Source of the DNA: Halorubrum amylolyticum
GTDB taxonomy: Archaea; Halobacteriota; Halobacteria; Halobacteriales; Haloferacaceae
DNA length: 40,177 bases
NCBI RefSeq assembly: GCF_004114995.1
Contig: NZ_SDJP01000013.1
Coordinates: 1 to 40,177, forward strand
Direction of reading: 5' to 3'
Part shown: one piece after another, positions 1-40,177 of the stretch
Numbering within the stretch: position 1 is the stretch's first letter
Layout: every line of letters begins with the position of its first letter
Program-made: the position numbers and the translations under genes
Notes under the pieces: model-generated
What the model saw: the letters and a program-made list of their open reading frames with translations, nothing else
Database searches by the model: none
What the model was told of the DNA's origin: nothing

Positions 1-161
1 GTCTCCGAATTGTCGTTGCTATTACCAATTTTGAGCGGGGAAATAATCCGGGCCGTGAGAAGCTCACGCTATGAGACTGATTCTATGACAGGCTCTCTAC
101 GAGAAACTCCGTGGGTAATAGTGGGCAACACATATCAACGGTGGGTCCGTACCGGGTGTCG

Positions 162-398
162 ATGAAAGTAGACGCAACGGACCTCAAAACGAACGAGACG
201 GACGACCGGGGTCGAGTCTATCTCGGCACCGAGTACGCGAACAAGCGCGTAACCGTCGCCGTCGTTGAGGTGGAGTCCGACCGTCCGGACGACGACGAGC
301 TGGCAACCGCCTATCGGGAGGCCTCCGAGAGCGCAGAGGCACTCGCCGAGGAGTGGAGCGAAACGTCCGACGAAGCGTGGGAACGCCTCGATGAGTGA
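162..398 (+). CDS. Small acidic protein, putative antitoxin partner of MazF
   Basis: I do not recognise the family. The 78-residue product is acidic, with a beta-prone N-terminal half and a helical Glu/Ala-rich C-terminal half (roughly residues 45-78). This resembles small antitoxins that wrap a toxin with a disordered or helical tail. The ATG at 162 is preferred over an in-frame GTG at 111 because a CATATC box lies about 25-33 bases upstream of it. The reading frame runs 8 bases into the downstream MazF-like gene, so the two are almost certainly co-translated. The antitoxin role is inferred from gene order, size and overlap, not from a motif. Confidence 0.7.
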   Translation: MKVDATDLKTNETDDRGRVYLGTEYANKRVTVAVVEVESDRPDDDELATAYREASESAEALAEEWSETSDEAWERLDE

Positions 399-744
399 CG
401 GCACGGACGTGCGACGGGGTGACGTGGTTATCGTTCGGCTTGACCCCGCCGAAGGACACGAGATGAAGAAGACGCGGCCGGCCGTGGTCGTTCAAAACGA
501 TATCGGAAACCGGAACTCCAGTACGACCATCGTCGCGCCCGTCACAGGGACCCATCGCGAGTATCCGTTCGAGGTGTTCGTCGAGGCGGACGGGTCACCG
601 CTCGAAAAGGATTCCTCAGTCCGGTTGGACCAGATTCGAACCGTCTCGGTTCCGGAACGGATTCACTCGGTCGTCGGTTCGCTCGACGGACCCACGATGG
701 CTGAAGTCGACGAGGCACTACACCTGAGTCTCGGCCTCGGCTGA
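391..744 (+). CDS. MazF/PemK-type toxin, mRNA interferase family
   Basis: This 117-residue protein has the hallmarks of the MazF/PemK fold. RRGDVVIVRLDP lies near the N-terminus, followed by the G-H-E-x3-K-x-RPAVVVQND segment, and SVRLDQIRTV lies near residue 75-85. Family members are sequence-specific endoribonucleases of about 110 residues that are neutralised by a small upstream antitoxin. The ATG overlaps the end of the preceding frame by 8 bases, the usual antitoxin-first order. The gene ends one base before the convergent chorismate mutase stop. Family membership is clear; activity and cleavage specificity cannot be read from the sequence. Confidence 0.9.
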   Translation: MSDGTDVRRGDVVIVRLDPAEGHEMKKTRPAVVVQNDIGNRNSSTTIVAPVTGTHREYPFEVFVEADGSPLEKDSSVRLDQIRTVSVPERIHSVVGSLDGPTMAEVDEALHLSLGLG

Positions 745-745
745 G

Positions 746-1039
746 CTATCGGCTCTCCCGCTGTTCCACCTTGTTCAGCTCGATCAGCAGTCGGAAGATC
801 GCCTTCACGAGGTTGGCGTCGACGTCAAACTGCTCGGCGTTCTCGCCGGCGCGCCCCATCACGCGCTCCTCTTGGCCCTCGTCGGTCGTCGGGAGGTCGC
901 GCTCGTTTTTCACGGCCGCGACCGTGTCGGCGACGTAGGTCCGGCGGGCGATCAGTTCCACGATCTCGCGGTCGATGTCCTCGATCTCGCGTCGCAGTTC
1001 GTCGAGGCTTCGGTCCTCGGAGTTCGGTGTGTCGCTCAT
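746..1039 (-). CDS. Chorismate mutase, AroQ class
   Basis: The 97-residue product is an all-helical AroQ-type chorismate mutase, which converts chorismate to prephenate on the way to phenylalanine and tyrosine. The first helix carries LDELRREIEDIDREIVEL followed by ARR. This is the characteristic spacing of the substrate-binding Arg/Lys residues. The C-terminal helix (FRLLIELNKVEQ) completes the fold. It is stand-alone, not fused to prephenate dehydratase. It lies 41 bases downstream of the shikimate kinase gene on the same strand, so the two probably share a transcript that covers early and late steps of the aromatic pathway. Confidence 0.9.
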   Translation of the reverse strand: MSDTPNSEDRSLDELRREIEDIDREIVELIARRTYVADTVAAVKNERDLPTTDEGQEERVMGRAGENAEQFDVDANLVKAIFRLLIELNKVEQRESR

Positions 1040-1080
1040 TGGTAGGTAGTGGGATCAGTCGGTGGTGTGCTCACGGGTGC

Positions 1081-1989
<909 letters not shown>

Positions 1990-2087
1990 GCACTCACGGC
2001 TCGCGAGCGCGGACAAAGAGCTAGCGATCACGGCGAGTCTCTCGGGAGGCCGGGCGGCCTTCCGGGACCGGTTCCTGCGGCGACCGC

Positions 2088-2663
2088 TCACAGGGGCTCC
2101 GCGCGTCTGACCGCCGCGTCGACATCGTACCAGTCCGGGGCCGGACGGGTGTGCGTCTCGCTGTTGGGGACGGTTATCGACACCTCGAACAGCTTCGTCC
2201 CGTCGTCGAACCGGTTTCCGGCGGTGAACGAGCCGTCCACGTTGTCGTATCCGACCGGCTTCCGGTCCCGCAGTCCAGTCGCGTACGCGTCCACGCGAAG
2301 CTCGACGGTCCCGTACGTGAATCGTCCGGCGTTCTCGACCGTGATCTCCGCCTCCACCGTCGTCTGGACCCCTCCGTCGGTCACGTCAACCACGTCCGCG
2401 TCCGTGACCACCAGTCCGGCGCCGTCGGGACCGAGTTCGTCAGGGACATCCCCGTCGTCGGCCTGCTCGGCGGTCGCGCCGTCGCCCTCGGCGAGCGACT
2501 CGCGTGCGGCCTCGCCCTCCGAACCGCTCTCGGCGTCGTGCCCCGCGTTCCCGCTCCCGATCGCCCCCTCACCGGCGCCGTCGCTCGACTCCACGAGGCA
2601 GCCGGCGAGCGCCCCGGGAACCGCCGCGGCCAGCAGTCGCCTGCGGGACAGCGAGCGCGTCAT
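2088..2663 (-). CDS. Tat-type lipoprotein of unknown function
   Basis: The 191-residue product begins MTRSLSRRRLLAAAVPGALAG, with Cys at residue 22. This is a twin-arginine-style N-region, a short hydrophobic stretch and an LAGC lipobox, so the mature protein should be lipid-anchored outside the membrane. Residues 23-75 are a low-complexity Glu/Ser/Gly/Ala linker typical of haloarchaeal lipoproteins. The C-terminal half (about 80-190) is a beta-rich domain (VVTDADVVDVTDGG...VEAEITVENAG...) that resembles extracellular FxLYD-like or Ig-like domains by pattern. No specific function can be given. The gene lies upstream of shikimate kinase on the same strand with a 98-base gap, so co-transcription is uncertain. 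Confidence 0.8.
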   Translation of the reverse strand: MTRSLSRRRLLAAAVPGALAGCLVESSDGAGEGAIGSGNAGHDAESGSEGEAARESLAEGDGATAEQADDGDVPDELGPDGAGLVVTDADVVDVTDGGVQTTVEAEITVENAGRFTYGTVELRVDAYATGLRDRKPVGYDNVDGSFTAGNRFDDGTKLFEVSITVPNSETHTRPAPDWYDVDAAVRRAEPL

Positions 2664-2748
2664 GGCCTCCCCCTCGTCGCCGAGCGACCTAAAGGTGGGC
2701 CTCGGAACGCGCCCCGGTCGCGGTGCGGGCGGGCTCGGTCCGCCATGG

Positions 2749-3210
2749 TCACCCGATCACCGACCCGAGGACGCCGGTCGCCGCGCCGACGACGGCGGCG
2801 ACCACGCCGGTCGTGAGCATCGGTCCCGACGCGTCCGCGATCCCGTGGGCCTGCGTCGCCGCCTCGCCCTGCGAGGCGACCACGAGGACGACGACGACGA
2901 CCCCGTAGACGAGGGCGCCCAGCCCGCCGCCGACTCCGCAGGTCGCGGCCGCATCGCCCGCGTCGTAGGCCCGAGACCCGACGAGCACGCCGAGCACGCC
3001 GGCGATAGCGGGCGCGAGCGCGAGGGACGCGGCGGTGACGGCGAGGTACGACTGCGCGACGAACACCGGGCCGAACCGGGCGGTCTCGCCGGTCGCCGCG
3101 GTCGCGAGCGCCGCCTCCGCCCACCCCGTCGTCGCCGCGGCGACGAGACCGACGCCGGCACCGACGACGGCGAACACCGCCGCCGTGACGCCGACCCCGT
3201 TCGCATTCAT
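2749..3210 (-). CDS. Small multi-pass membrane protein, unknown function
   Basis: The 153-residue product is almost entirely hydrophobic, Ala/Gly/Val-rich, with about four predicted membrane segments (near residues 8-27, 52-76, 92-111 and 130-150). There is no recognised motif. The start ATG at 3210 overlaps the stop of the upstream lipoprotein gene as ATGA, so translation of the two is coupled. A partnership at the membrane with that lipoprotein is the natural inference. Initiating earlier would extend the protein into the upstream gene and is unlikely. Confidence 0.75.
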   Translation of the reverse strand: MNANGVGVTAAVFAVVGAGVGLVAAATTGWAEAALATAATGETARFGPVFVAQSYLAVTAASLALAPAIAGVLGVLVGSRAYDAGDAAATCGVGGGLGALVYGVVVVVLVVASQGEAATQAHGIADASGPMLTTGVVAAVVGAATGVLGSVIG

Positions 3211-4634
3211 CGGACCGCCCACCCCTCGACAAGCCGCCCCTGCCACCCGGTTCGCTCCTCCCACGCGTCGCCGGAGAACCCGGTCGCGAGGACGAACTCG
3301 CCGGCCCGCACGACGTACCCGTACTGCACCCCGGCGTGCTCGTCGAACCCGTACCGCTCGCCCTCGGCTTCGTGGTGGTAGAGGCGGTGCCAGCGGATCG
3401 GTCCGCCCTCCCCCGCCGCCGCCTCCGCCTCCGCCTCCGCCTTCGCCTCCGCCTCCGTCTCCGCCTCCGTCTCCGTCTCCGCGCCGCCGTCACCGTCCGA
3501 CGATGTCGCGTTCCCGGAGAAGTCGGACCCGGCGGCGGTCGCGTCGGGATCGATCGGCGCGCGTCCCTCCGTCGACGCCGCGTCGAGGACCGCGTCGAGC
3601 CGGTCGCTCGCGGTCGCCGCGTCCGGGTACCGCTGGACGTACAGAGGCGTCCCGTCGAGCTCGTGTGCCCACCCCGCGAAGGTCCGGCTCGGGCGGTTCC
3701 CGGCGTCGGGACGGGCCGCGAACGCGACGAACAGCTCCTCGGTCCGATCCCGCGGTCTGGTGACCGGCCCGAGCCGGGCGCGCAGCTCCTCGCGGCGGTC
3801 GGTCCCGAACGCGCTCCCGTAGATCCTCGGTGTCCGGTCGCGGTCGTGCGCCTCCTCGTCGTACGGCTCGTGCGCGAACGCCGAGAACCCGCGGCTCGCG
3901 AGCGCGACCTCCACGAGCGTTCCGCCTCGGGCCCGCCGCCGCTCCGCGTCGCCCTCGGGGAGCGGAGCCAGCAGCCGGTCGAGCAGGCGGTTGTGGATCG
4001 GGTCGCGCGAGAACGCCTCCCGGATGTAGGTCGCCGTGGCGACGGCGGCGAAGCCGTCGCGCATCCGCGAGAGCTCCTCAAGAAAACGGTCGACGTCGCT
4101 GCGGGGGGCGAACGTCCGGAGCTTCTCGACGTGGCGCTCGGTCCGAGAGACGATCCGGGAGCGGGGGCTGAAGTGCGGCTCCAGCGCGTCGGCGGCGGTG
4201 TCGGCGGCGGCGCGGCCGGCCTCGTCGAGCCGGTCGGCCATCTCGACGGTCGCGGCGCCGTCCGCGTCGGCCGCGTCCCGGACGGCGTCGACCTCGGAGA
4301 CGAGCCCCCGGATCGCGTTCCGGTACGTCTCGACCGCCGACGGGTACTCGACCGCGAACCAGACCGCGTCGTCGACGACCTCGCGGGTCGCCGTCGCGAG
4401 CGCCTCGGTCGCGACCGACTCGGGGCCGTCGCCGTCGGCCTGCTCCTCGCCGTCGTCCGCGTCGTCCCCGTCGCCACCGTCGTCCGCGTCGTCCCCGTCA
4501 CCACCGTCGTCCGCGTTCGGCGGGTCCTCGGCAGCCGCGTCGGGGTACTCGACGCCCTCGACGCCGAGACACCCGGAGATCCCGGCGACCGCGGCGGCGC
4601 CGACGCCCAACAGGCCCCGTCGCGTCCGTTGCAT
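3207..4634 (-). CDS. Tat-type lipoprotein with repeat-rich linkers
   Basis: This 475-residue protein starts MQRTRRGLLGVGAAAVAGIS, then GC: a twin-arginine motif and lipobox. Residues 35-75 are an Asp/Gly-rich linker built from a 9-residue repeat (DGGDGDDAD type). A helical globular part follows (about 80-370). A Glu/Ala/Thr repeat encoded by GCCTCC-like hexamers (near 390-415) precedes a conserved-looking C-terminal domain starting GPIRWHRLYHH. I do not recognise the domains. It is anchored outside the cell and translationally coupled to the membrane protein that follows it. The start at 4634 puts the signal peptide at the N-terminus; longer versions bury it. Confidence 0.8.
   Translation of the reverse strand: MQRTRRGLLGVGAAAVAGISGCLGVEGVEYPDAAAEDPPNADDGGDGDDADDGGDGDDADDGEEQADGDGPESVATEALATATREVVDDAVWFAVEYPSAVETYRNAIRGLVSEVDAVRDAADADGAATVEMADRLDEAGRAAADTAADALEPHFSPRSRIVSRTERHVEKLRTFAPRSDVDRFLEELSRMRDGFAAVATATYIREAFSRDPIHNRLLDRLLAPLPEGDAERRRARGGTLVEVALASRGFSAFAHEPYDEEAHDRDRTPRIYGSAFGTDRREELRARLGPVTRPRDRTEELFVAFAARPDAGNRPSRTFAGWAHELDGTPLYVQRYPDAATASDRLDAVLDAASTEGRAPIDPDATAAGSDFSGNATSSDGDGGAETETEAETEAEAKAEAEAEAAAGEGGPIRWHRLYHHEAEGERYGFDEHAGVQYGYVVRAGEFVLATGFSGDAWEERTGWQGRLVEGWAVR
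3417..3482. repeat. GCCTCC-type hexanucleotide repeat inside the lipoprotein gene
   Basis: About eleven imperfect tandem copies of a six-base unit (GCCTCC, with GTCTCC and TTCGCC variants) encode an alternating Glu-Ala/Glu-Thr tract. The tract stays in frame because the unit is a multiple of three, so copy-number change would only lengthen or shorten the linker. Confidence 0.85.
4452..4505. repeat. 27-base tandem repeat, two full copies plus a partial
   Basis: Two copies of a 27-base unit lie at 4452-4478 and 4479-4505 and differ at a single base. A third partial copy follows from 4506. They encode the 9-residue Asp/Gly-rich repeat just after the lipobox. The near-identity suggests recent duplication or slippage. 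Confidence 0.85.
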
Positions 4635-4751
4635 GGAATACCCTCCCGGCGGCGGAACCTTAAATGTGCCATCCCCGATTCTCGCTTCTGAATGGGCGAC
4701 ACTCGACCGCCGAGCGCGCCCCTTTTGAGGCGGGCGCACCGAACGTCGCGT

Positions 4752-5210
4752 ATGTCAGCACCCTCACGCAGCGACGTTCCCCCCACGTCGATCGGGATCG
4801 ACCTCCGCGAGGAGGGCGTCGTCGTCGAGTACCTCGACGGGCGGACCACCCTCTACCGCGGCGTCCCGGACGCCGTCGAGGGGTCGGTGACCGCCGGTCC
4901 GGGCAAGGAGACGCACGTGCTCGTCACTGACCCGACGGAGACGGAGGGCGTGATGACGTACGTCAACGACTACAACACCGACGACGAGATCTTGGAGGAC
5001 TCCGGCGTCGGCCGCGTCATCGTCGAGGACAGCGAGCGCGACGAGGTGTTCCCCGGCGTGATCGTCGGGCGGGAGGGGCAGCGCAACGAGGTGATCGCCG
5101 ACCCCGAGGTCGCCGGCGGCCGCGTGTTCGTCTTCGTCGAGGACGGCTGGACGGAGGGGAGCTACGAGATCGTCGAGGCGCCGGAGGACGGGCTCGACGC
5201 GCACCGGTGA
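4752..5210 (+). CDS. DUF5796-like haloarchaeal protein
   Basis: The 152-residue acidic, beta-rich soluble protein looks like a haloarchaea-restricted family that I remember as DUF5796 (assignment from memory). Landmarks are SIGIDLREEGVVVEYLDGR near residue 12 and a glycine-rich EVFPGVIVGREGQRNE segment near residue 100. No catalytic motif is visible and no function is known to me. The ATG at 4752 was chosen over an upstream in-frame start that would add a basic leader. It is divergent from the lipoprotein gene, with a 117-base gap carrying both promoters. Confidence 0.8.
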   Translation: MSAPSRSDVPPTSIGIDLREEGVVVEYLDGRTTLYRGVPDAVEGSVTAGPGKETHVLVTDPTETEGVMTYVNDYNTDDEILEDSGVGRVIVEDSERDEVFPGVIVGREGQRNEVIADPEVAGGRVFVFVEDGWTEGSYEIVEAPEDGLDAHR

Positions 5211-5274
5211 GCACGCTCCGCGAGAGGATGAAAACGACCGACAAACGAAAGTCCGGCCGGCGTCGATCACGGGT

Positions 5275-5625
5275 ATGAGCGACGAGGCGGACGCCGACGG
5301 CGAGGCGCTGCGCGCGAGCGACATCGGCGGCGAGGGGCCGCCGATCGAGGAGAAGCCCTACAAGATCGTCTTCGAGGCGAACAAGTGCTTCGGGGCGGGC
5401 AAGTGCGCCGAGGTCGGTGACAACTGGGTGATGGACGTGCAAAGCGGGATGGCGAAGCCGCGGTCGTACTACGTCGGCGAGGACGACTTAGAGGAGAACG
5501 TTCGCGCCGCCGAGGTGTGTCCCGCGAAGAAGGAACAGGGGGTCATCCACGTTGTCGACCGCCGCACCGACGAGGAGATCGCGCCGGACCCGCACGGCGA
5601 CGGGACGCTCTCCGTGGACTGGTAG
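5275..5625 (+). CDS. Ferredoxin-like protein with three cluster cysteines
   Basis: The 116-residue protein carries an iron-sulfur ferredoxin core: C38-F-G-A-G-K-C44 and, after the acidic linker, V-C82-P83. This CxxxxxC...CP pattern gives three conserved cysteines. That fits a single [3Fe-4S] cluster (or a [4Fe-4S] with an alternative fourth ligand) as in the Fer4_15/actinobacterial P450-type ferredoxins. The first 30 residues are an acidic extension of the kind haloarchaeal proteins carry. It is monocistronic between a DUF5796-like gene and a tRNA, so its redox partner cannot be inferred from context. Confidence 0.8.
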   Translation: MSDEADADGEALRASDIGGEGPPIEEKPYKIVFEANKCFGAGKCAEVGDNWVMDVQSGMAKPRSYYVGEDDLEENVRAAEVCPAKKEQGVIHVVDRRTDEEIAPDPHGDGTLSVDW

Positions 5626-5717
5626 GGGCGGTCGCGCGGTGCGAGCGCCCTGACTCCTCCGGGCGCCGACGCGACATCCGAAAGGGGTTTGACCCCGCCA
5701 CCGGAACCCAGATCCGC

Positions 5718-5802
5718 GCGGGGGTGGCTGAGCCTGGCCAAAAGCGGCGGACTTAAGATCCGCTCCTGTAGAGGTTCGAGGGTTCGAATCCCTTCCCCCG
5801 CA
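5718..5802 (+). tRNA. tRNA-Leu, anticodon UAA
   Basis: The acceptor stem pairs GCGGGGG (5718-5724) with CCCCCGC (5795-5801), and A5802 is the discriminator. The D-arm is TGGCTGAG...; the anticodon stem is GCGGA/TCCGC around the loop CTTAAGA, giving anticodon UAA. A long class II variable arm (CTGTAGAGG) and a T-arm with GGTTCGAATCC follow. The long variable arm and A discriminator identify leucine. No intron is present and CCA is not encoded. Confidence 0.95.
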
Positions 5803-5924
5803 TTGCTGTCGCGAGCGCTTCGCGAGCGACAGCAATCGGCACAGAAGGGATTCGAATCAGGGAGGTCGCGCGCAGCGAAGCGAGCACGTCCGACCGTGGT
5901 TCGAATCCCTTCCCCCGCATTGCT
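5781..5924. repeat. Direct repeat of the tRNA-Leu 3' end, att-like
   Basis: A 27-base sequence covering the T-loop to the 3' end of tRNA-Leu plus five more bases (5781-5807) is repeated exactly at 5898-5924. A third copy of the T-arm part (13 of 14 bases) lies inverted at 5845-5858. Duplication of a tRNA 3' end is the footprint left by integrases that target tRNA genes. Here only about 90 bases separate the copies and no integrase is present, so this is at most a remnant. Confidence 0.75.
5802..5836. other. Perfect 11-bp stem hairpin directly after tRNA-Leu
   Basis: ATTGCTGTCGC (5802-5812) pairs with GCGACAGCAAT (5826-5836). Inside, GA and GA face each other, then GCG and CGC pair around a CTT loop. 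The hairpin begins at the tRNA discriminator base. No T-run follows, so it is not a standard archaeal terminator. It may influence 3' processing or be part of the repeat remnant. Confidence 0.7.
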
Positions 5925-6141
5925 ACGCTCGCTCGTCGAGCCGGTGCGTCGCCCAGCCGTACCCCTGTCTGAGCAGTCGTCCCGCGCCGATCAGGGTCAA
6001 GACCGCCGCGCCGGCGACGACGCCGAGGTGGACCACCCGGAACGAGGGCGCCGGCGTGTACCGTCCGACGACGAGCAGCACGACGAGTAGGAGCCACAGG
6101 AGGTACGCACCGATGCCGAGCCGATAGAGGGCCGCGTACAT
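5923..6141 (-). CDS. Small two-segment membrane protein, unknown
   Basis: The 72-residue product has two hydrophobic segments, roughly residues 8-27 (LGIGAYLLWLLLVVLLVVG) and 36-55 (VVHLGVVAGAAVLTLIGAG). A basic, soluble C-terminal tail ends LDERA. There are no recognisable motifs. Its stop codon falls at the edge of the second tRNA 3'-end repeat. It lies downstream of the MoaD-like gene on the same strand with a 66-base gap, so it may be read from the same transcript. The gene call rests on amphipathic organisation and start-codon context only. Confidence 0.6.
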   Translation of the reverse strand: MYAALYRLGIGAYLLWLLLVVLLVVGRYTPAPSFRVVHLGVVAGAAVLTLIGAGRLLRQGYGWATHRLDERA

Positions 6142-6207
6142 GGTTTCCGACGCGAAGCGAATTCTGAAAAACGTACCGGACGGCGAGGCGAGCGGGGGAG
6201 CGCAGAG

Positions 6208-6702
6208 CTAACAGCAGAACATGAACGGGTACACCAGCGCGACCCGGTCGCCGTCCTCCAGCTCGGTGTCAAATCCCTTCTCGTTCTCGTTGAAGTGGCC
6301 GTTCACGAGGATTCGGGCGTACGCGATGGTCTGCTCGCCGACCGGGTTCTTCGTCCACGTCCCCGGCAGCTCCTCGGGCGTCGGCGCCCAGCCGGTGTGG
6401 GTCGCCTCCGCCTCGCTCTCCGCGATCAGCATCTCCTGTAGCTCCGGGTACTCCGCGAACAGCTCGTCGAGGAACTCCCGGAGGGTGTCCCCCTCGAACG
6501 CGTACTCGAACTCGAACTTCCCGAGTTCCGTGCGGACGTGGCCGGTGCACCGCACCGTAACGGTGGTCTCGGCGATCGTCTCCGCCGCGCTCGCGGACTC
6601 CGGCGCGCTTTCCGACTCCGCCGCGCTCGCGGACTCCGGCGCGCTTTCCGACTCCGCCGCGCCCGCGGACTCCGGCGCCGCCGCCTCGCTGGTCGTTGGC
6701 AT
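6208..6702 (-). CDS. MoaD/ThiS-like ubiquitin-fold protein ending in Cys-Cys
   Basis: The 164-residue protein has a disordered Ala/Ser/Glu N-terminus (1-50) made of a 12-residue tandem repeat. A beta-grasp domain follows: VTVRCTGHVRTEL, a helix FLDELFAEYPEL, then YARILVNGHFNENEKGFDTELEDGDRVALVYPF near the end. The last part is the standard ThiS/MoaD/SAMP pattern (v-NG...t-L-DGD-v-a-l-p-P). Normal family members end in Gly-Gly, which is adenylated and thiocarboxylated; this one ends PFMFCC. It also has an insert between helix and last strands (about 100-125). It lies divergent from the NO reductase gene and shares its operator type. Whether it carries sulfur, a metal or no cargo is unknown. 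Confidence 0.8.
   Translation of the reverse strand: MPTTSEAAAPESAGAAESESAPESASAAESESAPESASAAETIAETTVTVRCTGHVRTELGKFEFEYAFEGDTLREFLDELFAEYPELQEMLIAESEAEATHTGWAPTPEELPGTWTKNPVGEQTIAYARILVNGHFNENEKGFDTELEDGDRVALVYPFMFCC
6581..6679. repeat. 36-base tandem repeat in the MoaD-like gene
   Basis: Two identical 36-base copies (6581-6616 and 6617-6652) are followed by a partial third (6653-6679) with one substitution. They encode the 12-residue Ala/Ser/Glu repeat of the disordered N-terminus. Copies directly abut without spacers, so this is not a CRISPR array. Confidence 0.9.
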
Positions 6703-6735
6703 ACCCGTTCGTACGCGCCGTTTCCCGGTAAGCCA

Positions 6736-6757
6736 CGGCACGAACATGTTCGTGCCG
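6736..6757. promoter_or_regulatory. 22-bp perfect palindrome, probable operator for the MoaD-like gene
   Basis: The half-site CGGCACGAACA is followed by its exact reverse complement. The site lies 34-55 bases upstream of the MoaD-like start codon, just upstream of where the TATA box should be. This is an activator-type position. The core CGAACATGTT recurs in front of the nitric oxide reductase gene. Confidence 0.75.
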
Positions 6758-6830
6758 CCGGCTCGCGCGGTCGGTCTCGGCCTGTAGCGACCGCGACGGC
6801 GGCTGACGGTGTCAGTTACCGAGAACGGCG

Positions 6831-6844
6831 TCCGAACATGTTGC
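6831..6844. promoter_or_regulatory. Second CGAACATGTT site, probable operator of the NO reductase gene
   Basis: The ten-base core CGAACATGTT (6833-6842) is identical to the core of the 22-bp palindrome 90 bases away, with weaker symmetry outside AACATGTT. It sits about 40-50 bases before the reductase start, directly upstream of an AAACTGATAG TATA-like stretch (6849-6858). Confidence 0.6.
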
Positions 6845-6883
6845 CGCCAAACTGATAGTCCGTGTGGGGGTAACGCTCACCCG

Positions 6884-9169
6884 ATGGAGCTCACGCGCAA
6901 GACGATCGCGAAGGTCATCGTCGCGGCGTTCCTGTTGAACCTGGCCGTGATGGGCGCCGGGGCGTGGTTCGCGTATCAGGAGGCGCCGCCGATCCCCGAG
7001 GAGGTCGTCGGTCCCGACGGCGAGACGATCGCCACCGGGGAGACGGTGCAGGACGGGAAGGCGGCGTTCCAACAGTACGGGTTGATGAACCACGGGTCGA
7101 TACTCGGCAACGGCGCGTACTACGGCGAGGACTACACCGCCGAGACGCTCGAGCTGAAGACCCAGCACATGCGCGAGTACTACGCGCAAGCGGAGTACGA
7201 CGCCGGCTACGACTCGCTCAGCTCCTCGGAGCGCGCGGCGATCGACCAGATGGCCCGTGACGACCTCGACAGCGCGCACGACGGGAGCGACACCGTCCGG
7301 TACTCCGCCGCGGAGGCGTACGCCCACGAGCAGGTGCGCGAGACGTACGTCGCCCGGTACCACGGCGGCGACCACGACCGGGGCGTTCCGGTCGGGATGA
7401 TCGAGTCGACCGAGGAGGCCGAGGACTTCGCCGACTTCGCGCTGTGGACCGCGTGGTTCGCCCACACCGACCGGCCCGACGGCGACAACTCCTACACGAA
7501 CGAGTGGCCCTACTCGCCGGGTGCCGGCAACGACGCGACCGGCGCCGCGATGACGTGGAGCGTGATCGCGATGGTGCTGCTCGTCGGCGCGGCGGGCGCG
7601 GCGATCCTCCTCTACAAGTCGGTGAAGCTCCCGGAGCCGTCCGCCGAGGGGATCTCCGTGCCGGAGCCGGGCGACGTGAGCGTCTTCCCGAGCCAGCGCG
7701 CGGCGCTCCGGTTCATCCCCATCGCCGCCGGGCTGTTCTTGGCGCAGGTGCTGTTGGGGGGGTTACTGGCCCACTTCTACATCGAACGGGCCGGGTTCTT
7801 CGGGATCGAGGAGGTGTTCGGAACCCACATCCTCCAGCTGCTCCCCTTCGCGATCGCGAAGACGTGGCACATCGATCTGGGCATCCTCTGGATCGCGTCG
7901 ACGTGGCTCGGCGCCGGGCTGTTCCTCCCGCCGCTCCTCACCGGCCACGAGCCGAAGCGCCAGTCGACGTACGTCAACGTCCTGCTCGGCGCGCTGGTGA
8001 CCGTCGTCGTCGGCGGGATGGGCGGCATCTGGCTCGGCGCGAACGGCTACTTCGACGGCCAGCTGTGGTGGCTCCTCGGCAACGAAGGGTTGGAGTACCT
8101 CGAAGTCGGGAAGGTGTGGCAGGGCGGCTTACTCGCCGGCTTCGTCCTCTGGGCGATCCTCGCGATCCGCGGGCTCAAGCCGCTGCTCGACCGCGAGCCG
8201 GTGTACGGGCTCGCGCACATGATCCTCTACGCGGGCGGCTCGATCACCCTGCTGTTCGTCGCCGGCTTCCTTTTCACGCCGTCGACCAACATGGCCGTCA
8301 CCGAGTTCTGGCGGTGGTGGGTCGTCCACATGTGGGTCGAGGGTGCCTTCGAGTTCTTCATCGTCGCGATCATCGGGCTCACGCTGGTCTCGATGAACCT
8401 CCTCACGCGGCGCAGCGCGGAGAAAGCCGTCATGCTGCAGGCGCTCTTGGTGATGGGGACCGGCGTCATCGGCGTCTCGCACCACTACTGGTGGGTCGGG
8501 ATGCCCGACTACTGGGTGCCGATCGGGAGCGTCTTCTCGACGCTGGAGCTGCTCCCGCTGATCTTCATCCTCTACGAGGCGATCGGGCAGTACCGGGCGA
8601 TGAGCGAGACCGGGTTCCCCTACAAGCTCCCCTTCATGTTCATCGTCGCCAGCGGGGTGTGGAACTTCGTCGGGGCCGGGGTGCTCGGCTTCTTCATCAA
8701 CCTCCCGCTGATCAACTACTACGAGCACGGCACCTACCTCACCGTGGGCCACGCCCACGCCGCGATGTTCGGCGCGTTCGGCTTCCTCGCGCTCGGGATG
8801 GTGGCGTACATGCTCCAGCTGTCGATCGACCCCGAGCGCTGGGACGGCTCCTGGCTCCGGGCGTCGTTCTGGTGTTGGAACGTCGGGCTCGCGCTGATGG
8901 TGTTCGTCTCGGTGCTCCCCATCGGCTTCCTCCAGTTGGAGGTCGCGTTCACCGAGAGCTACGCCGCGGCGCGCAGCCTCGCCTTCTACGAGGGGTCGCT
9001 CGTCCAGACGCTGTTCTGGGCGCGGCTGCCGGGCGATACCCTGCTCATCCTCGGGACCGTCATCTACTTCGCGGATCTGATCCGCAAGCGGTTCGTCCTG
9101 CGGAGCTCCGCCGAGGACCCGAGCGTCGACGACATGGCCGTGGCGGAGGGGATCATCGACGACGACTGA
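6884..9169 (+). CDS. norB: Nitric oxide reductase, quinol-dependent single-subunit type
   Basis: The 761-residue membrane protein reduces two NO to N2O in the cell membrane, taking electrons from quinol. Its length matches qNOR, where the cytochrome c-like domain is fused at the N-terminus without a heme c motif (no CxxCH here). After one N-terminal helix and a 200-residue outer domain come about 13 helices. Candidate ligands are H482 and E486 (VHMWVEGAFEFF), H533-H534 (VSHHYWW) for the non-heme iron, H623 and H625 (GHAHAAMFG) for the hemes, and H329 for the low-spin heme. All expected residues are present. No norC-like gene is nearby. The start at 6884 gives a short cytoplasmic Lys/Arg leader before the first helix. 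Confidence 0.95.
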   Translation: MELTRKTIAKVIVAAFLLNLAVMGAGAWFAYQEAPPIPEEVVGPDGETIATGETVQDGKAAFQQYGLMNHGSILGNGAYYGEDYTAETLELKTQHMREYYAQAEYDAGYDSLSSSERAAIDQMARDDLDSAHDGSDTVRYSAAEAYAHEQVRETYVARYHGGDHDRGVPVGMIESTEEAEDFADFALWTAWFAHTDRPDGDNSYTNEWPYSPGAGNDATGAAMTWSVIAMVLLVGAAGAAILLYKSVKLPEPSAEGISVPEPGDVSVFPSQRAALRFIPIAAGLFLAQVLLGGLLAHFYIERAGFFGIEEVFGTHILQLLPFAIAKTWHIDLGILWIASTWLGAGLFLPPLLTGHEPKRQSTYVNVLLGALVTVVVGGMGGIWLGANGYFDGQLWWLLGNEGLEYLEVGKVWQGGLLAGFVLWAILAIRGLKPLLDREPVYGLAHMILYAGGSITLLFVAGFLFTPSTNMAVTEFWRWWVVHMWVEGAFEFFIVAIIGLTLVSMNLLTRRSAEKAVMLQALLVMGTGVIGVSHHYWWVGMPDYWVPIGSVFSTLELLPLIFILYEAIGQYRAMSETGFPYKLPFMFIVASGVWNFVGAGVLGFFINLPLINYYEHGTYLTVGHAHAAMFGAFGFLALGMVAYMLQLSIDPERWDGSWLRASFWCWNVGLALMVFVSVLPIGFLQLEVAFTESYAAARSLAFYEGSLVQTLFWARLPGDTLLILGTVIYFADLIRKRFVLRSSAEDPSVDDMAVAEGIIDDD

Positions 9170-9191
9170 GCGGAGCCCCGGACGGTCCAAC

Positions 9192-9635
9192 TCACCCGTC
9201 GAGCCGGTCCCCCCGACTCGACCAGCGCTCCGCGTCGGTCGCCAGATCGCGCACCTCGCGTCTGATCCCGGCGTAGTTGTCGACGACATCTCCCGTCGTG
9301 ACGATCCCTACCGGGGTCATCCCGTCGACGACGACGAGCTTCTTCACCCCCTCGGAGCGCATTCGGTCGGTGGCGGCCCGGAGTGTCTTCGTCGGCTGGA
9401 TCGTCGCGAGCGGGCTGCTCATCGCCCTCCGAAGCGGGATGGCCGAAAAGGGATCGTCGGTGACGTATCCCGCGTGGAGCACGTCGGACTCGGTGGCGAT
9501 CCCCGCGGGCGTCCCCTCGTTCGTGACGACCACGCTGCCGACCCGGTTCCGGAGCATCCGCTCGACCGCATCCCGGACCGACGCGCCGGCGTCGCAGGTG
9601 ACGAGGTCGGTCGACATCACCTCTTCGACGAGCAT
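9192..9635 (-). CDS. CBS-domain pair protein
   Basis: The 147-residue protein consists of two CBS domains. The first is about residues 1-60 (MLVEEVMSTDLVTC...VGSVVVTNEGTPAGIATESDV). The second is about 68-123 (MSSPLATIQPTKTL...KKLVVVDGMTPVGIVTTGDVV). A charged tail follows. Such stand-alone pairs bind adenosyl nucleotides and act as energy or ligand sensors, often regulating a partner in trans. No partner is encoded nearby. It converges with the NO reductase gene 22 bases away, so it is not part of that operon. Confidence 0.9.
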   Translation of the reverse strand: MLVEEVMSTDLVTCDAGASVRDAVERMLRNRVGSVVVTNEGTPAGIATESDVLHAGYVTDDPFSAIPLRRAMSSPLATIQPTKTLRAATDRMRSEGVKKLVVVDGMTPVGIVTTGDVVDNYAGIRREVRDLATDAERWSSRGDRLDG

Positions 9636-10067
9636 GCGTCCCGGTACTCGGGCCGGCCACTTGAGAACGGGGGTCGGTCTGGCCTCACACCGATCCGACG
9701 AGGGTGAGAAGGCCGACCGCGGCTGCTAACCCCACCGTCACGAGGAGTCGATCCCCCGCCGAAGCGGCCAGTCGCGTGACCGCGTCCCCTCGGGGCGAAC
9801 ACCGAACCGGACCGAGAGGTGTCGGACGGTCGTCGGGCGCCAGTTCGGGAACCGACACATCACACGACCGAAAGCCGGCGGCGATCCGGCGGAGCCGTCC
9901 GCGCGGTACGAGTATCCCGTCCGGCTTCGTGAGCTGTGGTGGTACAAGCCGCTCTTTTCAGAGTCGAACGCGACGGCCGGTCGCCGAAGGCCACGAACGC
10001 GGAGGGGCGCTGCGTCCGTCCGATGGGAAGCCGTACTCGGGGCGGACGGGGCCGGGGCCTAGCTATC
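9636..10067. other. Low-density stretch with decayed coding traces
   Basis: There is no convincing intact gene between the CBS protein and the AIM24 remnant. Third-position GC is lower than in neighbouring genes. I see one open but start-less frame on the minus strand (listed separately) and no sequence matching the missing AIM24 N-terminus. The stretch looks like an eroded or rearranged intergenic region. Confidence 0.5.
9685..9957 (-). pseudogene. Possible gene remnant with one membrane segment
   Basis: A minus-strand frame stays open from 9957 down to a TGA at 9685-9687 but has no ATG. A GTG at 9858 would give 57 residues. The end of the frame reads DRLLVTVGLAAAVGLLTLVG, a clean membrane segment, and the part before it is Arg/Pro-rich. 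A neighbouring frame continues upstream of an A4 run at 9955-9958, hinting at a frameshift. I do not recognise the family. It could be a genuine small GTG-start membrane protein, a decayed gene or chance. Confidence 0.3.
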
Positions 10068-10499
10068 ATGGAGGCCGAGGGCTCCGGCACGCTCTACGTG
10101 GCCGAACAGGGCAAGAAGGTACAGATCCTCTCACTCGACGCCGGTGAGTCCATTTCGGTCAACGGGACCGACGTGCTGGCGTTCGAGGACGCCATCAGCT
10201 ACGAGATCAGCACGGCCAGTGGACTCTCTCAGGCTGCCGCGGGCGGGCTGACGAACGTGTTCCTCACCGGTCCGGGAACCGTGGCGGTCACGACCCACGG
10301 CGACCCCGCCGTGATGACGCCGCCGGTCACAACCGACCCCGACGCCACCGTCGCGTGGAGCGCCGACCTCTCGCCGTCGATTGAGACGAACAAGACGATC
10401 GAGATCGGGCAGACATCCGGCGAACAGCTACAGATGCGGTTCACCGGCTCCGAGGGGTTCGTCGTCGTTCACCCCTACGAGGAAGGCGGCCAGCGATGA
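10068..10499 (+). CDS. N-terminally truncated AIM24-family protein
   Basis: The 143 residues match the second half of AIM24/DUF124 proteins. MEAEGSGTLYVAEQGKKVQI opens it, followed by LDAGESISVNG, GGLTNVFLTGPGTVAVTTHG, DPDATVAWSAD and a C-terminal GFVVVHPYEE. Intact haloarchaeal members have about 85 more residues before this point, forming the first beta-prism repeats. No such sequence is visible upstream in any frame. An in-frame GTG at 9936 only adds unrelated Arg-rich sequence. No TATA-like box sits at the right distance. The family is clear; the gene is probably a 5'-truncated remnant, though expression of the half-protein cannot be excluded. Confidence 0.65.
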   Translation: MEAEGSGTLYVAEQGKKVQILSLDAGESISVNGTDVLAFEDAISYEISTASGLSQAAAGGLTNVFLTGPGTVAVTTHGDPAVMTPPVTTDPDATVAWSADLSPSIETNKTIEIGQTSGEQLQMRFTGSEGFVVVHPYEEGGQR

Positions 10500-10848
10500 C
10501 GCCAAACACCCCAAAGCGAAACAGCTTCGCGTCCGGCTAGCGGTTCTCCCACCGTTCGTTCGAGCCCACGTCGGACGAGCCGTCTCGTCGCTTCGAGATC
10601 GTAGACCGAAATGTACGCCCGCGACACTAACGACCGGTCTCATCTCCGGCGGCGTGCCGCGTCGACCGGGAAACCCTCGTGGCGGGCGGTCGCCTGCGCG
10701 GCGACGGGCGGGTCGCGTGTGCGACCACATGTGACGCGCCTGGGTTCTCCGCGCGGTCATCGCTCCCATCGGGGAGTACTCGGGCGGGGACTGAGGGCGC
10801 GCGTCCACGGATAGCCCCTCGCCGGGTTTAAAGGGTCCGTTGGGACGC
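10500..10848. other. Intergenic stretch with no visible gene
   Basis: The region between the AIM24 remnant and the antiporter stop has no frame with coding character on either strand. The only signal is a GGTTTAAAGG box near 10825-10834, which is not placed in front of any gene I can support. Confidence 0.5.
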
Positions 10849-12528
10849 TCAGTCGCTCTGCTCGTCGCCGGCGACGACCACGCGCTCGCCGTCGTCGGTC
10901 TGCGGCTCCGACACCGACACCGGATCGATCCCGCGGCGGGCGGCGTCGAACTCGGAGAGGAGGTAGACGAGGCCGGCGAGCAGGACGGCGCCGAGCGGGA
11001 GCAGCGCCAGCGGCGTCACCCGGGTGAACCCCCACACGACGAGGAGGAGGACGACGACCGCGGCGACGGTGACCGCGTAGTAGATCTGCGTGCGGACGTG
11101 GTCGATCAGGTCGGCGCCGGTGAACGTCGCCGAGAGGACGGTGGTGTCGGAGATGGGCGAGCTGTGGTCGCCGAAGATGGCGCCCGAGAAGATGACGCCG
11201 ACCATCGCCGCCACGAGCGTGTGGCCCGCGGCGCCGCCGCCGCTGACCTCCCACGCGATCGGGATCGCGATGGGGGTGACGATCCCCATCGTCCCCCACG
11301 AGGTGCCGGTCGAGAAGGCGATGACGCCGGCGACGACGAACACCAGCGCGGGGAGCAGCGCCGGCGAGACGGAGCCGACGGTCGCCGTCGCCACGTAGTC
11401 GCCGGTGCCGAGCGCGTCGATGGCCTCGCCGATCCCCCACGCGAGCACGAGGATGGAGGCCGCGGTGAGCATGATCCCGAACCCGTCGATCGTGTACTCT
11501 GTCGCGTCGCCGACGCCGAAGATACCGTACAGCTTCCCGAGGGCGAATCCGCTCGCGACCATCGCGAACGAGCCGATCATCAGCGCCACCTCGTAGGAGG
11601 CGTTGAGCGCGGCGTCCCACAGCCGCCCGCCGGCCGCCTCGAACTCCCCGGCGAGGAGGTCGCCGCCGAAGCCGGCGGGCGAGAAGTCGCCGGACCACAG
11701 CGCGGTCGCGACCGTGACCGCGATCAGCACCGCCACGGGGACGAAGAAGTTGGCGAGTCGGGGCGTCGACGCCGGCGGCTCGCCAAGCTCGCCGGCCACG
11801 TCCTGCATCGGCACGGCCTCGTCGCGAGTCACCCTCCCCGAGGTCCACGACCGGTTCTCGGCGGTCAGCATCTCGCCGTAGTCGCGGCCCGACCCCACGA
11901 TCAACAGCACCATCACGATCGCGAGGATCGCGTACATGTTGAACGGGATCGACGAGACGAACACTTCGAAGGTGCCGGGGCGGTTCGCCTCGGCGACCCC
12001 CGCGGACTCGTACCCGTCCGAGATGAGCGACAGCTGGAACGCGACCCACGAGGAGATCCCCAGCGTCGCCACCGGGGCGGCGGTGGAGTCGACGATGTAC
12101 GAGAGCTTCTCGCGGGAGATCCGGAAGCGGTCCGAGACGTCTTTCATCGCCGAGCCGGCGATCGCGGTGTTGGCGTAGTCGTCGAAGAAGAGGACGATCC
12201 CGAGTCCCCACGCGACGAGCCCGGCCTGCCGCTGGCTGTCGAGCCGTTCGAGCGCCCAGTCGCGGACGGCGGCGGTCCCGCCGAGGTTCCACACCATGGC
12301 GACGCCGGAGCCGAGCAGCAGGGTGAACACGAGGATGGTCGCCTGGAACTCGTCGGAGACCGCCGCCACGATCCACTCGAACGTCTGGACGATCCCGAGC
12401 CCGCCCGTGACGATGACGGCCCCGGACCAGATCCCGAGGAACAGCGACAGCACGGCCTTCCGAGTGATCACTGCTAGCAGGATCGCGAGCACCGGCGGCG
12501 CGACGGACAGCGCTCCGAAGTCGGTCAT
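10849..12528 (-). CDS. NhaC-family Na+/H+ antiporter
   Basis: The 559-residue protein has about 11-12 membrane segments and the pattern of the NhaC family (COG1757). LGSGVAMVWNLGG, the charged intramembrane stretch LFFDDYANTAIAGSAM, and STGTSWGTMGIVTPIAIPIA in the second half are the expected conserved sites. FGDHSSPISDTTVLSA is the signature near the end. Members exchange Na+ for H+, or malate/lactate coupled to Na+, in the cell membrane. The cytoplasmic C-terminus is acidic. The ATG at 12528 is preferred because a TATATAAA box lies 23-30 bases upstream, giving a leaderless transcript. Substrate cannot be decided from sequence. Confidence 0.9.
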   Translation of the reverse strand: MTDFGALSVAPPVLAILLAVITRKAVLSLFLGIWSGAVIVTGGLGIVQTFEWIVAAVSDEFQATILVFTLLLGSGVAMVWNLGGTAAVRDWALERLDSQRQAGLVAWGLGIVLFFDDYANTAIAGSAMKDVSDRFRISREKLSYIVDSTAAPVATLGISSWVAFQLSLISDGYESAGVAEANRPGTFEVFVSSIPFNMYAILAIVMVLLIVGSGRDYGEMLTAENRSWTSGRVTRDEAVPMQDVAGELGEPPASTPRLANFFVPVAVLIAVTVATALWSGDFSPAGFGGDLLAGEFEAAGGRLWDAALNASYEVALMIGSFAMVASGFALGKLYGIFGVGDATEYTIDGFGIMLTAASILVLAWGIGEAIDALGTGDYVATATVGSVSPALLPALVFVVAGVIAFSTGTSWGTMGIVTPIAIPIAWEVSGGGAAGHTLVAAMVGVIFSGAIFGDHSSPISDTTVLSATFTGADLIDHVRTQIYYAVTVAAVVVLLLVVWGFTRVTPLALLPLGAVLLAGLVYLLSEFDAARRGIDPVSVSEPQTDDGERVVVAGDEQSD

Positions 12529-12550
12529 GACAGGTACTGCCACGGGGAAG

Positions 12551-12558
12551 TATATAAA
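12551..12558 (-). promoter_or_regulatory. TATA box of the antiporter gene
   Basis: TTTATATA on the minus strand lies 23-30 bases before the ATG at 12528, the spacing of leaderless haloarchaeal genes. It decides the start over a GTG five codons earlier. Confidence 0.75.
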
Positions 12559-12693
12559 CGCCGCGTGCCGCGCCAGCGCGCGGTCGTCGTCACCGGGGCG
12601 CGGTCGCTTCCGCCCGGCGCGGGCGCGGTCACCGACCGGCGGAATCGGCGCGTATCCGAACGCACTTACGTCCCTGTGACCGACTCACGCGCA

Positions 12694-13740
12694 ATGTCTG
12701 TACGAGTCGGCATCCTCGGCGCCACCGGCGCCGTGGGACAGCGGTTCATCCAGCTCCTCGACGACCACCCGACGTTCGACCTCGCCGCGGTCACCGCCAG
12801 CGCGGACAGCGCGGGCGAGACCTACCGCGAGGCCGCCAAGTGGCGCGTGAGCACCCCGATCCCGGACGACGTGGCCGGGATGGAGGTCGCGGAGACGACC
12901 CCCGCGGGGATCGCGGACGATGACGTTGACCTCCTCTTCTCGTCGCTCCCCTCGGGCGTCGCCGCGGAGGTCGAGCCCGCGTTCTTGGAGGAGGGGTACG
13001 TCGTCTCCTCGAACTCCTCGAACGACCGCATGGCGATGGACGTGCCCCTCACGATCCCCGAGATCAACCCCGGCCACCTCGACCTGATCGAGGTTCAGCG
13101 CGACGAGCGCGGCTGGGACGGCGCCCTCGTCAAGAACCCGAACTGCTCGACGATCACGATGGTCCCCACCCTCGCCGCGATCGACCGGTTCGGGCTGGAG
13201 AGCGTCCGCGTCTCCACCCTGCAGGCGGTCTCCGGCGCGGGCTACTCCGGCGTCACCTCGATGGAGATCATCGACAACGCCATCCCGCACATCGGCGGCG
13301 AGGAGGACAAGATGGAGGCGGAGTCGCGCAAGCTCCTCGGCGAGTTCGACGGCGCGCAGGTCCACCTCCACGGCGCCGACGTGGCCGCCTCCTGTAACCG
13401 AATCCCGACGCTCGACGGCCATCTGGAGAACGTCTTCGCCGAGTTCGCCGAGGACCCCTCGCCGGCCGACCTCCGCGAGGCGATGCGCTCGTTCGAGGGC
13501 GCCGGGTCGCTCCCGAGTTCGCCCGACCGGCTCATCAAGGTGTTCGGCGACGACGAGCCGGAGCGCCCGCAGCCCCGCCTCGACCGCACGTACGCGGACG
13601 GGATGGGCATCGTCGCCGGCGGCGTGCAGGCGACGAACGCCGGCGCGAAGTACAACTGTCTCGCGCACAACACGATCCGCGGCGCCGCGGGCGCCTCGCT
13701 GCTCAACGGCGAGCTGCTCGTCGAGGACGGGTACGTCTAG
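12694..13740 (+). CDS. asd: Aspartate-semialdehyde dehydrogenase
   Basis: The 348-residue cytoplasmic enzyme makes aspartate-4-semialdehyde from aspartyl phosphate with NADPH, the branch to lysine, threonine and methionine. The nucleotide-binding GILGATGAVGQRF lies at residues 6-18. The catalytic Cys is C151 in KNPNCSTITM. SGAGYSGV and the HIGGEEDKMEAES segment are typical of the archaeal/fungal-type branch. AAS-C-NRIPTLDGH supplies the substrate-binding Arg and His. The start at 12694 directly precedes the Rossmann strand. It stands alone, divergent from the antiporter. Confidence 0.95.
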   Translation: MSVRVGILGATGAVGQRFIQLLDDHPTFDLAAVTASADSAGETYREAAKWRVSTPIPDDVAGMEVAETTPAGIADDDVDLLFSSLPSGVAAEVEPAFLEEGYVVSSNSSNDRMAMDVPLTIPEINPGHLDLIEVQRDERGWDGALVKNPNCSTITMVPTLAAIDRFGLESVRVSTLQAVSGAGYSGVTSMEIIDNAIPHIGGEEDKMEAESRKLLGEFDGAQVHLHGADVAASCNRIPTLDGHLENVFAEFAEDPSPADLREAMRSFEGAGSLPSSPDRLIKVFGDDEPERPQPRLDRTYADGMGIVAGGVQATNAGAKYNCLAHNTIRGAAGASLLNGELLVEDGYV

Positions 13741-13809
13741 GGAGGCTCGGAGGCGATCGGTGGCGGCAGCGACTCTCGGATTCTTGTAACCAGACGAGAG
13801 GCGGCGACC

Positions 13810-15810
13810 CTACTTCCCCTCGAACTCGGGCTCGTCGTCGCCCATGAACGCCGTGACGCCCTCCATGAGGTCGTCGGTGTTCATCACGTGCCCGAAGCCC
13901 ATCGCCTCCACTTCGAGGCCGGCCGCGTCGTCGCCGCGGCCGGCGTGCATCGCGCGCTTCGTGTACTTCTGGGCGATAGGCGGGCCGCTCGCGAGCTGCT
14001 CCGCGAGGTCCCACGCGCGCTCGTCGAACTCGTCCGCCGGGACCACGTCGTTGAGGAAGCCGTACTCCGCCAAGGTCTCGGCCTCGTAGCGCTCGGCGGT
14101 GAAGATGATCTCCTTGGCGCGCCCCTCGCCGACGATCCGGGCGAGCCGCTGGGTGCCCCCCCAGCCCGGGAGGAGTCCGAGGTTGTGCTCGGGCTGGCCC
14201 AGTTCCGAACGCTCGGAGGCGACCCGGAGGTCCGCCGCGGTCGCGAGCTCCATCCCGCCGCCGAGGCAGTAGCCGTCGATCGCGGCGACGACGGGCTTGT
14301 CCGACGCCTCCAGCTTGCCGAACGTCTGCTGGCCCTGCCGCGACAGCTCGACCGCGTCGATCGGGTCCGCGCCGCCGGCGGCCATGCTCTGCACGTCGGC
14401 GCCCGCGGAGAACGCGCGGTCGCCGGCGCCAGAGAGGAGGATCGCCCGCACCTCGTCGTCGGCATCGAGGCGGTCGATCGCGTCGGCGAGCTCGTCGAGC
14501 AGCTCCCCGCTGATCGTGTTCATCCGGTGCGGGCGGTCGATCTCGATATGGCCGATCCGGTCCTCGACGGCGACGGTGAGGGTGTCGTAGGCGGCGAACG
14601 CGTCGCCGCCGTCCTCGCCGTCGGCGCCCTCGGCGTCTGCACCGTTTCCGCCGTGGAAGCCCCCCGCCTCGGCGGCCTCGCGCAGGGAGTCGGTGGCCTC
14701 GTAGCGCGCCTCGCCCGTCTCCTCGTGGAGGTCGTCGAGCACGTCGACCAGTTCGTCGAGCCCCTCGCTGTCGGCGAGCTTCGCGGGGCCGTCCGGGAAG
14801 CCGGCGCCGAGCATCACCGCGCGGTCGATCGCGGGCGGGTCGGCCACGTCGTTGCCGACGAGCCCGGCGACCTCGTTGGCCATCACGGCGAGCAGGCGCT
14901 GGCGAACGTCGGCGTCGACCGCGTCGGACGGGATCTGCGCGCCGCCGTTCTCGTAGTCGTAGAACCCCGAGCCGGTCTTCTTCCCCAGCTCCTCGGCCTC
15001 GACCTTCTCGACGAGCAGCGGGCAGGGCCGGTACGCCTCGCCGAGGGTCTCGTGCATGTATTCGAGAACGTGGTAGCCCACGTCGATGCCGACCTGGTCG
15101 GCGAGTTCGAACGAGCCCATCGGGAGCCCCATGTCGAACTTCGTCGTGGAGTCGACCGTCTCGATGTCGGCGTCGCCGGACTCGACGATCCACGCCGCCT
15201 CGTTCATCAGGGGGACTAGGATGCGGTTGACGATGAAGCCGGGGCTGTCCTTTCGGACGCGGACGGGCGTCTTCCCCATCGACTCGGCGAGCCCCTCGAT
15301 CAGTTCGAGGGTGTCCTCCGAGGTGTGTTTCCCGGAGATGACCTCGACCAGGTCCATCCGCACCGGCGGGTTGAAAAAGTGCATCCCGCAGAAGCGCTCG
15401 GGGCGGTCGATGACCTCCGACAGTTCGGTGATAGAGAGGCTGGACGTGTTGGTGACGAAGACGGCCTCGTCGGGCGCGTACTCGACGACCTCGTCGTACA
15501 CGTCCTTCTTGATCGCCATCTTCTCGGGGACGACCTCGATCACCACGTCGGCGTCGACGAGCGAGTCTTCGAGGTCGACGACGGTCTCCACGCGGTCGAG
15601 CGCGGCCTCCGCCTCCTCCTCGCCGATCCGGTCCTTCTCGGCGAGCTTGCCGAGCGACCACTCGATCTGGTCGTAGCCGTCCTGTACGAATTCCTCCTCG
15701 ATGTCCCGCAGCGCCACATCGTAGCCGGCGAGCGCGGCCACCTCCGCGATGCCGTGCCCCATGTTCCCGGCGCCGAGAACCGTTACGCGCTGGACGTCTT
15801 CGAGCTGCAT
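13810..15810 (-). CDS. Fused 3-hydroxyacyl-CoA dehydrogenase / enoyl-CoA hydratase
   Basis: The 666-residue bifunctional beta-oxidation enzyme has the dehydrogenase first. The Rossmann GAGNMGHGIAE lies at 13-23, and the NAD domain to about 190 contains NTSSLSITELS and HFFNPP. The two C-terminal dehydrogenase domains extend to about 370. A Gly/Asp/Ala linker (about 378-405) leads to a crotonase domain at 408-666, with FSAGADVQSMA, CLGGGMELATAADLR and the catalytic region GQPEHNLGLLPGWGGTQRL. This order is the reverse of bacterial FadB and is known in archaea. It hydrates enoyl-CoA and oxidises the hydroxyacyl-CoA. The ATG at 15810 is the usual start; one at 15849 with a GATAAACTTA box upstream is possible. 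Confidence 0.93.
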   Translation of the reverse strand: MQLEDVQRVTVLGAGNMGHGIAEVAALAGYDVALRDIEEEFVQDGYDQIEWSLGKLAEKDRIGEEEAEAALDRVETVVDLEDSLVDADVVIEVVPEKMAIKKDVYDEVVEYAPDEAVFVTNTSSLSITELSEVIDRPERFCGMHFFNPPVRMDLVEVISGKHTSEDTLELIEGLAESMGKTPVRVRKDSPGFIVNRILVPLMNEAAWIVESGDADIETVDSTTKFDMGLPMGSFELADQVGIDVGYHVLEYMHETLGEAYRPCPLLVEKVEAEELGKKTGSGFYDYENGGAQIPSDAVDADVRQRLLAVMANEVAGLVGNDVADPPAIDRAVMLGAGFPDGPAKLADSEGLDELVDVLDDLHEETGEARYEATDSLREAAEAGGFHGGNGADAEGADGEDGGDAFAAYDTLTVAVEDRIGHIEIDRPHRMNTISGELLDELADAIDRLDADDEVRAILLSGAGDRAFSAGADVQSMAAGGADPIDAVELSRQGQQTFGKLEASDKPVVAAIDGYCLGGGMELATAADLRVASERSELGQPEHNLGLLPGWGGTQRLARIVGEGRAKEIIFTAERYEAETLAEYGFLNDVVPADEFDERAWDLAEQLASGPPIAQKYTKRAMHAGRGDDAAGLEVEAMGFGHVMNTDDLMEGVTAFMGDDEPEFEGK

Positions 15811-15936
15811 ACGGAAACGGTCGGAACCGTCATGGTTGAACGTTTCCATCTTCCAAACGAAAAACGCACCGTAAGTTTATCTCCGTGCGTCTCACGGGAG
15901 AAACCCACTCCCGTCTCCGGACCCAACCGCTTCTCG

Positions 15937-16533
15937 ATGAACGAGCGAGTCGCGGCGACCCTGCGCGAGGACCCGACGATGGCGCGGCTGATCGACCGAC
16001 ACGGCCCGCTGGCGGTCGAGCCGGCCGGCGACGAGTTCGCGCGCCTCTGCACCTCGATCGTGAACCAGCAGCTCTCGACCGCCTCCGCGGCGGCGATTCG
16101 CGAGCGATTTGTGGACACGCTCGGCGGCGATCCGACCCCGGATCGGGTGCTCGCGGCCGACGAGGACGACCTCCGCGAGGCGGGGCTCAGCGGCACGAAA
16201 GTCGAGTACCTGCGCGAGGTCGCCGGGGCCTTTAGCGACGGCGACCGCGACCTCACGCGCGAGGGGCTTGCAGACGCGAGCGACGAGACGGTCGTGGCCG
16301 CACTCACCGAGATCCGGGGCGTCGGCGAGTGGACCGCGCGGATGTACTGCATCTTCGCGCTCGGCCGCGAGGACGTGCTCCCGCTGGGCGATCTGGCCGT
16401 GCGGAAGGGGATCGAGCAGGTGTACAACGACGGCGCGGAGCTGACGCGCGCGGAGATGCGCGAGATCGGCGAGGCGTGGCGCCCCTACCGGAGCTACGGG
16501 ACGCGATACGTCTGGGCCGAGTACGAGTCCTGA
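15937..16533 (+). CDS. HhH-GPD DNA glycosylase, 3-methyladenine type
   Basis: The 198-residue base-excision repair protein has the AlkA-like all-helical fold. IVNQQLSTASAAAIRERF is at 41-58. The helix-hairpin-helix LTEIRGVGEWTARMYCIF is at 123-140. LPLGDLAVRKGI follows, with D152 as the catalytic aspartate. The tail WRPYRSYGTRYVWAEY matches the final helix of this family. It lacks the N-terminal AlkA domain and has no iron-sulfur cysteines, so it is a compact alkyl-base glycosylase rather than MutY or Nth. It is divergent from the fused beta-oxidation gene. The ATG at 15937 is the only plausible start. Confidence 0.88.
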   Translation: MNERVAATLREDPTMARLIDRHGPLAVEPAGDEFARLCTSIVNQQLSTASAAAIRERFVDTLGGDPTPDRVLAADEDDLREAGLSGTKVEYLREVAGAFSDGDRDLTREGLADASDETVVAALTEIRGVGEWTARMYCIFALGREDVLPLGDLAVRKGIEQVYNDGAELTRAEMREIGEAWRPYRSYGTRYVWAEYES

Positions 16534-16570
16534 AACGGGAAAAACGCGAGGTCGGTGCCGTCCGAGAGGC

Positions 16571-16924
16571 TTACTCGCCGTCCGACGCCGCGTACGTCTC
16601 CAGCGCCGCGAGCCGCCCGTCTTCGACCGAGAAGACGTCCACGAACGCGAATAGCTCGTCGCCGTCGGCGTCGAGCAGTCTCCCCCGAACGGCGACGCCC
16701 GGACCCTCTGGGTACACCGCGTCGACGGCGTGGGCCGTGTCGGTCATCGGGCGCCCGTCGCGCATGAACGCGACGAACCGGTCGCGTCCCTCGAAGGTGC
16801 GGTCGGGGCGCCGCTGGACGAACTCGGGATCGAGCAGGGCAGCGAGCCGGTCGTACTCGCCGGCGTCGAGCGCGTCGTAGTACGCGCGGACGGGACGGGC
16901 GTCGTCTGTTCGGGGCACGGTCAC
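16571..16924 (-). CDS. NTF2/SnoaL-like protein
   Basis: The 117-residue protein has the cone-shaped NTF2-like pattern. VRAYYDALDAGEYDRLAALLD forms the first helices, followed by GRDRFVAFMRD and strands VRGRLLDADGDELFAFVDVF and GRLAALETYA. Members are small ligand-binding proteins or isomerases; the substrate cannot be told. The start is a GTG at 16924 that overlaps the stop of the upstream PhoU/TrkA-C gene as GTGA, so the two are translationally coupled. Longer versions of the frame are Arg-rich shadow of the upstream gene. Confidence 0.8.
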   Translation of the reverse strand: MTVPRTDDARPVRAYYDALDAGEYDRLAALLDPEFVQRRPDRTFEGRDRFVAFMRDGRPMTDTAHAVDAVYPEGPGVAVRGRLLDADGDELFAFVDVFSVEDGRLAALETYAASDGE

Positions 16925-18126
16925 GCCGCCAGCGCCTCGAACTCCTCGGCCGAGGTGCGGGTCCCCTTCGAGATGACGGCGTCGCCGGCTCGGAGGGTGG
17001 TGTCGATGTCGTGGCCGACGAGCCACCCCTCGTCGGGCCGCCGGATCGCGATGACGCTCGTCGAGATGTCGGTCGCGGGAATCCCGTCCTCGATCCGAGT
17101 CCCGTCGAGGTCGCTTCCCTCACCGATCACGGTCCGGACGATGATCTCGTCGGACTCCTGGACCGCCATCTCCACCACCGGGTGGACGCCGATGTCGCGC
17201 ATGACGCCCTCCGTGATCTCCAAGGCGGCGTCGGAGATCTCCTCGGTCGCGACGCCGAGGTGGATCAGCCCACGCAGCGAGACGGGGTCGTCGGCCTCGC
17301 GGGCGGCCCGGAGCGTCCACGCCTCGAACCGGGACTGGAGCGCGTCGACCTCGATCTCCAGGTTCGACACCTCCTCGGCGAGCGCCTCGTTGTCGAACAG
17401 GACGGAGCCGTACGCCAGATCGACCGCCAGCTCCGAGAGGTCCTTCATCAACACGATGGAGTCGACCGCGCGCTCCAAGTCGTCGATGGCGGGCTCCGGG
17501 GGCTCGTCCGGCTCGAACGGGTCGCCGGTCAGCGTCGGGTGCACGTCTGCGACCCCCGTCTCCGGCCCGCGGAGGAGCGTCACGTCGCCGGCCTCGATCC
17601 GGGTCGTCGGACCGGGGTTGAGAATCCAGTCGTCGTCGCGCCGGATCGCGATGACGCGCACGCCCGTCTCCGACTCCAAATCGATGTCCTTCAGCGTCCG
17701 CCCCGCGTACGCGGAGTCGGGTGAGACGGTGCCACGGACCAGCGTCTCGACGCCTTCAGTGAGCGCGCCCCGCATCGCGTCGGGGAGGCCGATCTCCTCG
17801 GTGACGATCTTGGCGATGTCGCCGGCGGCGTCGGAGATCTTGTCCGCCGCGCCGATCACGCCGAGCACCGGCGCGAGCGTCTCGGCCTCGTCCGGGCTCC
17901 GCGCCGCGAGCATGAGGCTCATCCGCGCCCGCATCTGCAGCACGTCCATCCGGTGTTCCAGCTCGACGACCTCGTGGGCGATCGTCGGGCTCCCGTGGAG
18001 GACCGCGGAGTACGACAGGTCGATCAACAGCTCGGCGGTGTCCTTCATCTCCACGAGCAGGTCCTTCACGCTCGTCGGCTCGTACCGGACCGTCAGGGGT
18101 CCGTCCCGCCCGTCGAATCGTCCCAT
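16921..18126 (-). CDS. Duplicated PhoU/TrkA-C domain protein, potassium-channel-like regulator
   Basis: The 401-residue soluble protein has two repeats of a helical PhoU-like domain followed by a TrkA-C (RCK_C) domain. The first PhoU is about 14-110 and the first TrkA-C about 130-200 (RTLKDIDLESETGVRVIAIRR...AGDVTLLRG). The second PhoU is about 225-315 and the second TrkA-C about 325-395 (GTRIEDGIPATDISTSVIAIRR...AGDAVISKG). It matches COG3273-type proteins, thought to regulate K+ or other ion transport through ligand binding. No channel subunit is encoded nearby. A CTTTTACTC box about 25 bases upstream supports the ATG at 18126. It is coupled to the NTF2-like gene downstream. Confidence 0.87.
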   Translation of the reverse strand: MGRFDGRDGPLTVRYEPTSVKDLLVEMKDTAELLIDLSYSAVLHGSPTIAHEVVELEHRMDVLQMRARMSLMLAARSPDEAETLAPVLGVIGAADKISDAAGDIAKIVTEEIGLPDAMRGALTEGVETLVRGTVSPDSAYAGRTLKDIDLESETGVRVIAIRRDDDWILNPGPTTRIEAGDVTLLRGPETGVADVHPTLTGDPFEPDEPPEPAIDDLERAVDSIVLMKDLSELAVDLAYGSVLFDNEALAEEVSNLEIEVDALQSRFEAWTLRAAREADDPVSLRGLIHLGVATEEISDAALEITEGVMRDIGVHPVVEMAVQESDEIIVRTVIGEGSDLDGTRIEDGIPATDISTSVIAIRRPDEGWLVGHDIDTTLRAGDAVISKGTRTSAEEFEALAA

Positions 18127-18196
18127 GAGAAGTTCCTCTCCGGCTCCGAGTAAAAGGCTTGTCACGAGTCGCCCGCAGGTTCCGCGAACCGTCGTT

Positions 18197-18730
18197 TCAG
18201 GCGTCTTCGCCCGCGACGTAGGCGACCGAACGCTCGCCCGGATCTCCACGCTCGCCCGGATCGATCGGTTCGGCGAGGTCGACGAGCGCGAGCCACCGGA
18301 GGAGCCGGGCGGCGCGCTCGCCCCACGTCGCCTCCCAGTTCGGATCGCGGGCGCGGTCGTGTCGCGGTACCGACTCCCGCGTCGCCGCGAACAGGTCGTC
18401 GTGGATGAGCGGGTCCGCGGCCGAGGCGTCTCGAAGGGCAGCGAGCGCCTCCGGAACGAGGAGCACGCCCTCGCGAATCCCCTCGCGGACTCGCTCCGCG
18501 GTCGGCTCGGCGTCAGCCCGGACGAACCCGCGGGGCGTCTCCCGGACCAGCCCGAGCGCGCGCAGGAACGCCAGCCAGTCGTTCGCGGTCTGGCGGTCGG
18601 GGAGCCCCTGCCGCTCGCGGAGCCGGGCGCAGCAGTCGTCGGTGCTCCCGGGAACGAGCGGCACGGCTCGCTGGAACGCGCGGAGGTCGTCGAGCGAGTC
18701 GGGGGGTTCGGGGACGGGTTTGAGCCTCAT
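18197..18730 (-). CDS. Haloarchaeal protein of unknown function
   Basis: The 177-residue soluble, mostly helical protein has the appearance of a winged-helix-containing domain: LPDRQTANDWLAFLRALGLV followed by RGFVRADAEPT, near residues 47-75. The remainder is helical, and the tail carries a GERGDPGERS duplication. I do not recognise the family. It lies 37 bases downstream of mch on the same strand and is probably co-transcribed with it. A regulatory role is possible but rests only on the wHTH-like segment. Confidence 0.75.
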   Translation of the reverse strand: MRLKPVPEPPDSLDDLRAFQRAVPLVPGSTDDCCARLRERQGLPDRQTANDWLAFLRALGLVRETPRGFVRADAEPTAERVREGIREGVLLVPEALAALRDASAADPLIHDDLFAATRESVPRHDRARDPNWEATWGERAARLLRWLALVDLAEPIDPGERGDPGERSVAYVAGEDA

Positions 18731-18767
18731 CGTCGGGGGACGGGACGGGTCGACGCGGCGGCCGGCA

Positions 18768-19706
18768 TCAGCGGTAGCCGAACGACTCCGCCAGCAGCTC
18801 CTCGTCCGTCTCGCCGACCGTGTAGACGGGGCCGTCGACGACGTCGACGGTGACCTGCGCGGGGGCGAAGACGCGCTCGTCGACCTCGTAGAAGTCCCAG
18901 TCGGCCTCCTCGAACACCTCGACGAAGGGCGTCCCGTACTCCTCGCGGGCGGTCGAGACGATCTGGTCGAAGCGGTCGTCGTCGCGCGCGACCTGCAGGT
19001 GGACCTCCCCGCCGTACGCGAGGGCGTCGTTCGTCCGCCCCATCGCCAGGTCCTCGTCGCGGGTGGCCGGGGCCATCGGCGCCGAACCGGAGGCGTGGAG
19101 CACGTCGGTCGGCTCGTAGCCGAGCTCCAGCAGGCGGAAGACGGCGAGCTCCGCGGCGCGGGCCGCGGTGGCGACCGAACCCGCGGTCGAGCCGGTCGCG
19201 TACGCCGGCAGGAACACGCCCTCGGCGTCGACCTCGGCGAGGTCGGCGACGTGTTCGGCGACCTCCTCGGTCGGGAGCGTCGTCGACTCGACGGCGAGCG
19301 TCGCGAACTCCGAGGAGTCGTAGTAGCCGACGCGCTCGAACTCGGTCTCCTGTCCGACGAGCGCCCGGGCCGGCCCAGAGCCGAGCCCCTCGAAGCCGGA
19401 GTCGAAGGCGAGTTCCCAGCCGGCCTTCTGCGAGCAGAGCAGCGCGATCGCTGGGTGGTCGGTCGACAGCTCGACGTACTGACGCGGCGCGCCCGCGACC
19501 TCGCCCATGCGGGTGCGGAGGTTCGCGAGCCCGGCGGTCTGGATCTCGGCGAGCAGCAGTCCCGCCTCGACGCCGCCCGCGGCGTCGACGCCGAAGTCGA
19601 CGACGGTGGCGCCGTTGTCCAGCTCGTAGCCGACGACGTCGAGCTCGCCGGCGAAGTCGAGCGCCTCGTCGACGAGCTCGATCGCGGTCCGGTTGATGCT
19701 TTCCAT
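18768..19706 (-). CDS. mch: Methenyltetrahydromethanopterin cyclohydrolase
   Basis: The 312-residue enzyme interconverts methenyl- and formyl-tetrahydromethanopterin. In non-methanogenic haloarchaea it belongs to the folate/pterin one-carbon pool. Diagnostic stretches are ELDNGATVVDFGVDAAGGVEAG near residue 28, LSTDHPAIALLCSQKAGW near 80, and VLHASGSAPMAPATRDEDLAMGRTND near 205. Length equals the family norm. The start has a CCTTAACG box 23-30 bases upstream. The gene downstream on the same strand is unrecognised and the upstream zinc-ribbon gene is separated by 63 bases. Confidence 0.95.
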   Translation of the reverse strand: MESINRTAIELVDEALDFAGELDVVGYELDNGATVVDFGVDAAGGVEAGLLLAEIQTAGLANLRTRMGEVAGAPRQYVELSTDHPAIALLCSQKAGWELAFDSGFEGLGSGPARALVGQETEFERVGYYDSSEFATLAVESTTLPTEEVAEHVADLAEVDAEGVFLPAYATGSTAGSVATAARAAELAVFRLLELGYEPTDVLHASGSAPMAPATRDEDLAMGRTNDALAYGGEVHLQVARDDDRFDQIVSTAREEYGTPFVEVFEEADWDFYEVDERVFAPAQVTVDVVDGPVYTVGETDEELLAESFGYR

Positions 19707-19769
19707 ACGCCGGTGTACTCGCTCACCCGTTAAGGGGTTTGTCAGTCGGCCGCGAACTCCCGCGAGCGC

Positions 19770-20231
19770 TCACCAGAAGCCCCCGTCGGAGTCCCCCGAG
19801 CCGCCCGAGCCCCTCGGTCCGCCCGGACCGCCCGGACCACGCGGGCCTCCCGGACGCGGATCGGGATCGATCTCCACCAGCTCCGACTCCGCGCGCGGGT
19901 CGATCTCGCGACCCTCCTCGTACCGAACGAACGAGAGGTAGAAGGGCTCGCCGCAGCCGATGCCCTGGGCGTCCGGCTCCCGATAGGGCTCGTCGCCGCC
20001 CACGTCTGACCCGCGGACGCCGTCGTGCGGGTCCCAGTCGACGCCGTCGCTCTCGCCGCAGACGAACCGGACGCCGTCGGCGTCGTCGCCATCGAACGCT
20101 CCCGTCGGGGCCACGTACGACCACCCTTCGAGGGGGTACGGCGTCACCGACTTGTCCGCGAGGTAGCCGTCGCGCTCCAGTTCGACGAGGGTCCCGCAGT
20201 GCGGACAGTAGTAGGTGACCGGGTAGCCCAT
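19770..20231 (-). CDS. Zinc-ribbon protein with collagen-like Gly/Pro tail
   Basis: The 153-residue protein opens MGYPVTYYCPHCGTLVELERDGY, giving a CxxC knuckle at C9 and C12. Other cysteines at about 58 (FVCGE) and 93 (IGCGE) could complete a zinc site. The centre has aromatic and acidic segments of unknown fold. The last 25 residues are almost only Gly, Pro, Arg and Ser (PGGPRGPGGPGGPRGSGGSG) and end in GGFW. I do not know the function. TTTATAAA lies 20-27 bases upstream of the start. The structured non-coding block lies immediately upstream on the opposite side of this promoter. Confidence 0.78.
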   Translation of the reverse strand: MGYPVTYYCPHCGTLVELERDGYLADKSVTPYPLEGWSYVAPTGAFDGDDADGVRFVCGESDGVDWDPHDGVRGSDVGGDEPYREPDAQGIGCGEPFYLSFVRYEEGREIDPRAESELVEIDPDPRPGGPRGPGGPGGPRGSGGSGDSDGGFW

Positions 20232-20250
20232 GCGGATCGTACGGACGTCG

Positions 20251-20258
20251 TTTATAAA
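20251..20258 (-). promoter_or_regulatory. TATA box of the zinc-ribbon gene
   Basis: TTTATAAA lies 20-27 bases upstream of the ATG at 20231, consistent with leaderless initiation. Confidence 0.7.
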
Positions 20259-20303
20259 GGAGCGTCGGCAGGTGTGCCGCTGACCCGGTCACGGTCACTA
20301 TCG

Positions 20304-20575
20304 CATATAACTAGCTGTGCGGTGGCGCGCGCCTCCGAGCGCCCTAATAAGGGCGCGAGGAGCGCCGCGCGAGGGAGTCGGTCGTCCGGAGCAACGCGGA
20401 GGGCGACCGACGAGGCTGGGGAGGCGTGAGGTGTGGTTGCTGTGCGGGGCGGGACTCAAAGGGGCAGCCGCGAGGACGGCGCAGGTGACGCAAGCACTGC
20501 AGGGAGCGAGCATCGCGAGCGACTGAAGCGCACAGCGAACGTGCGCCGTCCTCGCGGCTGGGGCTTTGGAGGGGC
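20304..20575 (+). ncRNA. Hairpin-dense block with its own TATA-like box, possible structured RNA or repeat element
   Basis: No coding frame is convincing here. A CATATAAC box at 20304-20311 predicts transcription from about 20333. Hairpin 1: GCGCCCT (20339-20345) pairs with AGGGCGC (20350-20356) around AATA, then facing GA/GA, then TCC with GGA. Hairpin 2: GTCGGTCG (20377-20384) pairs with CGACCGAC (20404-20411), extended by three pairs. Hairpin 3: a perfect 19-bp pairing of 20465-20483 with 20542-20560, then a facing GGG/GGG internal loop, then CTCAAAG pairing with CTTTG-GAG. It could be a transcribed RNA, or a dispersed palindromic element of the kind I vaguely recall between Halorubrum genes. 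Which of these it is cannot be decided here. Confidence 0.5.
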
Positions 20576-20610
20576 CACCGCGGAGTCGTCGATCACGTAT
20601 AAACCACCGA

Positions 20611-21162
20611 TCAGTGAAACCCGCGGTCCACGTCGTCCTCGTCGATCAGGTCCTCGAGTTCGGCAGAGAGCAGCTCCTCGGCCTCCTCGAAGGTGTCCGA
20701 GAGCTCGTCGAGTTCGTCCGGGCGCCCGTCGAACTCGTAGTCCATCGGGCCGAACGCCGGCGAGTCGATCGCCTCCATCACGTCCTCGAACAGGTGGTCC
20801 GGGCTGGTGGGCGCTTCGGCGTGGACCTTCAGCGTCTCGCGCAGCCGAGTCGCGGCGTCCTCGGCCTCAGACTCGTCCTCCGGCGGCGACTGCACCGCGA
20901 ACCGCCCGGCCGACTCCTCGTCCGGGAGCAGGGGGTCGAGCTCGTCGTCCACGCTGCGGGTGATCCGCGCGCCCACCCCGCGGAGGTCGCGGGGGTTCTT
21001 CGCGTACGTTTTGAGGTGGTAGACGCCGACGCCCGGGTGGCCGAAGTAGAGGTCCTCACCGAGCCCCTCGCGTCTGGAGCCCGCGACCGCGCGCCAGCCG
21101 TCGGGGTCGGTCGAGTCGCTCGCGACGTCGGCGAGGATGTCGTCCCAGTCTCGCACGCGCAT
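20611..21162 (-). CDS. Acidic haloarchaeal protein of unknown function
   Basis: The 183-residue protein begins MRVRDWDDILADVASDS. It contains a compact N-terminal part with EDLYFGHPGVGVYHLKTYAKNP and GVGARITRSVDDELDPLLP (about 35-80). A helical, very acidic C-terminal half ends DLIDEDDVDRGFH. It looks like one of the haloarchaea-only DUF families (DUF57xx series), but I cannot name it with certainty. Gly-His-Pro and Tyr-Lys clusters suggest a conserved pocket. It is divergent from the dna2 gene with about 100 bases between starts. The ATG at 21162 is preferred over upstream in-frame starts, which add basic shadow sequence. Confidence 0.8.
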   Translation of the reverse strand: MRVRDWDDILADVASDSTDPDGWRAVAGSRREGLGEDLYFGHPGVGVYHLKTYAKNPRDLRGVGARITRSVDDELDPLLPDEESAGRFAVQSPPEDESEAEDAATRLRETLKVHAEAPTSPDHLFEDVMEAIDSPAFGPMDYEFDGRPDELDELSDTFEEAEELLSAELEDLIDEDDVDRGFH

Positions 21163-21265
21163 GTCAGCGTGTACTACGCGGGCAGCGGCGCATGAGCGTG
21201 TCGGTCCCGGCCGGTCGGGATCGGAGCTATCGCCCCACCGACAGCGTTTTTCGAGGGCGCCGCCG

Positions 21266-24040
21266 ATGACGGCCGTGAACGTTCGGGGGCCGATCCTCTC
21301 CGTCGGGGAGGCGCGGACGGTGTCGACGTCGTACGGGGATCGGGAGCTTCGCGAGCTTCGGGTCCGCCCCGACCGCGGCGCGGGCGACGCGGTCGACGTG
21401 ACGCTGTGGGGCAAGTGGACCGAGACCGCCGAGCACGCCGAGCCGGGCATGGAGCTGCTGGTCACCGACGCCGAGGCGGACGAGTTCGGCGGCGTGACGG
21501 GGTACGCCACCACCGGCGACTCGTGGGTCGTGCTCGAACCCGACTTCCTCGTCGACGTGACCGGGATCCGGTCGTGGGTGCAGTGCCCGCGGATGTACTA
21601 CCTGAACAAGCTCTCCGGGATTCCGCTGAACTATCCCGTGGTCAAGGGGACCGTCGTCCACGAGGTGTTCGGCGACCTGCTGCGCGGGATGGAGCTGGAG
21701 GCGTCCGTCGCCGACCGCGTCGACGAGGCCGGACTCGAACTCGGCCTGCTGGGGTACGAGCCCGAGGAGGTCGCCGACGAGGTGCGCCGCAACGCCGCCG
21801 CGATCGAGGGGTGGCTCTCGCAGGGGACGTTGACCGACGAGGACACGTGGCGATCGGAATTCACCCTCATCTCGCCGACGTTCGGCCTGAAGGGACGGGC
21901 CGACGCGCTCCGCCGCGGGACCCCCGTCGAGCTGAAGACCGGGAAGAACACCAAGCGGGAGCCGCGCTTCCACGACAAAATTCAGGCGGCCTGCTACGCG
22001 CTCATGTTAGAGGAGCGCGGCGTCGACCCGGACATCGGAACCCTCCTCTACACGAAGAACACCGCGCTCGATCGCAACGAGGCGTCTGGCGATCTGGCGC
22101 CCGCCAAGGAGTTCTCGGTCGGGCGCGGTCTGCTGGAGTTCGTCGTCCGCGAGCGCAACGCCCTCGCGGCGATGGAGTGGCGCGCGCTCGACGACCCCGG
22201 CGAGCGTCCCACGGTCCCGACCGGGTACGAGGCCGACGCGAAGTGCGAGTACTGCTTCGAGCAGGACACCTGCATGGTCGTCTCCGGTCGGCTCGATCAG
22301 GAGTCGAAGGCGGGGTCGGTCGGCACGCCGGTTCCCGACGAGGAGCGCGACTACTTCGACCGGTTCTACGTCGCCCTCGAGGAGGAGCGCCGCGAGACCC
22401 ACGCCGAGTACCGGAAGCTGTGGGAGCAGACGCCCGCGGAGCGCGCCGCGGACGACCGCGCGCTCATCGACCTCGAACCGGTCTCCCAGACCGAGATCGA
22501 CGACGCCCGGTGGGAGCTCCGCGCCCGCAAGCCGGACGACGCCGTCTCGAAGCTCCGCGAGGGCGACGTGGCGCTCGCGAGCGACGGCGACCCCGTGTCG
22601 GGCCACGGCGAACTGGGTCGGATCACCGCGCTCTCCGGGGACGAGGTCGTCGTCGAGACGGACGAACCGGTCGAGCTCCGGCGGCTCGACGTGTACCCCT
22701 CGGAGATCTCCGTCGACCGCTCGCTCACCGCGCTCCACGACGCGATCCTGAAGGGGAGCGAGGCGCGCAAGGACGTGCTGTTCGGGCGGCGCGAGCCCGA
22801 GTTCCGGGCGGAGGGCGAGCGCCCGTCGGGAGCGCCCGGGAGCGACGACCCGGACGCCCCCGACGCCTACATCGACAACAACGACGCCCAGAACGAGGCC
22901 GTCGAACTCGCCGTCGACGCCGAGGACTGCGCGCTGATCCACGGGCCGCCGGGCACCGGGAAGACGTACACGATCGCGCGGACGATCCGCGCGCTCGTCG
23001 CCGAGGGGAACCGCGTGTTGCTCTCGGCGTTCACCAACCGCGCGGTCGACAACGCGCTCGAAGCGCTCCGGGATCAGGGGTTCGAAGACTGGGTCGCGTC
23101 CGCGCGACCGGATGGAGCCGGTGAAACCGGCGGAATCCTCCGCGTCGGGACCGAGACCGGCGTCCGCGGCGACATGCAGGACGTGCGGCTCGTCCAGCGC
23201 GGCGACCCCAACGCGAAGGCCGCCGAGCTGCGGGACGCGCCGGTCGTCGCCGCCACCACCGCGGCCTGCGGCTCCCGCGTCCTCCGCGAGTGCGAGTTCG
23301 ACGTGGCGCTCGTCGACGAGGCCTCCCAGCTCACGGAGCCGGGCACCCACGCCGCGATCAACCGCGCCGACCGGTTCGTGCTCGTGGGCGACCACGAGCA
23401 GCTCCCGCCGGTCGTGCGGGCGGAAAACGACCTGCAGACCTCCCTCTTCCAGCGGCTCATCGAGACGCACCCAGACGCGAGCGTCATGCTCGACCGCCAG
23501 TACCGGATGAGCCAGCGCATTCAGGCGTTCGCCTCCGCCGAGTTCTACGACGGCGCGCTCCGCCCGGCGACCCCTCAAGTCGCGGGCCAGAGCCTCCGAG
23601 ACCTCGGCGTCGACCCCGCCGACCTCCCCGCGGGGCTCGCGGACGGCGTGAGCTTCGTCGATCCCGACGGGAGCCGCGACGGCAACCGGAACGTCCGGGA
23701 GGCCGAGCGCGTCGCCGAGGTCGTCGACGCCTACGTCGCCGCCGGCGTCGACCCGGACGACATCGGCGTCATCGCCCCGTTCCGCGCGCAGGTCGCCGAG
23801 ATCGGTCGGCGCACCCCGGTCACCGTCGACACGGTCGACCGCTTCCAGGGCTCATCGAAGGAGGTGATCGTCGTCTCGCTCGTCGCGACCGGCGACCTCG
23901 ACGGCCCGATCTTCGAGGACCACCGGCGGATAAACGTCGCGCTCACCCGGGCGAAAAAGCAGCTGACGCTGGTCGGCGACGCCGACGCGCTCGGCTCCGA
24001 CCCCTTCTACGCGCGCATGTTGGCGTGGGCGCGTCGGTGA
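21266..24040 (+). CDS. dna2: Dna2-type nuclease-helicase with iron-sulfur RecB/Cas4 nuclease
   Basis: The 924-residue enzyme carries three parts. An N-terminal OB-like region spans about 1-90. A Cas4/RecB-type PD-(D/E)xK nuclease spans about 95-340: H132 in GTVVHEVF, D212 in GRADAL, E222 and K224 in VELKTGK, and four cluster cysteines C107, C327, C330 and C336. An SF1B helicase follows, with Walker A GPPGTGKT (560-567), DEASQ (684-688), GDHEQLPPV, a Tyr-Arg motif RQYRMSQRI, TVDRFQGSSKEV and VALTRAKKQL. All catalytic residues are present. It would cleave single-stranded flaps and 5' or 3' tails in Okazaki-fragment maturation or end resection. The ATG at 21266 begins the OB-like region. Confidence 0.92.
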   Translation: MTAVNVRGPILSVGEARTVSTSYGDRELRELRVRPDRGAGDAVDVTLWGKWTETAEHAEPGMELLVTDAEADEFGGVTGYATTGDSWVVLEPDFLVDVTGIRSWVQCPRMYYLNKLSGIPLNYPVVKGTVVHEVFGDLLRGMELEASVADRVDEAGLELGLLGYEPEEVADEVRRNAAAIEGWLSQGTLTDEDTWRSEFTLISPTFGLKGRADALRRGTPVELKTGKNTKREPRFHDKIQAACYALMLEERGVDPDIGTLLYTKNTALDRNEASGDLAPAKEFSVGRGLLEFVVRERNALAAMEWRALDDPGERPTVPTGYEADAKCEYCFEQDTCMVVSGRLDQESKAGSVGTPVPDEERDYFDRFYVALEEERRETHAEYRKLWEQTPAERAADDRALIDLEPVSQTEIDDARWELRARKPDDAVSKLREGDVALASDGDPVSGHGELGRITALSGDEVVVETDEPVELRRLDVYPSEISVDRSLTALHDAILKGSEARKDVLFGRREPEFRAEGERPSGAPGSDDPDAPDAYIDNNDAQNEAVELAVDAEDCALIHGPPGTGKTYTIARTIRALVAEGNRVLLSAFTNRAVDNALEALRDQGFEDWVASARPDGAGETGGILRVGTETGVRGDMQDVRLVQRGDPNAKAAELRDAPVVAATTAACGSRVLRECEFDVALVDEASQLTEPGTHAAINRADRFVLVGDHEQLPPVVRAENDLQTSLFQRLIETHPDASVMLDRQYRMSQRIQAFASAEFYDGALRPATPQVAGQSLRDLGVDPADLPAGLADGVSFVDPDGSRDGNRNVREAERVAEVVDAYVAAGVDPDDIGVIAPFRAQVAEIGRRTPVTVDTVDRFQGSSKEVIVVSLVATGDLDGPIFEDHRRINVALTRAKKQLTLVGDADALGSDPFYARMLAWARR

Positions 24041-24077
24041 AAGGAGCGGTCGGCGCCCCGTTCGGTCTTGGTCGGGC

Positions 24078-24794
24078 CTACTCCCCGTCCGCCTCGGGGT
24101 CCGCCTCAGTGACGATCCCCGGCTCCTTGCTCGCGATCACGACGATCCGGTCGGTGAGGTCCTCGATCGTGTTCGCGAGTTCGTCGAGGAGGATCGCGAG
24201 CTCCCGGTAGACGAGCGGCTGGTCGACCGCGTCGTCGGCGAACGCGGTCGCGATGGCGTCGTTGCGGAGCTCGTCGCACTCGCTTTCGAGGCCGCGGATC
24301 GCCTCGATCCCCTCGGTGAGCGTCTCGGTGGCGTCGCTCCGGGCGAGCCCGCGGACGAACCGCTCGACCACGTCGCCGAGGACCGCGGTCATCTCGACGA
24401 TCCGGGCTGCCATCTCCTGCATGTCGCGGAAGGAGTCGCCGTCGGCGTCGGGCCGCATCATGACCACCTCCTGACCGATCCGCTCGGTGTGGTTCGCGAC
24501 CACGTCGAGCTCCTTGTAGAAGTCGAGCAGCGCCGACTCGTTGAAGTTGATCCGGGTGTTCAACAGGCCGATGTCGTCGGGGCCGGCGTTGGTGATGACG
24601 CCCGTTATCTCCCTGACTCGGTCGTCGCACTCGCTTTCGAGGGCGGCTATCTCGTCGACGGTTTCGCGGTACTGGCCGTCGCTCGCGTACTCGTCGAGGG
24701 CGCGCGGGAGGAGGGCGACGCAGTCGTCGATCCGATCGAGGTACCCGGCAGTCTGAGTTTCGAGCCGTTCCCCGAAGTCGGCATCGGTGGGCAT
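24078..24794 (-). CDS. DUF47/PhoU-like protein
   Basis: The 238-residue all-helical protein is of the DUF47 (TIGR00153) type, related to PhoU. The pattern ESECDDRVREI is repeated as ESECDELRNDA, and TRINFNESALLDFYKELDVVANHTERIG and LLDELANTIEDLTDRI lie in the helices. These are the two metal-binding helical bundles. Family members usually sit beside a PiT-type phosphate transporter; none is present here. A role in phosphate homeostasis is therefore family knowledge only. It converges with dna2, and its start lies 77 bases downstream of the end of purC on the same strand. Confidence 0.85.
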   Translation of the reverse strand: MPTDADFGERLETQTAGYLDRIDDCVALLPRALDEYASDGQYRETVDEIAALESECDDRVREITGVITNAGPDDIGLLNTRINFNESALLDFYKELDVVANHTERIGQEVVMMRPDADGDSFRDMQEMAARIVEMTAVLGDVVERFVRGLARSDATETLTEGIEAIRGLESECDELRNDAIATAFADDAVDQPLVYRELAILLDELANTIEDLTDRIVVIASKEPGIVTEADPEADGE

Positions 24795-24871
24795 GTGCCG
24801 ACCCACGCGCGTCGGGGGTAAAGAGGTTCCCTCGCGTTGTGTCGATCGTGAGGTTCTGCCGGGCGTTCTCC

Positions 24872-25921
24872 CTACAGCCCGTCGACCGCGTCCAGCGCCG
24901 CCTCGATGTCGGGGGCGTCGAACCACTCCCGGCCGGTGTAGGCGTTCGTCCCGGCGGCGTACAGCTCGGAGACGGCCTCGACGACCGCCGGCGGCAGCGG
25001 GTCGGGGTCGAGCTCGCAGAGCACGCGCCAGTCGTCGATGTCGCGGTCGGCGACCGCCGCCTTCGCCTCCGTGACGGCCTCGACCCACGCGGGGTCGTTC
25101 GCCTTGTACCACTGGCGGACGACCTCCTTCGAGATCCCGCGCCCGCCGTAGGAGAAGCGGTTCTCGTCGAAGGTGCCGACCACGTCGGCGACGCGGAGCT
25201 CGCCGTCGACGTACAGACACTCGATCTTCCCGTCCTCGTGGACGAACCCGGCCGCCTCGGCGCGCTCGGTGACGACGCGGTTCACGTCGCGCGCGAGCGA
25301 TTCGAGGGCGTCGACGTCGGCGGCGCCCGCGATCCGGTCAGCCTCGGCGCGGGCGAGATAGCGGTCCTGCTGCTCGTACTTCGTCGAGAACTCCACGACC
25401 GGCTCCGGGAGGTCGACCGGCCCGTCGGGCCACTCGTCGGGGGCGATATCGAGGTCCGCGTCAAGCCCGAAGTCGGCTGGCTCCCTGCGGCGCCGGAGGC
25501 TGGACCCCACCGGCACCCGGTTCCGGAAGACGACCTCCAGCGGGACGAGGTAGTTCTCGCCGCCCGCGGCGTGGAAGGCGTCGTAGTCGTAGCCGGCGTC
25601 GGGACCCTCGTACGGGAGGTCGGGGACCTGCGTCAGGTCGATCGCCATCTCCGTCGGCGGGGCGGTCGCGTCGGCGAGGGGGACGATATCACCTGTATCG
25701 GCATCTGCGACCCCCCGGTAGTGGGTCGGGACGCCCTCCGCCTCCAGCAGTTCGAAGTTGAACGCGCCCATCGCACAGAGGCTCGCGCCCTTGCGCGGGA
25801 TCGCGTCCGGCATCTGCCCCCAGTCGAACACCGAGTAGGCGTCGGTGAAGACGAACCGACCGCGACCGAGCGAGTCTGCGGTCGCGGGCTCGTCGACGCG
25901 GAACTCCTTGACGCTCGTCAT
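24872..25921 (-). CDS. purC: Phosphoribosylaminoimidazole-succinocarboxamide synthase
   Basis: The 349-residue enzyme joins aspartate to CAIR with ATP in purine synthesis. Recognisable segments are [19 protein letters not shown] (residues 22-40), [54 protein letters not shown] and [14 protein letters not shown]. They match the SAICAR synthetase fold and its ATP and metal sites. It is somewhat longer than bacterial PurC (about 240) because of an acidic insert and C-terminal extension, as in other haloarchaea. The start at 25921 is chosen for the conserved [12 protein letters not shown] opening. No other pur gene is adjacent. Confidence 0.93.
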
Positions 25922-26120
25922 ACCACATCCGGCGACCGCCTCCCCCATGAATCTTTCACTTACGTGGGCACCTCGATCGGGTTTTGGTAAGAACGATCCA
26001 CGGTTGTGGTTATTCTCGTCGATCGGGTCGTCGCCGAGCGTCGGAGGTCGCCGGCGACCTCGTACAGGAACGACGACTCCGCATCGAAAGGACCACGCCG
26101 CTCGCGGGCGCACGGCCGGT

Positions 26121-26783
26121 ATGCACGATGCGCGCGAGGTCGTCGTCCTCCGGTACGGTCACCGGCCCGGCCGCGACGACCGCATGACGACGCACGTCGG
26201 GCTCACGGCCCGAGCGCTCGGCGCCGACCGGGTGATCTTCCCCGACAACGCCGGGCAGTCGGCGGAGACGGTGCGGGACATCACCGACCGGTTCGGCGGC
26301 CCGTTCGCGGTCGAGCTCCGCGACGACCAGAAGGCGATCGTCCGGGACTTCGAGGGGGTCGTCGCCCATCTCACGATGTACGGCGAGCGCGTCCAGGACG
26401 CGGAAGGGCAGATCCGCGAGGCGGTCGGGCTCGACGACGGCGCCGACGGGACCGGCGGAGAGGCGTCGACGCCCCGGGACCTCCTCGTCGTGGTCGGCGG
26501 CGAGAAGGTGCCGTGGGCGCTCTACGAGCGCGCCGACTTCAACGTGGGCGTGACGAACCAGCCGCACTCGGAGGTCGCCGGGCTCGCGGTGTTCCTCGAC
26601 CGACTGTTCCAGGGCGCGGAGCTGGATCGAGAGTGGGAGAACGCCGACCGCCGGGTGGTGCCGGAGGCGACCGGCAAGACGGTGATCGACGCCGACGAGG
26701 AGGCCGCAGGCGACGGCGGGAGAACCGAAACCGGCACCGACGATTCTGGGACCAACGGCTCCGGAACCGCCGACCGCGACTGA
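26121..26783 (+). CDS. tRNA (cytidine-56 2'-O)-methyltransferase
   Basis: The 220-residue SPOUT-fold enzyme is the archaeal Trm56, which methylates C56 in the T-loop of tRNAs. The N-terminal [30 protein letters not shown] and the knot segments [20 protein letters not shown] and [23 protein letters not shown] are diagnostic. The last 45 residues are an acidic Thr/Gly/Asp tail typical of haloarchaea. The ATG at 26121 is immediately followed by the conserved [15 protein letters not shown]. It is divergent from purC across a 199-base gap and is followed by the broken KaiC-like gene. Confidence 0.92.
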
Positions 26784-26789
26784 TCCGTC

Positions 26790-27633
26790 CTACTCGTCGC
26801 AGTCGCCGCGCTTCGATCCGCGTTTCGACCCCCGCTCCGATTTCCGATCGACGATCTCCGGCGCGCCGCTCAGGATGCCGCGGACCCGCGACATCGGCTC
26901 GCCGACGGTATGCCTTCATGAACTGCGTGCTCAGGGTCGTCTTCCCCACCCCGGTCGGTCCGCTCACGATGGTGACAGTTCCGCGTTCGATCCCCCGTGG
27001 AGCAGCTCGTCGATCTCCGGAATCCCGGACGATATCTGTTCGAACTCGGCGTCGCCGTCGCGGTGCCCGGGCTGGAGCGCGGGGTACACCTCGATGCCCG
27101 CGCCGGTGATCCGGTAGGCGTGATCGCCCCCCGCGTCGTCGACCCGCGGTCCTTCAGGAACCGCATGAACCCGACCACCTGCTTCCGGAACTGGTAGTCG
27201 TCGGACAGCAGGAAGCGGAGCTGGGTCAGGGGATCGACGACGACGCGGTCGGGGTCGACCGCGGTCACCCCCTCGACGATCCACTCGGTCAGCGGCTCCC
27301 GTTCGACCTCCGCTGGCTCGAACACCTCGTACGACTCCTCTTCGACGAACACGTCCGCGCTCGGGCTCAGGTCGAGGAACTCGATCGCGTCGGTGTCGAA
27401 GCCGAGCGCCGCCGCGTTCGCCTTCAGGTCGCGGACGTCCTCTTCGAGATTGATGAACAGCGCCGTCTCCCCCTCGTCGACGCCCTGCTGGAGGAAGTGG
27501 ACGCTCAGGATCGTCTTTTCGCTGTCGGCCTGCCCCCGGACCATGTAGCTCCGCTCCGGGACGAACCCCCCGACAGGATCTCGTCGAGCCCCGCGATACC
27601 GGTCGAGGCGCGATCAGTGAGTGGCGTTGACAT
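26790..27633 (-). pseudogene. Broken KaiC/RecA-superfamily ATPase gene
   Basis: Starting at 27633, the frame reads MSTPLTDRASTGIAGLDEIL and is then shifted at a six-C run (27566-27571). The next frame carries the body of domain 1 (LHFLQQGVDEGETALFINLEE-like, then VVVDPLTQLRFLLSDDYQFRKQVVGF). At about 27128-27142 a segment of some 50-60 residues is missing and the frame changes again to HAYRITGAGIEVYPA...FEQISSGIPEIDELLHGG. At a five-C run (26992-26996) it shifts once more into SGPTGVGKTTLSTQFMKAY, the second Walker A. Most of domain 2 is deleted, and a tail RVRGILSGAPEIVD remains before a stop at 26790. The first Walker A reads GQADSEKT instead of GxxGxGKT. Family recognition is firm; the gene is clearly inactive. 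Confidence 0.88.
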
Positions 27634-27706
27634 ACGGCCCATTCGGGGCGGAGGGTAGTTAACAATGGGTAGCTCTTAGTGGCCGCGCGGTCTGTGTACA
27701 CGGGAC

Positions 27707-29185
27707 ATGCCCTCTGGTTCCGAGAGGACCGACGACGCCCCCTCCAGAGGATCGCCGGACCCGGACGAGGAGGCGCGCGTCCTGCTTCTCATGCGGTCGG
27801 GCCGCGACCGCGACCTAGTGGCCGAGGTCCTCGGCGACCGCTTCCGCGTCGAGGGGGCGACCGACGCCGCGGCGCTCGACTCGGGGTTCGACTGCTGCGT
27901 GCTCGACGCGCACGCGTTCGGCCGAGTCGACGAGGAGATCGACCGGCGGCGCGAGCGCGCGGAGCCGGTGTTTCTCCCGTTCGTGCTGCTCGCGCAAGAC
28001 GCCGGTTCGGAGACCGCGCGGGACCCGTGGGAGCACGTCGACGACGTCGTCGAGCTCCCGGTCCGGCAGGCGGCGCTGCGGTCCCGAATCGCCAACCTCG
28101 TCGAGCGGCGGCGCACCGCCCTCCGGCTCGCCGACCGCGAGCGGCGACTGGGGGCCGCCGTCGAGGAACTCCGGCAGAAGGACCGAGCGATGGACGAGGC
28201 CCCGGTGGGAGTCGCCCTCGCGGAGCCGGGGACGGGGAACAACCCGCTGACCTACGTCAACGAGGAGTTCGAGCGGCTCACGGGCTACGGTCCGGAGATG
28301 CTGGGGAAGGACTGTCGGTTCCTTCAAGGTGAGGACACGGACCCCGAGACGGCGGCGGCGGTCCGCGAGGCGATCGACGACGAGCGACCGGTCTCCGCCG
28401 ACATCCTGAACTACCGCGCGAACGGCCAGAAGTTCTGGAACCGGATCACCGTCGCCCCGATCCGAGACGAGAACGGCGACGTGATCCGCTTCGTCGGGTT
28501 CCAGACGGACATCACGGACCGGAAGATCCGCGAGCGGCGGCTGGAGGTGATGAGCCGGGTGCTCAACCACAACCTCCGGAACAAGATGAACCTCATCGAG
28601 GGGTACACGGATCTGCTGCGGCGCGACCTCGACGAGGAGCAGCGCCGGAAGTCGCTCGACGTGATCGGGGAAACGACGGACGACCTGATGCGGATCGCGG
28701 AAGCGGTGCGGACGATCGACCACACGCTCTCGAAGAGGGAATCGACCGAGGCCGCCGTCGAGCTCCGCGACCGGCTGTCCGAGCTGTTGAGCCGGATAGC
28801 CGACCGGTACCCGGACGCGACGTTCGACCTCTCGCTCCCCGACGACGACCGCCTCCCCGTGAACGTGGTCGGCCTCGAGACGGCGATCGAGGAGGGCGTA
28901 GAGAACGCAGTCAAGCACAACGACGCCCCGGAGCCGACGGTCTGGATACGCGTCGAACGCGGGGACGAGGGATGGGTCGAGATCGAGATCGAAGACGACG
29001 GGCCGGGCATCCCGGACCACGAGACGCACGTGCTCGAACGGGGCGAGACATCGCTGAAGCACGCGGACCGGCTCGGGATCTGGCTGATGTACTGGGTCGT
29101 GAGCAAGGCGGGCGGAGAGTTCTCGGTGACGCCGTCCGAGACGGGCGGAACGCTTCTTCGAATGGCCGTTCCGGCGCACCCCTGA
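27707..29185 (+). CDS. LOV-domain sensor histidine kinase
   Basis: The 492-residue soluble kinase has a degenerate receiver-like domain (about 24-130) and a short coiled-coil (about 130-160). A PAS/LOV domain (about 163-272) follows, then a haloarchaeal-type H-box VLNHNLRNKMNLIEGY with H288, and an HATPase with EEGVENAVKHN, EDDGPGIP and a GTLLRMAVP end. The PAS domain has the flavin-LOV set: C203 in GKDCRFLQG, N235 and N245 in NYRANGQKFWN, and Q266 in VGFQTDIT. This suggests covalent flavin photochemistry and blue-light sensing. There is no membrane segment and no adjacent response regulator or transducer. It is divergent from the broken KaiC-like gene with a 73-base gap. Kinase assignment is firm; light sensing is inferred from residue conservation. 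Confidence 0.87.
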   Translation: MPSGSERTDDAPSRGSPDPDEEARVLLLMRSGRDRDLVAEVLGDRFRVEGATDAAALDSGFDCCVLDAHAFGRVDEEIDRRRERAEPVFLPFVLLAQDAGSETARDPWEHVDDVVELPVRQAALRSRIANLVERRRTALRLADRERRLGAAVEELRQKDRAMDEAPVGVALAEPGTGNNPLTYVNEEFERLTGYGPEMLGKDCRFLQGEDTDPETAAAVREAIDDERPVSADILNYRANGQKFWNRITVAPIRDENGDVIRFVGFQTDITDRKIRERRLEVMSRVLNHNLRNKMNLIEGYTDLLRRDLDEEQRRKSLDVIGETTDDLMRIAEAVRTIDHTLSKRESTEAAVELRDRLSELLSRIADRYPDATFDLSLPDDDRLPVNVVGLETAIEEGVENAVKHNDAPEPTVWIRVERGDEGWVEIEIEDDGPGIPDHETHVLERGETSLKHADRLGIWLMYWVVSKAGGEFSVTPSETGGTLLRMAVPAHP

Positions 29186-29213
29186 CCGCGCCTCCGATCG
29201 CGCACCTCCGAGC

Positions 29214-30257
29214 TCACAGGGCTCGCTTCGACCGGAGCCGCGCGAGCCGCGTCCGCGCCTCCTGCCGACTCGTTCCCCGCACGCGACCCGTCTCGGCGTC
29301 GGCCATCGAGACGAGCGAGAGGCGGTCGAGGAGGGGCGGCCAGTCGGCGGCGCCCGCAGCGTCGCTGGCGAACGCGACCGCGTTGCCGAGCCCGTCGCGC
29401 TCGGCGGTCCCGATCCGCGCGACCGCCCCGTCCGCGTCCCGGCGCGCGCCGGCGACGTAGAGTCGGTCGCCGACGGCGGCCGGGAGCCACGCCGGGAGGA
29501 GCAGGAGCCAGAGCGCGACGCCGGCGGCCGCGTACGCCCACGCGGGAATTCGGTCGCGCTCCGGCTCGTACCCGTGGATGCGGTTGACGCGGCGGTCCGC
29601 GGCCGTGCGCTCGCCGCGGCGCCCGACGAGCAGGGTCGCGAGGAGCGCCACCGTCTCGACCGCCCCGAGCGCCGGGAGCAGCGCGGTCGCGAGGAGCGCC
29701 TCCCGGGTCCGGAGCCGGACGAGCGCGTGCCGGAGCGCCGCGTCGCGGTCGGCCTTCGGCAGCGAGAGCAGCCGGGTCGAGACGACGAGCCGCGAGCCGC
29801 GGTGGCCGTCGGCGACCGCGACGTTGGCGGCGTCGGCGCGGACGACCGTCACCTCGGGGGCCTCGACGCCGACCTCGTCCGCGAGGGTCGCGACGCGGTC
29901 GGCGACGAAGTCGGCGGGGCGGTCGTCGAGCTCGGCCTCGGGAAGCCGGGCGATCCGGCGGTCGACGACGATCGGTCCGAGGAGCGCGGAGCCGCCGAGG
30001 CCGACGACAGGAGCGGCGAGGAACCCCCCGACGGCGCCCGGCCCGGCGACGTCGAGCCCGGCGGGACCGAGGAGGGCGGCAGCGGGGACCAGCGGAACGG
30101 CGGCGAGCACGACGGGGACGGCGAGCAGCGCCAGCGCGCCGACGGCGCGGCGGGCGCGCGTTCCGGCCGCCGGGGAGCCGGACGCGCTCTGGCCGCCGGA
30201 GGCGATCGGTCGCTCCGTGCCGTCCGAGCCGTTCCCCGCATCGCCGGTCGGTGCCAT
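29214..30257 (-). CDS. M48-like membrane protein lacking the HExxH zinc site
   Basis: The 347-residue protein has the layout of HtpX/M48 peptidases: two N-terminal membrane segments (about 39-65 and 70-97), a linker with VTVVRADAANVAVADGHRGSRLVVSTRLL, then the site-bearing helix and two more hydrophobic segments. The helix that should carry HExxH reads LRHALVRLRTREALL. H177 remains, but the catalytic Glu is A178 and the second His is R181. The downstream third-ligand region is not evident either. It is thus most likely a non-catalytic pseudo-peptidase. Codon usage looks normal and the frame is intact, so it is not simply decaying. It converges with the LOV kinase gene, 28 bases away. Confidence 0.78.
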   Translation of the reverse strand: MAPTGDAGNGSDGTERPIASGGQSASGSPAAGTRARRAVGALALLAVPVVLAAVPLVPAAALLGPAGLDVAGPGAVGGFLAAPVVGLGGSALLGPIVVDRRIARLPEAELDDRPADFVADRVATLADEVGVEAPEVTVVRADAANVAVADGHRGSRLVVSTRLLSLPKADRDAALRHALVRLRTREALLATALLPALGAVETVALLATLLVGRRGERTAADRRVNRIHGYEPERDRIPAWAYAAAGVALWLLLLPAWLPAAVGDRLYVAGARRDADGAVARIGTAERDGLGNAVAFASDAAGAADWPPLLDRLSLVSMADAETGRVRGTSRQEARTRLARLRSKRAL

Positions 30258-30382
30258 ACGACCGTGTCGTGTCACACGCGGCGTAAAGCTTTGCCGGAGG
30301 CGATCGTGGCCGGAACCTCTGCGGGAGCCGATCGCAGTCAGGATCGGCGGCGACTCGGACGCGGTCACCGCTCCTTCCGGAG

Positions 30383-30390
30383 CTTTTAAC
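30383..30390 (+). promoter_or_regulatory. TATA box of the tfe gene
   Basis: CTTTTAAC lies 26-33 bases before the tfe ATG, the expected distance for a leaderless transcript. It is the only clear promoter upstream of the three-gene cluster. Confidence 0.65.
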
Positions 30391-30415
30391 CCGGCTCCAC
30401 CACCAGATCCACGTA

Positions 30416-30940
30416 ATGGCTTTTGAGGATCTACTGAACGACCCCGTCATCCAGAAGTACCTCCACGAGCTGGTGGGGCCGACGGGGATGCCGGTCGCGG
30501 CCGCGCCGCCCGACGGCGAGGTCACCGACGAGGAGTTGGCGGAGGAGCTCGGGCTGGAGCTCAACGACGTCCGACGCGCGCTGTTCATCCTGTACGAGAA
30601 CGACCTCGCCACCTACCGCCGGGTGCGCGACGAGGACTCGGGATGGCTCACGTACCTCTGGACGTTCCACTACGACAACATCCCGGAGAACCTCGAAGAG
30701 GAGATGTACCGCCTGTTCGACGCGTTGGAGGAGCGCGAGGAGTACGAGCGCACCCACGAGTTCTACCTCTGTGAGGTGTGTTCGATCCGCTTCGAGTTCG
30801 GCGAGGCGATGGACTTCGGCTTCGAGTGCCCGGAGTGCGGCTCCCCGCTGGAATCGATGGACAACGACCGGCTCCGCGAGGCGATGGGACAGCGCGTCGA
30901 GGAACTCCGTGACGAGCTCAACGCGGACGTGACGGGCTGA
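30416..30940 (+). CDS. tfe: Transcription initiation factor E alpha subunit
   Basis: The 174-residue general transcription factor helps RNA polymerase open promoters. A winged helix occupies about 1-80 (VIQKYLHEL...EVTDEELAEELGLELNDVRRALFILYENDLA). A coiled linker and a zinc ribbon follow, with C119-x2-C122 and C138-x2-C141 (YLCEVCS, FECPECG). Length and domain order match archaeal TFE-alpha. Its stop overlaps the next start by one base (TGATG), so it is translationally coupled to the DUF2110 gene, an arrangement I recall as common in haloarchaea. Confidence 0.95.
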   Translation: MAFEDLLNDPVIQKYLHELVGPTGMPVAAAPPDGEVTDEELAEELGLELNDVRRALFILYENDLATYRRVRDEDSGWLTYLWTFHYDNIPENLEEEMYRLFDALEEREEYERTHEFYLCEVCSIRFEFGEAMDFGFECPECGSPLESMDNDRLREAMGQRVEELRDELNADVTG

Positions 30941-31635
30941 TGGTCGTCCTCGCAACCAAGTGCTACGTCGAGGGCGACGCCCGCGACCGCGCACTCGACG
31001 GGATGAACTCGCTGGTCGCCAACGACGTCGGCGAACTCGACGTCGACTGGCACGTCGGCGTCCGCGACGACGACTTCGTGCAGGTGGACGTGAGCGGCGA
31101 GGACGCCGAGGTCGCTCGGAACGTCCTCGCGGAGACGTGGGGCGAGATCGTCGCCCACGACGCGGGGCTGGCGGCCGGCGAGGAGTACGTCGGCACCCTC
31201 GAATCATGGGACGACGGCGGGTTCGTCCTCGACGCCGGGGTCGACGTGCGGATTCCGGCCGACGAGATCGGCCTCGGGAGGGGGTCGCCCGAGCAGGTCG
31301 TCGAGCGGTTCGGGCTGGTCCAGCACCTCCCCGTGCGGTTCGTCTACGGCGGCGACGTCGGCGACCCCGACGCGGAGCCGAGCCGGCTTGCGGACGCCGA
31401 GCGCGACCGCCTGTACGACTGGCAGCGGGGCGACGGCCGCCTCAACGTCAACTCGGCGACCCGCGGCGAGGTCCGGGCGACCGTGAACCGCGCGGGCCAC
31501 GCGCAGGACATCGTCACCGTCGAGCGGCTCGGCCTGTTGGAACAGAGCGTCGTCTGCACCGAGGACACCGACCCGCCGGGGCTGCTGGCCGCGATCGGCT
31601 CGTACCTCCCGGCGGAGATGCGCTGCGTCGTCTGA
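30940..31635 (+). CDS. DUF2110-family archaeal protein
   Basis: The 231-residue soluble protein is of the DUF2110 type. The opening VVLATKCYVEGDARDRALDGMNSLVAN is followed by a middle domain with TLESWDDGGFVLDAGVDVRIPADEIGLG that resembles an S1/OB-like barrel. A C-terminal part has LNVNSATRGEVRATVNRAGHAQDIVTVERLGLLE. The family is archaeal and usually found next to tfe; the OB-like part suggests nucleic-acid contact. It is coupled to tfe by a one-base overlap and followed three bases later by the lipoprotein gene. Confidence 0.85.
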   Translation: MVVLATKCYVEGDARDRALDGMNSLVANDVGELDVDWHVGVRDDDFVQVDVSGEDAEVARNVLAETWGEIVAHDAGLAAGEEYVGTLESWDDGGFVLDAGVDVRIPADEIGLGRGSPEQVVERFGLVQHLPVRFVYGGDVGDPDAEPSRLADAERDRLYDWQRGDGRLNVNSATRGEVRATVNRAGHAQDIVTVERLGLLEQSVVCTEDTDPPGLLAAIGSYLPAEMRCVV

Positions 31636-31638
31636 GCC

Positions 31639-32406
31639 GTGAACCGACGCTTCGCCCTCGCGCTCGCGGTCGTCGCGCTGCTGGCCGTCAGCACCGGCTG
31701 TCTCGGCTACGTGACCGGCGGCGAGGAGCTGACGAACGAGACCCTCGACGCCGAGCCGCCGTACGAGTACGACTTCGACACCGAGCGCGACGCGGCGATC
31801 AACCTCTCGACCGGGACGCGGTACACCGCGGTGTACAACGTCTCCGGCGTCGACGAGATCCGGTTCTATCGGCAGACCCCGTACGCGGGCGACCAGCCCT
31901 TCGAGTTCGACGCGTTCCGGTACCAGTACCCCGACGGCGAGGTGGTCAACGGGAGCGAGTTCCGCGCCCGCGGCGGCGAGGTCGACCGCACCCCCGACGA
32001 GACGTGGGTCCGGTTCGGCGAAGAGATGGAGGGCGGACGGATGGCGCTCTCTGCGTCCGGATCGCCCCGTCGATTCACCACGCTCACCTATATCGAGGGG
32101 TCGTACGCGGTGACGATCCCGCCCGGCTTCAGCACCGACGTGCCGATCGTCGGGCACGTGTCGCCGCGCAACCACGAGATCGAGACGGTCGACGGCCGCG
32201 ACCGGATCACGTGGGACTCCGTCACGAGCGGGTCGGTCGTGGTCCAGTCGTACCGCGAGGCCGACCTGCTCGTCTTCGGGGTGATCCTCGTGATCGCCGC
32301 GGTCGCCGCGGTCGTCGGGACCGTGTACTTCCGGCGACAGCTGGAGGCGCTTCGCGAGCGACGCCGACGGATGGGGCTCGGCGTGTACGAGGACGACGAG
32401 GAGTAA
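31639..32406 (+). CDS. DUF5803-like haloarchaeal lipoprotein with C-terminal membrane anchor
   Basis: The 255-residue protein starts at a GTG three bases after the DUF2110 stop. The N-terminus MNRRFALALAVVALLAVSTG plus Cys21 is a signal peptide with lipobox. An extracellular beta-rich domain follows (about 30-205), with NLSTGTRYTAVYNVSGV and YAVTIPPGFSTDVPIVGHVSPR. A single membrane segment at about 214-232 (LLVFGVILVIAAVAAVVGTV) and a basic cytoplasmic tail with RRQLEALRERRRR complete it. I remember such proteins as DUF5803. A lipid-anchored domain with a second membrane anchor and basic tail could transmit a signal, but nothing shows this directly. Confidence 0.83.
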   Translation: MNRRFALALAVVALLAVSTGCLGYVTGGEELTNETLDAEPPYEYDFDTERDAAINLSTGTRYTAVYNVSGVDEIRFYRQTPYAGDQPFEFDAFRYQYPDGEVVNGSEFRARGGEVDRTPDETWVRFGEEMEGGRMALSASGSPRRFTTLTYIEGSYAVTIPPGFSTDVPIVGHVSPRNHEIETVDGRDRITWDSVTSGSVVVQSYREADLLVFGVILVIAAVAAVVGTVYFRRQLEALRERRRRMGLGVYEDDEE

Positions 32407-32473
32407 CGGGAGCGCTCGTCGGGAGTCCTCCGGGACTGGAGCCCTTTTTCAGTGCGCGACGCCTTGTGTGAGT

Positions 32474-33169
32474 ATGGACGCCGCAATCGTCACCGTCGGG
32501 GACGAGCTCCTCGTCGGCGACACCGAGAACACGAACGCGACGTGGCTCTGCGGCCGGCTCGCCGACCGCGGCGTGACGGTCCGGCGGGTGACGGTCGTCC
32601 CGGACGAGCTCGCCGAGATCGCGCGCGTCGTCAACGAGTACCACGCCGAGTACGACGCCGTGCTCGTCACGGGCGGGCTCGGTCCGACCCACGACGACGT
32701 GACGATGGAGGCGGTCGCGGCCGCGTTCGGGCGCGACCTCGTGGCCAACGACGAGGCCGCGGCGTGGCTCGCGGAGCGGGGGTACAGCGCGGACGACCTG
32801 GTCGCCGAGACCACCCACCTCCCGGTCGGCTGTCGGCCGCTCGCGAACGAGGCGGGGGTCGCCCCCGGTGCCGTCGTCGAGTCGGTGTACGTCCTGCCGG
32901 GCGTCCCGGCCGAGATGAAGGCGATGTTCGAGTCGGTCGTCGAGGAGTTCGAGGGGACCCCGACCCACACCGTCGTCGTCGACGTCGACGAGCCGGAGAG
33001 CTCGCTGTTGGACCGGTTCACGGAGCTACAGGAGGCGTTCGACGTGACCGTCGGGTCGTACCCCGGCGAGAGCGTGCGGGTGAAGATCACGGCGGCGACC
33101 GCCGAGGAGGCGGAGCGCGCGGCCGAGTGGGTGCGGGAGCGGTCGGAGCTGGTCGATTCGGAGGACTAG
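32474..33169 (+). CDS. MoCF/CinA-type molybdopterin-binding-domain protein
   Basis: The 231-residue protein has the MogA/CinA N-terminal fold. Landmarks are VTVGDELLVGDTENTNATWLCGRL at 7-30, the loop VTGGLGPTHDDVTMEAVAAAFGRDL at about 65-89, and LPGVPAEMKAMFE near 145. The nicotinamide-nucleotide amidase domain of full CinA is absent. Stand-alone archaeal forms are thought to act on dinucleotides such as ADP-ribose or FAD, or in molybdopterin chemistry. The choice between these is open. A GTG two codons earlier is an alternative start; a CCCTTTTTC box lies upstream. It is the last plus-strand gene before the convergent 37-residue membrane peptide. Confidence 0.87.
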   Translation: MDAAIVTVGDELLVGDTENTNATWLCGRLADRGVTVRRVTVVPDELAEIARVVNEYHAEYDAVLVTGGLGPTHDDVTMEAVAAAFGRDLVANDEAAAWLAERGYSADDLVAETTHLPVGCRPLANEAGVAPGAVVESVYVLPGVPAEMKAMFESVVEEFEGTPTHTVVVDVDEPESSLLDRFTELQEAFDVTVGSYPGESVRVKITAATAEEAERAAEWVRERSELVDSED

Positions 33170-33191
33170 CGGTCGGCCCGGAGCGTGAGAC

Positions 33192-33305
33192 CTAGCGGTA
33201 CAGGTACGCGAGCCACACCGCGGTGACGACGAGGCTCGCGACGAGCACGGCGGTCGCGGTCGCGTCGATCGGGAGCGGTTCGGTCGGGGCGGCTTCGAGG
33301 ATCAT
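33192..33305 (-). CDS. 37-residue single-pass membrane peptide
   Basis: The product MILEAAPTEPLPIDATATAV continues as LVASLVVTAVWLAYLYR, a short acidic head, one membrane segment and a basic end. A CTTAAGTG/CACTTAAG box lies 25-32 bases upstream of the ATG at 33305, the right spacing for a leaderless gene. The gene sits between the MoCF gene (convergent) and the ATP-NAD kinase gene (divergent). It is below usual annotation cut-offs. Start, promoter and topology fit a real gene, but no homology is known to me. Confidence 0.6.
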   Translation of the reverse strand: MILEAAPTEPLPIDATATAVLVASLVVTAVWLAYLYR

Positions 33306-33329
33306 GGGTCGCGCTTGTTCTGGGGGCGG

Positions 33330-33337
33330 CTTAAGTG
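33330..33337 (-). promoter_or_regulatory. TATA-like box of the 37-residue gene
   Basis: CACTTAAG on the minus strand lies 25-32 bases before the ATG at 33305. It is the main support for this short gene. Confidence 0.5.
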
Positions 33338-33395
33338 TTGATCTTCCCGCGGCGAGACGCGTCCCGCTTAAGGGCTCGCCGCCGAAGGACCGGAC

Positions 33396-34496
33396 ATGCA
33401 CGTCGGATTCGCGGTGAACCCGGTCGCCGGGATGGGCGGCCGCGTCGGGCTCAAGGGCACCGACGGGAAGGTGGCGGAGGCGGTCGCGCGCGGTGCAGAG
33501 CCACGGGCACCGGACCGGGCGCGGCGGGCGCTGGACCGGCTCGCGGCGGTCGCGCCCGAGACGCGCGTCTCGACCGCCGCCGACCCCATGGGCGAGCGGC
33601 TGGTCCGCGAGGCCGGCTTCGATCCGGTCCGCGCGGTCGACCCGTTCGACGGCGCGACGCCCGACCCAACGGAGACGACGGCCGAGCACACCGCACGCGT
33701 CGTCGAGGCGTTCGTCGGCGGCGACGACCCGGTTGACCTGGTCCTGTTCGTCGGGGGCGACGGCACGGCGACCGACGTGGCGACGGCTTTGGAACGGGCC
33801 GGCTCCGAGACCCCGATGCTCGGCGTCCCCGCCGGGGTGAAGGTGTACTCGTCCGTGTTCGCGGTGTCGCCGGAGGACGCCGCCGAGGTCGCGGCCGCCT
33901 TCTCCCGCACCGAGCGCCGCGAGGTGATGGACATCGACGAGGACGCCTACCGCGAGGGGGAGGTCCATCCGGAGCTGCGAGCGGTCGCGCGCGTCCCGGT
34001 CGCCGACGACCTCCAGTCGTCGAAACAGACCGCGAGCGGGACCGTCGAGTCGCTGGCCGAGGGCGTCGCGGCCGACATCCGCGAACGGGAGGGCGAGGGC
34101 GTCACATACGTGCTCGGTCCCGGATCGACCGTCGGCGCGATCAAGGAGGAACTCGGGTTCGAGCCGTCGCCGATCGGGGTGGACGTATGGCGCGACGGCG
34201 AGGTGATCGTCCGGGACGGCACCGAGCGGGAGCTCCTCGACGCGCTCGGCGAGGAGAACGTCATCGTCGTCTCGCCGATCGGCGGCCAGGGGTTCGTCTT
34301 CGGCCGAGGGAACCCGCAGCTGTCGCCGGCGGTGATCCGGCGGTGTGACCTGCGGATCGTCGCCTCGCGGACGAAGCTCGACGACGTGCGGACCCTCCGG
34401 GTCGACACCGACGACCCCGACCTCGACGCGGAGCTCGCCGGCTGGGTGCGCGTCCGCGTCGGCAAGTTCGAGACGCGGATGATGACGATCGCCTAG
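33396..34496 (+). CDS. ATP-NAD kinase-like protein (COG3199 type)
   Basis: The 366-residue protein has an N-terminal NAD-kinase/diacylglycerol-kinase-like domain: MHVGFAVNPVAGMGGRVGLKG near residue 1, the GGDGT motif in LVLFVGGDGTATDV near 114, and LGVPAGVKVYSSVFAVSP near 142. A C-terminal beta-rich domain carries YVLGPGSTVGAIKEELGF and VVSPIGGQGFVFGRGNPQLSP. This matches COG3199, predicted polyphosphate/ATP-dependent NAD kinases whose exact substrate is not settled. A GCTTAAGG box lies 23-30 bases upstream of the ATG. It is monocistronic, with thiE beginning 125 bases later. Confidence 0.85.
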   Translation: MHVGFAVNPVAGMGGRVGLKGTDGKVAEAVARGAEPRAPDRARRALDRLAAVAPETRVSTAADPMGERLVREAGFDPVRAVDPFDGATPDPTETTAEHTARVVEAFVGGDDPVDLVLFVGGDGTATDVATALERAGSETPMLGVPAGVKVYSSVFAVSPEDAAEVAAAFSRTERREVMDIDEDAYREGEVHPELRAVARVPVADDLQSSKQTASGTVESLAEGVAADIREREGEGVTYVLGPGSTVGAIKEELGFEPSPIGVDVWRDGEVIVRDGTERELLDALGEENVIVVSPIGGQGFVFGRGNPQLSPAVIRRCDLRIVASRTKLDDVRTLRVDTDDPDLDAELAGWVRVRVGKFETRMMTIA

Positions 34497-34621
34497 CGGG
34501 GGCGCCGGCGTCGGCGCGCGGAACCGATCCGACCGGCGACGCCGATCCCGATCGGACGCCCGGCCCGCATCGATCGCCGGAAGCGACGGAATTAGGTTGC
34601 CACCACCGACAGATATCACTA

Positions 34622-35260
34622 ATGAATCTCGACGGGTGGCGCGCGTATCTCGTGACGCAGGCGAGCCGATCGGCCGGCCGGGAGACGGCGGAGATCGTCG
34701 AGGCGGCGCTCGACGGCGGCGTCGACGCCGTGCAGCTCCGCGAGAAGGATCGGTCGGCGCGCGAGCGGTACGAGCTCGGCCGCCGGCTCCGCGGGCTCAC
34801 CGCCGACGCCGGCGTCCCCCTGATCGTCAACGACCGGGTCGATCTGGCGGCCGCGGTCGACGCCGACGGCGTCCACCTCGGACAGTCGGACCTGCCGGTC
34901 GCGGTCGCCCGCGAGCGACTGGGCGGGGAGGCGATCGTGGGCGTCTCGGCGTCGACCGTCTCGGAGGCGCGGGCGGCCGCCGACGCGGGCGCGGACTACC
35001 TCGGCGTCGGCGCGGTGTACGCGACCGACACGAAGGACGTGCCGGCGGAGACGAACGGGGTGGGTCCCGAGCGGGTCGCGTCGATCGCCGACGCCGTCGA
35101 CCTCCCCGTGGTCGGGATCGGGGGGATCGACGCCGGCAACGCCGGGGCGGTCGCCGAGGCGGGCGCGGCCGGCGTGGCGGTCGTCTCGGCGATCACGGCC
35201 GCGGACGACCCGCGCGCCGCGGCGGCGGAGATTCGGGAGGTGGTCGGCGATGAGCGGTGA
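34622..35260 (+). CDS. thiE: Thiamine-phosphate synthase
   Basis: The 212-residue TIM-barrel enzyme couples HMP pyrophosphate and thiazole phosphate to thiamine phosphate. Motifs in order are VDAVQLREKDRS, PLIVNDRVDLAAAVDADGVHLGQSDL, GVSASTVSEARAA, YLGVGAVYATDTKD and VGIGGIDAGNAGAVAEAGA. All pyrophosphate-binding loops are present. Its last 11 bases overlap the start of thiM, so the two enzymes are made together. A stand-alone ThiE is notable because many archaea use a ThiN-type domain instead. An AATTAGG box lies at 34590-34596. No riboswitch structure is seen in the leader. Confidence 0.95.
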   Translation: MNLDGWRAYLVTQASRSAGRETAEIVEAALDGGVDAVQLREKDRSARERYELGRRLRGLTADAGVPLIVNDRVDLAAAVDADGVHLGQSDLPVAVARERLGGEAIVGVSASTVSEARAAADAGADYLGVGAVYATDTKDVPAETNGVGPERVASIADAVDLPVVGIGGIDAGNAGAVAEAGAAGVAVVSAITAADDPRAAAAEIREVVGDER

Positions 35261-36098
35261 GCCGATCGAGGAACTGCAGATCGAGGAAATCCTGTCGACG
35301 GTCGAGGCGGCCGCCCCGCTGGTGCACCACCTGACCAACGACGTGACGACGAGCGAGACCGCGAACGTCACGCTCCACTGGGGCGGGCTGCCGGTGATGG
35401 CCGACGCCCCGGCGGAGGCGGGCGACATGGCCGCCGGCGCGGACGCGGTCGTGATCAACACCGGGACGGCGTCGACGACCGATGTCGACGCCATGGTCGA
35501 CGCGGGCCGGCGCGCCAACGAGGCGGGCGTTCCCGTCGTGCTCGACCCGGTCGGGTACGGCGCCACGCCGCACCGCGTCGAGTCGGTCGGCCGGCTGCTG
35601 GACGCGGTGGCGTTCGACGTGATCAAGGGGAACGCCGGGGAGGTCCGCGGGCTCGCCGGCGAGGAGGCGACGGTTCGCGGCGTCGAGTCCGTGGGCGAGA
35701 GCGACGCGGGCGTCGCGGACGCGGCGCGGGCGCTCGCCGCGGAGACCGGGGCTGTCGTCGTCGCGTCCGGCCCGACCGACGTCGTCGCCGATGACGAGGG
35801 CGCGTCCGCGCTGTCGGTCGGCCACGAGCGCATGGGCTCGTTCGTCGGGTCCGGCTGTATGCTCGCGAGCACGCTGGGGACGTTCGCGGCGGTCGTCGAC
35901 GAGGACGATGGAGGGCCGGACGCGACGACCGAGGCCGCGCTCGCCGCGTGCGCCGCGTACGGGTTCGCCGGCGAGCGCGCCGCGGAGCGCGACCCCGCGG
36001 GACCGGCGAGCTACCGGACGGCCTTCATGGACGCGGTGGCCGCGCTGGCGTCAGAAAAGCCCGCGCTCGACGTCGCGTCGCGGATCGAGGTGGTCTGA
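35250..36098 (+). CDS. thiM: Hydroxyethylthiazole kinase
   Basis: The 282-residue ribokinase-like enzyme phosphorylates the thiazole alcohol 4-methyl-5-(2-hydroxyethyl)thiazole for ThiE. Conserved segments are PLVHHLTNDVTTSETANVTL at 24-43, LPVMADAPAEAGDM, VVLDPVGYGAT, FDVIKGNAGEVRGLAGEE, and the anion hole GSGCMLASTLGTF with its catalytic Cys near residue 201. It overlaps thiE by 11 bases. Together with the later tenA gene it forms a salvage route rather than a complete de novo pathway, since thiC and thiazole synthase are not in this window. Confidence 0.95.
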   Translation: MSGEPIEELQIEEILSTVEAAAPLVHHLTNDVTTSETANVTLHWGGLPVMADAPAEAGDMAAGADAVVINTGTASTTDVDAMVDAGRRANEAGVPVVLDPVGYGATPHRVESVGRLLDAVAFDVIKGNAGEVRGLAGEEATVRGVESVGESDAGVADAARALAAETGAVVVASGPTDVVADDEGASALSVGHERMGSFVGSGCMLASTLGTFAAVVDEDDGGPDATTEAALAACAAYGFAGERAAERDPAGPASYRTAFMDAVAALASEKPALDVASRIEVV

Positions 36099-36129
36099 CT
36101 CCGCAGGGTCAGCCGTATCAGGGGCTCGC

Positions 36130-36858
36130 TCACCGCGTCGCTTCCTTCCACTCCCGGAGGCCGAGCCGCTCGCCGTCCAGGTCCTCGGCGGGCGCCTCGG
36201 TGGCGGCCCAGACGAACAGCGGCGCGACGCTCTCCGGGTCGCGGGCGCGCTCCTTCCCGGTGAGGTCGGTGGCGACCAGCCCGGGGTCGACGACGCCGAC
36301 CGTGGCGTCGAGGTCGGCCGCGAACCCCCGCGCGACCGCCTCGGCCGCCGCCTTCGAGACGGCGTAGGCGCCCATACCCGGCCGGGACTGGTGGGCGACA
36401 TCGCCCGAGGGGACGACGATCCGCGCGTCCTCTGCGAGGTGCGGGGCCGCCTCCGAAACCGTCGCGAAGACGCCGCGGGCGTTGGTTCGCACCGTGTCGT
36501 CGTAGTCGGCGTAGCTCGTCTGGTCGGCCGGGCTCTCGCCCGGCCCGCCGTGGAAGACGGCCGCGTTCGCGAACACCGCGTCGATCGGGCCGGCCTCGCG
36601 GGCGACGCCCTCGAAGAAGCGCTCCAAGTCGAACTCGTCGCGCACGTCGACGCGGGCGCCCCACGCGGTGCCGGCGTCGGTGCGGGCGCCCTCGTCGCCG
36701 TTCTCGCCCTCGCCCTCGTTCAGCGCCGCGACCGTCCGGTCGACCGCGTCGCCGTCGCGTCCGGAGACGGCGACGAACGCCCCCTCGTCGACGAACGCCT
36801 CGGCGACCGCCCGCCCGATCCCGCTCGTTGCGCCGGTGATCGCGACCGTGGGCTCCAT
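36130..36858 (-). CDS. SDR-family oxidoreductase
   Basis: The 242-residue short-chain dehydrogenase/reductase has a Rossmann TGATSGIGRAVAEAF at 9-23, a VDVRDEFDLERFF segment, and FANAAVFHGG in place of the usual NNAG. The serine strand is IVVPSGDVAHQSRPGM, and Tyr-Lys lie in YAVSKAAAEAVARGF. VDPGLVATDLTGK completes the fold. An acidic Glu/Gly insert lies at about 47-65. The substrate cannot be predicted. The final residues LGLREWKEATR form a short non-standard tail. It converges with thiM (31 bases apart) and diverges from uspA. Confidence 0.85.
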   Translation of the reverse strand: MEPTVAITGATSGIGRAVAEAFVDEGAFVAVSGRDGDAVDRTVAALNEGEGENGDEGARTDAGTAWGARVDVRDEFDLERFFEGVAREAGPIDAVFANAAVFHGGPGESPADQTSYADYDDTVRTNARGVFATVSEAAPHLAEDARIVVPSGDVAHQSRPGMGAYAVSKAAAEAVARGFAADLDATVGVVDPGLVATDLTGKERARDPESVAPLFVWAATEAPAEDLDGERLGLREWKEATR

Positions 36859-36941
36859 ATGGGGATCGGTAGGGGCGTCGCCGACTTAGGCGTACCCACT
36901 TCGGCCGTACCGTTATTTGCCACCGGACCGAACGGTCGGCC

Positions 36942-37367
36942 ATGTACGACGACCTGCTGGTGCCGACCGACGGGAGCGAGGCGGTCGACCGCGCGCTCGA
37001 TCACGCGGTCCGGCTGGCGACCGACCACGACGCGACGATCCACGCGCTGTACGTCGTCGACCGACGGATCGCCACCGCGAGCTCCGGCGATCTCCACGAC
37101 GAGGTCGTCGACGACCTCGAATCGCAGGGCGAAGACGCGGTCGCCGCGGTCGCCGATCGCGCCGAGGAGGCGGGCGTCGATGTCGAGACCCGCGTCGTGG
37201 AGGGGACCCCGGACACGAAGATCGTCGACTACGCCGACGAACACGGGATCGACGTGATCGTGATGAGTCCGGAGGGGAAATCGCCCCGCGAGCGGATACG
37301 ATCGCTCGGCAGCGTCTCCGACCGCGTGGCCGACGACGCGAACGTCCCGGTGTTCCTGATCAAGTAG
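36942..37367 (+). CDS. Universal stress protein family (UspA)
   Basis: The 141-residue single-domain protein opens MYDDLLVPTDGSEAVDRALDHA and ends VADDANVPVFLIK, a typical UspA fold. The ATP-binding loop normally reads G-x2-G-x9-G-[ST]. Here the segment is VMSPEGKSPRERIRSLGSV, with Ser in place of the first Gly and one extra residue in the spacer. Nucleotide binding may be altered. A GTTATTTGC box lies about 26-34 bases upstream. It is monocistronic between the SDR gene (divergent) and the metallo-beta-lactamase gene. Confidence 0.87.
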   Translation: MYDDLLVPTDGSEAVDRALDHAVRLATDHDATIHALYVVDRRIATASSGDLHDEVVDDLESQGEDAVAAVADRAEEAGVDVETRVVEGTPDTKIVDYADEHGIDVIVMSPEGKSPRERIRSLGSVSDRVADDANVPVFLIK

Positions 37368-37456
37368 GGCTCGGCGGGCGAGCGGTCGGACGGGAGGCCC
37401 CACCCCGCGGCGCCCGTCCGACCGAGTTAGGTGGCTAGGCGCACGGACACACGACC

Positions 37457-38236
37457 ATGGAACTCACCGTCCTCGGGTCCGGCAGCGCGATGCCGGTCCC
37501 GGACCGCGTGCAGGCCGGCTACCTCCTCGACGACGGCGACCGGTCCCTGCTCGTCGACTGCGGCAGCGGCGTCCTCCAGCGGCTCGCCGCCACCGAGGCC
37601 GGCTACGAGGGGGTCTCGACCGTCCTCCTGACGCACCACCACCTCGACCACGTCGCGGCGCTGCTCCCCCTGATAAAGGCCCGGTGGCTCGCCGGCGAGG
37701 AGCACTTGGAGGTCGTCGGGCCGACGGGGACCAAGTCGCTACTCGACGGACTGTTCGACGTTCACGAGTACCTCGACGGGCGGATAGATCTGGCGGTCCG
37801 AGAGGTGTCGACGGCGCGGTCCTTCGCCGCGGCCGGCTTCGACGTGACCGCCCGCGAGACGCAACACTCGATGGACGGGTTCGCCTACCGGCTCTCGCCG
37901 CCGAGCGCGGACGCCGATCCCGCGCACGGGCCACTAACGCTCTCGGGGGACACGGAGGCGTTCGCGGGCATGGCGTCGTTCGCGGACGGGAGCGACCTGC
38001 TGGTCCACGACTGTTCGTTCCCGGACGGGACCGACGTGTCGAACCACCCGAACCCCACGCAGCTCGGCGAGTCGCTCGCGGGCGTCGATGTCGACACGCT
38101 GCTGTGCTCGCACCTCTACCCGCACACCGGCGGCCGCGAGCGCGAGATGGCGCAAAGCGTCCGTGACGCGGGGTTCGACGGCGACGTCGAGGTCGCCAGC
38201 GACGGGCTCCGAATCGCGATCGCAGACGGTGATTAG
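37457..38236 (+). CDS. Metallo-beta-lactamase-fold hydrolase, RNase Z-like
   Basis: The 259-residue protein carries VLGSGSAMPVPDRVQAGYLLD at the start and the zinc motif LLTHHHLDHVAAL at about 58-70 (THxHxDH-type). H135 is in TQHSMDGFAYRL and Asp is in LTLSGDTEAF, followed by VHDCSFPD and a final histidine in LLCSHLYPHTGG. All metal-binding positions of the beta-lactamase/RNase Z-type fold are visible. The tRNase Z exosite arm is absent, so it may be another phosphodiesterase or hydrolase. The promoter lies in the 89 bases after uspA. The TenA gene follows 46 bases later with its own TATA-like box. Confidence 0.87.
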   Translation: MELTVLGSGSAMPVPDRVQAGYLLDDGDRSLLVDCGSGVLQRLAATEAGYEGVSTVLLTHHHLDHVAALLPLIKARWLAGEEHLEVVGPTGTKSLLDGLFDVHEYLDGRIDLAVREVSTARSFAAAGFDVTARETQHSMDGFAYRLSPPSADADPAHGPLTLSGDTEAFAGMASFADGSDLLVHDCSFPDGTDVSNHPNPTQLGESLAGVDVDTLLCSHLYPHTGGREREMAQSVRDAGFDGDVEVASDGLRIAIADGD

Positions 38237-38251
38237 TTAGTAATACCACAA

Positions 38252-38259
38252 GATTATAC
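38252..38259 (+). promoter_or_regulatory. TATA box of the tenA gene
   Basis: GATTATAC lies 24-31 bases before the ATG at 38283, so tenA probably has its own start of transcription despite the close upstream gene. Confidence 0.6.
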
Positions 38260-38282
38260 CCCGGCGCGTCGAGGGCTCGTCC

Positions 38283-39014
38283 ATGGCGTTCAGCGACGAC
38301 CTCATGGCTGCAGGGGCGGACATCTGGGCGGCCCAGTTCGAGCATCCGTTCGTGCGCGAGCTGGCCGCCGGCGACCTCGACGAGGCGGCGTTCCGGCGGT
38401 GGCTCGAACAGGACTACCGGTACCTCTTCGACTACGCCCGCACGTACGCCGTCGCGGGGGCGAAGGCGCGGGAGGAGGCGGCGATGGCGACGCTCCTCGG
38501 CGGGGCGGACGCCGTGTTGAACGAGGAGCTCGACCTCCACCGGTCGTTCGCCGGCGAGTACGGCGTCGAACCCAAGGACCTGGCAGGCGTGCGGAAGCGC
38601 CCGACCTGCGAGGCGTACACGAGCTTCCTCGTTCGCACGGCGCACGAGCGCCCCGTTCCGGTCGCGGTCGCGGCGCTTTACCCCTGCATGCAGGGGTACC
38701 TCGACGTGGCGGACCACATGGCGGAGTTCGCGGACGAGGACCACCGATACACCCCCTTCATCGACACGTACACGAGCGACGAGTTCCGCGCGAAAACGGC
38801 GTCGATGCGCGACCTCCTCGACGACTACGCCGCGGCGTACCCGGGCCACCGCGACGCGATGCGCGAGGCGTTCCTCACGAGCGCCCGCTTCGAACTCGCG
38901 TTCTGGGAGATGGCGTACGTCGGGGAGGAGTGGGCGACCGGGCCCGTCGACGTGGCGGACGTGACCGTCGAGGCAAACGGAACGAACGAGGCCAACGAGA
39001 CCGACGAGACGTAA
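38283..39014 (+). CDS. tenA: TenA-family aminopyrimidine aminohydrolase
   Basis: The 243-residue all-helical enzyme salvages base-degraded thiamine by hydrolysing aminopyrimidines to HMP. The active-site set is in place: D44 and Y47 in [19 protein letters not shown], the nucleophile C135 in [10 protein letters not shown]204 in [12 protein letters not shown]135 sits at the same number as in the Bacillus protein. A short acidic tail with two NET/NEA repeats follows residue 220. It adds a third thiamine-salvage enzyme beside thiE-thiM, which lies 2.2 kb upstream. It starts 46 bases after the metallo-beta-lactamase gene. Confidence 0.92.
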
Positions 39015-39050
39015 CCGATCCACGTTACTCTGTCCCACGATCCACCCAGA

Positions 39051-39058
39051 TATTTAAG
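39051..39058 (+). promoter_or_regulatory. TATA box of the moaA gene
   Basis: TATTTAAG lies 25-32 bases before the ATG at 39083, in the 68-base gap after tenA. Confidence 0.75.
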
Positions 39059-39082
39059 CGAACGCGGCGGCTCCGTTCGGAC

Positions 39083-40087
39083 ATGGCCGGCCCACTCGCC
39101 GACGACTTCGGACGGGAAGTGACGGGGGTTCGGATCTCGCTTACCGACCGGTGTAACTTCGACTGCGTCTACTGTCACAACGAGGGGTTAGGCGACACGC
39201 GGGGGCCGATGGAGCCGAGCGACGACGAGATGAGCGCCGACGACGTGGTCCGCTTCCTGGAGGTCGTCGAGGGGTACGGCGTCGACTCGGTGAAGTTCAC
39301 CGGCGGGGAGCCCATGCTCCGGCAGGACCTCGAAGAGATCATCGAGCGCACGCCCGACTCGATGGAGGTGTCGCTGACGACGAACGGGACCTTTCTCCCC
39401 GGACGCGCCGAGGACCTGCAGGCCGCCGGGCTCGACCGCGTGAACGTCTCGCAGGACGCGCTCGATCCGGACGACTTCGCGGAAGTGACCAAGTCCGGCG
39501 CCTACGAGCGAGTGCTTGAGGGGGTCAAAGCCGCCGTCGACGCCGGGCTCGACCCCGTGAAGCTCAACATGGTCGTGTTCACGCACACCGCGGGCTACGT
39601 CGAGGAGATGGTCGAGCACGTCGCCGACAACGAGGGGCTCCAGCTCCAGCTCATCCAGTACATGCCGGAGCTGACCGGGAAGCCGGAGTGGAACGTCGAC
39701 ATCGGGCGCGTCCACGACTGGCTCGCCGAGAAGGCCGACCGCGTCGAGCGCCGCGAGATGCACGACCGAAAGCGGTACTTCGTAGGCGAGGACGGCGACG
39801 ACGACACTGGCGGCATGGTCGAAATCGTCGACCCCGTCGAGAACGAGAATTTCTGTGCCAACTGCGGCCGCGTCCGCGTCACCCACGAGGGGTACCTGAA
39901 GGGGTGTCTCAACCGCAACGACGACCTCCGGTCGATGGGCGAGATGACCCGCGACGAGATCGCCGAGACGTTCGAGGCAGTGGTGGCTAATCGGGTGCCC
40001 TACTACGGCGAGTACCTGATCGAGAACGACGACGGCGAGTACGAGATCAACGAGGAGTACTTGGGGACGCCGACGATTGCGGACTAA
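39083..40087 (+). CDS. moaA: GTP 3',8-cyclase, MoaA
   Basis: The 334-residue radical SAM enzyme catalyses the first step of molybdenum-cofactor synthesis. The SAM cluster Cys are C24, C28 and C31 ([13 protein letters not shown]). [10 protein letters not shown] lies at 71-80. The second cluster is C258, C261 and C275 ([19 protein letters not shown]). Both [4Fe-4S] sites are complete. Bacterial MoaA proteins end in Gly-Gly; this one ends [11 protein letters not shown], so that tail is absent or replaced. No other moa gene is adjacent; the MoCF protein at 32474 and the MoaD-like protein at 6208 are separate. Confidence 0.94.
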
Positions 40088-40177
40088 GTGCCGATTTTCC
40101 GTTCTTCTACTAGGTGTCTCGTATTTCTGGCTGCTCCCGTTGCTGAGGGGTCTTCGTAAACAATTTGAAAAAAAAAA

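Follow-up and report, generated by a model that had tools for sequence, protein, structure and literature searches.

The non-coding block at 20319-20568 (+) of the window, as we call the whole 40,177-nucleotide stretch of Halorubrum amylolyticum DNA analysed here, is one of many copies of a dispersed element with three hairpins whose structure is conserved: compensatory changes at homologous base pairs exceeded those found in shuffled controls. The explanation that we favour, with a confidence slightly better than even, is drawn from sequence comparisons. The element would be a non-autonomous, largely domesticated hairpin repeat of haloarchaea, of the REP/PATE kind, whose folded + strand is recognised as a single strand. 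The core of the element is present in every Halorubrum genome searched (52/52), reaches several other families and is absent from Rfam. Such a family constitutes a natural experiment of a kind rare in archaea: dozens of copies in a genome keep their shape while the sequence is replaced, at sites that can be traced across species. It would allow selection on folded RNA, selection on folded single-stranded DNA and self-repair of hairpins to be told apart, and its description will help annotators and assemblers to recognise a recurring intergenic repeat.

Anatomy of the element and its copies within one genome

The block is located between two genes called on the minus strand. The left neighbour (19770-20231) has its own TATA-like box at 20252-20259, and the right neighbour (20611-21162, 183 aa) had a DNA match in 49 of the 52 genus genomes, its closest orthologues belonging to named Halorubrum records; neither gene matched Pfam at E 1e-3. 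Genes were called with a codon-model caller instead of being taken from annotation, and its calls in the window agreed with the two neighbour genes as read. On the + strand, a TATA-like box, CATATAAC (20304-20311), frequent though not obligatory among the copies of Halorubrum, precedes by 22-29 bases the CTCC strand (20333) of the first hairpin. The family alignment begins at the conserved 5′ motif GCGGTGGCGCG (20319-20329), which was near-invariant in 84 aligned rows, themselves chosen by GCGGTGGCGCG with at most one mismatch. Stem 1 (20326-20370) pairs 20333-20336 with 20359-20362 and 20339-20345 with 20350-20356, on either side of facing GA/GA mismatches (20337-20338/20357-20358). The conserved motif GCGAGGGA (20369-20376) leads into stem 2 (20377-20411), formed by 20377-20387 and 20401-20411 with one G-U pair and variable in length and sequence across the family, followed by the conserved core GAGGCTGGGGAGGCGTGAGG (20412-20431) and a G/T-rich linker of variable length (20432-20450). 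The 3′ domain opens with GGGACTCAAAGGGG (20451-20464), which contains the outer arm CAAAG (20457-20461) and a first GGG (20462-20464). Then come the 19-base 5′ arm of stem 3 (20465-20483), its interior (20484-20541), the 19-base 3′ arm (20542-20560), and a second GGG (20561-20563) with the outer arm CTTTG (20564-20568).

The initial annotation had read this block as non-coding, with perfect 19-bp arms separated by 58 bases, a symmetric GGG/GGG loop, an outer stem and two upstream hairpins, the first with facing GA/GA, and all these features were recovered. Two extensions were added to that reading: the 58-base "loop" is a predicted ladder in which short paired steps alternate with GA/GA mismatches, and the element continues through a tail unit with GTATAAAC (20569-20610), so that it ends at about 20610. 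The claim that the structure goes beyond chance also held, as the + strand folded at -153.9 kcal/mol compared to -124.4 ± 4.5 (z -6.6) for 200 dinucleotide shuffles, none of which was as good. The block had no match in Rfam 15, where chance scores lay far below the gathering level. The sole gathering-level match in the window was a tRNA-Leu (anticodon TAA) at 5718-5802. The conserved 5′ motif region (20319-20333) has what we take to be a resemblance to the start of eukaryotic SRP (7SL/Alu) RNA, which is probably due to chance because Rfam scoring gave no SRP match.

A vague association with dispersed palindromic elements of Halorubrum intergenic DNA, made in the initial annotation, turned out to be right. 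The core pattern TGGGGAGGNGTGAGG, with at most one mismatch, matched the genome 73 times compared to once for a backwards-pattern control; one of the 73 was a chance match inside a gene, without the rest of the element, and about 71 copies remained once a doubled core was merged. This number rules out a single intergenic RNA gene. The window copy was 73-89% identical to other copies of its own genome (40 scored out of 164 candidates). The copies, of about 270-300 bases with three hairpins, shared a common order of parts: GCGGTGGCGCG, stem 1, GCGAGGGA, stem 2, GAGGCTGGGGAGGNGTGAGG, G/T linker, GGGACTCAAAGGGG, stem 3, GGGGCTTTGG and tail. Stem 3 was absent or unrecognised by the script in 18 of the 71 copies, at least three of which (L012, L081 and L086) do have it with a changed foot. 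The 3′ end motif recurred (2-5 matches) in 25 out of 71 copies, often with 54-base spacing.

Some copies carried additional modules. Double-hairpin inserts of about 50-60 bases were observed within stems 1-2 of seven copies (L018, L024, L067, L078, L083, L130 and L131) and within stem 3 of four (L032, L040, L130 and L362). The insert hairpins differed in sequence and shared short similar linkers, and they have the look of another mobile module, of smaller size and with hairpins as its target. Another subset had inverted ends, with GATAGCGGGAGT some 183 bases 5′ of the core (L017, L027, L029, L039, L071 and L138) or its reverse complement about 223-267 bases after it (L024, L029, L036, L039, L065, L080 and L098). 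Head or tail end motifs were present in 11 out of 116 pooled rows, and the window copy is without such ends. Copies with longer flanks and inverted ends are perhaps an older full-length form. Tandem core duplications were also seen elsewhere, with four tandem cores, 29 bases apart, at G201:C1:117144-117246.

Pairing kept while the sequence changes

The initial annotation had asked about compensatory changes among homologous copies, and they are present: far from being only identical recent copies, the copies have diverged from one another and abound in paired changes, which keeps a structured-RNA reading alive. The 78 distinct stem-3 arm pairs were Watson-Crick at 1085 out of 1140 positions. 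For the first 13 bp of stem 3 (58 arm pairs), the Watson-Crick fraction was 0.951 within copies compared to 0.696 when arms were exchanged between copies (maximum 0.745 in 200 exchanges). The pooled set comprised 201 rows, drawn from listed places and not at random: 73 matches from the own genome (including the chance match and one locus counted twice), 43 from other loci in genus genomes and named records (L093 accounting for four rows), 40 from genome G001 and 45 from a further six genomes. Because pairing within pooled copies could reflect relatedness among them, we followed one orthologous site across species.

This site, hereafter site 2, is that of copy L012, whose downstream gene was found in 51 out of 52 genus genomes. 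The core was present upstream of that gene in 24 of the 30 loci opened, and 22 of these 24 also shared the upstream gene; at the same site, L378 has stem 3 and the tail near a contig end and L374 is a remnant. The analyses used 22, 20 (3′ domain) and 18 (stem 1) of the 24 copies, omitting those with an unclean stem 3 or start, inserts, N, a cut at a contig end or a length outside the limits. Across the 22 copies, the first 13 pairs of stem 3 showed 674 compensated two-sided changes between pairs of species, compared to a shuffled mean of 124 (maximum 310 of 200). In the 3′ domain (stem 3 plus outer stem) of the 20 clean copies, 94.8% of cells were paired, falling to 37-51% when the partner was slid by one base, and 14 of the 22 pairs had changed on both sides, compared to 6.5 ± 1.2 in shuffles (0/500 as high). 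Of the five measures, one did not rise above shuffles, namely the count of additional pair types (291/500). Stem 1 behaved similarly in 18 copies, with 96.3% pairing as opposed to 24-27% after a one-base slide, two-sided changes in 9 of 15 pairs (5/500 shuffles as high) and a covariation score that no shuffle reached (0/500). The sliding control favours the structures of stem 1 and of the 3′ domain because these were drawn up from the same alignments. RNAalifold, run unaided on the 3′ domain of site 2, predicted 36 pairs, 23 of them changed on both sides, and these included the interior ladder, in which 2-bp steps alternate with GA/GA mismatches. Stem 2 was omitted from the pair counts because its sequences fall into two classes whose pairing registers in the alignment differ. 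Within stems 1-2, 88 of 110 tandem GA mismatches stood in CGAG/CGAG, TGAG/CGAA or similar contexts, which favour sheared GA pairs.

Several features bear on which strand folds and as which molecule. A + strand that folds would be expected to accept G-U but not A-C, and among distinct helix contexts G-U outnumbered A-C (30 versus 13, P 0.014). The excess came from stems 1-2 (20:4) and was not seen in stem 3 (10:9), which suggests that the + strand is the one that folds in stems 1-2; the relatedness of the copies, which are not independent, calls for caution here. This excess fits RNA and single-stranded DNA alike and does not tell them apart. Apical loops of the three-base GNA type were common: a finder biased towards short loops placed them in 86 out of 158 stem-2 segments, and a stem-3 search restricted to three-base loops gave GAA or GGA in 63 out of 165 matches, its numbers for GCA and ACA taking in some matches away from the apex. 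GNA loops are a feature of very stable DNA mini-hairpins. In addition, the interior of stem 3 was inverted relative to its arms in 4 of 53 own-genome bodies (L069, L071, L079 and L080); L071 is nearly identical to L017 up to stem 3, where the inversion lies. The GNA loops and the inverted interiors point towards DNA.

The TATA-like box points towards RNA. It was located 10-26 bases 5′ of the conserved start in 48 out of 84 rows, with a peak at 10-20 bases, or in 44 out of 80 loci when the repeated L081 and L093 rows were removed. The initial annotation had credited the block with a box of its own ahead of the first hairpin, where a transcript would start, and the box itself is there. The promoter that it implied is less well borne out, since the box was absent or degenerate in 36 of the 84 rows. 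Inspection by eye at site 2 found it clear in 15, weak in one and missing in six of the 22 readable copies, and copies of other genera, also by eye, did not show it as a fixed feature. With the usual archaeal spacing between TATA box and start, a transcript would begin inside stem 1 and would lack the most conserved 11 bases.

These observations define the main rival explanation, which is a serious one: the copies may be related non-coding RNA genes with transcription of the + strand, for which the TATA-like box of the copy would often serve in Halorubrum. The RNA would fold into the three hairpins with their GA/GA ladders and would act in trans or within the 3′ region of the neighbour gene. 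The covariation at an orthologous site, the excess of G-U over A-C in stems 1-2, the conservation of the + strand core and 5′ motifs across families, the peak of the box just before the conserved start and the independence from the strand of the host gene all speak for it. We nonetheless regard it, on sequence evidence, as rather unlikely, in view of the inconstant box, the inverted stem-3 interiors, in which GA/GA becomes TC/TC, the frequent GNA apical loops, as in stable DNA mini-hairpins, and the missing Rfam match.

Placement, inheritance and apparent exchange of hairpins

We classified the copies according to their neighbouring genes. Of 67 rows with both neighbours called, 34 lay between convergent genes, 14 were co-directional in sense, 11 antisense and 8 between divergent genes; L081 was counted twice among the convergent rows, giving 33 out of 66 loci, and five further rows at contig ends were set aside. 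None of the 67 overlapped a called gene. Convergent pairs made up 17 out of 130 gene pairs without the element compared to 34 out of 67 rows with it (Fisher P 3e-8), in a background where some loci overlap and a few pairs are counted twice. A role as a sense-strand 3′UTR element was rejected, since co-directional sense and antisense rows were similar in number (14 versus 11) and the apparent same-strand bias amounted to the preference for convergent genes. The strands of 102 exact core matches in one single-contig genome were random (runs z 0.83), and a replication-strand bias was rejected. A stretch of 378 kb in that genome (G045:C1:1016223-1394519) contained no exact core match (P 0.0015 for such a gap) and is possibly acquired DNA.

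The site of the window copy was compared among 30 loci opened by the right-hand gene. In seven of them a core lay within 1.5 kb in the same orientation, and in one more (L138) it was on the opposite strand. Both flanking genes were found in eight species, four with the element and four without it, and the four carriers matched in their flanks and differed in stems 1-3. No target-site duplication was evident by eye between filled and empty sites, whose boundaries were not sharp. Searches with the window copy or the core as the only queries matched 4 out of 72,556 plasmid records, five stretches of viral contigs and none of 50,697 phage records, collections whose share of haloarchaeal records was left uncounted. 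The element is likely a mobile repeat that is now mostly inherited in place, as far as comparison of genomes can indicate; against an active mobile element, 24 out of 30 species keep the copy at site 2. Recent identical mobile copies were rejected as an explanation, since whole-element duplicates were few and L019/L028 was the sole pair of own loci with at least 90% identity over at least 200 bases (90%, 303 bases).

Two candidate copying enzymes were considered. Y1_Tnp had no match in 8 out of 35 Halorubrum carriers, including G001 and G014, with 128 and 121 core matches, and dependence on Y1 transposases was therefore rejected. Copying by a reverse transcriptase would make the element a retroposed RNA, an archaeal counterpart of SINEs, and its RNA-like folding and repeated 3′ end would agree with such an origin. 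RVT_1 was found in 4 out of 292 class genomes and in none of the 35 Halorubrum genomes, whereas all 35 carry the core, so that this route was rejected and the explanation is nearly refuted.

Exchange between loci seems to involve whole hairpins as units, because seven stem-2 sequences were each exactly common to two own loci while stem 1 differed in the five pairs that could be compared (5/5). Such exchange is also what would be expected of an inert repeat in which pairing is kept by mutation and not by selection, with hairpins templating their own repair by strand switching and copies converting each other. The inverted stem-3 interiors of four copies would fit this explanation, as would the equal G-U and A-C numbers in stem 3 and the tandem duplications of the 3′ end and of the core, the latter seen in L093 (four cores, 23 bases apart) and L081 (two, 16 apart). 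It ranks third among our explanations and we consider it improbable. Repair of arms leaves unexplained the conservation across families of the + strand core and 5′ motifs, which are predicted to be unpaired, and it would erase the tandem GA/GA mismatches that are kept in place. The G-U excess in stems 1-2 and the retention of the site 2 copy also speak against it.

The favoured explanation, a domesticated hairpin repeat, would involve several steps. The + strand of the element would fold while single-stranded, and this fold would be under selection or would serve for recognition, presumably by a protein of the host or of the element that reads the folded strand, be it DNA or RNA. Copies would spread rarely and then be inherited in place, recombination between them would exchange whole hairpins, and copies close to promoters would be removed by selection.

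Kinship with known repeats and range across the class

The REP and BIME sequences of enterobacteria lie between genes, often at 3′ ends or where two genes converge, and occur as many diverged copies that are often vertically inherited. They form hairpins with strand-specific motifs; each REP is one short palindrome with a GTAG foot, and REPs are associated with a RAYT Y1 transposase. The element resembles them in being intergenic and biased to convergent gene ends. It differs from them in its size of about 270-300 bases with three hairpins, as opposed to a short single palindrome with a GTAG/GGAG foot, and in occurring in genomes without a Y1_Tnp match. With MITEs it shares its short, non-coding and dispersed nature and the inverted ends of a subset of copies, but most copies are without terminal inverted repeats, and neither a target duplication nor a parent transposon came to light. 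Likewise, covarying stems, conserved unpaired motifs and tandem GA motifs recall the structured RNAs of Rfam, from which the element is set apart by the lack of an Rfam 15 match, by a very high and variable copy number and by being known from DNA only.

The closest kind appears to be the PATEs, MITEs and SMRs of Haloquadratum walsbyi, as far as the accessible part of PMC3119063 describes them. Like PATEs and SMRs there, the element is a dispersed haloarchaeal hairpin repeat without a transposase, and the small repeats reported in the same part to insert into palindromes of other repeats have a parallel in the double-hairpin inserts within stems described above. PATEs have near-terminal palindromes related to IS605-type transposons, according to that part of the paper, whereas the body of the element consists of three hairpins and its conserved framework is internal. 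Unlike what is described there, stems are replaced between copies, and a link to IS605 was not found in a comparison that left the ends aside.

The literature was searched by topic and by motif letters without finding a description of the element; subscription papers lay outside the scope of this search and an earlier description is possible. The accessible parts of PMC5018182, PMC6749651, PMC10927574 and PMC7565180 do not describe it. None of the three longest of the six motif strings was among the literature matches listed, and PMC7565180, which came up with a short string, was unrelated in its accessible part. RNA or transcript data for the element did not appear in the literature searched, including the accessible part of PMC10927574.

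Regarding its range, each of the 52 Halorubrum genomes contained 8-194 core matches with at most one mismatch, compared to 0-1 for the backwards control. At the same threshold, 57 out of 148 genomes of a family sample had matches, 30 of them from the genus and 27 out of the 118 outside it; lone matches outside the genus may be due to chance because the backwards control gave 1-3 matches in some genomes of this sample. The exact core pattern was present in 84 out of 292 genomes of a class sample, representing 23 of 77 genera: all 35 genus genomes and 49 of the 257 others, 32 of which had at least three matches. The backwards control matched 12 of the 292 genomes, once each.

Copies beyond the genus were compared in five genomes of other family genera and in 11 genomes of three other families. 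In them the core again followed the 5′ part, which had the form GCGCG..GCGAGGGA or a variant of it, while the stems were unrelated in sequence. Under a broader and tentative reading, which we regard as rather unlikely, the copies could belong to an unnamed, haloarchaea-wide family of structured nucleic acids, a working RNA or single-stranded DNA selected for its shape and not for its sequence. Such a family would combine a fixed single-stranded framework with exchangeable GA/GA hairpins and ladders, its copies numbering as many as about 190 in a genome, at sites kept across much of the genus while stems change in matched pairs. The 3′ hairpin domain is not universal, being absent in G053 and G080 and recognisable in about 9 of 21 copies from the three other families. 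Where the outer stem could be followed by eye, it changed in pairs, from CAAAG/CTTTG in Halorubrum to GAAAG/CTTTC in G064 and G066 and to CGGAAG/CTTCCG and CGAAAG/CTTTCG in G057.
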